A stretch of 64,000 nt of DNA, taken from assembly GCA_006218065.1 (NCBI GenBank), contig VBWE01000001.1, positions 317,063-381,062 of the forward strand, read 5' to 3'. Within the stretch, counting starts at the first letter, position 1; each line of letters opens with the position of its first letter. Positions 1 to 64,000 of the stretch are shown here, piece by piece. The notes below the pieces were generated by a model. That model saw only the letters and a program-made list of their open reading frames with translations, had not been told where the DNA came from and made no database searches. The stretch comes from Bacteroidota bacterium. GTDB taxonomy: Bacteria; Bacteroidota; Bacteroidia; Palsa-965. The position numbers and the translations under genes are program-made.

Positions 1-2728
1 TGCGCACCTGCCTGAACTGGTAAGGCGTAAAGTTCTCCGTATAATAATCCAGTGATTTTTTGATTGCGCGGATCATCCGGTCAACATTATACGGATGTCC
101 TTTGTGGTGATAAATCTCGATGTTCACGTCCTTCCACTTATCGCGTTTGATTTCGTAGCGGGCAGAGAGGAACGAATAGAAATTCAAAATCGGCGTATCC
201 ATTTTATAATGGAAATAGTTGCGCCCGTTTTCAGTCCATTCTTTCTGGAGATAGCCCGGGGCAATCGCTACCTGGCCGGAACTTGTGCTTACTGTCGCTT
301 CGAAACGAATCCAGTCGGCATCGGGCGTAAGCGCATTGGTCATATAATTGACCGAATCGTACACGCTTTTCATCCGTTCTTTCGCCGGGAGTCCGTGCTT
401 TTTCCGGTCTTCTTCCCCGGACAATTCGCCAAGCTCGGTGTAACCGATAAAGGGCAGGTAATTGCTGTTGAAGAATGTTCCGTTATAAACCACCTGAGTC
501 GCTCCGCCCTCGTTCGTAAACCCGTTCGATTCGTAAGCGATATCCAGGCGCAGTTGTACGGAATCTCCCGGCTGCATCGGTTTGTCGAGGTCGTAAATAA
601 AGTATCCCTGCTTGCGGTCGTCCAGTACCTGCTTTGCCGGCTCTGCAAGACGGAGATACTTAATCTTCACGTCGGGACTGAGCTGGACATGAACAGAATC
701 GATCGGCGTTTTGCTTTTATTCTTCAGCCACATCGTTCCGCTGATGTTCACATCCCGCTCTTCCGGAAAAATATCCACGTCGAGTTTTACATCCACAATC
801 TTCGGCTGCGGAATGTTTTTATACTTGCTGAATTTTTTTTCATACTCCACCATGGCCTGCTCCGTTTCGCCGGAAGCGCCGTAGTCGTTCAGCACATTCG
901 TATTGTAAAAAATATACGCTCCGCTGCCCGCAAAAATCACGAAACCGCAGGTGGCAGCCAGTTTGGCCGGGCGGGAAAAACGCTTGCGCGCCTGTTTCCA
1001 TCGTCCGCCGAAACCGCTTTCGGTACCGCGTACGAAAAGCAAATTGGAAAGTACGGCCAGCAGGATGGCGAAACCGGACCAGTATACTTTGAAAATAAAA
1101 AACGGCCAGGCGAAATGTCCGTACCCGTTCATGTCCGAATAAAACATACCGGTATCCGAAGCGAACTTGAACATTTTATGCTCGATGCCGAGCTGGGGCA
1201 TGAAAAACGAGAAGGTGTAATAAATCACCAGGACAAAATGGCCGAGATATTTATTATTCACCAGCACGTGCACCAAAATCGCCAGCACACACATCAGCCA
1301 CCAGTCGATAAGGTTTACACCGAACAGCGCTTTGAGATACAGACCGATTTCAAAATTGAAATAGCCAAGCATCGCCTGGACGAGGATACCACAAAGCATG
1401 AGTACCACCAGCAGCAATACCTGGACAAGCATCAGCGCAAAAAGCTTGGAGAGATAAAAAACACTTCCCGGAACCGGCATCGCATCAATCAGCAGGTTGA
1501 CTCCCGAACCACGCTCCCGCCAGATCAGTTCCCCGGAATAAAAAATGATGATGACGAACATGAACAATCCAAAAGTTCCGCCGAGAATATCGGTGATCTG
1601 GTACGTTACGGGCAATGTTGCCGTATCGTAAATTTTACCGATCTGTCCTGCGGAAACAAAAAGCAATCCGACGCCCGCGCCGGCGATCACCAGGAAATAC
1701 ACGTTGCGCACCACCGAAAGAAATTCCTGGCGCGTCATCCGCAGCAATTGTTTAACCCGGAACCGGGAAGAAAAATCAAGTACCACTTTCGGCAGCGTAA
1801 GCCGGGCTGTTTCCTTTTTCGCTTCTGTCGCTGGCCCCGCGGCAAGTTCTTCCTGCACGTCGCCTGCTTGTTGCTGAACAGGAACCTGTTTCCTGTTTTT
1901 CTTATCCGATGCCTGGTACGAGAATTTGAACCGGAAAAACGCAACCGCCCAAACCAATATACCCACACCGATCCAGATCAGCCGGTTGGTAAGCAGCAAA
2001 CCGCTTAAAGGAATCAGCAGGTGATTTTTTTCCTGCAACGTCCAGTAACGCGTGGCATCGGTATAAGCTGCGCGTCCGAGCGGATCGATCAGCGCGGCGA
2101 CGGTTTGGTTGTCCAGGTCGGCAACCAGGCTGGTCGCGACCCGGAGCAGCACCCAGATGAGGATGCAGCCGACGTAGTTCGGAATCATGCTCCGCGTCAG
2201 CGAAGCCGTTGTAAAAAAAATCGCGCCGGTAAAAATGATGTTGGGAACAATAAAAAGCAGGAACGGCTGCGCATACGCGAGAAAAGAATTCGGGCCGAAT
2301 TTATCCGCTTCCACCCAGGGCGAAATCGCGGCAACATAAAACCCGAGCGGGATGGAAACCAGTACCAGTATGGCAATGACAACCGAACCGAGAAAACGGC
2401 CGCCGAGATAACCGGCTTTCGTGACCGGTTTGGTAAACATCAGCGCATGTGTATTGTGTTCGAAATCGCGGTATACGGGATTACCGACAATGGCCGAAAT
2501 AATAAGCACCCCGAGCAGACCCAGGCCGGTTGTCAGGCCGGTGATCATGTACGGCGAGTTGACCAGCGCTTTGCCGGATTCGCCGATAGAAAAGTTTACG
2601 CCTTCGATGTCGCTTCCCAGCAAAAGCATGAACAGGAACGCGAGCACAAAAAACACGAGGAAATAAATCCAGGTGGCCGGGCGCAGAATACGGTATCGGA
2701 GTTCAAATCGGAATATTTCCCAGAACAT
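1..2728 (-). CDS. ABC transporter permease / M1 aminopeptidase fusion, partial (C-terminal end outside window)
   Basis: I read this gene directly from the minus strand; it is open from ATG at 2728 through base 1, giving about 909 residues without a stop. The N-terminal half is a polytopic permease beginning MFWEIFRFELRYRILRPATW, with two blocks of ABC-2-like transmembrane helices separated by a charged, Gln-rich linker. After the last helix comes a soluble region with M1-type N-terminal beta-sandwich features, ending in YYTENFTPYQFRQVR, the stretch that precedes the zinc-binding HEXXH in M1 peptidases. The catalytic motif itself lies off the window. It starts 19 nt after the stop of the ATPase gene, so the two form an operon. 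Bacteroidetes carry such ABC permease/M1 fusions of roughly 1200 residues; the substrate is unknown. Confidence 0.85.
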   Translation of the reverse strand, partial: MFWEIFRFELRYRILRPATWIYFLVFFVLAFLFMLLLGSDIEGVNFSIGESGKALVNSPYMITGLTTGLGLLGVLIISAIVGNPVYRDFEHNTHALMFTKPVTKAGYLGGRFLGSVVIAILVLVSIPLGFYVAAISPWVEADKFGPNSFLAYAQPFLLFIVPNIIFTGAIFFTTASLTRSMIPNYVGCILIWVLLRVATSLVADLDNQTVAALIDPLGRAAYTDATRYWTLQEKNHLLIPLSGLLLTNRLIWIGVGILVWAVAFFRFKFSYQASDKKNRKQVPVQQQAGDVQEELAAGPATEAKKETARLTLPKVVLDFSSRFRVKQLLRMTRQEFLSVVRNVYFLVIAGAGVGLLFVSAGQIGKIYDTATLPVTYQITDILGGTFGLFMFVIIIFYSGELIWRERGSGVNLLIDAMPVPGSVFYLSKLFALMLVQVLLLVVLMLCGILVQAMLGYFNFEIGLYLKALFGVNLIDWWLMCVLAILVHVLVNNKYLGHFVLVIYYTFSFFMPQLGIEHKMFKFASDTGMFYSDMNGYGHFAWPFFIFKVYWSGFAILLAVLSNLLFVRGTESGFGGRWKQARKRFSRPAKLAATCGFVIFAGSGAYIFYNTNVLNDYGASGETEQAMVEYEKKFSKYKNIPQPKIVDVKLDVDIFPEERDVNISGTMWLKNKSKTPIDSVHVQLSPDVKIKYLRLAEPAKQVLDDRKQGYFIYDLDKPMQPGDSVQLRLDIAYESNGFTNEGGATQVVYNGTFFNSNYLPFIGYTELGELSGEEDRKKHGLPAKERMKSVYDSVNYMTNALTPDADWIRFEATVSTSSGQVAIAPGYLQKEWTENGRNYFHYKMDTPILNFYSFLSARYEIKRDKWKDVNIEIYHHKGHPYNVDRMIRAIKKSLDYYTENFTPYQFRQVR

Positions 2729-2747
2729 GCGGCGTGGCGTTGAACGA

Positions 2748-3632
2748 TTAAACTTTAGCGGGCTGGTGGCGAACGATCGAAGCGAAGTACACGTCTTCCA
2801 GCGAAGGCGGCTGCGATTCGAACGACCCGTCGGGTTGTGCGTCGGCATACACGTGCAGCACGACTTTACCCATGTACATGCGCGAAGAAATAACCGTGAA
2901 CATGGCTTTGTGCGCCGCGACGTCGGTTTTGTCCACGATCTTTTTCCAGACTTTTCCCTGGAGCGTATCGATGAGTTTCAGCGGCTCACCGTGCAGCAGC
3001 ACTTCTCCTTTATTGATGATGGCCATCTGGTTGCAGAGATCCACTACATCGTCCACAATATGCGTGGAAAGAATGACAACCATGTTCTCGCCGATTTCGC
3101 TGAGCAGGTTATGAAATCGATTTCGTTCCGCCGGATCAAGGCCCGCGGTCGGTTCATCCACGATGATCAGTTTCGGATTACCGAGCAGCGCCTGCGCGAT
3201 GCCGAAACGCTGTTTCATTCCGCCGGAATAGGTGCCGAGATTTTTTGACCGCACATCGTACAGGTTCGTTTGCCGGAGCAGCGCATCCACAACGTCTTTC
3301 CGTTCTTTCCGGTTCGAGATTCCTTTCAGCACGGCAAAATGATCGAGCATCACTTCTGCCGACATTTTCGGGTACACGCCGAATTCCTGCGGAAGATAGC
3401 CAAGCACTTTACGGACTTCGGTCTTGTCTTTCAGCACGTCGATATCGCCGAGCGTGATCGATCCGCTGTCCGCCTCCTGCAGGGTGGAAATGGTGCGCAT
3501 CAGCGTGGATTTCCCCGCGCCGTTTGGCCCGAGCAAACCGAACATGCCGGGAGGAATTGTAAGTGAAACACCTTTCAGCGCCTGCACGCCGTTGGAATAT
3601 GTCTTGGTCAGGTTTTCAATGCGTAGCTCCAT
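2748..3632 (-). CDS. ABC transporter ATP-binding protein
   Basis: The 294-residue protein is a complete ABC ATPase of the ABC-2 exporter type. Visible motifs are Walker A GPNGAGKST (35-43), Q-loop Gln82, a signature variant YSGGMKQ (135-141), Walker B LIIVDE (155-160) followed by PTAGLDP as D-loop, and the switch His191 in LSTHI. The C-terminal 90 residues form the accessory domain typical of exporters paired with separate permeases. It lies directly upstream of the permease/peptidase fusion, which is presumably its membrane partner, so it should power export or extraction of an unknown substrate at the inner membrane. Confidence 0.93.
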   Translation of the reverse strand: MELRIENLTKTYSNGVQALKGVSLTIPPGMFGLLGPNGAGKSTLMRTISTLQEADSGSITLGDIDVLKDKTEVRKVLGYLPQEFGVYPKMSAEVMLDHFAVLKGISNRKERKDVVDALLRQTNLYDVRSKNLGTYSGGMKQRFGIAQALLGNPKLIIVDEPTAGLDPAERNRFHNLLSEIGENMVVILSTHIVDDVVDLCNQMAIINKGEVLLHGEPLKLIDTLQGKVWKKIVDKTDVAAHKAMFTVISSRMYMGKVVLHVYADAQPDGSFESQPPSLEDVYFASIVRHQPAKV

Positions 3633-3731
3633 GGCGGTTTGTTTTTGCGTGGGACGCGGCCGGCCCGGAATTGTTACAGCCGCTTTCTTTATGCCGCTGC
3701 AAGTTGAGAATTTTTAACAATATCGCAGGTA

Positions 3732-3876
3732 CTGGTTTATCCCGAAATACGCATTAGCGATAAAGCAGTCTTTTACGGTCCAATGCTATCGGGATTCTCA
3801 AATCTATGCGTCAGAAACCTGTTGGTTGGAAAGAATACAGTACCGAATAATTTTCTGACGCATGATTTGGGTTTAT
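3732..3876. repeat. Two-hairpin repeat element, copy 1
   Basis: This roughly 145-bp block recurs at 16708-16851. It contains two inverted repeats in tandem. Stem 1 pairs ATCCCGA..GCATT with AATGC..TCGGGAT. Stem 2 pairs CAAATC and ATGCGTCAGAAA with TTTCTGACGCAT and GATTTG, with a one-base bulge. Arms are conserved between copies while loops differ. It fills the space between the divergent ABC operon and the 3888 gene, and its right edge overlaps a promoter-like TATCTTTG. It resembles a REP/MITE-like palindromic element; no mobility gene is nearby. Confidence 0.8.
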
Positions 3877-3881
3877 CTTTG
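3874..3881 (+). promoter_or_regulatory. Bacteroidetes-type -7 element
   Basis: TATCTTTG matches TAnnTTTG, with TTTTC 18 bp upstream in place of the -33 element. Only six bases separate it from the ATG at 3888, so the transcript would be almost leaderless. The upstream half lies in the right stem of the repeat element. Confidence 0.45.
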
Positions 3882-3887
3882 TAAATC

Positions 3888-5285
3888 ATGTTGCGGACTT
3901 TAGTCATCCTGTCTTTCCTGCTTGTCACACGGCTTTCGGCGCAACCCGTTTTTTTCGAATCGCTTTTCGGTTCAGCCGAGTACGATTATGCACGTTCGCT
4001 GAAGCAGATTTCCAGCGGAAGTATTTTCGTCGCCGGCTACACGTATAACGGTCCCTTCGGCGGTGTGGACGCGGCTTTGCACAAACTCGACCGTTTCGGG
4101 AACTTGGTCTGGACAAAATATTACGGCGACAGTTTGGATGATCTCGGGCTTTTTCTTACGCTCTCTTCCGACGGAAATCTGCTGCTCTGCGGTGAAAAAC
4201 AAACGTCTTCCTCGGGCCTCGATGCTTTCCTGGCCAAGATCGATACCACCGGGAACGAACTCTGGTTTCGTACCTACGGCGGGCCTTTAAATCAGTCGGC
4301 AAAATTCGTAACGGAAGCTGCGAACGGTGATTTTCTGCTTGCGGGTTTTGCAAATGCAGGCAGTTCCAACGATTCGTACCTGCTGCGCACCGACAGCGCG
4401 GGAAACGAGCTATGGAACCAGTTGTACGGAGGTTCGGATAACGATTATGCCGATGCGGTGCGTGAACTTCCCGGCGGTGATTTAATTCTCACAGGCGATA
4501 CGCGCAGCTGGGGTTTCGGCGGATATGACGTGGAGCTGATCCGTACCGACAGCGCAGGAAATGTGGCCTGGGATTTTACCTACGGCGATTCGCTTCAGAA
4601 CGGCTGCCAGGGAATACTCGTAACAGGCGATATGCGTTTGGTGAGTTTCGGAGAAACGGAGATCGCCCCGTTTTCGCTTTTTGATTTTTACCTGGAAAAA
4701 ATAGACACGGCCGGGAACAGCCAGTGGCGGCGCACGTTCGGCGGAGCCAGTTCGGATGCGGCATTCTCGGCGACCGAAGTTTCCGACGGGTTTATGCTTT
4801 GCGGTTACAGCAACAGCTACGCACCCGGGCCGATCAGCGTGGTGGTTATGAAAACCGATACCGGCGGAAACCTGCTTTGGGCGCATCCGTACGGCGGAAC
4901 CGGAATCGATATCGGGTACGAGATTATTCCTTCGCTGGACAACGGTTTTTTGGTGATCGGCACATCCAACGTAAGCGGCGATGACCAGTGTTACCTGCTG
5001 CATACCGACGCGGGAGGCTGGACAGGAATGCGGGAAGACGCTGCAAAGAGAAATGCCGTTTCCATTTTTCCGAATCCTTCGGACGGCCTGTTTTCACTGG
5101 GCTTTGACGGTCCGCGAACCGGTGCGACGCTTTCCGTTTTTTCGATGCCGGGCAAACTGCTTGTGCAGGTGCCGGCAGAAAACACGATTGACCTGCGCGG
5201 AAAATTAGTTCCGGGAATTTACCTGCTGGATATTACTGCAAATGGAGAACACCGGGTCGCGAGACTGGTTATCGGATCTTTTTAG
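3888..5285 (+). CDS. T9SS type A sorted secreted protein with beta-propeller-like repeats
   Basis: The 465-residue protein has a signal peptide (LVILSFLLVTRLSAQ) and then seven or so repeats of the form 'GxxxxDxxLxKxDxxGNxxWxxxYGGxxxD', resembling the SBBP/delta-60 type blades expected to fold as a beta-propeller. It ends with a type A T9SS sorting domain: SIFPNPSDGLFSLGF, then LSVFSMPGKLL and a final GIYLLDI...RLVIGSF strand. It should be secreted across the outer membrane by T9SS and anchored or released. Its ligand is unknown. It follows the repeat element and is probably transcribed alone. Confidence 0.85.
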   Translation: MLRTLVILSFLLVTRLSAQPVFFESLFGSAEYDYARSLKQISSGSIFVAGYTYNGPFGGVDAALHKLDRFGNLVWTKYYGDSLDDLGLFLTLSSDGNLLLCGEKQTSSSGLDAFLAKIDTTGNELWFRTYGGPLNQSAKFVTEAANGDFLLAGFANAGSSNDSYLLRTDSAGNELWNQLYGGSDNDYADAVRELPGGDLILTGDTRSWGFGGYDVELIRTDSAGNVAWDFTYGDSLQNGCQGILVTGDMRLVSFGETEIAPFSLFDFYLEKIDTAGNSQWRRTFGGASSDAAFSATEVSDGFMLCGYSNSYAPGPISVVVMKTDTGGNLLWAHPYGGTGIDIGYEIIPSLDNGFLVIGTSNVSGDDQCYLLHTDAGGWTGMREDAAKRNAVSIFPNPSDGLFSLGFDGPRTGATLSVFSMPGKLLVQVPAENTIDLRGKLVPGIYLLDITANGEHRVARLVIGSF

Positions 5286-5302
5286 AAAAGCCGGTGAACG
5301 GA

Positions 5303-5539
5303 TCAGCTCACCATCAGGTCGCTGCTGCTGAGCAGTTCGGCGCCGATCACATCTTCGAGATCGATCGCCTGGCCGAGGCTGTCGGAATTTGCCGCGTAAT
5401 GCTTCCGCGTCCGTTCTGCCAACGTCGAAAAATAGTATCCGCCGTGCAGTTCACGAATAATGCCGAAAATTTCCTTACCTGCTTTCAACTTGAAACGACA
5501 GGGCTGATCATTAAAACTCACAAAATCGGAATGGGTCAT
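5303..5539 (-). CDS. Small conserved-looking hypothetical protein
   Basis: This 78-residue minus-strand frame starts with ATG at 5539 and ends 17 nt past the 3888 gene's stop, on the opposite strand. The product is soluble, begins MTHSDFVSFNDQPCRFKLK, and has a beta-rich pattern (FKLKAGKEIFGIIREL, GGYYFSTLAERTRKHY) reminiscent of small SH3/Sm-like barrels. No signal peptide or membrane helix is visible. I do not recognise a family. It is accepted as real because it fills an otherwise empty gap, has balanced amino-acid usage and is not opposite another gene. Confidence 0.55.
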   Translation of the reverse strand: MTHSDFVSFNDQPCRFKLKAGKEIFGIIRELHGGYYFSTLAERTRKHYAANSDSLGQAIDLEDVIGAELLSSSDLMVS

Positions 5540-5716
5540 CCTGGCTACGCCTTGAATTCTACTGCTATTATAACGCTTTATCTCCGGGAGTGTTACTTCA
5601 AGTTTTCAACCGGGCAGCCAAAACCTGTTAATTGCAATTAACATTTTTAGGGGGTTATTCACAATCCACATAGTCAAGGCCATGAAAACCCGCCTGTTGC
5701 CTGCCTCTTTTTGTCT

Positions 5717-5724
5717 TACTTTTG
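5717..5724 (+). promoter_or_regulatory. Bacteroidetes-type -7 element
   Basis: TACTTTTG matches TAnnTTTG, with TTG at 5698-5700 as a -33 candidate. It lies 43 nt upstream of the ATG at 5768. Confidence 0.5.
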
Positions 5725-5767
5725 TTTCCCGGTAACATTATTATGATGTACTGATAATCGTTCTTCT

Positions 5768-8700
5768 ATGACCCGTATTACCAAGTTTAGCTTCTTCTTT
5801 TTGTTTTTTTCCCTGTTTTTTATTGTGCTTTCCGCCGATGCGCAATCGGGCTGGGACCAGGTAAAAGCAAATGACAACCGTGCCGCCCGCACTCTTTTTT
5901 CAGCTGTTCTCGAAAAAGACAGCATGGATGAACAAGCGCTCAAAGGCATGATTTACCTATCCGAAATCGAGCAGGATAATCTCAGCTTCAATAAATATGT
6001 GAGCCGGCTGCTGAAGAAATCGGATGACGAGATTTTGTTTCTTGTCTTCGAAGATTTTTACACCGGCAAGGCGGACGACATCATCAAAAAAACATCGCTG
6101 AGCGAAAAAGCGCGGATGAGTTCGAAAGTGGGCAAGGCCGGCGAGCTGGAACACGACCGCAAATTCGACGAGGCGCGGAAAATGAGGCGCGAGTTATTCC
6201 CGCAGCTGAAATGGAGTTTTATCGGGCCTTTCAAAAACATCGCGGGAAGCGGGCACGTCACCGAACACCCGATTGAAAAAGAATCTTTCTCCGAAAACAA
6301 AACGTACCGCAATCCATTCGGCATCGACCTGCGCTGGGTAAAACCGGCTTTCATCACCGACGACGGGCGCATCGACCCGGAAGATTATTCCATGCAGTGG
6401 GGCGAGCGCAGCGTGTATTACGCCAACGCGTTTTTCGACATGCCACAGGCGAAACGCATACAGGTGCGCATTGCCCGCGAAGCGCCGATGAAAATATGGC
6501 TCGACGATTTCCTGGTTTTCGAAAACAAAGACGAAGTCTCCTGGGACACGGAAATCGTAACGCTCGACCTGCCCGCCGGCACACACCGCCTGCTCGTTAA
6601 ACTTTCGTCGGCGGTCAGTCCGCCCAAATCATACCGCTTCCTGGAATTCAATCCTTCGGGCGGGTACTACGGCCGGTACGACTTCGGCGGTATGTTTGAT
6701 TACGGCGACCTGTTCGGCGGCGGGGACTATGGCGGCGGCGGCGACCACAGTTTCTGCATCCGCTTCACCGATGAAACCGGGGCGCCCGTGAACATCAGCG
6801 CAGCGGCATCAGGCAATTATTCCCGCGGCAATTATAAAGCAACGGCCAGCGAACAATCTGCCATCCCGGTGCTGCGCGAACGTGTGAATAAAAACCCGGA
6901 CGACCTGTTCGGCTGGTACATGCTCTGCCGCGCCGCACTCGACTCGCGCCATTCGCAGCAGGCCGAGGAATGGCTGGTGGCCGCCTGGCGCAAACAACCG
7001 AACCTAGTTTTCATGAAGTACCTCTGCGCCCGTGTGTATGCGCGCAACGGGAAAGTGGAAAAAACCTACGATATGCTCAACGATATCGACCAGGAAAAAA
7101 CGCCGATTTTCGGAGACCTGTACAAAAAATTCCAGGACATCGATCTCAGCACCGACCCGGACCGTTATCTCGATGGATTGAAATTACTGAACAGCGTTAC
7201 GCCTTCCAATTACTCCGTCATCCAGGGATTCATCAGCTATTACAATACGCGCGGCCTGCAGCAGGAAAAAGAAGAGTACCTGAAAAAAATGACGGAACGT
7301 TTTCCTGAATACAAGGAAACGCTGGAGTGGGAACTGACCCGCGACGAAAACCGGCCCGATAAAGAGCAAACAGACAAAGAGCGCGAAAAGTATGAGCTCG
7401 AGTCGGTGCAGAATACCAAAAAACGTTTTGTTACTTACGATTACACCGAAGCCATCCAGCATTTCAAGGAAAAAGCGAACACGAAAAAAGTACTTGCGCT
7501 GTACAATGAACTGATCGAAATAATTCCTTCGCGCACATTTTACCGGAAAGAGAAAGCCGAGTTTTTATACGCGGAAGGACGTTTCGACGACGCATTGAAA
7601 GAACTTGAAAACGTGCTTGCCATCAACCCGTACAGCATGGATGCGATTGAGCAGATGGGCGACATCTGGTACGATCGCGTGAAGAACAATAAAGAAAATC
7701 AGCAGAAAGCCCTTGCGTACTATCACCAGGCCAAAGCGCTCGGTTCGGGCAGTTATTCGCTCGATGAAAAAATAGAAAAGATCGAAGGACTGGTTACGTA
7801 CAAAAAACTGTTCACCACGAAAAACTTCGATGATGTCCTGGCCGATCCGGGCTGGAAGTCGCGCTACCAGGATGAAGAGTCCATCGTGCTGATGTATACC
7901 CGCGACCTGATCCTGACGCCCGACCGGAACGTGGAAGTGTACCAGCAGTTTATGGTGAAGGTGCTCAACGACAACGGCGCCAAAAAATGGACGGAATATA
8001 ATTTCGGGTTTCTCGGTAACCTGAATACCGTGAAAGTGAAAAAAGCGAACGGAACGGAATTTACTCCCGACCAGCGCGGCGGATACGTGGTGATCAAAAA
8101 CCTTTCGCCGGGAGATATCATCATGCTGGACGGTGTTTACAAATGGAGCGGATACGAAGAGCAGCTCGACACGGCTTTTTCCATGACGCATTACGTGGCT
8201 TTCGATGTGCCGATCTGGTACAAAAAATTCGAAGTCGCCATCCCGGAAGGGCGTTACCTGAATACGATGACGCACCTGACGGAAAACAAATACACCAAAA
8301 CCGCGCACGATAAATTCGACTTTTACCGCTGGGAATACAGCGATGTGCCAAAAGCGGAAAACGAAGAAGCGATCCTGGACAGCTACGATCCGTACCCGAC
8401 TGTCTCCATAAGCACCTTGCCCGACTGGAGCCGCGTGGTAGAATGGTACCAGCAGAAAACATACAGCAAGTTCGATCTTACCTACGACGTGCGCGAAGCG
8501 CTGGACAGCATCATCAGGCCGAACATGAGCGCGCAGGAAAAAGTGGACGCGGTGTATAATTACCTGACCAAAGAAATCAAGTATTCCTACGTTCCTTTCC
8601 TGCAATCGGGCTACACACCGAAAGACCCGGAACTTACGCTTTCGGGCCGCATCGGCGACTGCAAGGATGTGGCCACGCTGATGATCGCCATGCTGCGCTC

Positions 8701-9610
8701 GCTCAACATCGAGAGTTATTATACCCTCGTGAAAACAAATGCGTTCAATCACCAGGATATGCTGCCTGCGCTGAGTTTCGATCACGTGGTGGCCTGCGTG
8801 ATCCTGGACGGGGAAAAACGCTTTTACGACCTGACCACGGATTTCTACCCGAGTTACGTGCTTACCGAAAACGATCTCGGCGCCTACGGCCTGCTGATCA
8901 AAGACGGCGAGAAAGATCTTTTCCTGCTGCCCGACGACGACCTGAACGAAAAGAAAAACAAAGTGGTGTACGAAATCGATGCAAAACTGGGCAGCAACGG
9001 CACGCTGGATATTTCGGCAAACACGGTTATGCCGGGCATCGCGGGCGGATCGATGCGCGAGGTTTTTGCGGCGGGCATTTCCGAGCTGGAAAAACGGAAC
9101 TATCTTTCTTCCATGCTCGGCGCAGGAAATTACCAGAACCTTTCGCTTACCGATTACCAGCTGAAAAACACGCTGGCCATTTCCGAGCCGCTCAGCGCAT
9201 CGTATCAACTGAAAGCGGAAGAATACAGCGACGAAGTTGTCGGGCTGCTGATCTGCCCGCTGCCCTGGCTCAGCAGCCTGCAAAGCAGTTCGGTCATCTC
9301 CAGCAAATCGCGCCGCAACCGGCTCGATGTTTCGCAGATCTGCTACGCCGGACCGATGACACAGAAAGTAACGCTTCGCATGCCCAAAGGCTACAAGCTG
9401 ATGCGTGTTCCGCAAAACGTTTCCATCGATAATAAATTCGGCCGGTACGAACTGAAGTTCAAACTGAACAGCGACGGAAGTCTTTCCGCAGAAAAATACC
9501 AGCAGTTTAAAGTCAATAAAATCGAGCCGAAAGATTTCGCTGAGTTCAAAACCTTCTACCTGCAACTGCTGAAACAGGACCGTATGAAAATCGCGATCCA
9601 GCAATTGTAG
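5768..9610 (+). CDS. TPR / DUF3857 / transglutaminase-like secreted protein
   Basis: This 1280-residue protein has a signal peptide ending near ADAQ. Residues 130-330 form a beta-rich segment (WSFIGPFKN..., then a Gly/Tyr/Asp-rich loop). TPR-like helices occupy about 370-680. A DUF3857-type domain follows (700-900), then a transglutaminase-like core. The core keeps the triad: Cys965 in IGDCKD, His1006 in FDHVV and Asp1021 in FYDLTTD. DUF3857-transglutaminase proteins are common in Bacteroidetes envelopes; the usual size is 600-700 residues, so the N-terminal extension roughly doubles it. The role could be peptide cleavage or crosslinking in the periplasm, which is inference. The next gene begins 20 nt downstream, suggesting cotranscription. 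Confidence 0.85.
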   Translation: MTRITKFSFFFLFFSLFFIVLSADAQSGWDQVKANDNRAARTLFSAVLEKDSMDEQALKGMIYLSEIEQDNLSFNKYVSRLLKKSDDEILFLVFEDFYTGKADDIIKKTSLSEKARMSSKVGKAGELEHDRKFDEARKMRRELFPQLKWSFIGPFKNIAGSGHVTEHPIEKESFSENKTYRNPFGIDLRWVKPAFITDDGRIDPEDYSMQWGERSVYYANAFFDMPQAKRIQVRIAREAPMKIWLDDFLVFENKDEVSWDTEIVTLDLPAGTHRLLVKLSSAVSPPKSYRFLEFNPSGGYYGRYDFGGMFDYGDLFGGGDYGGGGDHSFCIRFTDETGAPVNISAAASGNYSRGNYKATASEQSAIPVLRERVNKNPDDLFGWYMLCRAALDSRHSQQAEEWLVAAWRKQPNLVFMKYLCARVYARNGKVEKTYDMLNDIDQEKTPIFGDLYKKFQDIDLSTDPDRYLDGLKLLNSVTPSNYSVIQGFISYYNTRGLQQEKEEYLKKMTERFPEYKETLEWELTRDENRPDKEQTDKEREKYELESVQNTKKRFVTYDYTEAIQHFKEKANTKKVLALYNELIEIIPSRTFYRKEKAEFLYAEGRFDDALKELENVLAINPYSMDAIEQMGDIWYDRVKNNKENQQKALAYYHQAKALGSGSYSLDEKIEKIEGLVTYKKLFTTKNFDDVLADPGWKSRYQDEESIVLMYTRDLILTPDRNVEVYQQFMVKVLNDNGAKKWTEYNFGFLGNLNTVKVKKANGTEFTPDQRGGYVVIKNLSPGDIIMLDGVYKWSGYEEQLDTAFSMTHYVAFDVPIWYKKFEVAIPEGRYLNTMTHLTENKYTKTAHDKFDFYRWEYSDVPKAENEEAILDSYDPYPTVSISTLPDWSRVVEWYQQKTYSKFDLTYDVREALDSIIRPNMSAQEKVDAVYNYLTKEIKYSYVPFLQSGYTPKDPELTLSGRIGDCKDVATLMIAMLRSLNIESYYTLVKTNAFNHQDMLPALSFDHVVACVILDGEKRFYDLTTDFYPSYVLTENDLGAYGLLIKDGEKDLFLLPDDDLNEKKNKVVYEIDAKLGSNGTLDISANTVMPGIAGGSMREVFAAGISELEKRNYLSSMLGAGNYQNLSLTDYQLKNTLAISEPLSASYQLKAEEYSDEVVGLLICPLPWLSSLQSSSVISSKSRRNRLDVSQICYAGPMTQKVTLRMPKGYKLMRVPQNVSIDNKFGRYELKFKLNSDGSLSAEKYQQFKVNKIEPKDFAEFKTFYLQLLKQDRMKIAIQQL

Positions 9611-9630
9611 TACACCGTAAAACTCCGTTC

Positions 9631-10896
9631 ATGAAATCGTTTTTCGTTCGTCTTTTTTTTCTCGCCGCTCTTTTTTCGGCAGGACAAATCCTGAAGGCGC
9701 AAGCTCCTGCGCCGCAGATCATCGTTTACGGTACAAGTCCTTTTGTGGATTCGCTCTGGGGTTTTGACACGGCGAGCTGGACTCCCGTTGTTTCGCTTTC
9801 TCCCTCGATTGTAGGCGACAGCATTGAAGGCATACTCAGCATCACCTTCGATCCGCAAACATTCCGGACTTACGGTATCGCCAAAGTAACAAGCCTTTCA
9901 ACGCGCGCACTGGTTACCGTTGACCTGGCAACAGGAGTATGCACCGTGATCGGGGAGCTCGGCGATAAATTTTCAACGCTCAGCTTCCGCAGCGACGGCC
10001 AGCTTTTCGGCGTAACCGGCGACGGGGCAAATACGCCCGAAACATTATACCTGGTTGATAAAATAACCGGCGTTCCCACGCTCGCCTCCGCACTCGGCAA
10101 CGGCGCCGACGGGGAGCTGATCTGTTTCAGCCCGCACAGCCAGGCCTTTTTCCACTGGTCGGGAAACGACACGGTGGTCTTTGAAAAATTCGCCCCGGCG
10201 GCACCGTATACCGTTACTCCCATCACCATCGGTCCACCGAACACGGAGATCTTCGGTGCGGCGTACCTTTCTCCCAATCAATTCCTGGGCACAACGCTCG
10301 ACAACGAATTCGTTTACCTCGATACGCTCGGGAATGCCTCTGCCGGTTTCGCGCCGACACAGGACAACATACGCGGACTGTCGATGCCGCCGGTGTTTAC
10401 GTTCAGCAACGATACGGTTTGCGCAGGAACAGAAACGTTTTATGTCGGGGCAGGTTGTCTTTCGCTGTTCAACGGCGTGCACTATTTCTGGGGCGACGGG
10501 AATTTCGACATTACCGGGGCAAACGGATTTTCACACATATATATCACCCCCGGAACGTACACGGTTTCCATCCTGCTCACCAACGGCGCTTTGCCTGCCG
10601 ATACGTTTACAACATATACGGTTACGGTGATCGGATGCGTGGGCATGGAAGAGCAACCGGTTTCCGGATTGCAGGTTTATCCCAACCCGGGGACCGGTTT
10701 AATTACGCTTGATGTTCCTGTTCCGGGCGCAAACATCGAAGTAAGCGACGTCCTCGGAAAAATCATTTACCGGGAAACGAATCTTCCCGAAGGGCGGAAT
10801 ACGATCGACCTGGAAAGCCGGCCGGAAGGAATTTATTTCGTGAAGCTCTTATCGGGAGAATCGATTGCTGTGGCGCGTGTGATTATTTCGCGCTGA
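9631..10896 (+). CDS. T9SS type A cargo protein, paralogue of the 12558 gene
   Basis: The 421-residue protein has a signal peptide and an N-terminal propeller-like region starting YGTSPFVDSLWGFDTASW. A PKD-like segment follows (VHYFWGDGNFD ... HIYITPGTYTV), and it ends in a type A sorting domain (LQVYPNPGTGLITLDV, VSDVLGKIIY, GIYFVKLL...RVIISR). Its first 330 residues align by eye with the start of the 12558 product, including DSLW, FDPQTF, GVCT and GNGADGE motifs. Its stop TGA directly abuts the stop (TCA) of the convergent peptidase gene with no base between. Confidence 0.85.
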   Translation: MKSFFVRLFFLAALFSAGQILKAQAPAPQIIVYGTSPFVDSLWGFDTASWTPVVSLSPSIVGDSIEGILSITFDPQTFRTYGIAKVTSLSTRALVTVDLATGVCTVIGELGDKFSTLSFRSDGQLFGVTGDGANTPETLYLVDKITGVPTLASALGNGADGELICFSPHSQAFFHWSGNDTVVFEKFAPAAPYTVTPITIGPPNTEIFGAAYLSPNQFLGTTLDNEFVYLDTLGNASAGFAPTQDNIRGLSMPPVFTFSNDTVCAGTETFYVGAGCLSLFNGVHYFWGDGNFDITGANGFSHIYITPGTYTVSILLTNGALPADTFTTYTVTVIGCVGMEEQPVSGLQVYPNPGTGLITLDVPVPGANIEVSDVLGKIIYRETNLPEGRNTIDLESRPEGIYFVKLLSGESIAVARVIISR

Positions 10897-11868
10897 TCAT
10901 TTCATTTGTACGATCACATTATAAACGCCTTTCACCACTTCGGCCATGCGTTTATAATCCAGTGTTTCCGGCGTATCGGTCGGTTCGTGGTAATTTTTAT
11001 TCCGGTAAAACGCCGTGTTGGTGATCATCACCGCATCGTAACCTTCAGCCCAGTAATTCAGGTGGTCCGAAAAATCGATCCCGGGAAGCGATGCCGGCGC
11101 GTTGATGGAACGCACATCGAGATCCATCGCGCTGTTCATTTTTCTTTTCACATTCCGGATCAGGCGGCCCTGCCCGAACTTTCCCACCACGGCGATATAA
11201 TTTGCTTTGTCCGGGTAAAACAGTTTCAGCAATTTGACGGGATATTCCTGCGAATCTTCGGCATCTGAAAAATAGCCGATCATTTCGAGGCAGATCATCG
11301 TTTTTACTTTGATGTCTTTCGCTTTGAGCGATCGCGCATGAACCGCACTTCCCATTTCCGTCGTCCGGAAATACGGCGGCTCTTCGAGCGTATAAAAAAC
11401 AAGATCGGTCCGGTATGCCAGCTGCGCGGAATTGCGTTTCAACTGCCTCGCGATTTCGAGCAGGCCGGCAGTTCCGCTGGCGTTGTCATCCGCACCGGGT
11501 CTTTCGCCGCAAACATCGTAATGCGCGCCGGCGATAATCCGTTCCCCGGAATCCGGTCCGAAAGAGCAGATGATATTCCTGTACTTTTTTCCGCCGGCTT
11601 CATAAACCTGCTCTTCCGAAATAATTCCTTCGGCCGAAAGCTGCGCACGGATCCACGAAGCGGCGGAATCGAGCGAGGCGGTATTTTCACTGTGCCGGGC
11701 AGGCTGCAGGGTGGCGAGGAAAACCACGTCGCTTTTCAGTTTTTCCGGATCAACCCGGATTATTTCCACTTCGGTATCTGCAGCAAAAAGAACGGGATTC
11801 GTAACCATACAAACCCCGCAGATCAAAACCAGGGAAACCCCTGCCATCGTTTTCCACAGCCGGCGCAT
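10897..11868 (-). CDS. M28 family zinc peptidase (secreted aminopeptidase-like)
   Basis: The 323-residue protein has an N-terminal hydrophobic signal segment (VSLVLICGVCMV). The M28 fold follows, with zinc-site motifs His116 (GAHYD), Asp127 (GADDNASG), Glu162/Glu163 (TLEEPPY, general base and ligand) and Glu195 (CLEMIG), plus a C-terminal YHEPTDTPETLDY. It should hydrolyse N-terminal residues of peptides in the periplasm or outside. The start ATG at 11868 shares one base with the ferritin stop TGA, a TGATG arrangement that implies translational coupling. Confidence 0.9.
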   Translation of the reverse strand: MRRLWKTMAGVSLVLICGVCMVTNPVLFAADTEVEIIRVDPEKLKSDVVFLATLQPARHSENTASLDSAASWIRAQLSAEGIISEEQVYEAGGKKYRNIICSFGPDSGERIIAGAHYDVCGERPGADDNASGTAGLLEIARQLKRNSAQLAYRTDLVFYTLEEPPYFRTTEMGSAVHARSLKAKDIKVKTMICLEMIGYFSDAEDSQEYPVKLLKLFYPDKANYIAVVGKFGQGRLIRNVKRKMNSAMDLDVRSINAPASLPGIDFSDHLNYWAEGYDAVMITNTAFYRNKNYHEPTDTPETLDYKRMAEVVKGVYNVIVQMK

Positions 11869-12389
11869 CAGGCCTGTTTATCGGCAGCCGCAGATTCCGC
11901 AGCAGCCATCGTTTCGAGGTCGCGGTCAAACAGATACAGTCCGCCTTTTTCTCCGCCGATCAGTTTCAGTTTATCCAGGATGCGGCGGGCCAGCGCTTCT
12001 TCTTCGATCTGTTCCGAAACGTACCACTGCAGGAAATTGTGCGTGGTATAATCGCGTTCTTTCAGGCAGGTTTCAACCAGTTTGTTGATCTCGTTCGAAA
12101 CCAGTATTTCATGTTCGAGCACCAGTTCGAAAATCGCCTGGACCGATTTGAATGTTTTCGGAGGCGCCTTCAGCGTGGGCACAACACCATGACCGCCGCG
12201 TTCGTTCACGAACTTGATCAGCTTGAGCATGTGCAGGCGCTCTTCGTCAGCATGCGTAAAAAGAAACTGCGCGATGCCATTCATGCCCTGGGTTTCGGCC
12301 CAGGAGGCCATAGCGAGATAATACTGCGATGACGATCCTTCGAGCTCGATCTGCTCGTTCAGCGCCTTTTCTATTTTTTTGGAGAGCAT
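11868..12389 (-). CDS. ftnA: Bacterial non-haem ferritin
   Basis: The 173-residue protein is a four-helix ferritin. The ferroxidase ligands sit where E. coli FtnA has them: Glu17, Glu50, His53, Glu94, Gln127 and Glu130. No haem-binding Met is expected in this subfamily. The product oxidises and stores iron in 24-mer cages in the cytoplasm. The C-terminus is extended by an Ala/Glu-rich tail (TMAAAESAAADKQA). It is first in a two-gene unit with the M28 peptidase. A TACATTTG element (12412-12419, minus) lies 22 nt upstream of the ATG. Confidence 0.95.
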   Translation of the reverse strand: MLSKKIEKALNEQIELEGSSSQYYLAMASWAETQGMNGIAQFLFTHADEERLHMLKLIKFVNERGGHGVVPTLKAPPKTFKSVQAIFELVLEHEILVSNEINKLVETCLKERDYTTHNFLQWYVSEQIEEEALARRILDKLKLIGGEKGGLYLFDRDLETMAAAESAAADKQA

Positions 12390-12411
12390 GGTTTTCCGTA
12401 TTGCGTTTGTA

Positions 12412-12419
12412 CAAATGTA
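12412..12419 (-). promoter_or_regulatory. Bacteroidetes-type -7 element for ferritin
   Basis: Minus-strand TACATTTG matches TAnnTTTG, 22 nt upstream of the ferritin ATG at 12389. No convincing -33 element was seen. Confidence 0.45.
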
Positions 12420-12522
12420 AAAACAATATTCCGGCTCTATTTGTTGCGGGTCAATAAGCGGCCCGACGGTTTTCCGGCGATTAATTCTTGCCGAAAGATA
12501 TTGGAAATCAACCCGGTTGCCT

Positions 12523-12530
12523 TATTTTTG
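12523..12530 (+). promoter_or_regulatory. Bacteroidetes-type promoter
   Basis: TATTTTTG matches TAnnTTTG, with TTGG at 12501-12504 giving an 18-bp spacer. It lies 27 nt upstream of ATG 12558 and inside the longer open frame that begins at 12441, which argues for the 12558 start. Confidence 0.6.
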
Positions 12531-12557
12531 CCTCGCAACAACAAACAGCATTACACT

Positions 12558-15092
12558 ATGAAAAGATATCTGCTCGCGCTTCTCTTCGTCCTGGGGACCT
12601 TGCTGCCAACTGAAAAAGCACAGGCACAGGTCAGCCACCTCATCTGGGGAACCAGTCCTTTCCAGGACTCTTTGTGGTCGGTGGATACTACTACATGGAC
12701 TATCGTCAACCGTATCGGGCCTACGCTTCCCGGCTTTACCATTACGGGTATGACCGGCCTGGCTTATGATCCGCAGACTTTCAAAACGTTCATCATCATG
12801 AAACTTTCCGGTGTAACCGGGCGGGTGCTGGGTACAATCGACCTGAATACCGGCGTTTGTACGCAGGTAGGCAACCTGGGAAATAATTTTTCATCCATCA
12901 CTTTCGATTGCAACGGTCAGCTTTTCGGCGCCACCGGCAACGGGGCGAACCCGAACCCGGAAAGCCTGTTTTCCATAGATAAAAATACCGGCGTGCCTAC
13001 ATTCCTGACCGCACTCGGGAACGGCGCAGATGGAGAAATTATTCTTTACAACCCGGATGACCAGTTTATATACCACTGGTCGGGAAACGGCACCGTTATT
13101 TTCGAAAAGTTTCCCTCCATTGCACCGTATACGCCTGTAACGAACATTCCTACTTCCGGCACAGTCGGCGGAGAGACTTTCGGCGCCATGTATGTTGCTC
13201 CTACGAAATTCATTATTTCGAATATCAGTTCTAATCTCCGGCGTTTATCAACTTTGGGTGTTTACGGCGCTACGCTGAGCAACAACCCGGACGACCTGCG
13301 CGGCCTGGTGATGCCACCGTCTATTGTTCTGTCCGACGACAGCATTTGTGAAGAAGTGGAATCCGTAACCATCAGTACCGGGAACCTCCAACTGTTCAGC
13401 AACGCGATTTATAACTGGGGCGACGGCAACAGCGATACGCTGTCGTCTCCCGGCGACGGAACCCACGTATATAATAATCCCGGAACTTACACTATCGCCG
13501 TTCAACTGGGAACCGGCTGTGTGCGGGATACGATCACTACATTCACAGTAACGGTTTTGAATATTCCAGGCGTAACCATTACCGGTAATCCGAATATCTG
13601 TCCCGGCGGCAGCGTAACGTTAACCGGCTCTTTCGGCGGATCAAGCCAGTGGTACCTGAATGGCGTAGCGATACCCGGCGCAACCAGCAATACCTACACC
13701 ACTTCAACGCCGGGTGTTTATAATATGACCAAAACAAACCTGAACGGCTGTAGCGATTCTGCTGCCGTAGGCTTGGTTGTAACGAGCGTTCCCAACCCGG
13801 TTGTTTCGCTTGGTTCCGATACTACTGTTTGCGGAAGCATCGCGCTTGATGCACAAAATCCCGGCGCCACGTATGCCTGGAACACCGGCGGAACACAGCA
13901 GACCGAAACCTTTTCAACAAGCGGCACTTACAACGTAATGGTTACCGACTCTAACGGATGCAGCGCCAATGATACGATTATCCTGGTTGTTAATCCGTCG
14001 CCGGTAGTCAGCCTCGGCGCAGACACGGCCATTTGCGGATCAACAACGCTCGATGCGCAAAACACCGGCGCCACGTATGCCTGGAACACCGGCGGAACGC
14101 AGCAAACGGAAGCCGTTTCAACAAGCGGAACATATTCCGTTATGGTTACCGACTCTAACGGATGCAGCGCCAACGATACGATCAACCTGGTCATCAACGG
14201 TTTCCCGGTTGTGAACCTCGGCGCGGATACGACTGTTTGCGGAAGCATCACGCTTGACGCACAAAATGCCGGGGCAACGTACGCGTGGAATTCCGGCGGA
14301 ACGCAGCAGACCGAAACCGTAAATACTTCCGGTACTTACAGTGTTGTGGTTACCGATGCAAACGGATGCAGCACCAACGATACGATTAACCTTACTGTCA
14401 ACAGCCTCCCGGTTGTGAATCTCGGCGCGGATACGACTGTTTGCGGAAGCATTACTCTTGACGCACAAAACGCCGGGGCAACCTATGCCTGGAGCACCAG
14501 CGGAACACAGCAAACGGAAACCGTTTCAACCAGCGGCGCCTACTCGGTTATGGTTACCGATGCAAACGGATGCAGTTCCAACGACAGTATCAACATCACC
14601 GTGAACAGCCTCCCGGCCGTTTCGCTGGCCATCACCGCAACCAATATCTGCGCGGACGATGCCAACGTTACGCTTGTCGGTACTCCTGCCGGCGGAACCT
14701 TCAGCGGAACATCCGTAACCGGCAACCAGTTCGATCCTTCGATCGGCGCCGGTCCGCATGATGTGTTTTACAGTTTCACCGACGGCAACGGGTGCACAGG
14801 TATGGACACGCTTTCGATCATCGTGAGCGCCTGCGTGGGTATCCAGGAACAGTCGGCAGCGCAGTTCAGCATCTATCCCAACCCGGGAACAGGCCTGTTC
14901 ACTTTTGATGTGGCGGTATCCGGTTCGCAGGTCGTGGTTACTGACATGCTCGGCAAACTGGTCTTCACGGAGCAAAATGCCGCTTCCGGCAAATACCTGC
15001 TCGATCTTTCGGCTGAAGCGGAAGGCGTTTACTTTGTACGACTCGCTACCGAAAACTCGGTTTCCGTAACACGTCTTGTTATCCGGAAATAA
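12558..15092 (+). CDS. T9SS type A cargo protein with four near-identical Ig-like repeats
   Basis: I place the start at ATG 12558, followed by a clean signal peptide (MKRYLLALLFVLGTLLP...AQAQ). The frame is open upstream to 12441, but the promoter lies in between. The 844-residue protein has an N-terminal region paralogous to the 9631 product, a PKD-like segment (IYNWGDGNSD ... GTHVYNNPGTYT) and four tandem 68-residue Ig-like repeats (13797-14612). It ends in a type A sorting domain (FSIYPNPGTGLFTFDV, VTDMLGKLVF, GVYFVRL...RLVIRK). It is probably an adhesive or structural surface protein. A rho-independent terminator follows 20 nt later. Confidence 0.87.
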   Translation: MKRYLLALLFVLGTLLPTEKAQAQVSHLIWGTSPFQDSLWSVDTTTWTIVNRIGPTLPGFTITGMTGLAYDPQTFKTFIIMKLSGVTGRVLGTIDLNTGVCTQVGNLGNNFSSITFDCNGQLFGATGNGANPNPESLFSIDKNTGVPTFLTALGNGADGEIILYNPDDQFIYHWSGNGTVIFEKFPSIAPYTPVTNIPTSGTVGGETFGAMYVAPTKFIISNISSNLRRLSTLGVYGATLSNNPDDLRGLVMPPSIVLSDDSICEEVESVTISTGNLQLFSNAIYNWGDGNSDTLSSPGDGTHVYNNPGTYTIAVQLGTGCVRDTITTFTVTVLNIPGVTITGNPNICPGGSVTLTGSFGGSSQWYLNGVAIPGATSNTYTTSTPGVYNMTKTNLNGCSDSAAVGLVVTSVPNPVVSLGSDTTVCGSIALDAQNPGATYAWNTGGTQQTETFSTSGTYNVMVTDSNGCSANDTIILVVNPSPVVSLGADTAICGSTTLDAQNTGATYAWNTGGTQQTEAVSTSGTYSVMVTDSNGCSANDTINLVINGFPVVNLGADTTVCGSITLDAQNAGATYAWNSGGTQQTETVNTSGTYSVVVTDANGCSTNDTINLTVNSLPVVNLGADTTVCGSITLDAQNAGATYAWSTSGTQQTETVSTSGAYSVMVTDANGCSSNDSINITVNSLPAVSLAITATNICADDANVTLVGTPAGGTFSGTSVTGNQFDPSIGAGPHDVFYSFTDGNGCTGMDTLSIIVSACVGIQEQSAAQFSIYPNPGTGLFTFDVAVSGSQVVVTDMLGKLVFTEQNAASGKYLLDLSAEAEGVYFVRLATENSVSVTRLVIRK
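13797..14612 (+). repeat. Four tandem 204-bp in-frame repeats
   Basis: Four consecutive 68-codon units start PVVSLG or PVVNLG and contain a 'DTTVCGS' pair Cys and a 'DANGCS' Cys, suggesting one disulfide per unit. Units differ at only a few positions each, so they arose by recent tandem duplication or are kept similar by recombination. A fifth, diverged unit follows at 14613. Confidence 0.9.
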
Positions 15093-15112
15093 GCCGGGAA
15101 AATTCTTTCCGG

Positions 15113-15144
15113 AAAGGGCTGCCTGCAGGTGGCCCTTTTTATTT
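15113..15144 (+). terminator. Rho-independent terminator after the 12558 gene
   Basis: Stem AAAGGGC/GCCCTTT encloses a loop TGCCTGCAGGTG and is followed by a T-rich run (TTTTTATTTT). Confidence 0.8.
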
Positions 15145-15189
15145 TGCCCCGGGCTGTAACTTTTTCCCCTGTTATACGACTTATAACCG

Positions 15190-15759
15190 GTGAGCGACTC
15201 TTCCGGAAACCCGAATACATCGCCGCACGCCATGTTTCTTCAGTGTTACCAGCCTGTTCACGACAAGTTGGCGCGTTACTGCGGAAGCTTAGCCTACGGG
15301 ATTATGGACACCGAAGACCTGGTGCAGGAGACGGTATTGGCTACACTGAAGCATTTTGATTCTATCCGCGAAAAGCACAAGCTTCTTCATTTTATGATGT
15401 GCGTGGCGGGCAATATCATGAAATCGCAGGCCCGCCGGAAAAAATTCCGCGGCGATTACAACGAAAAAGCATTCCGGAAACTCGAAAGCCGTACCGGCGA
15501 CCCTGAAAAGGCGATGGAACTTCACCAGCTTTACCTGGCGATGAACAAACTTCCGGCAAAAGAGAAAGAGGCCCTCCTGCTTTTTGCAGTCATGGGTTTC
15601 AGCATGAAGGAAATCAGTGAAATGCAGGACTCGGGGCTTTCCGCGACCAAAACACGGATCAGCAGGGCCAGGCAAAAACTCCGGGAACTTTTATCCGATC
15701 CCGAAGAAGAAAAAAACAATATTGTCCCGAATTCAATCCCCGTCCTTTCGAGACCATGA
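15190..15759 (+). CDS. ECF-type RNA polymerase sigma factor
   Basis: The 189-residue reading begins with GTG at 15190; an in-frame ATG at 15232 would give 175 residues and starts just before region 2, so the start is uncertain. Region 2 is seen at MDTEDLVQETVLATLKHF. Region 4 is seen as LPAKEKEALLLFAVMGFSMKEI followed by the helix SATKTRISRARQKLRELL. There is no region 1 or 3, as in ECF sigma factors. It overlaps the next gene by four bases (ATGA), so the pair is coupled. It presumably directs core RNA polymerase to envelope-related promoters; targets are unknown. Confidence 0.88.
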   Translation: MSDSSGNPNTSPHAMFLQCYQPVHDKLARYCGSLAYGIMDTEDLVQETVLATLKHFDSIREKHKLLHFMMCVAGNIMKSQARRKKFRGDYNEKAFRKLESRTGDPEKAMELHQLYLAMNKLPAKEKEALLLFAVMGFSMKEISEMQDSGLSATKTRISRARQKLRELLSDPEEEKNNIVPNSIPVLSRP

Positions 15760-16658
15760 TGATGAAAAACGAAAAACTGGATTCTCTTTTCAACGCCGCC
15801 GGGCAATTGCCCGCAGAGGTTGATTATACACAGATCGAGCGCATGGTGGAGCAGCTTCCGGCAACAGCTTCCGGCAAAACTGCACGTGGCCGGTTTTCCC
15901 GGCAAATGATCCTGCGCTCATTCCTTACCGCGGGCATCGCAGGAATACTGACTTTGTCGTTCGTGTATTGGAAGAGCGAAAAAGCGCCGGAACAACTCGC
16001 GAAGCAAACAAAACCGGCGGAAGCTGCTGCACAAAACGAAACAAAACCGGGGCAACCGGAAACAGACGCCAACGTTCCCACATCAGTTTCCGTTCCTCCG
16101 CAGGAAAAAGCAAAATCATTGCCTGCATCACCGGAAAAAACCGGGAAGAAACCCGAAAACACTACGCCGGAAGAAAAATACAGTAACACGACTCCCGGCC
16201 CTGTTGCCACCAAACAGCCGAAAAAGAATCCGGCGGCAACGGCAGATCACAACAAAGTAAATTCACACGAAGCAAAAGCGAATGATCCCGCAATTATATA
16301 CGGCGCCACGCGTACCGATACGGACTATGTTTACACCGGTGAAGGAACCTGGCTCGATCCCGCCGACGAACTGCCGGCCGCTTCCTGCGAAAAAGATCCT
16401 TTGCTGAAACTGCTCGCCTATGAATTATTTGCCGACCAGTTAATTGACGATACCAGCAATTTCCGTTTCAAGCTTTCGGGAAAACGGCTTTCCGTTGATG
16501 GCGTGAAGCAATCCCGGGAGCTTTCTAAAAAATACAAGACGCTTTACGAGAAACATTCCGGGCTGAAGATGAAACGCAGGAACTGGTTCGATTATACTAT
16601 TTCGCGCGGTGTTAACGGCTGCCACATCCGCAAAAACTGCCACGGCAGCGCGATATAA
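15756..16658 (+). CDS. Probable anti-sigma factor / single-pass membrane regulator
   Basis: This 300-residue protein starts inside the last codons of the sigma gene. A short cytoplasmic N-terminus (1-50) precedes one membrane helix (about 51-72, MILRSFLTAGIAGILTLSFV). A long Lys/Pro/Thr/Glu-rich periplasmic linker (73-180) then leads to a C-terminal domain (about 205-300) with YELFADQLIDDTSNFRFKLS and a final segment with paired Cys (GCHIRKNCHG). I recall similar C-terminal domains in Bacteroidetes M56 antirepressor-like membrane proteins. The topology and gene order fit an anti-sigma factor, but no canonical zinc-binding anti-sigma motif is visible. Function is inferred from context. Confidence 0.7.
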   Translation: MMMKNEKLDSLFNAAGQLPAEVDYTQIERMVEQLPATASGKTARGRFSRQMILRSFLTAGIAGILTLSFVYWKSEKAPEQLAKQTKPAEAAAQNETKPGQPETDANVPTSVSVPPQEKAKSLPASPEKTGKKPENTTPEEKYSNTTPGPVATKQPKKNPAATADHNKVNSHEAKANDPAIIYGATRTDTDYVYTGEGTWLDPADELPAASCEKDPLLKLLAYELFADQLIDDTSNFRFKLSGKRLSVDGVKQSRELSKKYKTLYEKHSGLKMKRRNWFDYTISRGVNGCHIRKNCHGSAI

Positions 16659-16961
16659 TTCCTGTTTACGGAAGTCATTTTCTTTTTCCGGGCAGTTTTC
16701 GGTTTTCCTGGTTTATCCCGAATTACGCATTAGATGAGAATTTGCCTGTTACGGTCTAATGCTATCGGGATTCACAAATCTAAGCGCCAGAAAATCAGTA
16801 CATAGAAAAAACTGTTGCCTGAATTTTTCCTGCCGCTTGATTTGAGTTTATGGAATTTTTCCAGTCGTCGCCCTTATTATGGAAAGCGTGATGATCGGCA
16901 GGGAAGAAAATACCCCGTGGTTGCATCGCGTATCAAACCGTAAACCCAATTTCTCCTTACC
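16659..16961. other. Intergenic region holding repeat copy 2
   Basis: This 303-bp gap holds the second copy of the two-hairpin repeat (16708-16851) and about 110 bp of leader before the DUF4349 gene. I see no ORF of note and no clear TAnnTTTG promoter. Confidence 0.6.
16708..16851. repeat. Two-hairpin repeat element, copy 2
   Basis: It is collinear with 3732-3876. Stem 1 pairs GCATTAGA with TCTAATGC plus ATCCCGA with TCGGGAT. Stem 2 pairs CAAATC with GATTTG and AAGCG with CGCTT. At the second base of the inner stem 2 helix the pair is A-T here and T-A in copy 1, a compensatory change. The loops between arms have diverged in both sequence and length. Confidence 0.8.
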
Positions 16962-17645
16962 ATGAAAAAACTGCTCGTTATCACGGGCCTGGGCGCCCTT
17001 TTGCTCTCTTCCTGCTACCAATATTCTGCTACCCCCGCTTATTCCGGTGGTTCTGCAAGCTCCGGTAACCGAAGTGAAAAGAACACCGACGCTTTAACAC
17101 AAAATACCGATAACACCCCCGTGGATCGCCTGGTGAAATTCACCGCCGACATGCGTATCGATACGAAGGAGCCGGACACCGTGATGGTTCACGTTTCCAA
17201 AATGGCTAAAAAATACGGCGGCTATATCCAGTCGATGAGCAACGGCGTGTGCGCCATCCGTGTGCGTTCCGAAAACTTCCTGGTGGCCGTGAATGAAGTA
17301 ACCACGTTCGGAAAAGTAATCGAGAAAAACATTCACAGCGAAGACGTAACCGACGCGTATAATGATTATAAAGTGCGCCAGGAAAACGCGGAGAAGTCGC
17401 GCCAGCGCTATATGGAACTGCTGCAGAAAGCGCACACGATCGAAGAGATTCTCCGCGTGGAACGTGAAATCGACCGGCTCACGCTGGAAATCGAACAGCT
17501 CAAAGGACGGCTGGCATTGCTTACCGACCAGACTTCGTACTCCACGATCACGGTAAATGTGCACGAAAAAGCCAAGCCGGGTGTGATCAGCTATGCTTTC
17601 ATCGGCATCTACAAAGGCGTGAAGTGGTTATTTGTTCGCGGTTAA
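16962..17645 (+). CDS. DUF4349 domain lipoprotein
   Basis: The 227-residue protein has a lipoprotein signal (LLVITGLGALLLSSC, lipidated Cys at 18). After a low-complexity Ser/Asn/Thr linker comes the DUF4349 fold: FTADMRIDTKEPD, GGYIQSM, a VRVP-like strand 'CAIRVRSENF', then 'SEDVTDAYNDYKVR'. A long coiled coil follows (about 140-190, ending EIEQLKGRLALLTDQ), then a short C-terminal hydrophobic stretch. It should be a periplasm-facing lipoprotein; the family has no established biochemical role. It is preceded by repeat copy 2. Confidence 0.85.
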   Translation: MKKLLVITGLGALLLSSCYQYSATPAYSGGSASSGNRSEKNTDALTQNTDNTPVDRLVKFTADMRIDTKEPDTVMVHVSKMAKKYGGYIQSMSNGVCAIRVRSENFLVAVNEVTTFGKVIEKNIHSEDVTDAYNDYKVRQENAEKSRQRYMELLQKAHTIEEILRVEREIDRLTLEIEQLKGRLALLTDQTSYSTITVNVHEKAKPGVISYAFIGIYKGVKWLFVRG

Positions 17646-17764
17646 TCACGGCAATTTATTTGACCGGGCATCGCGGAAAAAACTGAAAACATATCCGGCA
17701 CAGTACGGAACGGCAATACCGGGGATGAATAATTTTCCTGTCCTTTTCTTATATTGATCGTTCT

Positions 17765-19288
17765 ATGGGCCGGAAAATTTCTCCCGACCTGTTTCAGTTA
17801 ATCCAGTCGATGAAACAGGCGGAAAAGCGGTACTTCAAAATCTTTTCCCGCCGTCACACGATCGGGGAAGGGAATAATTACCTCGCCCTGTTTGATGCGA
17901 TTGGCCGGCAGAAAACGTATGACGAGAAAGCGCTTTTGCAGGAGAATCGATTTCTTCGTCCTTCTCTTTTCCCCGACCAGAAGCACCACCTGTACAACCT
18001 GGTCCTGCGGGCAATGGCGACATATGCTTGCGGAAAAACAGCCGACTCGGAACTTCATTTTCTGCTGGATTGCGCCGAGGTGCTGCACAAAAAAGGGTTA
18101 TACCTGCAAGCCCGGAAACTGCTCGCCTCGGCGAAAAAGCTGGCACTGAAACTGGAAAAGGGACTCGTTTATATCGACTGCCTGGAACGTGAAAAGAAAA
18201 TCGAACTGCTCCTGTTCAACCTGAAAACATCTCCCGCCTGGCTGGATGCAATTAACCGGGAAATCGAACGCACAACCGCACAGCTCGCAGTGGACCAGGC
18301 ATACGGACGGTTGTCCGAAGAAATGTATTTCATCCTCGTCAGCGAAACTTACGTACGCAGCGAGAAGAATACCCTGCGCAGCAAAAAGATCATGAGCCAT
18401 CCGCTGATGAAAACGCCGCCAACAGCATCCCTCCGCTCACGATTCAATTTTCACCGTACGCACAGTCTCTATTATTATATCTCGGCCGATTTCCGCAGGT
18501 ATTATGAGCACTGCAAGGTTATTGCCGACCTGCTCGGGCAACACCCGGCCGTGCTTTCCGAATCGCCTAAAGCGCATATTGTCGCGCTGCAGAATTTATT
18601 GATCGCGCAGAAGAACCTCCGGTTGTATGACGAATTGTTTGTCACGCTGAAACACCTGAAAAAATTCGAGTCCGGTCCGATCGATATCCGCGCCCAGGTT
18701 TTTGCTATCGCCCACGACATCGAGCTGACGATATACATCGATACAGGCCAGTTTGAAAAAGGTGCGCTGCTAGCTGGAACAATCAGTCGCGGACTGGACC
18801 AATACAAAGAATACATCTCGCCTTCACATGAGTTGTTATTTTACTTTAACGTGGCATACAATTTCATCGGCTGCGGAAACTACCGGAAAGCGCTGACCTG
18901 GCTGAACAAAATGGTCAATCATCCAAAAGCTCATTCCGCTCTGCCGTTTGTTTTCCACATGGCGCACCTTGTGCTGCTGATCGTGCATTACGAACTTGGA
19001 AACACCGATCTTGTGGAATACAGGATGCGCACAGTAGCAAAAACATTCAGCAAAAAACATGAGTTGTATGATCTGGAAAATGTCCTGTTTGCCTTTCTCT
19101 CCAAAGCCGTTATCGCTGAACCGAAAACGCTCGGCCAGTTGCGCAAAAAACTCTTCCGCGATCTCGACAACCTGCATGCTGATCCCGAAAAGCGCGGCGC
19201 CTTTTTCACATTCGATTTCCTGGCCTGGGCCGAAAGCTTCGTGTCCGGCCGGACAATGAGCGAAATCCTGCAGAATCGGGAACATTAA
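17765..19288 (+). CDS. Helical-repeat hypothetical protein (paralogue of the 54351 gene)
   Basis: This 507-residue soluble protein has no signal peptide and is almost entirely helical, with TPR-like spacing of aromatic and Ala residues. Its N-terminus (DLFQLIQSMKQAEKRYFKIF...) shares a plan with the 54351 product: a short conserved segment 'LIxxM..xExRxxKlF', then 'YLALFDAI', then a long helical array. Total lengths are also similar (507 and 486). I cannot assign a family name. An array of helical hairpins suggests a protein-protein interaction scaffold; this is inference. Confidence 0.7.
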   Translation: MGRKISPDLFQLIQSMKQAEKRYFKIFSRRHTIGEGNNYLALFDAIGRQKTYDEKALLQENRFLRPSLFPDQKHHLYNLVLRAMATYACGKTADSELHFLLDCAEVLHKKGLYLQARKLLASAKKLALKLEKGLVYIDCLEREKKIELLLFNLKTSPAWLDAINREIERTTAQLAVDQAYGRLSEEMYFILVSETYVRSEKNTLRSKKIMSHPLMKTPPTASLRSRFNFHRTHSLYYYISADFRRYYEHCKVIADLLGQHPAVLSESPKAHIVALQNLLIAQKNLRLYDELFVTLKHLKKFESGPIDIRAQVFAIAHDIELTIYIDTGQFEKGALLAGTISRGLDQYKEYISPSHELLFYFNVAYNFIGCGNYRKALTWLNKMVNHPKAHSALPFVFHMAHLVLLIVHYELGNTDLVEYRMRTVAKTFSKKHELYDLENVLFAFLSKAVIAEPKTLGQLRKKLFRDLDNLHADPEKRGAFFTFDFLAWAESFVSGRTMSEILQNREH

Positions 19289-19326
19289 GCCCGGGAAACG
19301 AGTAAATAGTTACCTGGTTATCTTAT

Positions 19327-19405
19327 TTGATTTCCTATTTATTTTACCATATTCTTTATATTTTACGGAAAGAATTGCTTCATTTATTGATAATTGATTT
19401 CCTAT
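19327..19405. repeat. Two 12-bp direct repeats in an AT-rich promoter region
   Basis: TTGATTTCCTAT occurs at 19327-19338 and again at 19394-19405, 67 bp apart (start to start), in the AT-rich leader of the large adhesin gene. Direct repeats at this place could bind a regulator, but this is unproven. Confidence 0.45.
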
Positions 19406-19446
19406 CTAATCTGAAAACTTTCCTGTTCTCCGGATTTCATGCGGTA

Positions 19447-19454
19447 TAGTTTTG
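19447..19454 (+). promoter_or_regulatory. Bacteroidetes-type -7 element
   Basis: TAGTTTTG matches TAnnTTTG and lies 23 nt upstream of ATG 19478. It falls inside the longer open frame starting at 19439, which supports the downstream start. Confidence 0.5.
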
Positions 19455-19477
19455 TGTCAGGCTCAAAACATGTATCC

Positions 19478-22400
19478 ATGAAGTACAAGACATTTCTGCT
19501 GCTTTCAAGTGCCGTTTTTGTTTCCCTGTTTTTCCCCGCGGGAATGCGTGCGCAAATAGTCGCTCCTCCGTGGCTGGCGGCCATCGGAACCAATGGCGGA
19601 CAGTTCGAGAACGGCGCGGGCATCCGCGCCGGGAACAATGGAAAGATTTACTTCGGCTACCGGTACGCCGGTACAGTAAACCTGAACGGTATTTCCCCGG
19701 CAGCCAGCGGAGGACTTACAGACTGCGGCTCTGCACAATTAACAAACACGCTTTCCGGCACCGGGCAATGGGCCACGCGTGTGTACACCGGTGGCGGGTA
19801 CGACTACGTGTATGGATACAACATCGACAACAACAACAACACGTACACGACAGGCACCGTGAATAGTGGCGGAACTTACTTTGTAACCAAAACAAACAAC
19901 GCGGGTGTTACACAGTGGTCGAACACTGCCGGGAGCAGCATCGGGGGAAATGGCGTCTGTGTTGATAATACGACAGGTGACGTGTACGCGTGTGGCGGGT
20001 ACGGCACAACAGTCAATCTTGGCACAGGCAACCTGCCTTACCTGGGCGGCGGCTCCGATGGCTTTGTGGTGAAATACAACAGCGCCGGTGTAGCCCAGTG
20101 GTCCGTCAGTTTAGGCGGAACCAGCTATGATGCGCCGAAAGCCTGTGAGCTCGACCAGGCCGGGAATATTTACGTGGTGGGCGGTTACAACGGGGCTCCG
20201 ACTTACGGCAGCTTTACACTGCCGGCATCGGGCAGTTATTCCAATCTTTTTATTGCCAAACTCAGCCCGGTCAACGGTGCGGTACTGGCCGTATACACTG
20301 CCACCAATGCAGGTATTGTGAACGGAGGATGGTATGAAGAAAATGACCTGCGCCTTGATTCCTGCGGAAACATATACGTAGCAGGCCATTTCCAGGGAAC
20401 GGCCAATTTTGGTGGTCTTACCGTAACGAGTGCCGGAAGCGATGACGCGTTTGTGGCTAAAATCAATCCCGCCGGGCAGTGGCAATGGGTTCGCCGGGGA
20501 GGCGGAACCGGCGCGGACCAGGCAACAGGCATAACACTCGACAAAAACTGGGACGTTTCGATTACCGGGCATTTCGCAGGAACGGTCAACTTCAGCGGAA
20601 GCCTCACCCTGGTTACTGCAGGCAATAACGATATGTTCGTTGCAAAATACTCCGGAGGTAATGGTGACCTGATGTGCGTGCAGCAGGGCGGTGGGCCGGG
20701 ATACGAGGACGGCTACGGCGGCATCACAGCCGATAATAACCGGCAGCTTTACGTAACCGGCGGATATTCCGACAACAATGTCGGCACCAATACCACAAAC
20801 TTCGGGACGTTCGCTTTAGGTAACGGGTATTATGGCAATATCTATGTTGCCAAACTCGATTCCACTCCCGACCTGCGCATCATTCCATCACCACAGCCGG
20901 CGTATTGTATCGGCGGATGTTACTCGCTGCCATATACTGCTATCGGCACATTTAATCCAGGCAATACTTTTACCGTCGAACTTTCCGATCCTTCCGGGAG
21001 TTTTGCAACAGGCACAACGATAATCGGCACGTTCTCCTCCGTTAATTCGGGAACGATCAACATTTGCATTCCCCCTGCATTGGCGGCGGGATCAAATTAT
21101 TTGCTGCGCGTGCTTTCGTCCAGTCCGGCGTACTGCAGTATTGTGCGTTGCTCCCCGATTGTCATCGACTCTCCGCCCACAGTATCTGTCTCCGGCAATG
21201 CAACGATTTGCAATGGAGGAGATACATTGCTGACCGCGGCAGGCGCCACTTCTTATTCCTGGGCACCTTCTTCCGGCCTGAATGCAACAACCGGGTCGTC
21301 GGTCATCGCGGCTCCCACAACCACCACAACGTACTCCGTAATCGGCACCAATGCAGCCGGCTGTTCCGACACCGCTGTAACGACAATCACCGTCAGCGCC
21401 CCGGGAACACCCGCAATATCCGGAAACACGAACATCTGCCTCGGACAAAGCACGACGCTTACCGCAGCGGGATCCGGCAGTTTCTCCTGGAGTTCGGGCG
21501 GATCGGCGGCAAGTGAAACGGTTTCGCCCACAATAACAACATCGTACACCGTTACTGTCACCGATCCGAACGGGTGCAACGGTATCGATTCTGTGACTGT
21601 AAACGTAATCCCGCTGCCGGTTGTGTCGGTCTCCGGCGCTACTGCAATCTGTGCAGGATCGTCCGCAACACTCACGGCAACCGGCGGGGGAAATTATGCC
21701 TGGAGTTCCGGCGGAACGGCCGCCGGCGAAACGGTTTCACCTTCTGTTACCACAACATATACCGTTACTGTCACCGATACAAGCGGGTGTTCGGACTCTG
21801 CGGTCGCTACCGTTACGGTCAATCCTTCGCCGGGTATAACGATCAGCGGGGGCACCACGATCTGCGCGGGCGATTCCACGATACTCACAGCAACCGGCGG
21901 AGGTATTTATGCGTGGAATTCGGGCGGATCAGCGGCGTCAGATACTGTTTCGCCCGCAACAACAACAACTCTTTTTGTAACAGTTACCGATACGAGCGGA
22001 TGCTCCGCAACCGATTCTGTAACGGTGACCGTAAACATTTTGCCTGCACCTTCCATAACAGGCAATACAACAATCTGCGCCGGGCAGAGCACAACACTCA
22101 CCGCATCCGGCGGAGGAACTTATACGTGGAGTTCGGGCGGAACTTCTGCCGGCGAAACCGTCGTGCCTGCAACGACAAGTTCGTATTCCGTGGTTGTTAC
22201 CGATTCGAACGGATGCTCTGCAACAACATCCGTTACCGTTACGGTAAATCCGCTGCCGGTGGTTTCTGTCTCCGGCAACACGACCGTTTGCGCAGGACAG
22301 AGCACTATGCTCACAGCTTCCGGCGGCGTTTCGTATTCCTGGAGTTCCGGCGGAAACACTGCAACGGAAACAATTACCCCTGCCTCCACAACAACCTATA

Positions 22401-23404
22401 CACTTACCGCGACCGATGCGAACGGGTGTTCTGCAAGCACAACCGCCACTATAACGGTGAACCCGTTACCCAACGCGGCGATTACCGGGAATACGACGAT
22501 CTGTTCCGGTCAAAACACAACACTTACTGCAACAGGTTCCGGAAATTACCTTTGGAGCAACGGTGCAACAACATCTTCCATTTCGGTATCTCCTGCTGTT
22601 ACGACCACATATTCGATCACGGTAACTGATCCCGGTACGGGTTGTTCGGATACATCAACATACACGGTAAATGTGCTGGGGCAACCGGTCGCATCGGTTA
22701 CGGGCAATACGGTAATCTGCGAAGGCGCATCCGCAACACTCACGGCACAGGGCGGAAGTACGTATGCGTGGAGCAACGCGCAAACAACCGCAACGATCAG
22801 CGTTTCACCTGCAGCAACAACAACGTATTCAGTCGTAGTATCCAACGGCGCCTGCGCTGATACTGCTTCTGTGCAGGTGACGGTCAACCCGCTGCCGGGC
22901 GTAACCACATCTCCGAACCAGACCATCTTTTGGGGAACAGGTACAACGCTCACGGCAACTGCGCCGGGCGGAACGAGTTTCTCGTGGTCCCCGGCAAACG
23001 GCCTGAGCTGTACCAATTGTGCGAATCCCGATGCCAGCCCTGATGTTACTACCACGTATTGCGTTGTAGCCACATCGGCAGCCGGATGTTCCGATTCGGC
23101 ATGCGTAACAATTACCGTAGATATTTCCTGCGGGCAGGTTTTTGTTCCCAATGTTTTTTCGCCGAACAGCGACGGTCAGAACGACGTACTGTTCGTAGAA
23201 GGAAACTGCATCGTGGAAATGATTTTCCGGGTATACGACCGTTGGGGTGAAAAAGTATTTGAATCGACCGACAAGGCTGCGGGGTGGGACGGTGATTATA
23301 AAGGACAGCCTGCACAGACCGGTGTTTATGTCTATCAACTTACGGCTACGCTCGTCACCGGGGAGCAAATTCAGAAAAAAGGTAACGTTACAATTCTTCG
23401 GTAA
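19478..23404 (+). CDS. Large T9SS type B (gliding-associated C-terminal domain) adhesin-like protein
   Basis: Start ATG 19478 gives a signal peptide (MKYKTFLLLSSAVFVSLFFPAG...) and about 1308 residues. Residues 20-470 are propeller-like repeats with 'DAFVAKINPAGQWQWVRRGGG' type blades. From about 21172 come nine or ten Ig-like repeats of about 72 residues, each with 'xITICxGxSTTLTAxG' and 'DxxGCS' Cys pairs. The C-terminus is a complete type B sorting domain: VFVPNVFSPNSDGQNDVLF, VYDRWGEKVFES, GWDGDYKGQ, TGVYVYQL. The PorP/SprF-like gene starts 12 nt later, the arrangement of SprB-type adhesins with their SprF partner. It is probably an exported surface fibre or adhesin. Confidence 0.9.
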   Translation: MKYKTFLLLSSAVFVSLFFPAGMRAQIVAPPWLAAIGTNGGQFENGAGIRAGNNGKIYFGYRYAGTVNLNGISPAASGGLTDCGSAQLTNTLSGTGQWATRVYTGGGYDYVYGYNIDNNNNTYTTGTVNSGGTYFVTKTNNAGVTQWSNTAGSSIGGNGVCVDNTTGDVYACGGYGTTVNLGTGNLPYLGGGSDGFVVKYNSAGVAQWSVSLGGTSYDAPKACELDQAGNIYVVGGYNGAPTYGSFTLPASGSYSNLFIAKLSPVNGAVLAVYTATNAGIVNGGWYEENDLRLDSCGNIYVAGHFQGTANFGGLTVTSAGSDDAFVAKINPAGQWQWVRRGGGTGADQATGITLDKNWDVSITGHFAGTVNFSGSLTLVTAGNNDMFVAKYSGGNGDLMCVQQGGGPGYEDGYGGITADNNRQLYVTGGYSDNNVGTNTTNFGTFALGNGYYGNIYVAKLDSTPDLRIIPSPQPAYCIGGCYSLPYTAIGTFNPGNTFTVELSDPSGSFATGTTIIGTFSSVNSGTINICIPPALAAGSNYLLRVLSSSPAYCSIVRCSPIVIDSPPTVSVSGNATICNGGDTLLTAAGATSYSWAPSSGLNATTGSSVIAAPTTTTTYSVIGTNAAGCSDTAVTTITVSAPGTPAISGNTNICLGQSTTLTAAGSGSFSWSSGGSAASETVSPTITTSYTVTVTDPNGCNGIDSVTVNVIPLPVVSVSGATAICAGSSATLTATGGGNYAWSSGGTAAGETVSPSVTTTYTVTVTDTSGCSDSAVATVTVNPSPGITISGGTTICAGDSTILTATGGGIYAWNSGGSAASDTVSPATTTTLFVTVTDTSGCSATDSVTVTVNILPAPSITGNTTICAGQSTTLTASGGGTYTWSSGGTSAGETVVPATTSSYSVVVTDSNGCSATTSVTVTVNPLPVVSVSGNTTVCAGQSTMLTASGGVSYSWSSGGNTATETITPASTTTYTLTATDANGCSASTTATITVNPLPNAAITGNTTICSGQNTTLTATGSGNYLWSNGATTSSISVSPAVTTTYSITVTDPGTGCSDTSTYTVNVLGQPVASVTGNTVICEGASATLTAQGGSTYAWSNAQTTATISVSPAATTTYSVVVSNGACADTASVQVTVNPLPGVTTSPNQTIFWGTGTTLTATAPGGTSFSWSPANGLSCTNCANPDASPDVTTTYCVVATSAAGCSDSACVTITVDISCGQVFVPNVFSPNSDGQNDVLFVEGNCIVEMIFRVYDRWGEKVFESTDKAAGWDGDYKGQPAQTGVYVYQLTATLVTGEQIQKKGNVTILR
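21172..23128 (+). repeat. Tandem Ig-like repeat array (about 216 bp per unit)
   Basis: About nine units of 71-73 codons run through the second half of the gene. Each begins near 'PxVSVSGNTTIC' and ends near 'DxNGCSxTxSVTVTVNPLP'. Internal units are close but not identical in DNA, so the array is older than the one in the 12558 gene. Confidence 0.85.
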
Positions 23405-23416
23405 AATCTCCATACG

Positions 23417-24454
23417 ATGAAAAAAATCTTCCTCCTTTTTCTTGCGGTTCCGGCGATGGTTACGGCCCAGGATATTCACTTTTCGCAGTTCTACATGTCG
23501 CCCCTGGTAATGAATCCAGCAATGGCGGGCGCCCAGAACGATATGCGGGCGGCGCTCAATTATAAAAGCCAGTGGCAAAGCGTGACCAATGCGTATAAAA
23601 CATTCGGCTGTTCGTTCGATATGCGCCTGACAAAAACCAGCAATACAAAAGGGCATCTTGCCGCAGGCGCAAATTTTTTCAGCGACAAGGCCGGGGATGG
23701 AGGACTGAAAACCACGCTGGGCGGACTCGCGCTCGCGTACCATGCCCGTCTCAGCCCAAAAAGTACCTTGGGCGGAAGCGTGCTGGGCGGTTTCGGACAA
23801 CGCAGTGTGACCTACAGTGCGCTGCAGTGGGGAAGTCAGTACGACGGAACAGCGTTTAATCCCGGTATCCTGCCGGGTGAAAATACCAGCACGCCCGCAC
23901 TTTCGTATTTCGATCTCGGCGCAGGGGCGGTCTGGCATTTTGATAACAGCGGAAGCAGGAGCGTAACGAATAACCACGACGAAAAAGTTACGCTGGGAGT
24001 TGCCGTGTTCCACCTGAACCGCCCGAACCATTCATTTTATGGTGCGGCGGATGAACGGCTGTATATGAAAACCGTCGTTCACGGAAACGCCCTGTTCAGT
24101 CTGCCGAATTCAAATGTTGCATTTGTTCCCGGCTTCATGTATGCGCGCCAGGGCAAAGCGCAGGAAATTTATGCCGGAACGCTGATCCGTTATCTCATCG
24201 GGCAGGATTCAAAATACACCGGGTTTAAACAGGGTGCTGCTTTTTCGCTTGGCGGTTTTCTCCGGGCGAAAGATGCCATTTCAGTTGCCATGCTGCTCGA
24301 GTACGCGAACTATTCGATCGGGTTCAGCTACGATGTGAATACTTCCTCGCTGAGAACCGCCAGCAACGCGCGGGGCGGGTTCGAAGTGGCGCTGAAATTT
24401 GTTACGCCGAACCCGTTCGGTGTAAAAAGCAGCGCGCGCAGTTCCTTTAATTGA
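23417..24454 (+). CDS. T9SS membrane protein, PorP/SprF family
   Basis: The 345-residue protein has a signal peptide (MKKIFLLFLAVPAMVTAQ). It then shows the family signature QDIHFSQFYMSPLVMNPA, conserved at the mature N-terminus of PorP/SprF proteins. The rest is alternating beta strands of an outer-membrane barrel with Gly/aromatic girdles and internal repeats such as 'GHLAAGANFFSDKAGDGGLK'. SprF-type members help a neighbouring type B cargo reach or stay on the surface. Its position 12 nt behind a type B adhesin gene fits that role. The 24499 gene follows 44 nt later. Confidence 0.92.
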   Translation: MKKIFLLFLAVPAMVTAQDIHFSQFYMSPLVMNPAMAGAQNDMRAALNYKSQWQSVTNAYKTFGCSFDMRLTKTSNTKGHLAAGANFFSDKAGDGGLKTTLGGLALAYHARLSPKSTLGGSVLGGFGQRSVTYSALQWGSQYDGTAFNPGILPGENTSTPALSYFDLGAGAVWHFDNSGSRSVTNNHDEKVTLGVAVFHLNRPNHSFYGAADERLYMKTVVHGNALFSLPNSNVAFVPGFMYARQGKAQEIYAGTLIRYLIGQDSKYTGFKQGAAFSLGGFLRAKDAISVAMLLEYANYSIGFSYDVNTSSLRTASNARGGFEVALKFVTPNPFGVKSSARSSFN

Positions 24455-24498
24455 ACGAACGGAGTCGCGGCGCACTATCAGCAAATAAAAAACATACC

Positions 24499-26130
24499 AT
24501 GAAAAAAACGATCTCCTTTTTTTGTGTACTTCTCGGCCTGACTTTACACGCGCAAACATTTTTTCAGAAAACCATTTCCGACCCGGTAAACGAGTACCGC
24601 ATCTACGATACTTACGCATGCGGCGATGGCAACACGGTGTTTACCGGTACCGTGGACAGTGCCGGCACCAGCATATTCGTAGCGAAAGCCGATTCTTCGG
24701 GCCTGTTGCTGTGGATGAAAAAACTGGATTTCAATCAATATCCTTATTACCAGTTTTCCCCGGCCCGCGTGCGCGAAAGCATCGGCGGCGGTTATTACCT
24801 GTTCGGCAGTTTCAATTCCCAAATCGATTTTAATAGCTTATACTGTCTGCTCCTGCGACTCGATCAGAACGGAAATATGCTCTGGTCGAAAGGTTACGAG
24901 GTAACTCCGCCGGAGAATACGATTTCATTCGGCAGCTGCCAGTTTTTTTCCGACATTCTTCAGGACAGTATGGGTCAGTATTATTTCGGCGGATCGACAG
25001 TCGACGATATGACCTTGTTCAAAGCAGATTCCTCGGGCAACCTGGCCTGGGGCAGAACGTTCGTTCCCGACAGTTGCAATGGAATAAATCCCGCGATCTG
25101 CTTTGGTCTGTGCAACAACGGCGACCTGCTGCTTGCCGGCGTGCGCAATTTTGACCGCACGCTCATCCGGGTCGATGCCGGCGGGCAAATGCTTTGGGTA
25201 AAAATTGCCTCGGCGTTAAACGCTTATTGCCGGATCGACCACATGGTCCGGTTGCCTGGCGGTGATTTTTGCCTGGCGGGAAGCTATTCGGATATGAACA
25301 GTGATTACGGCGCTTTGTGGCGGTTCGACGATCAAGGCAACCTGATTTGGCAAAAAAATTACCAGCTGACCTCGAGCGCCCCGGGCGACTATCTCAAGTT
25401 CATGCAGGTGTTGGTTTTGCCGAACGGCAACCTGGTCGTTACCGGAGTTTTTTCGGCAGGCATCGCGGAGAGCAATATTGTTTTCGCAACCGACTCCGCC
25501 GGGAATATTCTCCAGACCGTGATACTGCACCCGGGTATGTGCGCATTCAATGCCGACACCCCGCTTGCACCGTCCAATACCTCTGACGGTAACCTGCTGC
25601 TCGGCGCCGGGATGAAATTGAGTGATTGTTTCAGCCAGACAATAACACCGAATGGTATCGCCAACCTAATCGCAAAAACACCGGTCAATCTCAACATGCT
25701 TTGTGCAAGCGGAAATATTTCGGTTAACGTTTCTCCTTACCAACCGCAAGAGGTCATCACAAACCAATGCACCGTTTACAATGTCGGCAACCAACTGTCG
25801 GTTTCTCCGGTGTTGACCCCAATCCTTTCCGCTTCGCTTGTGGATTACTGTCCGCTGCTGTCGGCCGGGGAAGTACAGGCCGAAGAGGAAGGCTTCGCCG
25901 TTTCTCCCAACCCGGTTCCCGATGGCGGCCCGGTAACGCTGGCGTTTTCCGGTTCATTCTCCGGAAAAATCATCGTGTCGGATATGCTCGGAAGGACGAT
26001 TACCGAATCGGTGGTTTCGGACCGGTTATCCTTTGCGCTGGAAACAACCGGGATCAGTAAGGGCCTGTACATCGTTCATGCGCACGAGTCCGAAGGAAGG
26101 GTTTTTTCCGCGCGATTGATCGTTAAATAA
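24499..26130 (+). CDS. T9SS type A cargo protein with propeller-like repeats
   Basis: ATG at 24499 is chosen because it starts a clean signal peptide (MKKTISFFCVLLGLTLHAQ); the open frame extends upstream only to a TTG. The 543-residue protein contains WxKxDxxG-type repeats like those in the 3888 product ('LLRLDQNGNMLWSKGYE', 'LIRVDAGGQMLWVK', 'LWRFDDQGNLIWQKNY'), then a type A sorting domain: FAVSPNPVPDGGPVTLAF, IVSDMLGRTI, KGLYIVHAHESEGR. It is probably secreted and surface-anchored. It may belong to one transcript with the adhesin and the PorP/SprF-like gene. Confidence 0.85.
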   Translation: MKKTISFFCVLLGLTLHAQTFFQKTISDPVNEYRIYDTYACGDGNTVFTGTVDSAGTSIFVAKADSSGLLLWMKKLDFNQYPYYQFSPARVRESIGGGYYLFGSFNSQIDFNSLYCLLLRLDQNGNMLWSKGYEVTPPENTISFGSCQFFSDILQDSMGQYYFGGSTVDDMTLFKADSSGNLAWGRTFVPDSCNGINPAICFGLCNNGDLLLAGVRNFDRTLIRVDAGGQMLWVKIASALNAYCRIDHMVRLPGGDFCLAGSYSDMNSDYGALWRFDDQGNLIWQKNYQLTSSAPGDYLKFMQVLVLPNGNLVVTGVFSAGIAESNIVFATDSAGNILQTVILHPGMCAFNADTPLAPSNTSDGNLLLGAGMKLSDCFSQTITPNGIANLIAKTPVNLNMLCASGNISVNVSPYQPQEVITNQCTVYNVGNQLSVSPVLTPILSASLVDYCPLLSAGEVQAEEEGFAVSPNPVPDGGPVTLAFSGSFSGKIIVSDMLGRTITESVVSDRLSFALETTGISKGLYIVHAHESEGRVFSARLIVK

Positions 26131-26398
26131 TGTTTCCATAAACCGGGCCGGGCATATATGTGCTTTGGCTGGAAACAATTGCGGGCGTGGCGGCGCAGCG
26201 GGTTCTGTCGATACGTTGTCTGCGCCGCACGTCCCCCGGTTTTCTGTCGGTTTCACCGGTTCCGGGTTGTACAGAAACATGCGATAAATCCTGCGGCGGA
26301 GTTTTTTTCCAAGACTTCGGTTTAAAACTTTTGTGTTTTCACACGCTCCCGTCAGACGGCGTTTCACTAATTTCGTTTTCAAATAAACCATATTGAAA

Positions 26399-27028
26399 AT
26401 GAAGCAAGCCAAACTACTCTTCCTTCCGGTTCTTGCCGGGCTGCTGTTGTCTTCGTGCAGCACCATGAATAATATCGGTATCGAAAAACGCCGTTACAAT
26501 AAAGGCTATCACGTTTCGGTCCGCGACCAGAAAAAGCATATCGTGGCTACACAGCCTGTTGCCGCTGCTGAACAAAAAACGGTAGCCGTAAACAATACGA
26601 CAGTAAATCACGAAACGAAAAAAGAGTCCGCAGAAAGTCCCGCTCTCGTTTCCGCACAAACAAGCCCGGGAAAAACCGCTGTGGAAAATCGCAGCTGGAC
26701 AAGCAGCAGAAATGCCGCTGCTTCCGGAAAGCAGGCGACAATAACACTGTTCAAAAAATCCGCGCTGCAAAAAGAATTCCGCAGGCATACCGTTTCCGAT
26801 AAGACAAAAGCCCCTTCGGCGGCAGATGACCTGAACACGATCCTGCTGGTTATTCTTTCTTTCCTGATTCCGCCGCTGGCTATTTACCTGGTTGAAGAAA
26901 CGTCGCTGCGGTTCTGGATTGCGCTGATCTGTTGTCTTTTCAGTTTCGGTGGAATATTTTTCACGGCCGGTTACGGATTGTGGCTCGTGGCCGTCATTCT
27001 CGCCCTGCTTGCCGTGCTCGGGAGGTAA
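26399..27028 (+). CDS. Lipoprotein with C-terminal YqaE/Pmp3-like membrane domain
   Basis: ATG at 26399 yields 209 residues. The N-terminus is a lipoprotein signal (LLFLPVLAGLLLSSC, Cys near residue 20). A hydrophilic Ala/Thr/Ser/Lys-rich linker of about 100 residues follows. The last 70 residues contain two membrane helices with the Pmp3/YqaE pattern 'LLVILSFLIPPLAIYLVE' and 'LICCLFSFGGIFFTAGYGLWLV'. Pmp3-type proteins are normally only 50-60 residues and act in membrane potential or stress tolerance. The combination would tether a two-helix inner-membrane protein to a lipidated N-terminus. Some Bacteroidetes YqaE proteins show similar extensions, to my recollection. Confidence 0.8.
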   Translation: MKQAKLLFLPVLAGLLLSSCSTMNNIGIEKRRYNKGYHVSVRDQKKHIVATQPVAAAEQKTVAVNNTTVNHETKKESAESPALVSAQTSPGKTAVENRSWTSSRNAAASGKQATITLFKKSALQKEFRRHTVSDKTKAPSAADDLNTILLVILSFLIPPLAIYLVEETSLRFWIALICCLFSFGGIFFTAGYGLWLVAVILALLAVLGR

Positions 27029-27049
27029 TTGAAATACTTAATAAAAGGA

Positions 27050-27082
27050 AAGAGGTCGCTGAAAACGACCTCTTCTTTTTTT
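27050..27082. terminator. Bidirectional rho-independent terminator
   Basis: Stem AAGAGGTCG/CGACCTCTT with a seven-base loop and a T run on the plus side (CTTTTTTT) separates convergent genes. The minus-strand side ends TTTCCTTTTA, so it probably serves both. Confidence 0.8.
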
Positions 27083-28463
27083 ACCGTATTCCTCTTCGTT
27101 CCTTCCAGAGCTGGTTGAACGATTTCGGCGCAACAACCGGAAGTTCTCTTCGTTCGCCCCACGACTTGCGGAAAAACTGGCGCAGCATAAAATTCTTGAG
27201 TTTCGCACCGCCCTTTTCCAGTTTGCTGCGTTTGAGCATCGCGCTTTTCCAGAAAAACCACATGACGTTTTCCGTTTTACTCGGCGCCGCATTATTCACC
27301 GCATCGCGGCGATTATAAAGCAGCAGGTTGTGCAGGTCGATTTTTACGGGGCAGACTTCCGTGCATTTTCCGCAAAGCGAAGAAGCGTAACTCAGGTGTT
27401 TGTATTCCTGCAGGCCTTTCATCCAGGGCGTGATCACCGCACCGATTGGTCCGCTGTACACTGTTCCGTAACTGTGCCCGCCCACGCCGTGATAAACCGG
27501 GCAGCCGTTCAGGCAGGCTCCGCAGCGGATGCAGGCCAGCGCGCGGCGTTGTGCAGGCTGCGCAAGCAGGCTGGTCCGGCCGTTATCGAGTAAAACGACA
27601 ACCATTTTTTCCGGGCCGTCGTTTTCCCCGGGCTGACGCGGGCCGGTGAAAATACTGTTGTAAACCGTAACGTACTGTCCTGTTCCGAAAGTCGCCAGCA
27701 ACGGCCAGAACAAATCCATGTCGCTTGCGGAAGGAACTATTTTTTCAATGCCTGTAATGGCGATATGCAGTTTCGGAAAGCTGACCGACAGCAGCGCGTT
27801 GCCTTCGTTTTCGGTTACGGCGACTCCGCCGATATCCGCAATCAGGAAATTCGCACCGGTAATGCCGACTTCCGCGCTGGTGTATTTGCTGCGAAGCAAT
27901 TTCCGGACGTGCGCGGTGATTTGTTCAGGCGTCCAGTCCGGCGGCGTGTTCTGCTTCCGGTGAAACAGCGCGGCAACATCTTCTTTCGATTTATGCATCG
28001 CCGGCGTAACGATATGATACGGCGGTTCCCCGTCGAGCTGCTGGATGTATTCGCCCAGGTCGGTTTCAATGGTTTCGATTCCTTCGTGTGTAAGCCGTTC
28101 GTTGAAACCGATCTCTTCCGTGACCATGGACTTTCCTTTAACGACGGTCCGCGCATTCTCGGTTTTCAGCAACTGCACGATTTCGCGCATCGCTTCTTCC
28201 GCGTCCTGCGCCCAGATCACTTTTCCGCCACGACGAATAAAATTCGCTTCGAATTCGACCAGGTATTTATCCAGGTTGGCGATTACTTTGTTGCGTAATC
28301 CGGCTGCGCGGCTGCGGGCCAGTTCGAGGTTGCTGAACTGCTCTTTACCCTGCTTTACTTTTTTATCGTACTGCGCAATATTGAAATTCACAGTTGCGCG
28401 ATGGGCAGAATCAAATACTTTTTTTTCGGCGGCTTCGTGGAATGCTGCGGCAAAATCGGGCAT
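27081..28463 (-). CDS. lutB: LutB/LldF-like L-lactate utilisation iron-sulfur protein
   Basis: The 460-residue protein (ATG at 28463; an upstream in-frame ATG at 28493 would run into the neighbouring gene) has the LutB layout. An N-terminal LUD domain contains the 'VVKGKSMVTEEIGFN' and 'GITGANFLIADIGGVAVTENEGN' motifs. Two 4Fe-4S clusters follow, at CIRCGACLNGCPVYH and CGKCTEVCPVKIDLHN. In other bacteria it works with LutA and LutC to oxidise L-lactate in the cytoplasm; neither partner is in this window. It follows the M28 peptidase gene by four bases, an unusual pairing. Confidence 0.9.
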   Translation of the reverse strand: MPDFAAAFHEAAEKKVFDSAHRATVNFNIAQYDKKVKQGKEQFSNLELARSRAAGLRNKVIANLDKYLVEFEANFIRRGGKVIWAQDAEEAMREIVQLLKTENARTVVKGKSMVTEEIGFNERLTHEGIETIETDLGEYIQQLDGEPPYHIVTPAMHKSKEDVAALFHRKQNTPPDWTPEQITAHVRKLLRSKYTSAEVGITGANFLIADIGGVAVTENEGNALLSVSFPKLHIAITGIEKIVPSASDMDLFWPLLATFGTGQYVTVYNSIFTGPRQPGENDGPEKMVVVLLDNGRTSLLAQPAQRRALACIRCGACLNGCPVYHGVGGHSYGTVYSGPIGAVITPWMKGLQEYKHLSYASSLCGKCTEVCPVKIDLHNLLLYNRRDAVNNAAPSKTENVMWFFWKSAMLKRSKLEKGGAKLKNFMLRQFFRKSWGERRELPVVAPKSFNQLWKERRGIR

Positions 28464-28467
28464 CGGG

Positions 28468-30033
28468 TCAGTTCGGTTTTTTGTCAACAACAATACGTTT
28501 GTCGCGGTTGGCCAGTTCCCAGGCCGTATAAAAAACCAGGCGCGTCCGTTTTTCCATCAGCGGGAAATCGATCTTTTTCACTTCGTCGGTTTCCTTGTGG
28601 TAATCTTTGTGCGTGCCGTTAAAATAAAAAATGATCGGGATATTTTTCTTCGCAAAATTGTAATGATCCGAGCGATAATAAAAACGGTTCGGATCTTTGT
28701 CGCTGTTGTACTTGTAATCGAGCTCGAGCTGCATGTATTTCTTATTCGCCGCTTCATTGATTTGGTGAAGTTCGGTGCTCAGCTTGTCGGAACCGATAAT
28801 GTACACGTAGTTTTTATTCTTCACGTGAAACGTGTCGATCCGCCCGATCATGTCGATGTTCAGGTCGCAAACGGTTTTTTCGAGCGGGAATACCGGGTTT
28901 TCGGTGTACCAGCGCGAGCCGAGCAATCCTTTTTCTTCGCCCGAAACGGCCATGAAAAGCATGCTGCGCCGCGGACCGCGCCCGTCTTTTTTAGCCTGTG
29001 CAAAAGCTTCGGCCATTTCCATGATCGCCACCGTGCCCGATCCGTCATCGTCGGCGCCGTTGTAAACCACATCGCCCTCTTTGCCGATATGATCGTAGTG
29101 CGCGGTAACCACAATGATTTCCTCTTTCAGGTCGGAGCCTTCGATAAAGCCGAGCACATTTTCGGAAGAAATCTGTTTTTCCACGCGCTGCACATCGATC
29201 AGGATCTCCTGTTTCAGTTCGATCGATTTCGGTTTTTTCTTTTTCCGGATATGCGCAGTCAGCATGTTTACGGTTTCCACCGAGCCCGCATTCGCCAGTA
29301 AAGCGTCCGCCATCCCGAAAGAAATAAAAAAGAACGGCGCCTGTGTTTTTTCTTCCGTTTTCAAGTTCAGCCGCAGCGTCGTCGCTTCGATGCTGTGCTT
29401 CATGGACTGAAGCTGTGTTGCATAATTACTCAGCACGATAAATACGGCTGCGGCGCCTTTTTCTCGGGCGAGATTTACTTTTTGCCTGCGGTCCGATTTT
29501 TCCGAATCGCCCGGTTTGCCTGTGATGAGCGAGCGTCCTTTTTTGTCGTGCGGCTCCCCGGGCAGGATCATTACCACTTTGTCCTTTACATCGATGCCCG
29601 CATAATCATCGTAGTTCGCCTCGCTCATGCCGTAACCGGCAAAAACAACCGAAGGAAGTTTACGTTTGATATCGTCGATGCCCGAGATGTAAAAGAAATC
29701 GCTGCTGAAGCGGAACTCCTTTTTATTGCTTGTGATCGTGCCGGCCCCAGGCTGTTTTTCGAAAAGATCGATCGGCTGATAATATGATCCGGTAGGCAAT
29801 GCCGGGATTCCCATTTCTTTAAACCGTGCCGAGATATATTCGGCAGCCATTTTCTGTCCTTTCTTGCCCGTTTCCCGGCCTTCGTATTCGTCGGAGGCGA
29901 GGATGTTCAGGTGCCGGCCCAGGTCGTCGGCTGTTATGGTCGCAGCATATTTATTTGCTTCATCTTCCGGACCGGGAACAAAGGCCAGGAAGGGCAGCGC
30001 TGCAAGGAAAAGGAAAAACTTTTTATTTTTCAT
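28468..30033 (-). CDS. M28 family peptidase with PA-like insert
   Basis: I place the start at ATG 30033, giving a signal peptide (MKNKKFFLFLAALPFLAF) and 521 residues. A protease-associated-like segment lies in the first third ('VVFAGYGMSEANYDDYAGIDVKDKVVMIL'-type strand pattern). The zinc aminopeptidase core has VVTAHYDHIG, GADDDGSG, SGEEKGLLGS and, later, RSDHYNF. It should be a periplasmic or secreted aminopeptidase. A minus-strand TATCTTTG element 15 nt upstream supports the start. Its stop is four bases before the LutB start, so the two are probably cotranscribed. Confidence 0.9.
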   Translation of the reverse strand: MKNKKFFLFLAALPFLAFVPGPEDEANKYAATITADDLGRHLNILASDEYEGRETGKKGQKMAAEYISARFKEMGIPALPTGSYYQPIDLFEKQPGAGTITSNKKEFRFSSDFFYISGIDDIKRKLPSVVFAGYGMSEANYDDYAGIDVKDKVVMILPGEPHDKKGRSLITGKPGDSEKSDRRQKVNLAREKGAAAVFIVLSNYATQLQSMKHSIEATTLRLNLKTEEKTQAPFFFISFGMADALLANAGSVETVNMLTAHIRKKKKPKSIELKQEILIDVQRVEKQISSENVLGFIEGSDLKEEIIVVTAHYDHIGKEGDVVYNGADDDGSGTVAIMEMAEAFAQAKKDGRGPRRSMLFMAVSGEEKGLLGSRWYTENPVFPLEKTVCDLNIDMIGRIDTFHVKNKNYVYIIGSDKLSTELHQINEAANKKYMQLELDYKYNSDKDPNRFYYRSDHYNFAKKNIPIIFYFNGTHKDYHKETDEVKKIDFPLMEKRTRLVFYTAWELANRDKRIVVDKKPN

Positions 30034-30048
30034 GGTGTTTGTTACGCA

Positions 30049-30056
30049 CAAAGATA
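30049..30056 (-). promoter_or_regulatory. Bacteroidetes-type -7 element
   Basis: Minus-strand TATCTTTG matches TAnnTTTG, 15 nt upstream of ATG 30033. It lies within the longer open frame that begins at 30051, favouring the shorter start. Confidence 0.5.
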
Positions 30057-30113
30057 GCCCGTTTTACCGCCCGGGAAGAAGGGGCATTTGCCGGTTTTTG
30101 CACAGTTGTTTTA

Positions 30114-31085
30114 TTATCGGCGGATGATCCGGCCGCGAAGAACCGCGCCTTCTGCTGTTGTTACAGCGTACACGTACACGCCCGGTACAAAAACACCGGC
30201 TTCCAGCGGAATCTGCTGTTCGGAAATTGTTTGCCTGGATAAAATGCATTTCCCCGCTATATCGAAAACCTGCAATGCATAGTTTGCCGTTCCTTTTACG
30301 TGCAGCGTTGCGGTGCCAGCTGCCGGGTTCGGATAAACGGTTACTTCCGGGGTTTCTGCGATCGGTTCGTTATTCCCCATAACCGAAAGTAACAGGCTGA
30401 TGTCCGCTTCTATATCGTAGTTCGTATTGTTGAACCAGCCGTATTTTCTGAAAATATGCCCGTTTGGAGCGACCAGGTAAGCGTTATGCGGAGCCGGACC
30501 ATAATTGGAAAACCATTCGTTGCAGGGCCCGTCGATCAGAACCGGAACACTGATGTTTAACGCACTGTCGGCCAGGTGAGCCATCTGCTGCCGGCCGGCA
30601 TAAATCTGGTGCTGCGCATATAAAATCCCGTTGATGTAATTGTTGGGCGTTACCCAAACTCCCCCGGAGAAAGGCGAGACGTCCGGTGATTTCGGATGCG
30701 CTTCCATTTCGTAAATCACGAAAACCTTGATTTGTTGTCCGAAAGTATTCAGCAGGGTCGGGAGAATGGTCGTCAGTCCGTCGCGCGATTGCGGACAGGT
30801 GTACGATGCGGCAATGAGCAGAATCGGTTTACCGTCCTGCAGTTCGGTTTCCATATTATAAGAAACACCGTTCTCATTATATAAAGTAAAATCCGGTACG
30901 AGATCCCCGACATGATAACCTGACAGCATGAACTGGGCGGTAGTATCTATGTATGCAGGAAAAGTACAGATGCTATCCGTTCCATTAGGCATTTGCGCCG
31001 TGTTTATGGAAGGACTAAGCACAACCTGGCCCTGTGCGAAAAAGGTGATGAAAAGCAGGAAAATAACCAGGAAAACGAACTTCAT
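30114..31085 (-). CDS. Deiodinase-like thioredoxin-fold protein with T9SS type A sorting domain
   Basis: ATG at 31085 begins a signal peptide (MKFVFLVIFLLFITFFAQGQ) in a 323-residue protein. Residues 55-240 form a thioredoxin-like domain: a 'GDLVPDFTLYNENG' strand, the active-site-like Cys97 in SYTCPQSR, and EMEAHP at 126-131. The position of the Cys and the 'YxxEAHP' motif resemble the iodothyronine deiodinase fold, where the Cys is often selenocysteine. The last 80 residues are a type A sorting domain (VTVYPNPAAGTATLHV, VFDIAGKCIL, GVYVYAV...IIRR). The activity is probably a secreted thiol or peroxide-type reductase; the substrate is unknown. The AT-rich rpiB terminator lies upstream. Confidence 0.75.
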   Translation of the reverse strand: MKFVFLVIFLLFITFFAQGQVVLSPSINTAQMPNGTDSICTFPAYIDTTAQFMLSGYHVGDLVPDFTLYNENGVSYNMETELQDGKPILLIAASYTCPQSRDGLTTILPTLLNTFGQQIKVFVIYEMEAHPKSPDVSPFSGGVWVTPNNYINGILYAQHQIYAGRQQMAHLADSALNISVPVLIDGPCNEWFSNYGPAPHNAYLVAPNGHIFRKYGWFNNTNYDIEADISLLLSVMGNNEPIAETPEVTVYPNPAAGTATLHVKGTANYALQVFDIAGKCILSRQTISEQQIPLEAGVFVPGVYVYAVTTAEGAVLRGRIIRR

Positions 31086-31193
31086 TACAAACAATGGTAC
31101 TGAACTCTTTCCACTAAAAAACTCCCGGTGATGACTGGATATCAGATTTCTATGACCAGCATAGTCTTCCATACCGGCAGAATAGTGAAATAA

Positions 31194-31246
31194 AAACGCT
31201 CAATTACCAATGAACTTATCCGATGAACATTGGTAATTGAGCGTTT
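31194..31246 (-). terminator. Long perfect hairpin terminator after rpiB
   Basis: A 19-bp perfect stem (31194-31212 with 31228-31246) around a 15-base loop is followed on the minus strand by TTTTTATTTC. A partial extra copy of the arm (ACGCTCAAT) lies just upstream of the stem on the minus strand. Confidence 0.75.
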
Positions 31247-31283
31247 GACATTGAGCGTTCCTTATCCGGAAGAAATAAGTACT

Positions 31284-31721
31284 TCAACAGGAGATTTTAT
31301 TCACCCGGTTCTGGTGCCGGCCGCCTTCAAAAGGCGTTTCCAGGAAAACGCTTACGCAGGCTTTTGCCTCTTCCGTATCTATAAAGCGCGCAGGCAGTGA
31401 AATGATGTTGGCGTCGTTATGCTGGCGCGCCAGTGATGCCAGCTCGCGTTTCCAGCAAATAGCCGCCCGGATTCCCTGGTGTTTATTGGCCGCCATGCTG
31501 ATCCCGTTGGCGCTGCCGCAGATCAGGACGCCGAAATCGAATTCCTTTTTTTCAACCGCTGTGGCTACAGGATGTGCAAAATCAGGATAATCGACGCTTT
31601 GATCGGAATATGCACCGAAATCCTTCACCCGGTGGCCGGCCGATTCCAGGAAGTCAATAATTTCTTTCTTGAGCTGAAAACCGGCATGATCACAACCGAT
31701 TGCTATATTTAAAGTGGCCAT
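31284..31721 (-). CDS. rpiB: Ribose-5-phosphate isomerase B
   Basis: The 145-residue protein is a typical RpiB. It interconverts ribose 5-phosphate and ribulose 5-phosphate in the non-oxidative pentose phosphate pathway. Recognisable features are the N-terminal Asp11-His12 (GCDHAG), catalytic Cys68 in ICGSANG (Thr/Ser and Gly of the phosphate-binding loop follow), His101 in ARQHNDAN and the C-terminal FEGGRHQNRV. It appears monocistronic, with a TACCTTTG promoter element upstream and a long hairpin downstream. Confidence 0.95.
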   Translation of the reverse strand: MATLNIAIGCDHAGFQLKKEIIDFLESAGHRVKDFGAYSDQSVDYPDFAHPVATAVEKKEFDFGVLICGSANGISMAANKHQGIRAAICWKRELASLARQHNDANIISLPARFIDTEEAKACVSVFLETPFEGGRHQNRVNKISC

Positions 31722-32259
31722 TTAAAAGTCTGTTTGATTTAACTCAAAGGTACTGATTCGGTTCTTTTTTACCGGGACCTGTTTTCAGGTCACTACAAAT
31801 AGTTTATTAACAAACCAATTGCCGGGGGAAAAAATCAGGGTTGAAAATGAGCAGTATAGGATCAATCTTTTACACAGACTTTATGTTAACATCTGCTTAT
31901 AATAGTGTTCTCTTTCTGATAAAAAAGATTAGGTTTTCTGCCTGCATATCCGTCTTAGAAAAAGAACCGGCAAATCAAGTCCTGTTGATAACTAGTAATC
32001 AGGAAAAATTGAACAACTTTGAAAGCCCCTTCCAGGGGAAAAAGAGTTGACAAAAACTTGTTTGAACGGATATACACCGATTGTTAAAAAAATCGCAATA
32101 TTCTTTATTTCAATCGTTTGTAAAAACAATGCTGTTGATAATCTGTTATGAATAAGTAGGAAGTCATATTGTCAAGACATCGGCGTGCTTTTTACTAACC
32201 ATACTAACACGCTAGTAGTTATAACAAGATTATATTATAAATAAAAAATATAGTATTAT
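31722..32259. other. AT-rich intergenic region
   Basis: This 538-bp gap is clearly more AT-rich than its surroundings, with runs such as TATATTATAAATAAAAAATA before nadA. It contains the rpiB promoter element (31745-31752, minus) and a 69-codon open frame at 31841-32050 that I do not accept as a gene. No TAnnTTTG promoter for nadA was recognised. Confidence 0.5.
31745..31752 (-). promoter_or_regulatory. Bacteroidetes-type -7 element for rpiB
   Basis: Minus-strand TACCTTTG matches TAnnTTTG, 23 nt upstream of the rpiB ATG. Confidence 0.5.
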
Positions 32260-33249
32260 ATGAGTACTTCGGTCGATATTAAAAAGGGGTATCTTGACAT
32301 CCATCCAGACCCGTCTCTTGATCTCTTTGAAGAAATAAAAAAATTAAAAAAAGAGAAAAATGCGGTTTTGCTGGCGCACTATTACCAGGATGCGGATATC
32401 CAGGATATAGCGGACTACATCGGCGACAGTTTGGGCCTGGCGCAAAAAGCGGAAAAAACGGAAGCGGATATTATTGTTTTTGCAGGGGTGCATTTCATGG
32501 CGGAAACGGCAAAAATTTTAAATCCGCACAAAAAAGTTTTACTGCCCGATCTGAATGCAGGTTGTTCACTGGCCGATTCCTGTCCGCCAGAAGAGTTTGC
32601 TAAATTCAAAGCGCAGCATCCGGATCATGTAGTGATTTCATACATCAATTGCACCGCAGGCATAAAAGCGCTTTCCGATATTATCTGCACATCGACCAAT
32701 GCCGAACACATCGTGCGCAGTGTGCCGGCGGATAAAAAAATAATTTTCGCACCGGATAAAAATCTCGGCCGTTACATCATTAAAAAAACCGGTCGCGATA
32801 TGGTTTTATGGAACGGGTCGTGCATGGTTCATGAAATATTTTCACTGGAGAAAATACGGTCGCTGAAAGCCAAACACCCGGAAGCCAAATTCATCGCGCA
32901 TCCTGAATGTGAAGAACCGGTACTGGCACTTGCCGATTTTATAGGCTCTACAACAGCCCTGCTTAATTACACGATCCGGGATACTGCGAAAGCCTACATC
33001 GTGGCAACGGAAACGGGTATTTTACACCAGATGGAAAAAGCGTCGCCGGACAAAACCTTTATTCCCGCTCCCCCGGAAACGAATTGTGCCTGTAACGATT
33101 GTCCGCACATGAAACTGAATACGCTGGAAAAACTCTACGTCTGTTTGAAATACGAAGCCCCGGAGATCATACTTCCGGACGACCTGGCAGCAAAATCACT
33201 GATCCCCATAAAACGGATGCTGGAGCTTTCGGCCGGTCTTTCCGGTTGA
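32260..33249 (+). CDS. nadA: Quinolinate synthase A
   Basis: The 329-residue protein is a complete NadA, which condenses iminoaspartate with dihydroxyacetone phosphate to quinolinate in de novo NAD synthesis. The 4Fe-4S ligands fit Cys102 (AGCSLADSC), Cys188 ([10 protein letters not shown]) and one of the Cys in CACNDCPHM (276, 278, 281; Cys281 fits best). Other conserved motifs are [19 protein letters not shown] and HPECEEPV. No nadB or nadC is adjacent. An AT-rich leader of over 500 bp precedes it. Confidence 0.96.
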
Positions 33250-33312
33250 TTTTACTTTGAGACTGGTACAGCTTTTTTTATATCCGGTAGGTCTTATAAG
33301 CCGCTGAAAAGG

Positions 33313-33320
33313 TAAATTTG
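33313..33320 (+). promoter_or_regulatory. Bacteroidetes-type -7 element
   Basis: TAAATTTG matches TAnnTTTG, 38 nt upstream of ATG 33359, and would drive the signalling operon. No clear -33 element was found. Confidence 0.5.
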
Positions 33321-33358
33321 TATATTAACCAGTCCGGCCAAAACCCGGTTTCCAGCCC

Positions 33359-34930
33359 ATGCTCCATATTCGCCTTGTTTTTTTCATATGGCTTTTCCCG
33401 CTTTTTGCTTTTGCTCAACCGAAAGGGCAGGAAAATGTCAACCCGAACGGGTACAATAAATTCTATTATGAAAACGGAAAAATTTCGAGTGAAGGGAATA
33501 TGCGCGATGGTAAACCGGACGGCTACTGGAAAACGTATTATCCGAACGGGAAAATAAAATCGGAAGGGAACCGGAAGAATTTTGAACTGGACAGCGCCTG
33601 GCGTTTTTATACCGAGCAGGGAAAACCGAGTATTGAATACACTTACAAAAACGGAAAGAAAACAGGTCCGAAAAAAGTATTTACTCCCGACGGCTATCTC
33701 GATTCGGAAGAAATTTACCTGAACGATGTAAAACAGGGATTGACCAGCTATTTTACAAAAACCGGCAAGCTGATTAAAATAATTCCGTTCGAAGCAGGGA
33801 AAGAGCAGGGGATGGGCTACGAATACGATACTACCGGCACGATCATCACCATTACCGAATACAAAGCCGGTTTTATCAAGAGCAATGAACGGATCAACCG
33901 GCGTGATGCGAATGGTTTGCGCCAGGGCCTGTGGAAAGATTTTTATACTCCCGGGAAAGCGAAAACGGAAGGAAGATACCTGGACGACAAGAAGAACGGG
34001 TATTTCAAAGAATACAACGAATTCGGAAACCTGGTGAATATCACCAAGTACGAAAACGGCATACTGGTAAAAAATCCGCCGGAACTCGCGAAAGTGGAAA
34101 CGAAGATTGAATACCATCCGAACGGTAAGCCGAAATTCATGGGTGTTTACAAAGATGGAGTTCCCGATGGTGTGATCCGGGAATATTCTACGGAAGGAAA
34201 AATAGTCGGTGCCGAAGTTTACAAAGAAGGAATTAAAATAGGAGAAGGTATTTATGATGAGCAGGGACGCGAACAGGGCAAGTGGAAAGAATATCACGAT
34301 ACCGGCGAACTCAAGGGAGAAGGAGAATACCTGAACGGCATCCGTATCGGGCCCTGGACATTTTATCATCCGAACGCCAAGATCGATCAGAAAGGAAAAT
34401 ATGACAAAAGAGGACGAACCCAGGGCGAATGGAAATGGTATTATGAAGATGGTGCGCTGCTGCGTGAAGAAATTTATATCGACGGGCAGCGAAACGGAAC
34501 GATGACCGAATACGACGATAAAGGAAATACGATCACGAAAGGTGAATATGTGGATGGGCTGCAAGAAGGCCCCTGGTTTTTCCAGATGGAAGATTACCGT
34601 GAAGAAGGAAGTTACAAAGCCGACCTGCGCGACGGAATGTGGAAACATATTTACACCACCAACGGAAAGACCCGTTTCGAAGGTGTTTTCCTGAACGGCG
34701 TGCCCGACGGAGAGCATACGTATTACTATGAAAACGGTAAAACCTGGCAGTTTGGTAAATATATTTATGGTCGCAAGGAAGGCGATTGGAAATATTACGA
34801 TGAATTCGGAATACTGATTCTGACCATCACGTTCAAAGACGATGTTGAAATAAAATTCGACGGCGTTAAAGTGAAATTCGAGTCCGAAAAACGAAAAGAA
34901 TCATCGCCAGGCAACGGGTCGAATCAATGA
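33359..34930 (+). CDS. MORN-like / YwqK-type repeat protein
   Basis: The 523-residue protein has a signal peptide ([17 protein letters not shown]) and then some 15-18 repeats of about 22-24 residues with the pattern 'G.W..YY.NGKI..EG.Y..G...G'. Examples are [20 protein letters not shown] and [16 protein letters not shown]. This is the MORN_2/YwqK repeat found in many Bacteroidetes exported proteins; database names call some 'antitoxin component YwqK', but no toxin is present here. The stop overlaps the histidine kinase start (ATGA), so the two are translationally coupled. A role as a surface or periplasmic input to the kinase is inference; the kinase has no membrane segment. Confidence 0.8.
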
Positions 34931-37900
34931 CGGATTATACCAGACAGAACAAGCAGCAGCTGATCGAAGAGATAGAGCGGCTAAAGGCTGAGCTTTCGAA
35001 ATACGAGAATGTTTCGAGAGACATCCGTTCCGTTAAAGAATATGTCCGTTATAATCCACAGCCGTCCATTTTCAGCGACAAGGAACTGATCTATTCGGTT
35101 CTCGGCAATATCAACGAACTTGTTTATTACATCGAGATCACGCCGGACCAGAAACGGGTGGTGCGTTATATCGGCCCGCAGGTGGAGCAGATACTCGGTA
35201 TTCCGCTAGAGTATTACACACAGAACATCGACAAGGTTATCGAACGTTGTCATCCGGACGATATTCCCGGTATGTTCGAAACGGCCAAACGGCTGAAAGA
35301 AGAAAAAACACCGAAGTCGTTCGTTTACCGTTTCATGAACGACATCAAGAAAAAATACATCTGGATCGAAGAAACGGTTTACCCGCAGTACGATGAAAGT
35401 GGCCGGCACAGCAGCAACATCGGCGTAACCCGCGACATCACCGAAAAGAAAAACGCAGAACTGGAACTGCTGGAGCACCAGAAAATGCTTTCGCTGGTGC
35501 TGAACAATATCGGCGAGATCGTTTATTATGTCGAATACAAAAACGAAAACGAACGCGAGGTAAAATTCATCGGCGAGAATATCGAGAAAATGCTGGGCAT
35601 GTCCACGCAGGAATACATCGATAACAATTCTTCGCTGATCAATTACTGCCACCTGGACGACAGGCAGGCAATCAAAGACACGGTTCAGCGGATAAGAACG
35701 GAAAAGAAGCCGCAGACTTTTTTTTACCGGTTCAAACACTGGAAAACCGGCGAGTATGTCTGGATCGAGGAACAGCTTTTCCCGAGGTACGATGAAAACG
35801 GGAGGCACTTCGCCAATTTCGGTGTCACCCGCGACGTTACCGAAAGGGCGCTGGCGGAACAAAGGCTTCGCGAAAGCGAAAAAAAACTGGCGCTGATCAG
35901 TGCGTCTTCTCCCGTAGGAATTTTTATCACCGATGGAAAAGGCAAGCCCGTTTATATCAACAAAAAAGTAGAAGAAATCTCCGGCCTTCCTCCCGGCAAG
36001 ATCCTGCAGCACGCCTGGTTCCGCCGCATGCACCCCGAAGACGCAAAAAGGCTCATCGAAAAAATCAGGCTGGCGGTCAGCGATAAAACCGAATACTCGG
36101 ACGAATTCCGTTTCACCAAAAACCCGGGCGAAGATCACAGCTGGTTCAGGATCAAAGTGAACGTGATCATCGGTGAGAAAAACGAATTCCAGGGCTGGGT
36201 CGGTACCGTAGAGGATATTACTCCCGGCGTGGAATCGGAACGGAAATTGCGAGAAAGCGAATTGCGGTTCCGCATGCTTGCCGAAAATGCCAGCGACATT
36301 ATTTACCGTTACATCATTTACCCCGAGCCGCGGTATGAATACGTGAGCCCGTCGGCGCTGGCCATTACCGGGTATTCGCCCGAAGATTTTTACAAAGATC
36401 CCTACCTCGGTTTTACCATCGTGCATCCCGACGACCGCAAACTCCTGCAGCAATCGGAAGGTATTATCCGCGATAAAGGAAATGTGCAGGCCGTTGACGG
36501 CGACCAGGGCCTGGTGATCCGCTGGGTGAGGAAAGACGGCAAGGCGATCTGGACGGAAACGCGGAATAAACCGATTTTCAACGAAGAAGGCCGTATCGTC
36601 GCGATCGAAGGGATATCGCGCGATATTTCCCTGCAGAAGAAAAACGAAGATGCGCTGCGCGAAAGTGAAGAACGGTTCAAGCTGCTTTCGCAGGCGGCCA
36701 TGGAAGGCATAGTGCTGATTGAAAACGGCCGCGTGGTGGATGCGAACGAACAGTTCCTCCGGATTTTCGGTTACGAAAGACAGGAAGAGCTGACCGGCGT
36801 TACTATCGACAGGATCATTACTCCCCAGCAGATCGGTGCGCTCAACGAACCGCGGCACGGTGCAGGAGGATCGACATACGAAATCAAATGCCGCCGGAAA
36901 GACGGGAAAGAAATTTTTGTGGAAGCGCGCGGGCAGGATATACCGTTCGGCGACCGGGAAATCCGGATTCTCGCGATCAATGATATTACCGAACGCAAGC
37001 TTACAGAAATCGCGCTGCGCGAAAGCGAACGTACGCTTTCCACGCTCATGGCGAACCTGCCCGGCATGGCATACCGCTGCGCGTACGATGAAAACTGGAC
37101 GATGCTTTTCGTCAGCCAGGGCTGCGCGGAACTGACGGGCTACAATCCGGCCGACCTGCTTGCAAATAAAAAACGGGCCTTCTCGCAAATCGTTCACCCG
37201 GAAGATCGCGCGGTCGGCAAAAAAGAAATTGAAGAAGCGATCAACAACAAAACGCCGTTTGAAAAACAGTATCGCATCATTTCGAAACAGGGAGAAGAAA
37301 AATGGGTTTGGGATAAAGGAGAAGGTGTTTTTTCCCCGGCGGGAGAACTGCTGTTCATAGAAGGATTCCTGACCGACATCACCGAATACCGGCAACTGGA
37401 AAAAGAACAGTTGCGCGCCCAGCTGGCCGAAGAGAACAACAAGCGCCTGGAAGCGGAAATCGAAGAACGCAAACGCATCGAGGGAAAACTGCAGGCCAAC
37501 CAGAAATACGTTCGCCTGCTGATCGACAGTTCGCTCGACATGATCTGCGCATCGGACAGGCAGGGAATTGTTACCGAATTCAACCTGGCCGCTCAGCAAG
37601 CCTTCGGTTATACCGCCGAAGAAGTGATCGGGAAACACGTTTCTTTCCTCTATGTAAACCCGAAAGAGCGTATCGATGTGCTGAACAACCTGCTTGCCGG
37701 AACCGGTGTTTTTTCCGGTGAAGTGGTGAACAAGAAAAAAGACGGCAGCCCGTTCACCGCTTATCTTTCAGCCAGTGCGCTGCGCGATGAGAACGGCGAG
37801 GTGATCGGGTCGATGGGCGTTTCGCGCGATATCTCCGTATTGAAAGCTGCGGAGCAGGAACTGCGCGACAGCGAAGAACGTTACCGCGACCTGTTCGAAA

Positions 37901-39288
37901 ATGCCACCGACCTGATCCAGAGCGTGGATATGGACGGGCGGATCATTTACATGAACTCCGCCTGGAAATATACGCTCGGGTATTCGGAAGAAGAGATGCA
38001 GGAGAAAACGATTTTCGATATCATGACCCCGGACAGCCGGGCGCATTGCATGCTCGTGATGGGTAAGATCGCTTCAGGAAAAAACGAACGCATCGATAAA
38101 CTGGAAATTGCCTTCCGCACCAAATCCGGGAAAACCGTTTACGTGGAAGGAAATGTAAACCTGCGCCGCGAAAACGGGACACCGCATTCCACGCGCGGGA
38201 TATTCCGCGACATCACGGAAAGAAAAATCGCGGAAGAAAAACTGCGCGTATCGGAAGAACATATCCGTAACCAGGGCGCCAAAATGAACGCGGTTTTTGA
38301 AACCAGTACGCACCACATCTGGACCGTTGACCGCCAGTCGCGCCTTACGTCGTTCAATGCAAACCAGGCCAACTGGCTGGAAAAAAACTACGGCGTGAAA
38401 GCCGAGCTGGGCCTTTCGATGATCAAAGGTAAAATGGTTTCCAACGAAGAATACAATAATTTCTGGGCGCAGAAATTAGCCCTGGCGTTTGAAGGACAAC
38501 AGCAGTATTTCGAAACATCATTCCCCGACAACAGCGGAAATGAGAGCTGGCGGGAAGTTTACCTCAACCCGATTTACGATGAGCACAGGCGCGTAACGGA
38601 AGTGTCGTGCATTGCGCACGATGTAACGGACAAAAAGCTCGCGGAAGAAAAACTCCGGCTTTCGCTCAAGGAAAAAGAAGTGCTGCTGAAAGAAGTACAC
38701 CACCGCGTGAAAAACAACCTGCAGGTTATTTCCAGCATCCTCAACCTGCAATCGTCGTACGTCCGCGATAAAAAAACACTCGAACTGCTGCGCGAAAGCC
38801 AGAACCGGATCAAGTCGATGGCGTTTATCCACGAGAGCCTTTACCAGACGAAAGATTTTTCGAGCATCAATTTTTCCGAATACGTGGAAAACATCAGCAA
38901 GAACCTGGTCCATTCGTATTCCAGCTCCGAAACACCGCCGGAACTCAACCTGGACGCCAGCCCGCGACTTTTCCTGAATCTCGATACCGCTATTCCCTGC
39001 GGACTGATCATCAACGAGCTGCTTTCCAATGCGCTCAAATATGCATTCCGCGACGGCCGGGAAGGAAAGATCGACGTGGGGCTGAAGGAGAGCAAGGGAA
39101 GCATCACCATTTCCATCGCCGACAACGGTCCCGGCCTGCCGGAGCATATCGATTACCGCAACACGGAATCCCTCGGATTACAGCTGGTTGTAACGCTGGT
39201 TGAACAAATCAACGGCAAAATTCGGCTGGACAACAAAAAAGGCACTAAATTCGTCATCGATTTCAAGTACAAGACGACCAACTCATAA
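34927..39288 (+). CDS. Nine-PAS sensor histidine kinase (HisKA_2 class)
   Basis: The 1453-residue protein has no transmembrane helix or signal peptide. Nine PAS/PAC units can be counted from their 'DIT/DVT/DIS' ends near residues 172, 306, 434, 565, 690, 820, 970, 1098 and 1236. An N-terminal coiled segment starts [14 protein letters not shown] and a second lies near 825-860. The dimerisation domain has [12 protein letters not shown] (His1258/1259). The ATPase domain shows [21 protein letters not shown] and ESLGLQLV. It should autophosphorylate and pass phosphate to the response regulator encoded two bases downstream. Signals are unknown, presumably cytoplasmic ligands or redox state. Confidence 0.92.
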
Positions 39289-39289
39289 T

Positions 39290-40048
39290 ATGACCATGTC
39301 CAAAACCAACATCCTTATTGTTGAGGACGAGAGCATCGTAGCCAAAGACATCCAGATGAGCCTGAAAAAGCTCGGGTACAATGTGGTGGCTATCTGCTCC
39401 AACGGCGAAGACGCCATCAACGCGGCCGAAGAGCACATGCCCGATCTTGTCCTGATGGATATTATGCTCAAAGGAGAAATGAGCGGAATCGAGGCGGCGG
39501 AGCAGGTGCGCGGAAGGCTCAATATCCCGATCATTTACCTGACCGCTTATGCCGACGAAAGTACGCTGAGCAAGGCCAAGATTACCGAGCCTTACGGGTA
39601 CATCATCAAGCCGTTCAAGGAAATCGACCTGCGCACGTCCATCGAAATGGCGCTGTACAAGCACCAGAAAGAAACCGATATCCGCAAGGAGCGCGATTTC
39701 CTGTATTCGATCGTTGAGAATAAAGACAGCAAGGACATCATCTTCGTCAAATCGAATTCGCGCCTGGTGAAAGTGCGTACCAAAGACATTTATTTCATCG
39801 AGGCGCTGAAGGATTACGTCGTGATCAACACCTCGAATGCACGCTATACAATTCACTCCACGATGAAAGACATTGAACGCAAACTGGCTCCCAGCGAGTT
39901 CGTTCGCGTGCACCGTTCCTTCATTGTCCGTGTAGATAAAATTGTGGCCATCGAGCCGCCCAACCTGATTCTCGAAGACGAGAAAAAACCGATCCCGATC
40001 GGCGGCTCGTACAAAGATGAACTGGCGAAAAAGATCAACCAGGTGTAA
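39290..40048 (+). CDS. LytTR-type response regulator
   Basis: ATG at 39290 lies two bases after the kinase stop; a second ATG at 39296 is also possible. The 252-residue protein has a receiver domain with acidic pair Glu12/Asp13, phospho-acceptor Asp57 (LVLMDIML), Thr85 (YLTAYAD) and Lys107 (IIKPFKE). A LytTR DNA-binding domain follows at about 145-250 (DIYFIEALKDYVVINT, FVRVHRSFIVRVDKI, IPIGGSYKDEL). It is the likely output of the kinase and should bind direct-repeat operators; targets are not identifiable here. A terminator follows. Confidence 0.93.
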   Translation: MTMSKTNILIVEDESIVAKDIQMSLKKLGYNVVAICSNGEDAINAAEEHMPDLVLMDIMLKGEMSGIEAAEQVRGRLNIPIIYLTAYADESTLSKAKITEPYGYIIKPFKEIDLRTSIEMALYKHQKETDIRKERDFLYSIVENKDSKDIIFVKSNSRLVKVRTKDIYFIEALKDYVVINTSNARYTIHSTMKDIERKLAPSEFVRVHRSFIVRVDKIVAIEPPNLILEDEKKPIPIGGSYKDELAKKINQV

Positions 40049-40055
40049 AAGCAGG

Positions 40056-40086
40056 AATCCCCGGAAAACTTCCGGGGATTTTTTTT
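40056..40086 (+). terminator. Rho-independent terminator
   Basis: Stem AATCCCCGGA/TCCGGGGATT with loop AAACT, followed by six further T bases, just after the response regulator stop. Confidence 0.9.
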
Positions 40087-40093
40087 GTAGTCC

Positions 40094-40338
40094 GGGACTC
40101 ACCCCCCGGCCCCCTCTCTCCGGGCGGGTTTCGTTCATTTTCCAAAGCTCCGTTTTTACATCACCCGCCCGCAAAGAGGGGGTGTCGTAATACTTTAATG
40201 CTGCGTCTTTGACGCAGCATTAAAGTAGTTCCTGCAATTTAAGTTGTGGCTCCCCCTCTTTGCGTCTTCGACGCAAAAGGATCTTCCGTTTCTGCCGACA
40301 TGTCGAAGGCGGAGAGAGGGGGCCGGGGGGTGAGTCCC
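40094..40338. repeat. Nested inverted-repeat element overlapping the 3' end of rnr
   Basis: This 245-bp element has three nested inverted repeats. The outer arms are 29 bp and perfect (40094-40122 with 40310-40338, core ACTCACCCCCCGGCCCCC). The middle arms are 13 bp (40170-40182 with 40252-40264). The central hairpin is 17 bp and perfect with loop TTT (40191-40207 with 40211-40227). A further 6-bp hairpin TGCGTC/GACGCA lies at 40261-40275. No transposase is nearby. Sequences like the CACCCCCCGGCCCC arm are, to my recollection, dispersed in many Bacteroidetes genomes. It resembles a MITE or REP-type element. Confidence 0.85.
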
Positions 40339-42601
40339 CGGATTTTCCAAAAGATTTCCCGGATTTGAACGACGTATTCCGGTCGATTTTTCCTTTTCTT
40401 CTTTGCTGCTGGTTGCCCGATGAAAAATCATCTTCTTCCACTTCCAGGTCAACCTGTTTCCGGATGATGTCCGCATTTTTTACACGCACGCGCACTTTAT
40501 CGCCGAGCTGGAATATGCGCCCCGTACGGTCGCCGCGGATACGGTATTGTTTTTCTTCGAAGATGTAAAAATCATCGTTCAGGCTGCGCAACCGCACAAG
40601 CCCCTCGCACTTGTTCTCGATTATCTCTACGAAGAATCCGAATTCCATCACGCCCGAAATCATGCCTTCGAAAACTTTGCCGAGTTGTCCGTTCAGGTAT
40701 TGTACCTGCTTGAACTTGATCGACGCGCGTTCCGCTTCCGCGGCTGTTTTTTCGCGTTCCGAACTGTGTTTGCACTGACTTTCGAGAGCAGACTCAACCG
40801 GCGCATGCCCGGCATTTTTTCCGGAATCCGTATCGAGATAATACTGCAGCAGCCGGTGCGCCATCACGTCGGGATAACGCCGGATGGGCGAAGTGAAATG
40901 CGTATAATAATCAAAACTCAGCCCGTAGTGCCCGGTGTTTTTTGTCGTGTAAATCGCTTTTGCCATCGTGCGCACGGCCAGCGTTTCGATCAGGTTCGCT
41001 TCCGGTTTTCCTTTCACGTCCTTCAGCAGTTTGTTCAGCGAAGCCGCGATGGCCTGCTCGCTGCCCACATCCATGCGGTATCCGAAGCTGCGCACAAAAA
41101 CACTGAAATCTTCTATTCGTCCAAGGTCGGGAGAGGCGTGTACGCGGTACACGAATGCGCGGCGCAGATCTTTCGGTACAATTTTTTGTTCTTCGCCGGC
41201 CTTGCGGCGCAGCGCAGCATATTCGGCCACGCGCCGGTTAGCCAGCAGCATAAAATCTTCGATGAGCTGGTTCGCATCTTTCATCACTTTGAAATACACG
41301 CCCGTCGGATCGCCTTTTTCATCGAGATGAAATTTCACTTCTTCTTTTTCGAAGGTGATCGATCCTTTGCGGAATCGTTCATCGCGCAGTTTTTTCGCAA
41401 GCCGGTTGAGCAGGTGAAGCTCGTCGGAAAAATCGCCGGCCGCGCCTTCGAGAATTTCCTGTACCTGTTCGTATGTAAATCGCCGGTCGGAATGAATGAC
41501 TGTCCGCCCAAACCATTCGCGGACAATTTTCGCATCATCGTTCATTTCGAAAACCGCCGAAAAGCAGAGCTTGTCTTCTTTCGGCCGTAGCGAGCAAACG
41601 TAATTCGAAAGCACTTCCGGCAGCATCGGGATCACACGATCAACTAAGTAAACCGAGGTGGCGCGGTTCAGCGCTTCTTTGTCCAGCGCCGATCCCGGGT
41701 GTACGTAATGGGAAACGTCGGCGATATGCACACCGATCTCCCAAAGTCCGTTGTCCAGCTTCCGTACCGAAAGCGCGTCATCGAAATCCTTCGCATCAAC
41801 GGGGTCGATGGTGAACGTGGTGATTTGCCGGAAGTCGCGGCGCTTAGCCACTTCTTCGGGCGTAATTGTAATATCGATTCCGGCAGCCGCATCTTCGATT
41901 TGTTTCGGGAAAGCCGAAGGCAGCCCGAATTCCACCATAATGGCGTTCATTTCGGTGGCATGTGTGCCGGGTTCTCCCAGGACGGAAATAATTTCACCCG
42001 TAGGGTTTTCCGAAAATTCGTCCCAGCCGGTGAGCCTGACCACGACTTTCTGCCCGTTTTTCGCGCCGCCGAGTTTTTCTTTCGGGATATAGAAATCGGG
42101 ATAACGTCCGCTGTCGGGTGTTACAAAGCCAAAACGGCCTTCGAGCGAAACGGCACCGACAAATTCCGTGCGTCCGCGCCGGATGATATCGACTACTTCG
42201 CCCTCTTCTTTCCCGTCGGAACGTCTCCGCGGGAAAACCTTGACTTTTACTGAATCGCCATGGAGTGCGCCGTTCGCGTTTCGTTCGGCGATATACACAT
42301 CTTCGGCTTTGTCTTCGGAGATCACATAAGCGGCTTTCCCGGTACTGGTAAAATCAATCCGGCCCGTGATCATGTGCTGGGCGTTCTTAACCTGGTATTT
42401 ACCGCGTTCGGATTCTTCTACCAATCCCTTTTTTTCCAGGTCCACCAGCAGGCTCAGAACAGCTTCCCGGTCCTGCGGGGTTTCCAGGGCGAGCGCCGAG
42501 GAAACCTGTTTGTAATTCAGCGCTTTACCCGGTTGGGCCTTAAGCACTTCGAGTACTTCTTCAAATAAGTAACGTTTCTTTCTTTTTTCTTTTTTTGTCA
42601 T
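40220..42601 (-). CDS. rnr: Ribonuclease R with repeat-derived C-terminal tail
   Basis: The 793-residue protein is RNase R, a processive 3'-5' exoribonuclease. An N-terminal winged-helix region (10-75) is followed by cold-shock domains (80-205). The RNB catalytic core has TIDPVDAKDFDDA at 264-276 with the metal-binding Asp residues. An S1 domain lies near 645-735, then a basic tail. The last 39 residues (755-793, starting GDSPPGPLSPPST) are encoded entirely by the nested inverted-repeat element, and the stop TAA at 40222-40220 sits in its central palindrome. The catalytic domains look intact, so activity is probably retained. Confidence 0.95.
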   Translation of the reverse strand: MTKKEKRKKRYLFEEVLEVLKAQPGKALNYKQVSSALALETPQDREAVLSLLVDLEKKGLVEESERGKYQVKNAQHMITGRIDFTSTGKAAYVISEDKAEDVYIAERNANGALHGDSVKVKVFPRRRSDGKEEGEVVDIIRRGRTEFVGAVSLEGRFGFVTPDSGRYPDFYIPKEKLGGAKNGQKVVVRLTGWDEFSENPTGEIISVLGEPGTHATEMNAIMVEFGLPSAFPKQIEDAAAGIDITITPEEVAKRRDFRQITTFTIDPVDAKDFDDALSVRKLDNGLWEIGVHIADVSHYVHPGSALDKEALNRATSVYLVDRVIPMLPEVLSNYVCSLRPKEDKLCFSAVFEMNDDAKIVREWFGRTVIHSDRRFTYEQVQEILEGAAGDFSDELHLLNRLAKKLRDERFRKGSITFEKEEVKFHLDEKGDPTGVYFKVMKDANQLIEDFMLLANRRVAEYAALRRKAGEEQKIVPKDLRRAFVYRVHASPDLGRIEDFSVFVRSFGYRMDVGSEQAIAASLNKLLKDVKGKPEANLIETLAVRTMAKAIYTTKNTGHYGLSFDYYTHFTSPIRRYPDVMAHRLLQYYLDTDSGKNAGHAPVESALESQCKHSSEREKTAAEAERASIKFKQVQYLNGQLGKVFEGMISGVMEFGFFVEIIENKCEGLVRLRSLNDDFYIFEEKQYRIRGDRTGRIFQLGDKVRVRVKNADIIRKQVDLEVEEDDFSSGNQQQRRKGKIDRNTSFKSGKSFGKSGDSPPGPLSPPSTCRQKRKILLRRRRKEGEPQLKLQELL

Positions 42602-42739
42602 AAAAAAACAGGCGGTGAATCTGCCCGGAATAGCCCGGGATGAGATCAGCCGCCTTATCTGACCATAAAAGTAGGCAATAAGACGGTCGGAAGGCTAAAA
42701 AAGACAATAAAATGTTGAAAAAACCTTGAAACTTTTACC

Positions 42740-42747
42740 TACTTTTG
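42740..42747 (+). promoter_or_regulatory. Bacteroidetes-type -7 element
   Basis: TACTTTTG matches TAnnTTTG and lies 61 nt upstream of ATG 42809. The -33 region has TTG at 42715-42717 at a longer than usual spacing. Confidence 0.45.
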
Positions 42748-42808
42748 CGTTATTGCAAAAAGGGCTGGCAAGCACTTTTATTTACAACACACACCAATAC
42801 CGAAAAAC

Positions 42809-45460
42809 ATGAAACACATGTACATGGGCATCGTCCGCCAATGTTTAATCATCTTCTCCCTTACCGTATTATTTCTTCTCACCAGCAAAACGGCAGAAGC
42901 CTGTCACGGCGTGGCACTGAATACGGTATCAGGCACATTATCGCCAACAGATCTCACAGTCAATGCGTTTTCAGATCCCGCCACCTGTGGCTGCGGACCA
43001 TACCGTATGGAGATTGAAGTAATTTGCGCGAACCTGAGTTTTACAGGCGTGTACAATTATTTCTCCTGGCTTTTCGGAGGATCCACCGTGGAAAACTGTG
43101 TGCTGGAAGCATACGACCCTTGTGTTATTCCGTTTTCCGGGCTTTGTCCCGGCGCAACCTACCAGTGGCGTGCGCGCGAATTTGTCGTAGGCTCCGGTTC
43201 GGCCGGGCCATGGTCAACTCCGCAAACGTTCACGGTTCCGGGAAGTCCGCCGCCGGTAACGGCAACAAGTTCCGCGAACAACAATACCGTTTGTATCGGC
43301 CAGACCGTTCAGCTGACAAGCGGCGGCAGCGGCGGATGCACAGGAATCTATTCATACTCCTGGGCGCCGACAGCAGGCCTTTCCAACCCGAACATTTCAA
43401 ATCCGGTAGCAACCATCAGCGGTCCGACCTGTTATACTGTTACTGTTACAGACGCCTGCATCGGTCTTGTCGGAACAGATACGGTTTGTATCAACATCGG
43501 CGCACCGCCTACACCCGGCACGGCTGCAGTAAACCCGCTTGCCGTTTGCTCCGGGCAGAGTGCAGACCTGACGATTACCGGTTACAGCGGAAACATCCAG
43601 TGGCAGGTATCGCCCAACGGATCCACCTGGTTCAATATTCCCGGCGCAACGAATGACACGGTCAACACCGGCCCGGTTTCATCGTCATTGTATTTCCAGG
43701 CCATTATTTCCGGTACCGGTTGCGGAACGTCCACATCAAATATTGTTGTTGTTACCGTGAACCCCGCGCCGCCTGCAGATGCAGGAGTAAACACGACCAT
43801 TTGCGTGGGGGCATCAGCAAACCTGACGGCTACTGGCGGAGTATCATACACCTGGATGCCGGGATCGCTCAGCGGATCATCCGTCAGCGTTTCCCCCGGA
43901 ACGACAACAACGTACACCGTTACAGTAACTGACGGAAACGGCTGCACAGCAACAGACCAGGTTACCGTAAATACGAGTACGATCGCAACGAACGCAGGTC
44001 CCGATGTAAGTATCTGCTCCGGCAGCCAGGGAACGCTGATCGCAAACGCTCCGGGGGCAACTACGTATTCATGGAGCCCGCCTGGCGGATTGAGCAGCAC
44101 GACAATTTCAAATCCCGTTGCCAACCCGTCAAGCACAACGACCTATGTTGTGGTTGCAACAAATGCGAACGGCTGCTCGGATTCCGACACGATCACCGTT
44201 AACGTTACTCCCGCACCGCCCGTCCTGGCCAGCGCCGATACCATCATGTGCGCCGGCGGAACAGCAATGATTTCAGCAAGCGGAGCAACAACATACACCT
44301 GGCAGCCCGGCAACCTGAGCGGATCATCTGTATCCGTTACGCCGTCAGCAACCACAACGTTTGTAGTAACAGGAGATAACGGCGGGTGCTTAGATAACGA
44401 CACCGTTGTTGTAACAATAACACCTCCACCGACAGCATTTGCAGGACCGGACTTCGGTATCTGCACCGGCAACCAGGGAACCCTGAATGCAACCGGAGGA
44501 ACAGCATATACCTGGGCGCCAGGTTCCGGAATTATCGGTAACCCGAACCAGGCGAATGTGACCATTGCGCCGACAACCTCCACCACATATACAGTAACCG
44601 TTGTCGGACCGGGAGGATGTATTTCAACAGACCAGATTACGGTTAACGTAAATACAAACCCGAGTGTAACGGCAACAGCAACATCCCCGACAATCTGCGC
44701 GGGAGCAAGCACGGGACTTACGGCAAACGGAGCAACCAGTTATACCTGGAGTCCGTCAAGCGGCCTGAGCAGCACGACGGTTTCCAACCCGACAGCCAAC
44801 CCGCAATCCACAACAACGTACACGGTCATTGGTGTGAATACCAACGGATGCAACGATACCGATATGGTTACCGTTACCATAATTCCGACTCCGATTATTA
44901 CCGGTTATTATTCAACACCGACACCTTGCGGAGATACCAGCGGAACAATTGTACTGGGAGCTGTTGCAGGTGGTGTGGGGCCATATACTTATACGCTGAA
45001 CGGAAACCCGGTAACGCCGATCAACAACACGATCAACTCGCTTAACCAGGGAAATTATACTATCCAGATCACCGATTCGTATGGATGCACCAGCAACATT
45101 TCTACAAGCGTCGGTGTTGACATGAGCCTGCTTTCTATCAACGGCGCCGCAAGCCCGATGGTAGGCGTGGCGCCGCAGCCGGTCGGATTCGGAAGCCAGA
45201 CAGGCGGTGGAATCAACAACGTGATCTGGGATTTCGGCGACGGAAGTACGACGGTAAGCGGAAATAATCCGACACATACCTACGGTGCGCCGGGAGTTTA
45301 TATGGTTGTGGTTATGGGCTACAACGACCTGCTGATGTGTACAGTTTACGATACACTATATATAGAGATCTTCCCTGAAGCGATCGTAGTCGTTCCGAAT
45401 GTTTTCACACCGAACAAGCGTAACTACCGGCTGGGACGGAAAAACCAAAGGCGGCAATGA
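42809..45460 (+). CDS. T9SS type B adhesin-like protein, C-terminus frameshifted
   Basis: This 883-residue frame has a signal peptide-like start (CLIIFSLTVLFLLTSKTAEA) and an FN3-like first module (residues 40-145). Ig-like repeats follow, as in the paralogue at 45664, then a PKD-like domain (VIWDFGDGSTTV ... HTYGAPGVYMVVV). The type B sorting domain starts normally (IVVVPNVFTPN) and is then lost: after base 45415 the reading is shifted and ends in KRNYRLGRKNQRRQ. The rest of the sorting domain survives in another frame (45417-45557). As written, the protein could not be sorted by T9SS. Either it is a recent pseudogene or the sequence has an assembly deletion. Confidence 0.8.
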   Translation: MKHMYMGIVRQCLIIFSLTVLFLLTSKTAEACHGVALNTVSGTLSPTDLTVNAFSDPATCGCGPYRMEIEVICANLSFTGVYNYFSWLFGGSTVENCVLEAYDPCVIPFSGLCPGATYQWRAREFVVGSGSAGPWSTPQTFTVPGSPPPVTATSSANNNTVCIGQTVQLTSGGSGGCTGIYSYSWAPTAGLSNPNISNPVATISGPTCYTVTVTDACIGLVGTDTVCINIGAPPTPGTAAVNPLAVCSGQSADLTITGYSGNIQWQVSPNGSTWFNIPGATNDTVNTGPVSSSLYFQAIISGTGCGTSTSNIVVVTVNPAPPADAGVNTTICVGASANLTATGGVSYTWMPGSLSGSSVSVSPGTTTTYTVTVTDGNGCTATDQVTVNTSTIATNAGPDVSICSGSQGTLIANAPGATTYSWSPPGGLSSTTISNPVANPSSTTTYVVVATNANGCSDSDTITVNVTPAPPVLASADTIMCAGGTAMISASGATTYTWQPGNLSGSSVSVTPSATTTFVVTGDNGGCLDNDTVVVTITPPPTAFAGPDFGICTGNQGTLNATGGTAYTWAPGSGIIGNPNQANVTIAPTTSTTYTVTVVGPGGCISTDQITVNVNTNPSVTATATSPTICAGASTGLTANGATSYTWSPSSGLSSTTVSNPTANPQSTTTYTVIGVNTNGCNDTDMVTVTIIPTPIITGYYSTPTPCGDTSGTIVLGAVAGGVGPYTYTLNGNPVTPINNTINSLNQGNYTIQITDSYGCTSNISTSVGVDMSLLSINGAASPMVGVAPQPVGFGSQTGGGINNVIWDFGDGSTTVSGNNPTHTYGAPGVYMVVVMGYNDLLMCTVYDTLYIEIFPEAIVVVPNVFTPNKRNYRLGRKNQRRQ
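43501..45415 (+). repeat. 1.9-kb paralogous block, copy 1
   Basis: This block encodes the Ig-like and PKD-like modules of the 42809 gene and aligns over its full length with 46567-48486 in the next gene. Similarity is moderate at the left and rises to near identity over roughly the last 280 bp (from about 45130), a gradient expected from gene conversion. Confidence 0.8.
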
Positions 45461-45557
45461 TGCCGAAGACGGTGTATATTATTACATAATTGAAGCCACC
45501 GGTTTCGACGATAACGTGAAAACAGTTACCGGTTTTGTTCAGCTGATCCGGGGATAA
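45417..45557 (+). pseudogene. Out-of-frame remnant of the type B sorting domain (42809 gene)
   Basis: Read from 45417, this frame gives SVTTGWDGKTKGGNDAED, then GVYYYIIEATGFDD and finally TGFVQLIRG before TAA. That is the second half of a gliding-associated C-terminal domain. It lacks the preceding 'GDGxND...YNRWG' portion, about 35 residues compared with intact family members, and is one base out of frame with the gene before it. Confidence 0.85.
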
Positions 45558-45606
45558 AAAGACCGACAAAATTTTTGTCTGTTGCCCCGACCAACGTAAA
45601 AAAAAT

Positions 45607-45636
45607 AAACAGGCTGTTTTTTTGAACAGCCTGTTT
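45607..45636 (+). terminator. Hairpin between the two adhesin genes
   Basis: A 12-bp perfect stem AAACAGGCTGTT/AACAGCCTGTTT with a six-base loop lies 50 nt after the sorting-domain remnant and 28 nt before the next gene. The T tract after it is weak. Confidence 0.65.
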
Positions 45637-45663
45637 GTATTCAAGACATAACAGGAAAAGCAT

Positions 45664-48489
45664 ATGAAACAACTCAAAAAAACGCTCTCGGTTTTTTTCA
45701 TCTTGTCGGTTTTCTTTTCAGAATCTGTCCGCGCCCAGGTTGTTACTGCAACAGGAGACACGCTCATTTGCCCTCCGGGAACAGCAACGCTGGCGGCATC
45801 CACTACGCTGACCACCACCACAAACTATTCGATCGCGTCAATCCCGTATGTTCCGTATTCGTATAACTCCGGAACATTTATTGCGATGACGGACGACTCG
45901 CAGCAGGGTCCGTTTCCTATCGGGTTCAACTTCGAATTTTTCGGTGTTTGTTATACAGACTATTATATCGGATCAAACGGCTGGGTTGCTTTTTCCCCGG
46001 AAGCAACAACATTCACCTCCGCGCCGATTCCTTCAACAAACCCGTCGGTTCCTGCAAACTGTATTATGGGTCCCTGGCAGGACTGGCATCCCGGCATTGC
46101 CGGCGGACCGTATATCAATTATGTGATGCAGGGTGTCGCGCCTTTCCGACGCCTGATTGTTTCCTGGAACAACTGCCCGATGTTTTCGTGCACAACCACA
46201 CTTGGAACTTTCCAGATCGTTATTTATGAAACGACCAACGTTATTGAAAACTACCTCCTGGTAAAACCGAATTGCCTCGCCTGGGCCGGCGGAACAGCGG
46301 TGCAGGGATTGCATGATCCGACACGTACTATCGGGCTCACCGTTCCGGGACGCAACAGTACGCAGTGGACGGCAAACAACGAAGGATGGAGATATACTCC
46401 TTCGGGCGCCCCGACAATTTCCTGGTACCAGGTTGGTAATCCGACGGTACTCGGCACAGGAGCAACCTTCAATGCATCGCCGTCTTCAGCAGCCAATTAT
46501 GCTGCTGTTGTAACGGACGTTTGCACCGGCAACTCGTTTTCCGATACCGTCAGCGTAGGCATTCTCCCGCCTCCGACAGCAGGCACGGCAACGGTTGCTC
46601 CGCTCGCGGTATGTTCGGGACAAAGCGCTACACTCGTCCTCGGCGGAAACAGTGGCGCGATTCAATGGCAGGTTTCTCCCAACGGAACATCCTGGTTCAA
46701 TATTCCCGGCGGAACGAATGATACGCTGAGTACAGGACCGGTATCTTCTTCGCTATACTTCCAGGCGATTGTTTCAGCCGGACCCGGCGAATGCGGAACG
46801 GCGACGAGTAACATTGTTGTTGTTACCGTAAACCCGGCGCCACCGGCAGATGCAGGACTTAACACGACGATCTGTTCGGGCGACAGCGCAACGCTGACGG
46901 CAACCGGAGGAGTATCCTACAGCTGGATGCCCGGTTCTGGTTCCGGTGCGTCGATTACTGTTGCGCCTTCAACGAACACGACATACACCGTAACGGTAAC
47001 TGATGGAAACGGCTGCACGGCAACGGACCAGGTTACTGTCAGCACCAGCGGAATCAGCACAACGGCCGGACCGGATATTACGATCTGTTCCGGCGGACAG
47101 GGAACGCTCGTGGCCAATGCCAGCGGAGCAACCGCGTACCTGTGGACGCCAGCTGCCGGATTAAGCAACGATACTATTTCCAACCCGGTTGCAAACCCGA
47201 CAACAACATCAACCTATGTTGTGACGGTTACGAATGCGAACGGATGCACAGGAACGGATACAATTACAGTAAACGTTACTCCTGCACCGGTGGTTCTCGC
47301 AAGTAATGATACCGCATTGTGCACAGGCGGATCAGCAACATTAACGGCAACAGGAGCAACGACATACACCTGGCAGCCCGGCAACCTCACCGGATCATCG
47401 GTAACGGTTACTCCCGCAACAACCACAACGTTTGTCGTAACAGGAGATAACGCCGGTTGTCTGAATACGGACACCGTTGTCGTGTCGATCACGCCGCCGC
47501 CGGTCGCTTTTGCCGGGCCGGATTTCGGTATTTGCACAGGAGCGCAGGGAACCCTGAATGCGACCGGCGGAACAGCATACAGCTGGGCGCCCAGTTCCGG
47601 AATACTCGGCAATCCGAACCAGGCCAGTGTAACCATTGCACCGACAACAACAACGACATATACCGTTACCGTAACAGGTGCAGGCGGATGCATTTCAACA
47701 GACCAGATCACGGTAACGATAAACGCGCTTCCGTCGGTTACCGCTACGGCCAATTCGCCCACCATATGCTCCGGCGCAAGCACGGGACTATCTGCCGCAG
47801 GCGCATCCAGCTACACCTGGACTCCGAACAGCAACCTGACCAACCCGACCAGCGCCGCCCCGACCGCAAACCCGACCGCCACCACAACCTATACGGTGAT
47901 TGGCGTGGATGTGAACGGCTGCAGCGATACGGATATGGTTACGGTAACGGTGATTCAGCCGCCGGTAATCACAGGCTATTACAGCACACCGACGCCCTGC
48001 GGAGATACCAGCGGAACGATCGTGCTCGGTAGCGTTTCGGGAAGCGGCGGACCGTATACGTACACATTAAACGGAAACCCGGTAACACCCATCAACAACA
48101 CGATCAACTCGCTCAACCAGGGTAATTACACCGTGCAGGTAACCGATCAGTACGGTTGTACAAGTACCATTTCCACCAGCGTGGGACTTGACATGACGCA
48201 GCTCTCGCTCAACGGCGCCGCAAGCCCGATGATAGGCGTAGCGCCGCAGCCGGTCGGATTCGGAAGCCAGACAGGCGGTGGAATCAATAACGTGATCTGG
48301 GATTTCGGCGACGGAAGCACGCCGGTAAGCGGCAGCAACCCGACACATACCTACGGTGCACCGGGAGTTTATATGGTTGTGGTCATGGGCTACAACGACC
48401 TGCTGATGTGTACCGTTTACGATACATTATATATAGAGATCTTCCCTGAAGCGATCGTAGTCGTTCCGAATGTTTTCACACCGAACTGA
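45664..48489 (+). CDS. T9SS type B adhesin-like protein, C-terminus truncated by frameshift
   Basis: The 941-residue frame has a signal peptide (KTLSVFFILSVFFSESVRAQ). Its N-terminal module of about 270 residues (GFNFEFFGVCYTDYYIGSNG ...) is unrelated to that of its paralogue. From about 46567 it carries the same Ig-like repeats and PKD-like domain, then IVVVPNVFTPN and a premature TGA at 48487-48489. The remaining sorting domain continues one base out of phase from 48483 to 48689. The break is at the same nucleotide as in the 42809 gene but the lost segment is shorter, so these are two separate deletions or two assembly faults at one site. Confidence 0.8.
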   Translation: MKQLKKTLSVFFILSVFFSESVRAQVVTATGDTLICPPGTATLAASTTLTTTTNYSIASIPYVPYSYNSGTFIAMTDDSQQGPFPIGFNFEFFGVCYTDYYIGSNGWVAFSPEATTFTSAPIPSTNPSVPANCIMGPWQDWHPGIAGGPYINYVMQGVAPFRRLIVSWNNCPMFSCTTTLGTFQIVIYETTNVIENYLLVKPNCLAWAGGTAVQGLHDPTRTIGLTVPGRNSTQWTANNEGWRYTPSGAPTISWYQVGNPTVLGTGATFNASPSSAANYAAVVTDVCTGNSFSDTVSVGILPPPTAGTATVAPLAVCSGQSATLVLGGNSGAIQWQVSPNGTSWFNIPGGTNDTLSTGPVSSSLYFQAIVSAGPGECGTATSNIVVVTVNPAPPADAGLNTTICSGDSATLTATGGVSYSWMPGSGSGASITVAPSTNTTYTVTVTDGNGCTATDQVTVSTSGISTTAGPDITICSGGQGTLVANASGATAYLWTPAAGLSNDTISNPVANPTTTSTYVVTVTNANGCTGTDTITVNVTPAPVVLASNDTALCTGGSATLTATGATTYTWQPGNLTGSSVTVTPATTTTFVVTGDNAGCLNTDTVVVSITPPPVAFAGPDFGICTGAQGTLNATGGTAYSWAPSSGILGNPNQASVTIAPTTTTTYTVTVTGAGGCISTDQITVTINALPSVTATANSPTICSGASTGLSAAGASSYTWTPNSNLTNPTSAAPTANPTATTTYTVIGVDVNGCSDTDMVTVTVIQPPVITGYYSTPTPCGDTSGTIVLGSVSGSGGPYTYTLNGNPVTPINNTINSLNQGNYTVQVTDQYGCTSTISTSVGLDMTQLSLNGAASPMIGVAPQPVGFGSQTGGGINNVIWDFGDGSTPVSGSNPTHTYGAPGVYMVVVMGYNDLLMCTVYDTLYIEIFPEAIVVVPNVFTPN
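46567..48486 (+). repeat. 1.9-kb paralogous block, copy 2
   Basis: It aligns with 43501-45415; both end at the same TTTTCACACCGAAC sequence, beyond which each gene has a different deletion. Confidence 0.8.
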
Positions 48490-48689
48490 AAGATGCGAAA
48501 TACACCATTTACAACCGCTGGGGTCAGCTTATCCGCACCATTCAAAGCGTAACTACCGGCTGGGACGGAAAAACCGAAGGTGGCAATGATGCAGAGGATG
48601 GCGTGTACTATTATATTCTCGAAGCCACCGGTTTTGACGATAACGTGAAAACGGTTACCGGGTTTGTTCAGCTGATCCGGGGCAAGTAG
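48483..48689 (+). pseudogene. Out-of-frame remnant of the type B sorting domain (45664 gene)
   Basis: Translation from 48483 gives ELKDAKYTIYNRWGQLIRTI, then SVTTGWDGKTEGGNDAED, GVYYYILEA and TGFVQLIRGK before TAG. This retains the YNRWG motif missing from the other remnant and lacks only the 'xDGxNDxF...' stretch. The bases GAAC at the junction also start the retained segment, suggesting a microhomology deletion or a mis-joined assembly. Confidence 0.85.
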
Positions 48690-48712
48690 AAATAAAGACT
48701 TCAGAAGAAGTC

Positions 48713-48772
48713 AAAATGCCGGATTTCAAATACCAAAGTAACCAGCCTTTGGAACCTGAAATCCGGCATTTT
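48713..48772. repeat. Long inverted repeat, possible terminator
   Basis: A perfect 16-bp stem (48713-48728 with 48757-48772, core ATGCCGGATTTCA) encloses a 28-base segment with a second small hairpin (CCAAAG/CTTTGG). It may end transcription of the adhesin genes, though the flanking T tract is short. Confidence 0.65.
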
Positions 48773-48836
48773 GCATTTTGATATTTCAGCCCGGAAACAG
48801 CCTGTGCTTTCCTCGTGCAGCACTTTTCCGCAAATA

Positions 48837-48881
48837 AACTTTCAAAATATTTTGAAAGTTCGAAAATTTGATTGATCTTTG
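48837..48881 (+). promoter_or_regulatory. Perfect 24-bp palindromic operator overlapping a promoter
   Basis: AACTTTCAAAAT is followed at once by its exact complement ATTTTGAAAGTT (48837-48860). The right half supplies a -33-like TTTG (48851-48854); 19 bp later GATCTTTG (48874-48881) approximates TAnnTTTG. The regulator's ATG follows at 48886. A dimeric GbsR/MarR-type regulator bound here would block RNA polymerase, so autoregulation of the operon is likely. Confidence 0.75.
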
Positions 48882-48885
48882 AAAC

Positions 48886-49392
48886 ATGAAACTCGATGAA
48901 GCCAAAGAAAAATTTATCCAGGCCTGGGGAACATTAGGCACGAGCTGGGGCGTAAGCAGAACGATGGCCCAGGTTCACGCCCTTTTGCTGATTTCCCCCG
49001 ACGCGCTGAGTGCAGAGGATATCATGGAGCAGCTAAGCATCTCGAGAGGTAATGCCAACCTGAATATCCGCGCCCTGATCGACTGGGGACTTGTTCAGAA
49101 AGAACTGAAACAGGGCGAACGCCGCGAATTTTTTTCCGCGGAAAAAGACATCTGGAAAGTATTCCGACAGGTGGCCAAAGAACGCCGGAAGCGCGAACTC
49201 GAACCCATGATGCAGGTGCTCGAAACGCTCCGCGAAGTAGAGGGCGACCGCCGCGACAGGAACACAAAAGCATTTACGGAAAGCATAGACGGGATTTACA
49301 AATTTGCCGGTAAAGCCGACCGGACCCTCGAAACGCTGATCAAAGCCGACGAGCACTGGTTCCTCGGCTCGGTCATGAAAATTATTAAATAA
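48886..49392 (+). CDS. GbsR/MarR family transcriptional regulator
   Basis: This 168-residue protein has a winged helix-turn-helix at about 20-95 (MAQVHALLLISPDALSAEDI, then EQLSISRGNANLNIRALIDW, with the wing at KQGERREFFSA). A long C-terminal dimerisation helix follows (100-150). The 'SISRGNANLNIRAL' recognition helix is typical of the GbsR subgroup of MarR-like regulators. It is the first gene of a seven-gene operon, with a 7-nt gap to the next gene, and probably binds the palindrome just upstream. The inducer is unknown. Confidence 0.88.
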   Translation: MKLDEAKEKFIQAWGTLGTSWGVSRTMAQVHALLLISPDALSAEDIMEQLSISRGNANLNIRALIDWGLVQKELKQGERREFFSAEKDIWKVFRQVAKERRKRELEPMMQVLETLREVEGDRRDRNTKAFTESIDGIYKFAGKADRTLETLIKADEHWFLGSVMKIIK

Positions 49393-49399
49393 CGCAGCC

Positions 49400-49804
49400 A
49401 TGAAAGCCATCCGCATCGTCGATTTATGTCTCCAGGGACTCATCCTTGTTATTGCAATGGGGTGCGCAGCCGTGATCGGCAAAAATGATGACAAACTGAT
49501 TTACGTGGCCCTGCTGCAGATTCCCATGGGCATCCTGCAACTGATCAGCGCCATCGTTACTTCGGCAGCCTCGTGGAAAATCGCCAAAGAATTCATGCTT
49601 GTGTACTGGATCTGGGTGGGTGTTTATTTTTTCGGCCTGGGACTTTTTGCCATCCTGGACATGGAAGACGTAAACGTAGCCTGGTTTTTCTCGGCCTGGT
49701 GCATCGCGATCTATTATTTCGTGGCGGGCATTCTCATCGGCAGGAGAGAAGCGCGGAAAGCCGAACAACAGCAGTACTGGCAAATGCCGTACCCGCCGCA
49801 ATAG
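49400..49804 (+). CDS. Small four-helix membrane protein A
   Basis: The 134-residue protein has four predicted membrane helices (IVDLCLQGLILVIAMGCAAV; LIYVALLQIPMGILQLISAI; FMLVYWIWVGVYFFGLGLFA; WFFSAWCIAIYYFVAGILIG). It ends in a short basic and Gln-rich tail. It is a paralogue of the next gene's product: both keep 'WFFSAWxIAIYYxxxxxxxxR' in the last helix. The family is unknown to me. The 7-nt gap to the regulator indicates cotranscription. Confidence 0.75.
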   Translation: MKAIRIVDLCLQGLILVIAMGCAAVIGKNDDKLIYVALLQIPMGILQLISAIVTSAASWKIAKEFMLVYWIWVGVYFFGLGLFAILDMEDVNVAWFFSAWCIAIYYFVAGILIGRREARKAEQQQYWQMPYPPQ

Positions 49805-49870
49805 CGGTTTTTTTTGAGCAGAAGTTTCAATAAATATCGAAAATACTGAACGAACAAAAAAACAAAGATC

Positions 49871-50263
49871 ATGAGAACCTTCAAAATCATCGACGCATCC
49901 CTGCAAACCATCTTCCTGCTGGCGGCATTAGTCGGCGTGTTCACGCCGTTCCTCATCCTGTACGCCATGTTTTTCATCGGCCTGCTTCAGTTGACTACAG
50001 CCTTGGTTACCACCATCCTCTGGCGGAAAGAAGCGAACAGAACGGCGGTCAATATCCGCACCTACTGGATCATGGTGATCGTTTATTTCGCCGGGCTTGC
50101 GGTTCTTTACGCGGCACATTCCGCGGGATTTATAGATGAGATCATTACCGGCATTTGGTTTTTCTCCGCCTGGATCATCGCGATCTACTATTACCTGCTC
50201 ACGCTGCGTATGGCTTTTGCCAAAGAAAAAACGGATTCCCAAATCTTAATGCGACAGTCATGA
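49871..50263 (+). CDS. Small four-helix membrane protein B
   Basis: This 130-residue protein resembles the preceding one: four helices starting IIDASLQTIFLLAALVGVFT, with GLLQLTTALVTTILW and the shared IWFFSAWIIAIYYYLLTLRM. It ends with a cytoplasmic basic tail. Tandem duplication is the simplest origin. It overlaps the next gene by four bases (ATGA), implying coupled translation with the thiol oxidoreductase and perhaps a physical complex with it. Confidence 0.75.
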   Translation: MRTFKIIDASLQTIFLLAALVGVFTPFLILYAMFFIGLLQLTTALVTTILWRKEANRTAVNIRTYWIMVIVYFAGLAVLYAAHSAGFIDEIITGIWFFSAWIIAIYYYLLTLRMAFAKEKTDSQILMRQS

Positions 50264-51123
50264 AAACCACGGACAAAAAAGCGATTATCTACGATAATTC
50301 ATGCCCCATGTGCGCCATGTACACGGAGGGATTTACCCGCTGGGGCATTCTGAAAAAAGAAAACCGGGTAGCATTTGCCGAACTCGATACGCAGCAATTC
50401 ATCGCGCAGCTTGATCCCGAACGCTCACGCGATGAAATTCCCCTGGTTGACCTGGAAGGCGGAAAAACAATCTACGGGCTGGATGCGCTGCTGTTCATGC
50501 TCTCGGAGAAAATTCCCGCCCTGACATATATTTTCCGCGTGCAGCCCGTGTACTGGTTTTTCAAAAAACTGTACAAACTGATTTCGTTCAACCGGCGCGT
50601 GATCGTGGGCGGACGCTATAAAAAAGAAAAGATCGACTGTGCGCCCCATTTCAACCTGAAATACCGGGTGGTGTTTATGCTGTTCGCAGCCGCATTCGCT
50701 ACATGGATTACCTACCTGTTTGGCGAAGCGGTTGCCACGGCAAACGGAACGAACCTGCTTCCCGCATGGACTGCACACGCGGGCTGGTTTGCCGTGGCTG
50801 CCTGCTCCGCCGGCTGGCTGCTGCACGGACTGGTTGCTGCCGCGATACTGAAAGGAGAAACGAGAATTGAATATTTTGGGCAGATGGCCGTGCTGCAGAT
50901 CATCGGCGTCGCGCCTTTGATAATCGCCATCGCTTTTCAGAACACAGCGGTTTATGTTGCGGCCGGTGCTGCGGTTTTTTCCGTGCTGGTGAGTATGGCC
51001 CTGATGACCTGGCAGCATTTGCGCCGGATGAAAAATAACGGCTGGTCGGCCGGCTGGACCTTGACCTGGGCGGGAACGCTCCTGGCTTCCATTGCTGCAG
51101 TTGCGCTGACCGGCAGAAACTAA
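50260..51123 (+). CDS. DCC1-like (DUF393) thiol oxidoreductase fused to membrane helices
   Basis: ATG at 50260 overlaps the previous stop. Of 287 residues, 1-115 are a DCC1/DUF393 thioredoxin-like domain with the redox motif YDNSCPMCAMY (Cys15, Cys18) and a 'GLDALLFMLSEKIPAL' segment. The remaining half has four membrane helices (VVFMLFAAAFATWITYLF; WFAVAACSAGWLLHGLVAA; MAVLQIIGVAPLIIAIAF and the two after it, VYVAAGAAVFSVLVSMAL and LLASIAAVAL, could make five). DCC1-like proteins are thought to catalyse dithiol exchange, but their substrates are largely unknown. Confidence 0.85.
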   Translation: MKTTDKKAIIYDNSCPMCAMYTEGFTRWGILKKENRVAFAELDTQQFIAQLDPERSRDEIPLVDLEGGKTIYGLDALLFMLSEKIPALTYIFRVQPVYWFFKKLYKLISFNRRVIVGGRYKKEKIDCAPHFNLKYRVVFMLFAAAFATWITYLFGEAVATANGTNLLPAWTAHAGWFAVAACSAGWLLHGLVAAAILKGETRIEYFGQMAVLQIIGVAPLIIAIAFQNTAVYVAAGAAVFSVLVSMALMTWQHLRRMKNNGWSAGWTLTWAGTLLASIAAVALTGRN

Positions 51124-51135
51124 AACAAGCAAACG

Positions 51136-51819
51136 ATGAACCTCCTGAAAAAAATTCCGATACGTTTTACCGGCGAACTGCACGACGTGAAGCTGGTGAA
51201 TTTTTACATCGACATGCGCGAACTGGACGGCCTTGTTCCCGGAAACATTGCCGTACGTGATTTTCACGGGCGCGCGATGATCTCGATGGTGAACGTGATG
51301 CTGCGGAAAATGCACCCGGAAATTATCCCGGGCCTGGGTTATTTTGATTACCGCCACATCGCTTTCCGTTTGCTGGTAGAAGATGCCGGCCTGAACGGCG
51401 GAACGAACAAAGGCATCTTTTTCCTGAAATCGTTTACCGATCAGCCCGTAATTATGCAGGCCGGCGGTTTGCTGACGGACTATAACCTGGAACTCGCCGA
51501 AATACGCTGCATCGACCGGATGCTGGAACTGAACCAGGGAGAGAAAAAAATAAGCTACGCGCTGGATCTTTCTGCTGCGGGAAAGCCGGACAGGAATCTC
51601 CTGGAAACCGTTTCCACGCTCGACCGTGCGTATTCAGCAGCCGGGAACGAATTGCGAATGGTGAGAATCATGCGCGAACGCTGGCCGCTCCGCCCGGTGG
51701 ACTGCTACCATTTCGAAACGAATTTTTTTGAAACAGCCGAACTGGCGGGCGTTTTTGTGGTGGACGATACGATCCGCTACGAATGGCTTCCCGCGGAAAA
51801 TATACGTCCATGCGCATAA
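51136..51819 (+). CDS. Acetoacetate-decarboxylase-fold-like hypothetical protein
   Basis: The 227-residue soluble protein has no signal peptide. The motifs 'LVPGNIAVRDFHGRAMISMV', 'YRHIAFRLLVED' and 'GIFFLKSFTDQPVIMQAGGL' resemble, distantly, the DUF2071/YqjF group with an acetoacetate decarboxylase-like beta-barrel; the fold assignment is tentative. It lies 12 nt after the DCC1-like gene and overlaps the SDR gene by 10 bases. A second, clearer DUF2071 protein is two genes further on, so a related pair may act on similar small molecules. Confidence 0.65.
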   Translation: MNLLKKIPIRFTGELHDVKLVNFYIDMRELDGLVPGNIAVRDFHGRAMISMVNVMLRKMHPEIIPGLGYFDYRHIAFRLLVEDAGLNGGTNKGIFFLKSFTDQPVIMQAGGLLTDYNLELAEIRCIDRMLELNQGEKKISYALDLSAAGKPDRNLLETVSTLDRAYSAAGNELRMVRIMRERWPLRPVDCYHFETNFFETAELAGVFVVDDTIRYEWLPAENIRPCA

Positions 51820-52757
51820 TCATTTTAGGAGCAAACGGCCAGCTGGGCCGCGAAATATACAGCATGCTCGACCAGAAAATGCCCGGCGCGGAAATTATCG
51901 CCGCGGTCAGGAAAAAACACCTGCACTTCGAAGGTTGTACCGGCGACCGGCAACACCGCTCCGTGGTTTTCGACTTGTTCGCGGATGATTTCGGGAAACT
52001 CGGGAAAGCGGATTTGCTCATCAATTGCATCGGATCGATTACCGGGAAAACGGAAAATGATTTCCGGAAAATCCACGTAGGTGTTACGCAGCTTATCCTG
52101 CGGCATCGCGAAAAACTCGGAAACCCACGCATCATCCAGCTCTCAGCACTTGGCGCGGATAAAAACAGCGAATCTCTTTTTATGCGCAGCAAGGCGGAAG
52201 CAGACGAACTTTTGCTGCAGCATAAAGATGTACTGGTCATCCGGCCATCCATCGTATGCACACCGGGAACGCGCATCATAAAAAAAACAGAAACGCTCAA
52301 AAAAATCGCCGTCCTGTTTTTTAATTGCATTCCTTTTCCCGCGGGAGCGCTTGAAACGGAAATTCAGCCCGTGCTTGCCCGCGATCTTGCGGAACTGGTT
52401 TGGCGCTGCGCCGAAAACATGCCGGAAGAAAAAATAATCGAAGCAACGGGCCCGGAAATAATTACGCTGCGCAGCCTGCTGAAAACGGCGATTCCTGCGG
52501 CGCGGATAATTCCCGTAAACCAACGTTTCTGCGACGGGTTTTACGCCATCGCCGCACCGCTGATCAGGCGCTGGATGTCGGAAGAAGAATGGCTGCTGCT
52601 GCGCGGAAAAAATACAGGCACAAACCGGGCGATGGAAAAAACGCTGGGCCGGAAACCGGGATCAACAGATGCTTTCTGGCAGGAAGAACTGCTGCCGGAC
52701 CCGGCAAAAAAGAAAAACAGGATAATACGTCAATCCTATGCTTTCGATGTTTCCTGA
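51810..52757 (+). CDS. Atypical short-chain dehydrogenase / NAD(P)-binding protein
   Basis: ATG at 51810 begins right at the Rossmann motif MRIIILGANGQLGREIYSML (GxxGxxG). The 315-residue protein has the 'DLLINCIGSIT' strand, a 'VGVTQLIL' helix, IIQLSALGAD and a 'RPSIVCTPG' segment of atypical (NmrA/complex I-type) SDRs. The usual YxxxK pair is replaced by 'SKAEADELL', so catalysis in the classical sense is uncertain. It overlaps the genes on both sides (10 and 20 bases), a sign of tight co-translation. It may reduce or simply sense a lipid- or quinone-like substrate. Confidence 0.85.
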   Translation: MRIIILGANGQLGREIYSMLDQKMPGAEIIAAVRKKHLHFEGCTGDRQHRSVVFDLFADDFGKLGKADLLINCIGSITGKTENDFRKIHVGVTQLILRHREKLGNPRIIQLSALGADKNSESLFMRSKAEADELLLQHKDVLVIRPSIVCTPGTRIIKKTETLKKIAVLFFNCIPFPAGALETEIQPVLARDLAELVWRCAENMPEEKIIEATGPEIITLRSLLKTAIPAARIIPVNQRFCDGFYAIAAPLIRRWMSEEEWLLLRGKNTGTNRAMEKTLGRKPGSTDAFWQEELLPDPAKKKNRIIRQSYAFDVS

Positions 52758-53526
52758 AGCGGGAGCTGTCCCGCAACAAAAAAACGGCACGTTTGAATGG
52801 CGTGCAAAAGAACAGGTGCAGTCCCGCGTTTTTATGCGCGCCGCCTGGCGCAGGCTGATCAATATTACATATGCGATTGATCCAAACCTGCTCGCGCCGC
52901 ACCTTCCAAAAGGCGTATCGCCCGACGTGGTTGACGGTTCCGCGTTTGTAAGCCTGGTGCCGTTCAGCTTCGAAGACGTGAGTTTGTGGGGCTGGCGTAT
53001 TCCTTTTCACGGGAAGTTCGCGGAAATGAATCTTCGTTTTTACGTGAAATCCCGTGAGGGCCGCGGCGTGGTTTTCCTGCAGGAATGCGCACCGAAAGCC
53101 GCCGTGGTGTGGATGGCGCGCAGGAAGTACAACGAATCGTACGTACGTTTTCCGCTCGAAGAAACCGTCATCCAGAAAACAAACAGCATCGTTGTCCGCC
53201 ACGAGCTGATCTGCAAAGGCATAAAACATACCGTTGAAGCCGAAAGCGCGCTGAACAGTTATGTTCCGGATCCGGGCTGCATGGATGATTATTTTAAAGA
53301 ACTCGAACTGGGTTTTGGAACCGGCAAAGACGGTGTTACGCGCATTTACCGCATCAAACATCCGCCCTGGGAAATTTTTCCCCTGCTCCGCATGAAAATC
53401 GATCTTGATTTCGGGCAGGTGTTCGGAAAAAAATGGGCCTTTCTTGCTAAAGAAAGACCCATCAATATGGCTTTGGTAAAAGGTTCGCCGGTCAGTGTAC
53501 TGGATATCGAGCGGTTCGAAGCATAA
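52738..53526 (+). CDS. DUF2071 (YqjF-like) protein
   Basis: This 262-residue protein has the DUF2071 start 'WRRLINITYAIDPNLLAPHLPKGVSPDVVDGSAFVSLV', shown here in parts: WRRLINITYAIDP, LAPHLPKGV and VDGSAFVSLVPF. 'MNLRFYVKSREGRGVVFLQE' follows. The family has an acetoacetate decarboxylase-like fold with no proven reaction. No signal peptide is seen. It is the last gene of the seven-gene operon and ends three bases before the convergent 53530 gene, leaving no room for an independent terminator. Confidence 0.88.
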   Translation: MLSMFPEAGAVPQQKNGTFEWRAKEQVQSRVFMRAAWRRLINITYAIDPNLLAPHLPKGVSPDVVDGSAFVSLVPFSFEDVSLWGWRIPFHGKFAEMNLRFYVKSREGRGVVFLQECAPKAAVVWMARRKYNESYVRFPLEETVIQKTNSIVVRHELICKGIKHTVEAESALNSYVPDPGCMDDYFKELELGFGTGKDGVTRIYRIKHPPWEIFPLLRMKIDLDFGQVFGKKWAFLAKERPINMALVKGSPVSVLDIERFEA

Positions 53527-53529
53527 ACG

Positions 53530-54264
53530 CTATCGTCGTTTCAGCACCTTGTATGATTTTCGCTCGCCGTTCGCGAAGGTTACTTCGATCAGGTAAATGC
53601 CGCTTTCCCAGCGCTCAATCGAAATGACTTCCGGGTGCCCGTTGTAAGTGAATATTCCCCGCCCGAGGATATCGAAAACATCCACTTTCGAAATATTGGT
53701 TTTGTCCGGCCCGGGCAGTACGAAGAGTTCGGCATGCTCGAGGTTGAAGTAGAAATAAATATTGTTCGGGGTAATGCGTCCGTTCGACGGGGCAACGCCC
53801 GTGGGACCGAGAACAACTAAGCTGTCCGTCAGCGAGTCGAGTGTATTTACGCCCAATCCCCCGGAGGCCGGCCAAACCACGATGATGTTGTTGCCGATTC
53901 GCAGCGGCCCGGTCGGGTTGGTGTTTTGCGTATGCGCGTAAACGGGTATAGTCAGTGTTACACTGTCATTCGGTGCGAGGAAAAAATTCGGAAGCGAAAG
54001 GGAGTCGTAAGGAACAAGCTGCTGTATCGTGGTATCCTGTAAAAAAGCATTGATGACCAGGTTACTGTTAAAAACGCCGGGTCCGTGATTAAAAAGAGTA
54101 AGGTTAACCTGCACCGTGTCACCTTCGGCAATAGAATCGGGCAGCCCGGTGATTTTGGAAATGCTCAGGTTGACCTGCGCCTGGGCCCGGAACGGAAGAG
54201 CGGAGAACGACAGGAACAACAGGAATACTGCTGTTTTTCGGATAGAATTTATAATGTGATCCAT
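53530..54264 (-). CDS. T9SS type A protein with CARDB-like domain
   Basis: The 244-residue protein has a signal peptide (TAVFLLFLSFSALPFRAQAQ). A single CARDB/Ig-like beta domain follows (LPDSIAEGDTVQVNLTLFNH; LAPNDSVTLTIPVYAH). The type A sorting tail is short: VDVFDILGRGIFTY, ESGIYLIEVTF and KSYKVLKRR. The usual YPNP motif is weak (ITPNNIYFYF region). It is divergent from the 54351 gene. A minus-strand TATATTTG element (54293-54286) lies 22 nt upstream. Confidence 0.75.
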   Translation of the reverse strand: MDHIINSIRKTAVFLLFLSFSALPFRAQAQVNLSISKITGLPDSIAEGDTVQVNLTLFNHGPGVFNSNLVINAFLQDTTIQQLVPYDSLSLPNFFLAPNDSVTLTIPVYAHTQNTNPTGPLRIGNNIIVVWPASGGLGVNTLDSLTDSLVVLGPTGVAPSNGRITPNNIYFYFNLEHAELFVLPGPDKTNISKVDVFDILGRGIFTYNGHPEVISIERWESGIYLIEVTFANGERKSYKVLKRR

Positions 54265-54285
54265 GTAGCCGCTTTTTTGTCAAAA

Positions 54286-54293
54286 CAAATATA
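54286..54293 (-). promoter_or_regulatory. Bacteroidetes-type -7 element for the 53530 gene
   Basis: Minus-strand TATATTTG matches TAnnTTTG, 22 nt upstream of the ATG at 54264. It lies close to and partly interleaved with the divergent promoter. Confidence 0.5.
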
Positions 54294-54297
54294 ATCC

Positions 54298-54325
54298 TTG
54301 TAAGTTAATAAAAAGAATAAATTTG
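54298..54325 (+). promoter_or_regulatory. Bacteroidetes-type promoter for the 54351 gene
   Basis: TTG (54298-54300), a 17-bp spacer and TAAATTTG (54318-54325) match both parts of the Bacteroidetes promoter. The ATG follows 25 nt later. Confidence 0.65.
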
Positions 54326-54350
54326 AAAAAATCTTACGCGTTCAGAAGCC

Positions 54351-55811
54351 ATGAAAATACTGCAGAATATTATCGGAATGATGAACAAGGAGGAGGTTCG
54401 TCACCTTAAACTTTTTATGGGCCGCACCAATTCCGGATCCGACCGCAAAGACGCGGACCTGTTTGATTTTATCCGGAAGTATTATCCCGAATACGACGAG
54501 GAAAAAATTCAAAAGCGGCTGTACGGAAGCAAAGACAAAAACGCGCTGTACCGGCTGAAGAACAGGCTGCTCGACGACCTGGGCAAAAGCCTTTCACTGC
54601 AGTATTACGATGACAACGATTTCAACCTGGTTGTGAACAGCTTAGTTCTTTCGCGTTTATTCCAGGCGAAAACACAGCCCAGGATCGCTTTGCACTACCT
54701 GGCCAAAGCGGAGAAAAAAGCGCAGGAAAGCGATGCCCTCGACCTGCTGGATATTATTTACAGCGAATTTATCCGGCTTTCGCAGGAAACCCTCGAGCTG
54801 AACCCGACCGAATATATCCGGCGCAGGAAAGCAAACCGCGAACAACTGAACCGGCTGCAGGAAATCGACGATATCCTGGCGGAAGTGATCTTCAAGGTGC
54901 GGACCACGCAGAATTTTTCGGGACAGGATTACCGCATCATCGAAACGCTGCAGCAAAAAGTGAATGAATTTTCACGCCGCAGGGAAGCCCGGAACAGCGT
55001 GCAGCTCCGTTTCAAGATATACCAGTCGGTGAGCAGGATCCTGCTGCAGAAGCATGATTACCCGCTGCTTGAAAAATACCTGCAGCAAACGTATTCCGAT
55101 TTCACCCGGCAGGCGCTTTTTTCCAGGAACAATCACGACACGAAACTGCAGATGCTCACCTACCTGGCCAACGCGACGTTTAAAAACAACAAGCACGATC
55201 TTTCACTGGATTATGCGGCGAGCCTGAAAGAATCCATGGGTGAATTCGGCGGCATGCTGCACGACAAGTATCTTTTCTTTTATTACAATACGCTGGTGAT
55301 AAACTACTCGCGGAAAGACCTGAACCGGGCGATCGAAATTCTCAACGAAGCGAAGGACAGCCCGGTGATTAAAAAACTTCCTTTTTATACGGTGTTCATT
55401 TACGCGAACCTCGCCGTCGCCAATTTCGACAACAGGAATTACAAGCAGGCCATCCGCAACCTGGTGAAACTGATGATGGAACCGGGTTACCCGAATCTCG
55501 ACCGGACGCTTCGCCTGCGGCTGGGCGTGGCGGAACTGATTATCCGTTACGAACTGGGCGACTTCGACATCCTGGAACACCGGATCGACCAGGTGCGCAA
55601 GGAGTTTGCCGACCTGTTGAAAACCAAGAGCGGAAAACGTCACCAGGATATGATCGGTATAATCGCCGAGATGGTGACGACCGCTTCCGTAAAAAAGGAA
55701 AAGAAGCTCATGCAGAAAATCGACCGCCTCGTTTCCAGCGCCAACAGCGAACAGGCGAATGAAAGCGATATTATCAATTACAATGTATGGCTGACGGCGA
55801 AAACCGCATGA
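54351..55811 (+). CDS. Helical-repeat hypothetical protein (paralogue of the 17765 gene)
   Basis: The 486-residue protein is soluble, helical and has no signal peptide. The N-terminus (LQNIIGMMNKEEVRHLKLFM) parallels that of the 17765 product, and the central part has TPR-like pairs (LALHYL-, LVNSLVLSRLFQAK, LAVANFDNRNYKQAIRNLVK). It probably acts as an interaction scaffold. Two copies 37 kb apart with different neighbours suggest a lineage-expanded family. I do not recognise a named domain. Confidence 0.7.
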   Translation: MKILQNIIGMMNKEEVRHLKLFMGRTNSGSDRKDADLFDFIRKYYPEYDEEKIQKRLYGSKDKNALYRLKNRLLDDLGKSLSLQYYDDNDFNLVVNSLVLSRLFQAKTQPRIALHYLAKAEKKAQESDALDLLDIIYSEFIRLSQETLELNPTEYIRRRKANREQLNRLQEIDDILAEVIFKVRTTQNFSGQDYRIIETLQQKVNEFSRRREARNSVQLRFKIYQSVSRILLQKHDYPLLEKYLQQTYSDFTRQALFSRNNHDTKLQMLTYLANATFKNNKHDLSLDYAASLKESMGEFGGMLHDKYLFFYYNTLVINYSRKDLNRAIEILNEAKDSPVIKKLPFYTVFIYANLAVANFDNRNYKQAIRNLVKLMMEPGYPNLDRTLRLRLGVAELIIRYELGDFDILEHRIDQVRKEFADLLKTKSGKRHQDMIGIIAEMVTTASVKKEKKLMQKIDRLVSSANSEQANESDIINYNVWLTAKTA

Positions 55812-55863
55812 AGGTTGTTTCTTCGGGACATTGAGCATTTTTTGTCCCGGCAAAAACGAAAAA

Positions 55864-57855
55864 CTATTTATTCCGTTTCGGGCCGCGGCCCATGCGCTCC
55901 AGTATTTTGACCTGCGCTTTGTACATGCTGTCGTAATACTGCCCTTTTGCACTATTCCCCTTGTTGAAGTAAAACGACGAGAGGTTCGAGAGCCGATCGA
56001 TATTTCCCGGGTTTACCATCGCGGCCACTTCATAAAAACCCGCGGCGAGATCTTTATTTCTCGACGTGTTCTGGATGAGTGAAGCTGCAGTCATATACGG
56101 CTGATCGGATTTCGGGTTATTCTCCGCCGCCCGGCGCAGGATATGGAGACAGGAAGTAAACCGTCCTTTCAGCGCTTCCAGTTTGGCGAGCTGTTCGTAA
56201 GGCGCCATGTACGTGGAATCGGCTTCGATCGCCGCGTCGAAATAAAATACGGCCGAATCGCGCAGGTTGGTATTGAGGTGCGCCATGCCCATGTTGAACA
56301 AACCTTCTTTGTATTTCGGGTTCAGCGTGATCGATTTCCGGAAAAAATATTTGGAGGAATCGTACTCGCGCATGAAAAAGAATGTCGAACCGAGATTGCT
56401 CCAGGCCGTGGCATAATCGGGATAAATTTCCACCGCTCTGCGGAAATGATATTTAACGATCGTGAGCGAGTCGTAATGTTTATGCGCCAGCGCGCTGCTC
56501 GAAACCAGCGAACCGAAAAGTAAGTTTGCCTTGGCCGAATTGTCGAGATGCTCCATGTCGTTTCCGTAGAGCGTCATCTTGTTTTCCCAGTCCTCGTTGC
56601 GCGCAATACTGCGCAGGCCGAATGCAAAAACAAGTAAAAGGATCACCGTCCGAGGCCACCGGCCTGTTGACCATTTATAAGCCGAAAGATCGAGTTTTCC
56701 TGCGCGGAAAAGCAGTACGATGACCACGATGCAGAAACCGAGCGCCGCGGAATATGCAAAACGTTCGGCCATCAGCCCCGGCGTTGCACGCACAATGTTG
56801 GAGAACATGGCGATGTTGGCCAGGTAAAAAATAATGCCGAAGGTGAGCAGGCTTTTTTTCCGCAATGTTTTGATGCAGTAAAAACCGAGCGCCGCATGAA
56901 AGACAAGCGAAACGATGGAAACGACATTGGACCAGTCAACCAGCGGGATATACTCGAAACCATAGTAGTACGAAAGCGGGTGCGGAAAAATATGAATAAG
57001 CACATACTGTGCGAGCACATAAAACCCGGTGGCGCTTCGCTCGGGAATTCCGGCGTTGGTGGCGCGGAAAGGATTTTCGTGCAGCAGCAGTTCACGCTTC
57101 GCCGCAGGCAGCCCGCTCATGATCAGGTAAAGAACGACCAGCGCCAGGATCAGCGGAACGAGATACATCGCCGCACGCGAAAATTTCATGTCGGTGAAAT
57201 ACCACATCGCCAGCGGGATAAGAACCAGGTAGGGCAGGATGGAAAATTTGCAGAGCATCCCGGCCAGAAACGCCAGCGGGTAAAAAACCAGGTAAAACCA
57301 TTTTCCCGTTTCGTAATGCCGCCAGGCCATCTGCATACCGATGATGCAGAACAATAAACTCAGCAGCTCGTCCCGGCACTTGATATTGTCCACCACTTCG
57401 GTATGCAGCGGGTGCACGGCAAAAAGCAGGCTGATGAAAAAAACGACCCAGTCGCTATACCCGTGAAGCCATTTTTTCAGCAACCGGAAAAGCAGCACAA
57501 TGGTGAGCGCATACAGCAGCAGGTTGATGAAATGACTTACATGCGGCTTCTGCCCGAAGATGGAATGTTCGATCGCAAATGCCGTGAGTGTCATCGGGCG
57601 GTACTCGTAGCCGGAACCGTCGCTGTTGAAAAACGTCCGCGATTTGAATATTTCCGGGATGGCGGAAACGCCTTTGTTGGTGAGTGCGTTGCTGCCGTTT
57701 GTATAAAATTCGTCGTCGAGCGCATACCCGTTGAAAACCGAATTGATGAAAACGGCAAACACAACCAGCACAAGCATCAGCTCGAAACGGTTGTTTTTGA
57801 TGAACCCGTTGCCGGCGGATTCGGAAGCGGCGGTTTTCTTTTTCTGTTTGGACAC
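55864..57855 (-). CDS. TMTC-like GT-C membrane glycosyltransferase with TPR domain
   Basis: The start is GTG at 57855; no ATG is suitably placed. The 663-residue protein has a first membrane helix followed by the GT-C motif LDDEFY (Asp47-Asp48), then about ten helices with FAVHPLHTEVVDNIKCRDEL in an early loop. A C-terminal TPR domain follows (about 430-650: YPDYATAWSNLGSTFF, LNPKYKEGLFNMGMAHLN). Eukaryotic TMTC proteins of this layout transfer mannose to protein Ser/Thr from a lipid-linked sugar. The bacterial members may glycosylate exported proteins. Its tandem paralogue lies 52 bp upstream on the same strand. Confidence 0.87.
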   Translation of the reverse strand: MSKQKKKTAASESAGNGFIKNNRFELMLVLVVFAVFINSVFNGYALDDEFYTNGSNALTNKGVSAIPEIFKSRTFFNSDGSGYEYRPMTLTAFAIEHSIFGQKPHVSHFINLLLYALTIVLLFRLLKKWLHGYSDWVVFFISLLFAVHPLHTEVVDNIKCRDELLSLLFCIIGMQMAWRHYETGKWFYLVFYPLAFLAGMLCKFSILPYLVLIPLAMWYFTDMKFSRAAMYLVPLILALVVLYLIMSGLPAAKRELLLHENPFRATNAGIPERSATGFYVLAQYVLIHIFPHPLSYYYGFEYIPLVDWSNVVSIVSLVFHAALGFYCIKTLRKKSLLTFGIIFYLANIAMFSNIVRATPGLMAERFAYSAALGFCIVVIVLLFRAGKLDLSAYKWSTGRWPRTVILLLVFAFGLRSIARNEDWENKMTLYGNDMEHLDNSAKANLLFGSLVSSSALAHKHYDSLTIVKYHFRRAVEIYPDYATAWSNLGSTFFFMREYDSSKYFFRKSITLNPKYKEGLFNMGMAHLNTNLRDSAVFYFDAAIEADSTYMAPYEQLAKLEALKGRFTSCLHILRRAAENNPKSDQPYMTAASLIQNTSRNKDLAAGFYEVAAMVNPGNIDRLSNLSSFYFNKGNSAKGQYYDSMYKAQVKILERMGRGPKRNK

Positions 57856-57907
57856 GTGTGTTTTTGTCGGCGCGAATAAAAGTATTAAAATAAAACAGGG
57901 TACGAGC

Positions 57908-60013
57908 TCATTTTGCTCCCGGTTTCTGCTCCATCATTTTTCTTTGTTCGCGCAGTATCGAAAGCTGTTGCTGCGCCAGCGACGCTTTTTCCTGTTCCCC
58001 GTTTTTCAGCTGGCGGTCAACGGCGAGTTCCATCCGGCTGATCAGCAGGTCGAGGTAACGGATCGCTTCCGGCATTTTGTTTTCCCGGCGCAGCAGGTTG
58101 ATCAGCGTATTCAGGCAGTTGAAATTATCGGGATTCAGTCCGACCGATTTTTCGAAGCCGGCGATGGCTCCCGCGGTATCTTTTGCCAGCAGGCGGCTTT
58201 CACCCAGGCGATGATACACCCGGTCCTTTTCTTTCACGTGGCGCGTGCCGGTCAGCAGAATTTTTTCAGCGCCGGCATGATTTCCCGTGCTGTCCAGCAT
58301 CGCCGAAACGGAAATATATCCCGGCGTGAATGTGGAATCCGCGCGGATCGCGCCGAACATGGCCCGGGCAGCGGAATCTTTTTTGCCGAGATTATAATAC
58401 GCAATGCCCAGGTTGAAATACGTGTCCTTATTCGTACTGTCGAGCGCAATGCTGGTCAGGAACGCTTTCCGTGCGCCGTCAAAATCCCGGATCAGCACGA
58501 GATCATTTCCCAGGTTATTGTGTGCAATGGCGTAGCCGGGAAAAATCTCCACGGTTTTCTTAAAATACTGTATGGCCTCCGGGATCCGCGAATAATCGCT
58601 TTTACGCATCGCATCGGTAGAAAGCAGCATCGCGTAAAGCATATTTGCATTCGCCGATTCGGTGAGGTACGGCATATCGTGGCTGTACAACCTCATTTTG
58701 TTTTCCCAGTCGCCGTTTCTTCCCACCGAACGGAATGCAAAAACAAGCGCGATGGCCAGCAGCACATACGAGGACTTCCGCCCTTTCTGAAAAGTGAATT
58801 GCGCTTTATCCAGGAAACGGAAAACCAGCCAGGCGAGCAGGATACAAAACCCGATGCTTGCGCCGTAAGTGAAACGTTCGGCCATCAGTCCCGGTGTGGG
58901 CATGGGAATATTCGAAAACAGGAAAATATTGCCGAGGTAAATGGCGAGTCCCCAGCCCCAGGTCGTTTTTTTACGCAGCCCGATAAAGGCGAAAACGGAC
59001 CCGGCAAGATGTATGATGAGCGAAGCAATAGCCAGGATATTATCCCAGCCCACAAGCGGAACATGTTTGTACCCGTAATAATACACCAGCGGCTGCGGAA
59101 CGAAATGCAATCCGAGATATCGCCCGAGCACGTAAAACCCGGTAGCCGTTTTTTCCGCAAAACCGGCTCCCGCGGCGATCATCGGGTTTTCATGCAGCAG
59201 CATCTGGCGGCTCGCCGGGGGAACCATAAGTTTGATGAACACGGTAGTGATGATCAGCACCGCGAGCAGGGGCAGCGTGTACATCAGGATCCGTTTCCAC
59301 CCGGCATCGCTGAAAAGATGAAATGCGATCGGGAAAAGAATGAGAAACGGCCCGATGGAAGGCTTGGACAAAACGCCTATCCAGAAAAGCAACGGGTAAA
59401 TAACCAGGTAAACCGGGCGGCGCGTAAGATGATATTTCCAGGCGAACCAGATCGAACCGAGTGCGCCGAGCAGCATCAGCAATTCATCGCGCGATTTGAT
59501 ATTATCAACGACTTCGGTATGCAGCGGGTGAACCAGGAAAAGCAGCGCGGCCAGGAATGCAAACCAATCGCCCTGGCTGGAAAACCAGCGTCGGAATAAG
59601 GCGAAAAGAACGAGTACGGTAAGCGCATAAAGCACCAGGCTGATCATGTGACTCACCCGGGCGTGCTGCCCGAACAAAGCCGTTTCGATGGCAAAGGAAG
59701 CCGCCACGGCGGGCCTGTAGGAATAACTCGCCCCGTCGCTGTGATGAAAAGTCCGGCTCGTGAAAATTTCCGGGATCCCGGAAAACCCTTTGCGGATCAG
59801 CTCTGCGATAAGCGTATTCCCGTTGTCAACATAAAAATCGTCGTCGAGATTATACCCGTTTTTCAGGGAATTGCCGTAAACCAGTACAACCGCCAGGACG
59901 AGCAGCAAAGCCAGCCTGTTTTTCCGTATCCAGGCAGTAAAAGCCCCACCCGCCTTATTGTTAACAGCAGGTTTGTCCTGTTCTTTTTTTTTTGTCCGTG
60001 AAGATCCCGACAT
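57908..60013 (-). CDS. TMTC-like GT-C membrane glycosyltransferase with TPR domain (tandem paralogue)
   Basis: The 701-residue protein shares the layout of the downstream copy: Lys/Arg-rich cytoplasmic N-terminus, LDDDFY (Asp57-Asp58), the loop FLVHPLHTEVVDNIKSRDEL, and 'AAGAGFAEKTATGFYVLGRY' aligned with 'GIPERSATGFYVLAQY' in the paralogue. TPRs extend from about 450 to 650, then a Gln-rich coiled tail. Keeping both catalytic-site loops in both copies argues that each is active, possibly with different acceptors. It is the first gene of the pair. Confidence 0.87.
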   Translation of the reverse strand: MSGSSRTKKKEQDKPAVNNKAGGAFTAWIRKNRLALLLVLAVVLVYGNSLKNGYNLDDDFYVDNGNTLIAELIRKGFSGIPEIFTSRTFHHSDGASYSYRPAVAASFAIETALFGQHARVSHMISLVLYALTVLVLFALFRRWFSSQGDWFAFLAALLFLVHPLHTEVVDNIKSRDELLMLLGALGSIWFAWKYHLTRRPVYLVIYPLLFWIGVLSKPSIGPFLILFPIAFHLFSDAGWKRILMYTLPLLAVLIITTVFIKLMVPPASRQMLLHENPMIAAGAGFAEKTATGFYVLGRYLGLHFVPQPLVYYYGYKHVPLVGWDNILAIASLIIHLAGSVFAFIGLRKKTTWGWGLAIYLGNIFLFSNIPMPTPGLMAERFTYGASIGFCILLAWLVFRFLDKAQFTFQKGRKSSYVLLAIALVFAFRSVGRNGDWENKMRLYSHDMPYLTESANANMLYAMLLSTDAMRKSDYSRIPEAIQYFKKTVEIFPGYAIAHNNLGNDLVLIRDFDGARKAFLTSIALDSTNKDTYFNLGIAYYNLGKKDSAARAMFGAIRADSTFTPGYISVSAMLDSTGNHAGAEKILLTGTRHVKEKDRVYHRLGESRLLAKDTAGAIAGFEKSVGLNPDNFNCLNTLINLLRRENKMPEAIRYLDLLISRMELAVDRQLKNGEQEKASLAQQQLSILREQRKMMEQKPGAK

Positions 60014-60197
60014 GCGGGCCTAAAGTATAAATAAAGGATCAGAAGTCCGGAACAGGACAATTCACCGCCCGCAACCGGTAAGTCGCCCTAAACATTGGAC
60101 AGATGGTCGAAAAAACGGCAAAAGCCCGGCCTGTTTTAAGGTATAAACAAAAAATTTGTAAATTTCGGGTTCATTCACACAGCAAACCAAACAGTCC

Positions 60198-62501
60198 ATG
60201 AAACACCTTTACAAGCACTTAGTACTTGCTGTATTTGCGTTACTCACCTTTGCGCCGGCAAACGCGCAGGTGTGTATCCCGGGATACACTTCCCTCTGCA
60301 GCAGCGGGGATTATATTGATAACTTCTCCACCACGCTGGGAGTTACCAACATTACCAACAACGCCTCGGGCTGTAACGGCCAGCCGAATAATTACATTGA
60401 TTATTCGTCTACCCAGTATATTACCATCGCACCGGGAGCCACATTCAACCTGTCTGTTCAGGCCGGAACATCCTGGTCCCAGGGTTTCCGTATCTGGATT
60501 GACTACAACAACAACAGTATTTTCACCGATCCGGGTGAAGATGTCTGGAATTCGGGTTTTGCCTCAACCAGTGCATTCACCGGGTCTGTAACCGTTCCGA
60601 TCACCGCTTCGGGCATTGTAAAAATGCGTGTCCGCTGCCAGTATGCAGGCGTTCCTGCCGATCCGTGCAATACGCTTACTTTCGGAGAAGTGGAAGACTA
60701 CGGCGTAGTGCTTTGCGCCATTCCGACCGCGCCCACGGCAACAAGTCCTGTCCAGGGATGTCTCGGGTCATCGGCAACACTCACGGCCTCCACATCGGCA
60801 ACCACCCTGGCCTGGTACACCACGCCAACCGGGGGAAGTCCGATAGGAACGGGGTCGCCATTTACGACGCCGCCATTGGTCGGAAATACAAGCTATTATG
60901 TTGAAGCGCAAAACGGAGGTTGTGTAAGTCCTACACGAACCCAGGTTGATGTAATTGCCAATCCGCCCCCGGTAGCCAGCTTTACCTCGCCGATGACCGT
61001 ATGCGGAAGCAGCACGGTACTTGACGCAGGTAACCCGGGCTCAACCTATTTGTGGAGCACCGGCGCGGGAACGCAGACCATCACGGTAAATACGAACGGT
61101 AACTATTCCGTTACAATCCAGGATCTCATCGGATGCATCGGCACAAGCACGGTTCAGTTAACGCTTAACCCGAACCCGGTTATTTCTCTTGGTTCTGATA
61201 CGGCCCAGTGCGGAGGCTCAATCGCGCTTTCCGGCCCTGCGGGATATACTTCGTACCTGTGGAGCACAGGAGATACCAACCAGAACGATACCATCGGAAC
61301 AACCGGCGCGTATGCACTTACTGTAACAGATGCGAACGGATGTACCGGAACGGATTCGATCCAGGTAACGATCAACTCATCGCCCATCGTAAATCTTGGC
61401 GCGGATACCATCCAGTGCGGCGGAACGGTTACGCTTGATGCGGGCAATCCCGGGGCGGTATTTTTCTGGAGCAATAATACGACCAACCAGACCAACCCGG
61501 TAAGCAGCAGCGGAAGCTACGATGTACATGTGATTTCGCTGGCCGGCTGCCACAGCTATGATACGATACTGGTTACCATCAACCCGATCCCGGTTAATAA
61601 CCTCGGTCCGGATACTTCGGTTTGTACCACCTCGTACCTGCTCGATGCAGGAAACGCGGGAAGCACTTACCTGTGGAGCAACAGCACAACGGGCCAAACG
61701 CTTAACGTAACCACGGGCGGCACCTACGATGTAACAGTGACATCGCCCGACGGCTGCGTGAACATGGATACGGTAACAGTTACGCTGAACAGCACTCCGA
61801 CGGTTTCTGCCGGCACCGACCAGATCATCTGCACCGGTTCTACTGCCAACCTGAGCGCAACCGGCGGACAATCATACATCTGGAGTACCGGCGCAACCAC
61901 GCAGGCCACTGCTGTAAACCCGACGGTTACAACGACATATTATGTAATCGGCGCAGACGTCAACGGATGCGAAGCAACGGATGTGGTTACTGTTTACGTA
62001 AACCCGCTGCCCACGGCGTCGTTCACCTACGTACAAACCGGTGTAACAGTCGTATTTAATGACAACTCGACCAATGCGACATCGTACAGCTGGAACTTCG
62101 GTGATTCACAAACATCGACGCTGCAGAACCCGACGCACGTTTATACCATCAACGGAACATACACCGTAACGCTGACTGTTACCGGTCCCTGCGGAACGCA
62201 GGTGTACACCCAGGTAATCACCATCAGCGGAGTAGGTATCGTGGATACGGATCTCGGCATCACGCTGAACCTGTACCCGAATCCGAACAACGGTGAATTC
62301 ACGCTGAACCTGGAACTCGCCAAAGAACAGCAGGTGGAAATTTCGGTTTACGATCTCCGCGGCGCGATCCTGTATCGCGAGAGCAGGCCGGTTCTGCAGA
62401 TGAACGAAAAGATTTCGCTGAACAATGCACCCGCAGGCATGTACTTCGTCCGCATCCAAACGGAAACGGGCCTGGTAAGCCGCAAGTTCATCGTGGACTA
62501 A
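60198..62501 (+). CDS. T9SS type A cargo protein with GEVED and PKD-like domains
   Basis: The 767-residue protein has a signal peptide (YKHLVLAVFALLTFAPANAQ). A GEVED domain (about 30-175) holds the marker motif FRIWIDYNNNSIFTDPGEDV and ends TFGEVEDYGVVL. Five Ig-like repeats of about 68 residues follow, with 'SLGSDTAQCGGS' and 'DANGCTGTDSI' Cys pairs, then a PKD domain (YSWNFGDSQTSTLQNPTHVY). The type A sorting tail is LNLYPNPNNGEFTLNLEL, ISVYDLRGAILY, AGMYFVRIQTE. It is likely an adhesive surface protein. A strong terminator follows. Confidence 0.9.
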   Translation: MKHLYKHLVLAVFALLTFAPANAQVCIPGYTSLCSSGDYIDNFSTTLGVTNITNNASGCNGQPNNYIDYSSTQYITIAPGATFNLSVQAGTSWSQGFRIWIDYNNNSIFTDPGEDVWNSGFASTSAFTGSVTVPITASGIVKMRVRCQYAGVPADPCNTLTFGEVEDYGVVLCAIPTAPTATSPVQGCLGSSATLTASTSATTLAWYTTPTGGSPIGTGSPFTTPPLVGNTSYYVEAQNGGCVSPTRTQVDVIANPPPVASFTSPMTVCGSSTVLDAGNPGSTYLWSTGAGTQTITVNTNGNYSVTIQDLIGCIGTSTVQLTLNPNPVISLGSDTAQCGGSIALSGPAGYTSYLWSTGDTNQNDTIGTTGAYALTVTDANGCTGTDSIQVTINSSPIVNLGADTIQCGGTVTLDAGNPGAVFFWSNNTTNQTNPVSSSGSYDVHVISLAGCHSYDTILVTINPIPVNNLGPDTSVCTTSYLLDAGNAGSTYLWSNSTTGQTLNVTTGGTYDVTVTSPDGCVNMDTVTVTLNSTPTVSAGTDQIICTGSTANLSATGGQSYIWSTGATTQATAVNPTVTTTYYVIGADVNGCEATDVVTVYVNPLPTASFTYVQTGVTVVFNDNSTNATSYSWNFGDSQTSTLQNPTHVYTINGTYTVTLTVTGPCGTQVYTQVITISGVGIVDTDLGITLNLYPNPNNGEFTLNLELAKEQQVEISVYDLRGAILYRESRPVLQMNEKISLNNAPAGMYFVRIQTETGLVSRKFIVD

Positions 62502-62521
62502 ACGTTTCTTCCAAAAACATA

Positions 62522-62562
62522 AAACCCGGCAATGTGTTGATCACATTGCCGGGTTTGTTTTT
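62522..62562 (+). terminator. Rho-independent terminator after the 60198 gene
   Basis: A 15-bp perfect stem AAACCCGGCAATGTG/CACATTGCCGGGTTT with loop TTGAT is followed by GTTTTTAT. Confidence 0.92.
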
Positions 62563-62769
62563 ATACCCGCAGATCAAAAATTGATCTTTTCCGTTTTATC
62601 ATTGCGGCTGTTCTTCTAACAGAAAAAGCACGCAAAGGACAAGCATGATTCTTCGAACGCCAAAAGCATTACTCTTTGCGTGCCCTTTGCGCCCGTCTTC
62701 TATGGCTGTGCGGCGGACAGGCCAGCTTCGTGCGCCTGGCGAGTTAAGCGTAATACAAATAGAATTAAA

Positions 62770-62804
62770 AAACAAAACCCGGACTTCTTTTCAGAAATCC
62801 GGGT
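62770..62804 (-). terminator. Rho-independent terminator after the 62826 gene
   Basis: On the minus strand, ACCCGGA ... TCCGGGT forms the stem, followed by TTTGTTTTTT. Confidence 0.8.
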
Positions 62805-62825
62805 AAATAATTTGTTGATTCATGC

Positions 62826-64000
62826 TTAATTCGCCGGCAGCTTGCAGGTAGTAATATCTGCGGCCGTTGCTTTCTTCACGTTTTCGAAATCGAGTACCTG
62901 CTTGGCCTTGGCATTGCCCGGATCGAGTTCTATCAGGGCGTTCATATACGCTTTTGCGCAGCCGAGGTTGTTCGTATTGTAATGATAGATGCCCAGGTTT
63001 CCGTATGCTTCGATCAGTTCTTTTTTGTTCGCCACTTTATCGGCGGAAGCCATATCGACTACTTTTTCGAAATGCGGACGGGCCAGTCCCTGCTTGTTGT
63101 TCGGATCGAGGCCGACATTGGATTTTGCACGCCATACAAAACCGAGCGTGATGTCGGGGCGAAGTTCGCATACTTTCATGAATGCGCTGTCGGCTGCACC
63201 GAAACGATCGATCGCATAATAGGCGCGGCCAAGCTGGTTCCAGTCGTTCACCGTCATTTTTGCCCCGCTCTTGTATTTCTTCAGGTAATACTGTTCGCAG
63301 TCGGCATATTTCTTCATGTTGTAGCTCATCTGGCCCATGTCGGAAAACAAATCCTTCTGCGTGGTGTCCATGTCATACGCTTTTTTGATATCGAGCAGGC
63401 CGAGCGAATCTTTTTTCAGTTTCGAAAGGCTGCGTCCGCGATACGTGTAATCCGAAGGTTCGATACGCGGTTTTCCTTTGGCTTCTGCCTTGCGGAAGAA
63501 GGAGTTCATGTTTTTCAGTGCGCTTTCATACAGCTTCTGTTCGTACTGGCAATAGCCGGCGATACGATACAGCACAACGGAAGACGAATCTTTCCGTTGC
63601 ACGACCTGGATCACGCTGTCGGCACTTTTGTATTGTCCTACGAGGTACAGGAACGACGCATAACGGGTCATCGCATCCGGGTCACCGGCGTTCAGTTCCA
63701 GGTATTTTTCATAGTTCTCCACACCGCCCCGGTTACGGCCTGCACGGTAAAGCGCTTCCGCTTTTCCGCGGTATGCCGGCGCGAAAGTAGGATCGCAGGC
63801 AATCGCTTTGTCGAACGATTCAACAGCCAGCTGCAGGTTTTTCGCATTGATCCAGAGTACGCCGATACGATAATCGACCATGCACAGTTTCGGATTCAGC
63901 GTCCGCGCTTTTTCGTATTGTTCAATGGCTTTTGATCCGGACATGGCGTCTTTCTGGATCAGCGCGTCTCCGCGGAGCAGGAATATTTCCGGGTTTTTCG
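62826..64000 (-). CDS. TPR protein, 5' end outside the window
   Basis: The reading frame is open past an internal ATG at 63944 to the window edge, with KNPEIFLLRGDALIQKDAM continuing a TPR upstream, so the true start is not in this window. At least 391 residues are visible, almost entirely TPR units of about 34 residues (ALAAAxxxP-type turns: 'AIACDPTFAPAYRGKAEALY', 'CELRPDITLGFVWRAKSN'). The last unit ends LELDPGNAKAKQVLDF and is followed by TCKLPAN. It is probably a periplasmic or cytoplasmic scaffold. No signal peptide can be assessed. Confidence 0.85.
   Translation of the reverse strand, partial: KNPEIFLLRGDALIQKDAMSGSKAIEQYEKARTLNPKLCMVDYRIGVLWINAKNLQLAVESFDKAIACDPTFAPAYRGKAEALYRAGRNRGGVENYEKYLELNAGDPDAMTRYASFLYLVGQYKSADSVIQVVQRKDSSSVVLYRIAGYCQYEQKLYESALKNMNSFFRKAEAKGKPRIEPSDYTYRGRSLSKLKKDSLGLLDIKKAYDMDTTQKDLFSDMGQMSYNMKKYADCEQYYLKKYKSGAKMTVNDWNQLGRAYYAIDRFGAADSAFMKVCELRPDITLGFVWRAKSNVGLDPNNKQGLARPHFEKVVDMASADKVANKKELIEAYGNLGIYHYNTNNLGCAKAYMNALIELDPGNAKAKQVLDFENVKKATAADITTCKLPAN

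Follow-up and report, generated by a model that had tools for sequence, protein, structure and literature searches.

The two hairpin-forming repeats in the window, the whole stretch of 64,000 nucleotides analysed here, are very probably copies of a miniature transposon (MITE) that is non-autonomous and belongs to the IS1380 family, a group of bacterial elements related to piggyBac. The repeat is a MITE and not a REP, and it is probably not a functional RNA. The MITE family is new and of a well-known kind, the IS1380 type, in Bacteroidota.

Copies, borders and target-site duplications

Both repeats stand where the initial annotation had placed them, and the 145 bp it gave as their length included flanking TTTAT duplications. 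Aligning them with the genome's other copies shows that the element proper starts with CCC and ends with GGG (GAG in copy 2). The features in the window, with bit scores from the covariance model R1, are as follows.

3736..3740, + strand: target-site duplication, left of copy 1 (TTTAT)
3741..3871, + strand: MITE copy 1, full length, 131 bp (R1, 145.8 bits, not independent, as R1 was built partly from copies 1 and 2)
3741..3757, + strand: left terminal inverted repeat of copy 1, CCCGAAATACGCATTAG
3741..3793, + strand: hairpin 1 of copy 1, the left terminal inverted repeat and the inverted inner copy
3799..3869, + strand: hairpin 2 of copy 1, the inner direct copy and the right terminal inverted repeat
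3852..3871, + strand: right terminal inverted repeat of copy 1, read inward, CCCAAATCATGCGTCAGAAA
3872..3876, + strand: target-site duplication, right of copy 1 (TTTAT)
3874..3881, + strand: TATCTTTG, which fits TAnnTTTG, the -7 box of Bacteroidota, directly at the insertion point of copy 1
16712..16716, + strand: target-site duplication, left of copy 2 (TTTAT)
16717..16846, + strand: MITE copy 2, full length, 130 bp, CCCGAATTACGCATTAG sub-type (R1, 121.8 bits, not independent for the same reason)
16847..16851, + strand: target-site duplication, right of copy 2 (TTTAT)

The terminal inverted repeats (TIRs) of the family are imperfect and 17 bp long (CCCGAAATACGCATYAG / CCCAAATCAAGCGTTAG), and the element contains no ORF of at least 80 aa. 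The initial annotation held that both stems are kept in both copies. The two hairpins do fold, beating 200 of 200 shuffles in either copy, as DNA and as RNA (z-scores for copies 1 and 2 of -5.9 and -3.8 as DNA, and of -4.6 and -5.4 as RNA), but stem 2 of copy 2 is imperfect, with mismatches at alignment columns 115/164 and 119/160.

A finding of only these two copies would have spoken against the initial annotation, which named many copies as a mark of a mobile palindromic family. There are many: the genome of the window (5,257,400 bases, or 5.26 Mb, in 81 contigs) contains 23 full-length copies and about 10 fragments or short forms (L018, L023, L024, L026, L028, L030, C20, C54, C42, and C19). 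R1 was made from the 23 full copies, so that their recovery is by construction, and its search of the genome found no further full-length copy; copy 1 as a query gave 46 matches, weak and partial ones counted. In relatives the result was negative: neither sequence nor R1 searches found a copy in the 11 other genomes of the same GTDB family, which are the relatives compared, the dataset having no other genome of the genus and none of the order beyond this family. The full copies share a mean identity of 78% and at most 93%; hence, no recent burst of copies is visible.

The flanks of the copies show how they came to their places. Left and right flank pentamers are identical in 13 of 25 insertions, compared with 5.2 expected when the right flanks are reshuffled (p ~1e-5; reshuffled flanks reached 13 matches about once per 100,000). 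This test left out L018, which has lost its left end, the single hairpins L024 and L026, and the fragments. The matching pentamers are a target-site duplication, and the element moved by transposition. The consensus NTNAY fits nearly all flanks, and TTGAT, ATAAT, ATTAT, TTAAT, and TTTAC each flank at least one copy on both sides. The middle base of the pentamer agrees in 24/25 insertions (13.6 expected) and the first in 22/25 (18.7 expected, p 0.011); the fifth agrees in 17/25 (16.1 expected), which is uninformative. Because the fifth base lacks independent support, the duplication could be 4 bp long, and its length on our own data is 4 to 5 bp. By analogy it is probably 5 bp, the length documented in passages of two papers for IS1247 and ISEcp1, both of the IS1380 family (PMC3281130, PMC2887853).

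Shorter forms are found as well: L026 is a single-hairpin form with ATAAT on either side, and others consist of 78 bp between TTAAT and of 85 bp between TTTAT. From L026 and the 85-bp form, with their matching pentamers, it seems that movement requires no more than the ends. Seven loci of the genome (L011, L016, L018, L019, L022, L027, and L036) carry an additional palindrome, TCCGAAGGA...TCCTTCGGA, of about 20 or 42 bp at one fixed point between the hairpins. It is truncated in L022 and present in both sub-types of the MITE, and it is either a nested element or has spread via gene conversion. Some damaged copies (L033:4717-4760, L035:2870-2900, L036:90-115, L015, and L030) are fused to sequence similar to GAGGCTGTTAGGAA or to its complement, which may be where a different mobile element ends. 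Elsewhere in the window, positions 10057-10211 and 12978-13132 are a 70% identical stretch common to the genes at 9631-10896 and 12441-15092, which are predicted to be paralogous surface proteins encoded side by side.

Ends, core motifs and the IS1380 family

Complete ISs of the IS1380 family in further genomes of the class have ends similar to those of the MITE, CCCGAAWTACGCATYAG and CCCAAATCAAGCGTTAG. The best agreement, counted by eye, is 16 of 18 positions, and the ends are never identical. The IS1380 ends compared adjoin NF033539-type transposases and lie at the same kind of target as the MITE. One complete IS (L107/L137, genome G080) has 1399 bp, the ends CCCAAATTACGCAGTTGAAT / CCCAAATTCCGCAGTTGAAT, and TTTAA on both sides; another (L108/L136, G110) has the ends CCCAAATTACGCAATAGA / CCCAGATTACGCATTAGA, with TTTAT on the left and ATAAA on the right. 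The proteins of both are IS1380 transposases (NCBIfam NF033539, E-values of 2e-75 and 5.5e-76). Among the complete ISs with both ends read, the duplication is perfect only in L107, agrees in 4/5 positions in L112, and is missing in L108 and L153. Several more IS1380 loci have CCCAAAT ends with NTNAN just before them, and the end of L147, CCCAAATCATGCATTAGA, resembles the right end of the MITE.

Of 395 genomes in the class, 7, including that of the window, contain the end motif of the MITE with at most one mismatch, and none contains the reversed control. Several of the 7 carry other small elements, and R1 had no match in eight end-motif loci of other genomes or in three IS1380 loci. One genome (G114) contains two copies of about 145 bp (L100 and L102) with CCCAAATTACGCATTAGA ends between TTTAA/TTAA repeats; this element represents a separate MITE family, similar in type to that in the window. 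A scan of genome_contigs with ATCCCGAAWTACGCATYAG returned 23 stretches and under-reports, since the AT in this motif depends on the target site (the AT-free form is CCCRAATTACGCATTAGA); the same motif had no match in viral_contigs. The matches in Paenibacillus, Kitasatospora, and Amylibacter look like chance, and two, in an Acidobacteria MAG and a Cytophagaceae MAG, are intergenic. The other 18 of the 23 fall in one Flavobacteriaceae MAG (R2S4C1D_S41.018) that has no copy of the element of the window and has other repeats. At least 18 of these, some only half present, have ATCCCGAATTACGCATTAG ends inside longer conserved flanks (loci L057-L061, L063, L065, L066, L068-L076, and L079).

The interior of the MITE extends the likeness. 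A core, GCRTYAG, occurs four times, at the left end, inverted and direct inside, and at the right end; from left to right the cores lie at 11 (direct), 41 (inverted), and 69 (direct), followed by the inverted right end. The left ends of the IS1380 loci L136 and L156 have the core direct at 11, inverted at 47-49, and direct at 57-59, followed by the transposase start. L137, L139, L152, and L159 have comparable palindromes inside, and no clear one was found in L141, L147, L149, L154, or L161; the sub-terminal inverted core is statistically convincing by itself only at L139, and elsewhere its support comes from the shared position and order. Since its series of cores resembles that of these left ends, the MITE is best read, from sequence, as the left end of an IS1380 element fused to a right end. 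It may have arisen by internal deletion of an IS1380 element or of a similarly built one, and the inner cores would be extra binding sites for the transposase. That one core motif occurs four times, with neighbours pairing, explains the two hairpins. A transposase supplied in trans would bind both TIRs, cut out or copy the MITE, and insert it at an NTNAY pentamer, which would thereby be duplicated. In the IS1380 left ends L136, L137, L139, and L156, two end cores form a short palindrome ahead of the transposase start codon, and this palindrome is a possible operator or translation block.

Where would the transposase come from? Genes of the IS1380 type were detected with PF13701 in 19 of 149 genomes, and the G110 (L108) protein has relatives in 19 of 395; neither search finds one in the 81-contig assembly of the window's genome, and the protein has none in the GTDB family of that genome either. 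With plasmid-borne ISEcp1 elements, the protein shares about 28% identity. No autonomous element with both TIRs 1 to 3 kb apart appeared in the window's genome among the matches listed (the first places of 114). The matching transposase is thus absent, lost, or unassembled here, and the donor is probably not among the IS1380 elements compared, whose ends are close and not exact. Orphan MITEs without a transposase in the same genome exist, so a matching one is not strictly required. The missing gene and donor would agree with a DDE transposase of another family whose ends are similar by chance. We consider this unlikely, given that as many as 16 of the 18 end positions are shared with IS1380 ends and that the kind of target is the same; IS982, a first candidate by its ends, was rejected because its domain (PF13612) is absent from the genome.

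Like the MITE, ISs of the IS1380 family, to which ISEcp1 belongs, have CCC-type TIRs, an AT-rich 5-bp target duplication, and inner core motifs at the left end. The MITE differs in having no transposase gene, in its length of 131 bp compared with about 1.4 kb, and in ends not identical to any compared. Tn3 also makes a 5-bp duplication, and its ends, unlike those of the MITE, are long and begin with GGGG. The TIMEs, which derive from Tn3, resemble the MITE in being miniature elements (PMC4133298). In PMC10813416, IS1380 serves as an outgroup in a piggyBac comparison. BrickBuilt, a MITE of Porphyromonas gingivalis, is likewise from Bacteroidota and has about 20 intergenic copies, some with promoter activity; its description sets it apart by a 23-nt tandem repeat, and that text does not mention IS1380 (PMC4596501). 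Among the open-licence PMC papers listed, no title or abstract opening describes an IS1380 MITE in Bacteroidota.

The MITE half of the "REP/MITE-like" label in the initial annotation holds, by the duplications, the TIRs, and the 23 copies, and the REP half does not. Intergenic palindromes in tens of copies and a two-hairpin layout recall the REPs and BIMEs moved by RAYTs, single-strand Y1 transposases, and the genome has two Y1_Tnp genes of the RAYT type (L193:1447-2004 and L194:1444-1947). However, REPs, as characterized in excerpts of PMC3733652, are defined by a GTAG tag. No GTAG (or CGTC) tag was found beside a stem-loop here; the elements begin with CCCG, end with GGG, and have NTNAY duplicated outside. 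A RAYT gene with the same hairpins at its ends, which the initial annotation had named as a telling sign, did not turn up: R1 had no match in the loci around either Y1_Tnp gene, so that the element has no tie to the Y1 genes of its own genome. The REP/RAYT reading is already contradicted by these observations, and we regard it as extremely improbable.

Covariation in the stems

The compensatory change that had drawn attention to the repeat, a T-A pair in one copy and an A-T pair in the other, is real and lies in stem 2 (columns 111/168 of alignment A2). Whether it points to selection on the folded form, as had been proposed, is another matter. In favour of a structured regulatory RNA or DNA element with its fold under selection are folding better than every shuffle, the intergenic position of nearly all copies, and double changes in 6 of 32 pairs compared with 2.5 in shuffles (12 cells compared with 5.2), a count over all 23 full copies whose kinship inflates the signal. 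However, paired cells make up 94.3% in the 23 copies and 93.1% in shuffles, pair 15/45 is nearly independent, and 115/164 and 116/163 are unpaired in 7/22 and 5/22 sequences, respectively. Compensatory changes are few, and uncompensated ones are as common. The arms are conserved as sequence, with a mean pairwise identity of 91% compared with 66% outside them. Loops and hairpin number vary, and the target duplications, the lack of copies in the relatives, and the lack of Rfam covariance-model matches at gathering score in the window, by which known Rfam families were rejected, do not fit such an element. Selection on the fold thus retains weak support from the double changes, and a regulatory fold is a distinctly unlikely account of the repeat. 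Keeping the recognition motif of a transposase explains the stems, so selection on folding is not needed; sequence constraint on the recognition sites with occasional arm-to-arm correction is sufficient.

Genomic context and the promoter box

According to a crude ORF prediction, 22 of the 23 full copies do not lie within an ORF of at least 90 aa; L003, L004, and L006 overlap an ORF end, and L022 lies inside a doubtful ORF. Copy 1 has as neighbours an ABC-transporter ATPase gene and a gene whose Por_Secre_tail domain scores just below the cut-off, and copy 2 precedes a DUF4349 gene. Domains of this kind suggest that the host is a member of Bacteroidota.

In four copies (L001, L003, L005, and L011), all in the same orientation, CTTTG directly follows the right pentamer and makes TATCTTTG. 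The target NTNAY overlaps the -7 box, TAnnTTTG, given as the Bacteroidota consensus in passages of PMC7366714. TATCTTTG stands at the insertion point in 4/25 insertions compared with 4/1066 non-coding NTNAY sites (Fisher p 1.4e-5), in a post hoc test devised after the flanks had been seen, with 206 kb of the genome's own DNA under a crude ORF-based non-coding mask as the background. This is a hint, from sequence, that the element may insert into promoters. Insertion between TTTAT or ATTAT and CTTTG would rebuild the box and replace the DNA upstream with the right end of the element. At copy 1 the box lies 6 nt before the ATG at 3888, and leaders shorter than 10 nt are rare in Bacteroides according to the same passages (PMC7366714); therefore, we see promoter use at copy 1 only as a possibility. 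More speculative, and in our judgment rather doubtful, is the idea that the MITE is a promoter-seeking module that may have spread one upstream control region to several genes, with the hairpin cores as binding sites.

In summary, a puzzling pair of hairpins is explained by mobile DNA. The case shows that stem conservation, even with a compensatory pair, can be misleading: here the arms are recognition sites present in both orientations. With it, Bacteroidota gain a MITE family of the IS1380 type, and there are signs of independent families elsewhere in the class. If the overlap between target and promoter box is confirmed, promoter rewiring by such elements would be directly testable.

Follow-up and report, generated by a model that had tools for sequence, protein, structure and literature searches.

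Export of SprB and similar proteins by the type IX system (T9SS) depends on the CHU_C domain, a type B C-terminal domain (CTD) that has also been proposed to anchor these proteins to PorP-like proteins (PMC9143113). Among short-read de Bruijn assemblers, IDBA-UD accepts even values of the word length k (PMC5242441). In the present work we analyzed a window of 64,000 nucleotides from a Bacteroidota bacterium (assembly GCA_006218065.1, contig VBWE01000001.1), in which two neighboring genes, here called A and B, lose their reading frames at the same point of the CHU_C domain. We estimate a probability of about 94% that both breaks are assembly mis-joins at a collapsed repeat of the two paralogs and correspond to no biological feature; A and B are probably intact in the cell.

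Two tandem paralogs with a split sorting domain

Genes A and B are head-to-tail tandem paralogs of the T9SS surface-protein type (CHU_C / TIGR04131), and both contain Ig_7 (PF19081) and PKD domains. Their DNA is ~87-89% identical over the C-terminal 640 bases, and the duplication is recent. Gene A is the ortholog of the single rnr-linked gene of same-family genomes. The features of the locus are compiled in Table 1.

Table 1. Coordinates in the window of the genes, repeats, proposed joins and displaced domain remainders.
Feature	Position	Strand	Description
Gene A as assembled	42809..45460	+	Ig_7/PKD-repeat surface protein, truncated; short out-of-frame tail after FTPN
59-bp perfect A/B repeat, copy in A	45357..45415	+	ends exactly at break
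Proposed gapless scaffold join in A	45415..45416	.	family spacing (~101 nt absent) and 59-bp signature
Rest of the CHU_C domain of A, other frame	45417..45557	+	natural stop; profile positions 45-88 of 88, E 7e-15
Gene B as assembled	45664..48489	+	tandem paralog of A, truncated at FTPN and stop
59-bp perfect A/B repeat, copy in B	48428..48486	+	ends exactly at break
Proposed gapless scaffold join in B	48486..48487	.	family spacing (~43 nt absent) and 59-bp signature
Rest of the CHU_C domain of B, other frame	48489..48689	+	natural stop; profile positions 26-88, E 6e-23

As assembled, the C-terminal PF13585/TIGR04131 domain is present in both genes but split over two frames. The initial annotation had placed the failure of both frames immediately after VPNVFTPN, and our coordinates agree: the frames are open through this motif and are lost at the next base, right after ...CACACCGAAC, between 45415 and 45416 in A, which ends with FTPNKRNYRLGRKNQRRQ and a stop, and between 48486 and 48487 in B, which stops directly after FTPN. 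The upstream halves match positions 1-9 of the family profile. The remainder of A reads SVTTGWDGK...LIRG up to its stop, and that of B, which matches PF13585 with an E value of 5e-12, reads KDAKYTIYNRWGQ...LIRGK.

The length of the missing material was judged from the spacing between TPN and WDG in 60 intact domains of this genome and of relatives. The median spacing in intact members is 39 residues, compared with 24 in B and 5 in A, which gives ~101 nt missing in A (2 mod 3) and ~43 nt in B (1 mod 3). These values are in line with the losses first estimated, ~35 versus ~12-15 residues, and, as was also claimed, both shift the frame, since neither is a multiple of three. The assembly holds 61 matches to TIGR04131, none of them with an internal stop; B is the sole fragment among them cut at the break point (it starts at profile position 24), and no other copy among these matches is cut there. 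A is too short to be listed among the 61.

In five same-family genomes (G002, G004, G006, G008 and G009), the orthologous locus beside rnr holds a single gene of this type, and its CHU_C domain is intact; the same is true of the rnr-adjacent locus in a genome from another family (G054). A search for a close relative with an intact A/B pair gave none, and for the C-terminal region the best orthologs are ~45% identical.

Two further observations concern the composition of the neighborhood. A carries the N-terminus typical of its own family; the N-terminal ~290 residues of B (window 45664-46530) are unmatched at the rnr-linked locus in genomes of the same family and resemble the rnr-adjacent protein of the other-family genome (G054, L187), a pattern that suggests domain exchange between the two gene types. 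The window also includes a dispersed element of ~250 bp at 40087-40342 (C78:357149-357404), which is strongly self-complementary, with a single-strand DNA fold z-score of -15. Over the examined third of the genome, related copies are located at more than 10 places, including contig ends. This element overlaps the 3' end of rnr (40220-42601, minus strand), and about 40 codons at the end of that gene come from it; of the 793 residues in the rnr product, alignments with RNase R homologs extend only to about residue 721-749.

Divergence between A and B around the breaks

Over the 135 bases after the break of A, 13 synonymous and 2 non-synonymous changes separate the two genes. With a dS of 0.61 versus a dN of 0.02, the codons past the breaks must have been translated for almost the whole period in which A and B diverged; they are under strong purifying selection, in a frame that, judging from these substitutions, was read until very recently or is read still. 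Since the breaks are not old, either two independent and very recent deletions occurred at one base, or the breaks are absent from the organism.

Upstream, synonymous differences are scarce in the 135 bases that precede the breaks (window 45281-45415 and 48352-48486), with 4 in ~32 sites versus 42 in ~84 in the preceding 345 bases (p=2e-4). A recent tract of gene conversion between A and B likely gave the starts of the two sorting domains more than 60 bp of identity, and at the break site probably nothing but this tract is real biology.

Exact repeats in the assembly

The stretch on the left of each break is a perfect A/B match of exactly 59 bp. Because the same 59 bases stand before the break in both genes, the common breakpoint exceeds chance. 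At the DNA level, VPNVFTPN occurs only in A and B, and we found in the assembly neither a third place closely matching their flanking DNA nor a third, collapsed or inverted copy of the flanking segments.

Exact repeats were searched on both strands of 1,777,167 bases of the assembly, approximately one third of the genome. In the first 766 kb, the longest repeat was 59 bp, with two cases: the A/B pair and one that begins at the first base of contig C60. This coincidence led us to suspect a graph with k=60, which predicts more repeats of 59 bp, and none of 60 bp, at gaps and contig ends. On unseen sequence, the next 695 kb gave four further 59-mers and zero 60-mers, and a further 316 kb gave three new 59-mers, each at a contig end or an N-gap. 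In the 1.78 Mb there are thus nine exact repeats of 59 bp, the maximum in the searched part, and none of at least 60 bp on either strand. According to a fit to the repeats of 35-58 bp in the first 1.46 Mb, 0.85 59-mers were expected and 6 were seen (P 2.6e-4), while 6.2 repeats of at least 60 bp were expected and 0 were seen.

The location of these repeats is also distinctive: 6/9 of the 59-mers adjoin an N-gap or contig end, versus 5/96 of the repeats of 40-58 bp (p=2e-5). One 59-mer pairs the end of C25 with the end of C60, another (C2:31262-31320) runs up to an N12 gap, and an N32 gap in C8 has 59-mers on both sides (C8:1378-1436 and C8:1469-1527). C18 ends with exactly the 59 bp with which C17 starts; the overlap lies in a repeat-protein gene, and the two contigs may be neighbors in the genome. 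Two pairs of 59-mers are without sign of a join (a tandem repeat in C7 and an intergenic repeat shared by C15 and C4), and most coding repeats shorter than 59 bp are crossed by open frames.

A 400-kb stretch of another genome, used as a control, contained one 57-mer and nothing longer; for this reason, a lack of 60-mers would by itself be weak evidence, and the weight rests on the excess at 59 bp and on the location at gaps, not on the cap. A de Bruijn graph with k=60 leaves just this k-1 footprint, an excess at 59 bp and nothing longer.

A second broken gene and wrong gap sizes

A 59-mer away from any N-gap may hide a gapless join, and we examined this at C60:1497-1555, which is identical to the start of the contig (C60:1-59). 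The 82 bp that follow the repeat in the contig-start copy are absent between C60:1555 and 1556; beyond this point the two copies match again over 41 bp. A secreted-protein gene at C60:1497-1612 (G000, L162) is frameshifted exactly there, with the signal peptide MKHTLLLAGLLASMNAMA in one frame and ...DGKTTITMSSDFEGEV in another; two paralogs on C60 are intact and read straight through (MKQILLLAGLLASMNAMAFCGFYVAKADAKLFNKTSEV...). This position is a second gapless assembly join, in a gene unrelated to T9SS or to VPNVFTPN, and the factor common to it and to the breaks of A and B is the assembly, not the domain.

The N-gaps of the assembly point to errors in distance as well. At an N40 gap (C77:33899-33938; G000, L171), in a gene that we take to be pyruvate dehydrogenase E1-like, the flanks overlap by 5 bp (ATAAC), and this overlap restores a continuous protein frame (ADQYN / NGKDNVTLCYMGDGAVRQG). 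The gap is spurious and its estimate ~45 bp too long. Exact overlaps of the flanks are also found at gaps in C49, C6 and C40:149207. The gap sizes of the scaffolder are unreliable, and distance errors of the same size in the opposite direction would give the gapless joins of A and B.

Origin of the breaks

In the explanation that we propose, a short-read de Bruijn assembly ended with a word length of 60, and its scaffolding step introduced both breaks as gapless joins, IDBA-UD being one candidate assembler. A and B, intact in the cell, would be perfectly alike over at least 60 bp where the sorting domain begins. This repeat would collapse in the graph, leaving contigs from A and from B that each end 59 bases into it, at ...CACACCGAAC. 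Paired reads would then link the left and right contigs, but with their distance wrongly estimated at zero or below, and pasting them without Ns would lose ~101 nt in A and ~43 nt in B; that the software trims unchecked at negative distance estimates is something we infer. One observation goes against the plain k-1 rule: the right piece of B starts at 48487, 30 bp further left than the predicted 48517, a prediction that assumes that the true A and B are identical up to the first right-hand difference. For a start at 48487, A and B would have to differ within the missing stretch, or the contig would have to have been extended to some degree.

An assembler mis-join had been one of two options in the initial annotation. 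The mis-join itself is strongly supported, the 59-bp repeat having the assembly-wide k-1 length; its cause has to be revised, from a motif shared by many genes to the perfect repeat of the A/B pair itself. A join through VPNVFTPN could have drawn on dozens of genes, given the 61 CHU_C/TIGR04131 domains of the genome, but it is contradicted by the confinement of the DNA-level motif to A and B, whose flanks match no third place closely, and we regard it as extremely improbable. No more credible is a history in which an old deletion preceded the duplication and A later underwent a second deletion around it. The stretch missing in B does lie within that missing in A (43 nt plus a further 58 nt), but the dN/dS downstream of the breaks contradicts a deletion of that age, the differences being nearly all synonymous and the frame having been read through most of the divergence. 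A second deletion would also have to begin at precisely the base where the first did, with no help from microhomology, which is zero at the junction of A taken as a further deletion from a B-like state.

The other original option was a hypervariable, recombination-prone site at which real, recent and independent deletions switch off the T9SS display of A and B, by phase variation or pseudogenization. The frames are indeed broken in the sequence as given, and the few synonymous differences before the breaks are a sign of gene conversion. Against this stand the run of identity equal to the assembly-wide maximum of 59 bp, for which deletions offer no account, the unrelated C60 gene with a break of the same anatomy, the absence of breaks at this point in other CHU_C domains of the genome, and the lack of a third or inverted copy of the flanking segments in the assembly. 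If the truncations were real, the products of A and B would be without a sorting signal and their display would not be expected. We consider real deletions very unlikely, and the option of a hypervariable, phase-variable site is not supported, given the unrelated family broken likewise at a 59-bp repeat and the purifying selection on the downstream codons; phase variation is without support. A related possibility, that a recombination hotspot at the start of the T9SS sorting domain, fed by gene conversion between the tandem paralogs, deletes the signal in part of the population, is likewise very unlikely; were it true, the display of both proteins would be off and the 59-bp coincidence would be due to chance.

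The assembly mis-join carries a general caution: in short-read drafts, gapless joins at recent tandem paralogs can mimic coordinated gene inactivation. A test that needs no reads is to compare the exact repeat at a suspicious break with the longest exact repeat of the assembly, and here this comparison clears two T9SS surface proteins of the label of pseudogenes.

Comparison with known systems

If intact, A and B would be ordinary type B CTD surface proteins exported by T9SS. Like SprB of Flavobacterium johnsoniae and other substrates with a type B CTD / CHU_C domain (PF13585, TIGR04131), they have Ig-like/PKD repeats before the domain, and the order within it, VPNVFTPN...YNRWGQ...WDGK...GxxxLIR, is that of type B CTD substrates. 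Unlike in SprB-type substrates, the domain of A and B is interrupted as assembled, and nothing suggests that it differs in the cell. With phase-variable surface proteins of Bacteroidota, the locus shares frame breaks in surface proteins that are tandem paralogs; unlike at those loci, no invertible segment, slippage of repeat units or mixed population could be shown at A and B. The likeness to collapsed-repeat mis-joins of even-k, IDBA-type short-read de Bruijn assemblies extends to the overlaps of k-1 bases at contig ends, the N-gap sizes that are estimates and the absence of exact repeats of k or more. Unlike the usual mis-joins of such assemblies, those of A and B carry no Ns, and so they pass for genuine frameshifts.

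Follow-up and report, generated by a model that had tools for sequence, protein, structure and literature searches.

A GbsR-headed membrane redox operon of Bacteroidota as a probable target of a CydE-like repressor, with a suggested link to the menaquinone pool

What do seven closely spaced genes behind a GbsR-type regulator have in common, and to what does the regulator respond? The locus at 48837-53526 of the window (the whole 64-kb stretch of DNA analysed here) had been described, in a sequence-only reading, as a seven-gene operon and candidate new system, suggestive of a redox or lipid/quinone-modifying pathway. All seven open reading frames were found at the spacings given there (Table 1). 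On balance, we favor the view that the locus is the target operon of a CydE-like GbsR repressor, encoding a module that most likely acts on the menaquinone pool or on quinone-linked electron transfer.

Table 1. Predicted genes and regulatory elements of the GbsR locus; gaps are distances in nt to the preceding gene.
Feature	Position	Strand	Basis or remark
Gene 1, gbsR, predicted GbsR-type MarR-family repressor, 168 aa	48886..49392	+	Profile and structure matches
Gene 2, small membrane protein, 4 TM-like segments, paralogue of gene 3	49400..49804	+	Gap +7
Gene 3, small membrane protein, paralogue of gene 2	49871..50263	+	Gap +66
Gene 4, fusion of a DCC1-like thiol-disulfide oxidoreductase domain (CPMC motif) and a helical membrane domain	50260..51123	+	Gap -4; PF04134
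Gene 5, DUF2071, predicted acetoacetate-decarboxylase-like fold	51136..51819	+	Gap +12; PF09844 and model
Gene 6, atypical SDR, putatively of the NDUFA9/complex I 39-kDa kind	51810..52757	+	Gap -10; profile match
Gene 7, second DUF2071 protein	52738..53526	+	Gap -20; PF09844, E 9e-39
Predicted operator O1, perfect 24-bp palindrome AACTTTCAAAATATTTTGAAAGTT = AACTTTCA-N8-TGAAAGTT	48837..48860	.	25 nt upstream of gbsR
Predicted operator O2 (AAGTTTCAATAAATATCGAAAATA)	49822..49845	.	PWM 20.7; exactly 25 nt upstream of gene 3
Terminator-like hairpin (49795-49808) and T-run after gene 2	49795..49816	+	Weak; regional terminator matches no commoner than chance

The product of gene 1 is a MarR_2/GbsR-like protein that scores at the Pfam cut-off for MarR_2. 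Its profile matches the GbsR template structure MJ223 (1ku9; E 1.8e-21, positions 3-152), the closest solved structure, over a winged helix and a GbsR-type dimerisation region, as is characteristic of GbsR-type MarR regulators. A survey of this family in 2018 found "no consistent picture", that is, no consistent targets, for its Bacteroidetes members (PMC6207618). When the locus was screened with PADLOC for defence systems, only weak helix-turn-helix matches, to gene 1, were returned, and this candidate was dropped. The choline and glycine betaine regulators GbsR, OpuAR and CudC share the regulator family and the likely fold (MJ223 template) with gene 1, and the closest curated model is that of the choline regulator CudC, as would be expected of an osmotic-stress operon like those governed by GbsR of B. 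subtilis and by OpuAR. However, the CudC match lies far below its cut-off (53 vs 218 bits), the operon contains neither gbsAB nor an Opu transporter nor any other gene for choline or glycine betaine synthesis or uptake (none being conspicuous either in 86 GbsR neighborhoods, viewed without a specific screen), and the operator matches the CydE footprint described below. An osmolyte operon, very improbable on these grounds, was rejected because no such genes are present; the regulon is a different one.

The perfect palindrome that had been noticed ahead of gbsR is indeed present, and its specific sequence is kept in relatives. The pattern AACTTTCA-N8-TGAAAGTT was found, with at most two mismatches, in 67 of 86 gbsR promoters and in none of 1,720 shuffles, usually 23-25 nt ahead of the start codon. 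Exact matches occur in 54 of 396 genomes, against 2 for the reversed control; those located within open reading frames (L245, L246, L247) were counted as chance, and L205, L209, L215, L217, L219, L220, L222, L333 and L335 were given no assignment. O1 is the sole exact match in the 5.26-Mb genome from which the window derives, and it scores 35.6 on the position weight matrix learned in this analysis; the best score in the window after O1 and O2 is 3.5. Judged by this distribution, the palindrome is likely the operator of GbsR. A DNase footprint has been published for CydE, a GbsR-type repressor (PMC6096048); its site, TATTTCAGAAATTTCTGAAAGTTCA, scores 24.3 on the same matrix, a value reached by 0 of 200,000 random sequences; the window operator is thus like the footprinted CydE site, in effect the same operator sequence. 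The sequence-only reading knew of no described system of such composition; this needs qualification, as regulator type and operator are of a known kind, that of CydE.

The assumption of a single operon behind a single promoter probably does not hold. With O2 ahead of gene 3 and a terminator-like hairpin after gene 2, the locus is more likely to be transcribed as two units than as one, and the cluster probably consists of two predicted, co-repressed units with a promoter each. A second operator no more than 150 nt downstream of gbsR was also found in 58 of the 86 gbsR loci.

Orthologs of GbsR were detected in 139 of 396 Bacteroidia genomes. A recurrent gene kit at their loci comprises a DCC dithiol-membrane protein, an SDR, DUF2071, SRPBCC, small membrane proteins and lipid enzymes. 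At least one kit gene lies downstream on the same strand in 69 of 86 loci and at least two in 53, with none in the remaining 17. A close homolog of gene 5, wherever a genome has one (13 of 13), is encoded within 6 kb of the GbsR ortholog. The SDR slot is occupied either by a TIGR01777 protein or by an NDUFA9-like protein, the two never occurring together in the 86 loci. Conserved co-occurrence and order in several genera, which had been set beforehand as the test of a system, therefore holds, and does so in many genera. What fell was the notion of a fixed set of seven genes: the stable core is GbsR, the operator, DCC and the SDR slot, and other members swap in and out. This variable content, together with the 17 loci that have no downstream kit gene, is what a chance neighborhood of unrelated genes under one promoter would produce; the 13 of 13 linkage, the operator statistics and operators at unlinked kit genes argue against it, and the first two led us to reject chance grouping, whose probability we regard as negligible. 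A literature search, with subscription papers outside its coverage, found no paper connecting DUF2071 with the word operon, nor any naming two of DUF393, DUF2071, DCC family, GbsR, TIGR01777 and DUF4166.

Genes 2 and 3, taken earlier for paired small membrane proteins, are tandem paralogs (34% identity, E 1.8e-14) with four TM-like segments each. In gene 4, the proposed CPMC dithiol domain fused to membrane helices is a DCC1-like domain (PF04134, 33.9 bits vs a cut-off of 27.8) with a CxxC motif, present in 24 of 25 homologs; Cys15 and Cys18 are invariant across 18 aligned homologs. For its AlphaFold2 model (pLDDT 90.3), VIA-align yielded only matches at Z of 5.6 or less, to helical bundles and, at the N-terminus, to GST/thioredoxin-like structures (Z about 5); the membrane domain has no significant Foldseek match, and we neither assign it to a family nor rule one out. 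Genes 5 and 7, predicted to share an acetoacetate decarboxylase (ADC)-like fold, both exceed the Pfam cut-off for DUF2071 (PF09844). For gene 5 this fold, that of the ADC superfamily (Swit_4259, MppR, ADC), is supported by its model (pLDDT 91.5), which aligns with 5upb at Z 17.8 (rmsd 3.7 over 204 residues, about 15% identity); neither gene 7 nor the gene-5 profile has a sequence match among solved structures. In contrast to ADC, no invariant lysine was found among 22 aligned gene-5 homologs, in agreement with the published statement that the Schiff-base lysine of ADC is missing from DUF2071 (PMC4520260). The atypical Rossmann protein is the product of gene 6, a divergent member of the NAD(P)-binding proteins that keeps the Rossmann motif. 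Among solved structures, its profile is matched best by complex I 39-kDa subunits (NDUFA9; E down to 2.3e-26), placing it by sequence with the NDUFA9-type atypical SDRs; it is not encoded with nuo genes. It is not a classical SDR, the tyrosine of YxxxK being Phe in the window protein. Most Cytophagales-type homologs likewise have FxxxK, and those from Flavobacteriales MAGs have YxxxK.

The quinone link comes from operators unlinked to gbsR in other genomes. Some precede kit genes (L204, L214, L221, L248), with DCC in L166 and L174. Others precede mqnE: of 70 mqnE promoters tested, 8 carry the site where about 0 would be expected (next best score -1.6), and three genomes (G302, G369, G316) add to these. 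Operators also precede mqnC, nuoF and genes for a polyprenyl synthase, a DAHP synthase, a CydA-like and a CcmF-like protein. In one genome (G012), gbsR, which adjoins a gene-6 homolog, and mqnE each have the operator. The mqnE operators fall in 8 of 50 genomes with GbsR and 0 of 20 others, a difference that is not significant (p 0.09), and G302 has one with no GbsR at the cut-off used. The genome with an operator at the CydA-like gene (G115) also has a GbsR paralog, and the targets in family f39, this gene included, may belong to a divergent paralog. In the genome from which the window was taken, by contrast, no operator lies at mqnE (best score -16.5) and the sites found outside the locus are weak (best score 8.5); the quinone link therefore derives from other families. 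Regulators can change their targets, a caveat on carrying this link over to the window. On the whole, we lean toward a regulon of the CydE type, connected with quinone-dependent respiration, whose target in the window is the membrane redox operon.

Two other readings concern what the kit does. In one, which we consider fairly unlikely, it remodels membrane lipids by modifying or transporting fatty acyl lipids, and operators at quinone genes reflect a common membrane-stress signal and not a quinone substrate. Other loci do contain a fatty acid desaturase (PF00487), a CMAS-like methyltransferase and SRPBCC proteins (lipid/polyketide-binding), but only in a minority (4, 11 and 18 of 86, respectively), the window has none of them, and most of the unlinked targets are genes of menaquinone synthesis or respiration. 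These members taken by themselves fit lipid metabolism equally well.

The other, to which we assign a lower probability still, is an MhqR-like operon for detoxifying electrophiles, quinones or metals, in which GbsR would respond to toxic quinones, cyanide, sulfide or metals, with the redox proteins protecting the cell. The GbsR-type regulators CydE and CioR control the protective cytochrome bd (PMC6096048, PMC11837568), the MarR-type MhqR senses quinones (PMC6798810), and CxxC oxidoreductases and SDRs are both typical of protective enzymes. Yet dioxygenases, efflux pumps and classical detoxification enzymes are absent from the kit, and biosynthetic mqn genes would be unusual targets for such regulation.

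Computational evidence supports the operon anatomy, its conservation, the operator and its presence at menaquinone and respiration genes of relatives; the enzyme roles we infer. Of the pathway first suggested, the redox/quinone link is thus strengthened by operators in other genomes, and the enzymatic pathway itself is conjectural. In the menaquinone reading, a GbsR dimer would bind AACTTTCA-N8-TGAAAGTT in the promoter of gbsR and at the second site ahead of gene 3, repressing itself and the structural genes until it is released by a signal from the membrane or the respiratory chain. The products of the structural genes may assemble into a membrane redox module comprising the CxxC domain of gene 4, anchored by its membrane helices, the NADPH-binding-type SDR of gene 6, the DUF2071 proteins of genes 5 and 7 (ADC-like clan) and the small membrane proteins of genes 2 and 3. 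This module most likely would act on, protect or adjust the menaquinone pool or quinone-linked electron transfer, with a quinone as its presumed substrate.

The closest known systems, CydE-cydAB of Alishewanella and CioR-cioAB of Chromobacterium, likewise have an operon that begins with the gene of its GbsR-type MarR regulator, autorepression (predicted here) and a quinol-linked theme. In contrast to these, the window, from a different phylum, carries DCC, SDR, DUF2071 and small membrane proteins instead of cydAB. The window GbsR would work like CydE but is not classed as CydE, since its operon has no adjacent cydAB. Tentatively, DCC-SDR-DUF2071 with small membrane proteins might be a previously undescribed module for the chemical maintenance or modification of menaquinone, or for coupling it to thiol oxidation, under a Bacteroidota-wide, quinone-pool-sensing GbsR whose control would extend, in some lineages, to menaquinone synthesis by the futalosine pathway, complex I and cytochrome bd.

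For the Bacteroidetes GbsR regulators, the analysis defines an operator that ties in with a published footprint, as well as a kit of recurrent targets. Operators at mqnE, mqnC, polyprenyl synthase, nuoF and cydA-type genes point to control of menaquinone (vitamin K2) synthesis and quinone-linked respiration, for which our literature search found no described regulator in this group. This would be a first testable role for regulators whose targets in these bacteria lacked clarity, and it gives DUF2071, DCC and NDUFA9-like proteins, whose functions in bacteria are unclear, a common testable context.

The sequence-only reading had proposed seven genes, spaced 7, 66, -4, 12, -10 and -20 nt apart, and the ORFs and the sequence bear this out, with all seven consecutive on the plus strand. 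The first gene encodes a GbsR-type MarR regulator. Genes 2 and 3 are tandem paralogues (34% identity), each with four TM-like segments, and the gene 4 product combines a DCC1-like domain containing CPMC with a helical membrane domain (AlphaFold2 pLDDT 90). Genes 5 and 7 both belong to the DUF2071 family. The acetoacetate-decarboxylase-like fold expected for gene 5 was recovered in its model (pLDDT 91.5; Foldseek E 5e-9; 5upb: Z 17.8, rmsd 3.7, 204 residues aligned); no invariant lysine was found across 22 aligned gene 5 homologues, as already reported for DUF2071 (PMC4520260). Gene 6 encodes an atypical SDR whose top profile match is to complex I 39-kDa/NDUFA9 subunits (E down to 2.3e-26), and the tyrosine of its YxxxK motif is Phe in the window protein and Tyr in Flavobacteriales homologues.

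Features of the GbsR cluster and its flanks (window positions)
Feature	Position	Strand
Upstream gene	45664-48690	
Operator O1, palindrome before gbsR	48837-48860	
Genes 1-7	48886-53526	+
Hairpin with T-run after gene 2	49795-49808	
Operator O2, before gene 3	49822-49845	
Flanking region with synteny in relatives	53530-57855	

The upstream gene stops directly after '...VVVPNVFTPN', and it is in another frame that the sequence goes on to encode the remainder of a typical C-terminal sorting-type domain (LKDAKYTIYNRWGQLIRTIQ...); the gene thus looks frame-broken, either in reality or through assembly. The flanks (a Por secretion-tail protein, a 486-aa protein and a large protein whose C-terminus is TPR-like) are syntenic with the relatives G006 and G009 (loci L015 and L020), and the operon therefore lies at an ancestral family locus of differing content.

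GbsR orthologues and gene 5 were sought independently in the same 396 Bacteroidia genomes, without the cluster as bait. A GbsR orthologue is present in 139 genomes, and in all 13 genomes whose gene 5 homologue scores above 180 bits, this gene shares a contig with GbsR and lies within 6 kb of it. At least one same-strand gene of a recurrent kit lies downstream of GbsR in 69 of 86 neighbourhoods and at least two in 53, counts that are not independent events because these genomes of one class have common ancestry. Genes in all fetched loci were called from ORFs. Co-occurrence of the cluster families in other genomes, which the sequence-only reading had put forward as a check, was found. The kit comprises TIGR01777 SDR (37 of 86 loci), DCC dithiol-membrane (35), small membrane (26), SRPBCC (18), gene 5-type (16), gene 6 SDR (14), CMAS-like (11), gene 7-type (9) and desaturase (4) proteins. 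No kit gene was seen upstream of GbsR, where coverage was only ~1.5 kb, and part of the 17 loci lacking kit genes may have the kit elsewhere. The TIGR01777 and gene 6 (NDUFA9-like) SDRs are never found together beside GbsR (chance 1.5e-4 assuming independent loci, which these are not), which suggests that they fill one functional slot.

A named-organism search with gene 5 as bait yielded 24 loci, about ten of them apparently from genomes of the first set. They include Rhodocytophaga, Xanthocytophaga, Pontibacter (three species), Botryobacter, Solitalea and Chryseosolibacter, as well as MAGs of Roseivirga, Kapaibacterium and Flavobacteriales; all 24 contain DCC, GbsR is adjacent in 22, and the gene 6 SDR occurs in 17. 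The gene 5 homologue of one MAG locus (L181; G056:C32:8149-8792) is split into two ORFs, a probable frameshift.

The O1 palindrome recurs at gbsR promoters, usually 23-25 nt 5' of the start codon, exactly in 29 of 86 and with at most two mismatches in 67 (shuffles, 0/1,720). The exact 16-base operator pattern occurs in 54 of the 396 genomes, and its reversed control in 2. In a scan of the 64-kb window with a matrix built from these sites, O1 scored 35.6 and O2, exactly 25 nt 5' of gene 3, scored 20.7; the next best site scored 3.5. Of the 86 loci, 58 have a second site no more than 150 nt 3' of gbsR. Read most simply, the cluster has two promoters, both repressed, and gene 2 was inserted or duplicated ahead of O2 in the window lineage. 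Hits resembling the hairpin after gene 2 are not above chance frequency.

CydE, a GbsR-type cytochrome bd repressor, was footprinted on TATTTCAGAAATTTCTGAAAGTTCA (PMC6096048), which agrees with the Bacteroidia operator pattern, TTTCA-N8-TGAAAGTT, and scores 24.3 on the Bacteroidia-derived matrix, a value reached by 0 of 200,000 random sequences. An operator-like site also lies 71 nt 5' of a CydA-like bd oxidase gene (L342, G115), a CydE-type arrangement in Bacteroidota.

Where gbsR does not adjoin the kit, the operator precedes distant kit genes: SRPBCC-membrane/luciferase-domain genes (G351), small membrane pairs (G300, G198), DCC-TIGR01777 (G116), TIGR01777 (G285) and, at two named loci without adjacent gbsR, DCC (L166, L174). 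Exact or near-exact sites also lie 5' of menaquinone and respiratory genes, namely mqnE, mqnC, NuoF, DAHP synthase, polyprenyl synthase, CydA-like and CcmF-like genes. Some of these names denote family resemblance: MqnC scores slightly under its NCBIfam cut-off, and the polyprenyl synthase, CydA-like and CcmF-like proteins fall far short of theirs. Among 70 mqnE promoters (the 30 best-scoring plus 40 picked mainly from GbsR genomes), eight have a site scoring at least 19.9, five of them previously not known; the next scored -1.6, and about 0 were expected from shuffles. In G012 the operator stands at both mqnE and gbsR, the latter followed by a gene 6 homologue. The window's own genome has no operator at mqnE, and when it was scanned with relaxed settings, no third site was convincing (highest score 8.5). 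In G302 (L251), where GbsR was not detected at E 1e-20, a perfect operator precedes one of two mqnE copies.

A divergent second GbsR paralogue also carries this operator in the promoter of its own gene (L255, L256 and L257 in G115, G049 and G086). Two paralogous groups of GbsR thus seem to share one operator, as in f39, whose targets include a CydA-like gene, and the paralogue may therefore account for some of the respiratory targets.

The computation shows that the GbsR regulon is conserved, that it has a defined operator and that its gene kit recurs. GbsR presumably acts as a repressor and would sense a membrane or respiratory signal. The kit most likely acts on menaquinone or quinone-linked electron flow, with a lipid or a detoxification role as less likely alternatives. 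Although the regulator and operator of the window cluster are of the known CydE kind, the Bacteroidia GbsR regulon is new information, because a survey of the GbsR family gave no consistent picture for Bacteroidetes (PMC6207618).
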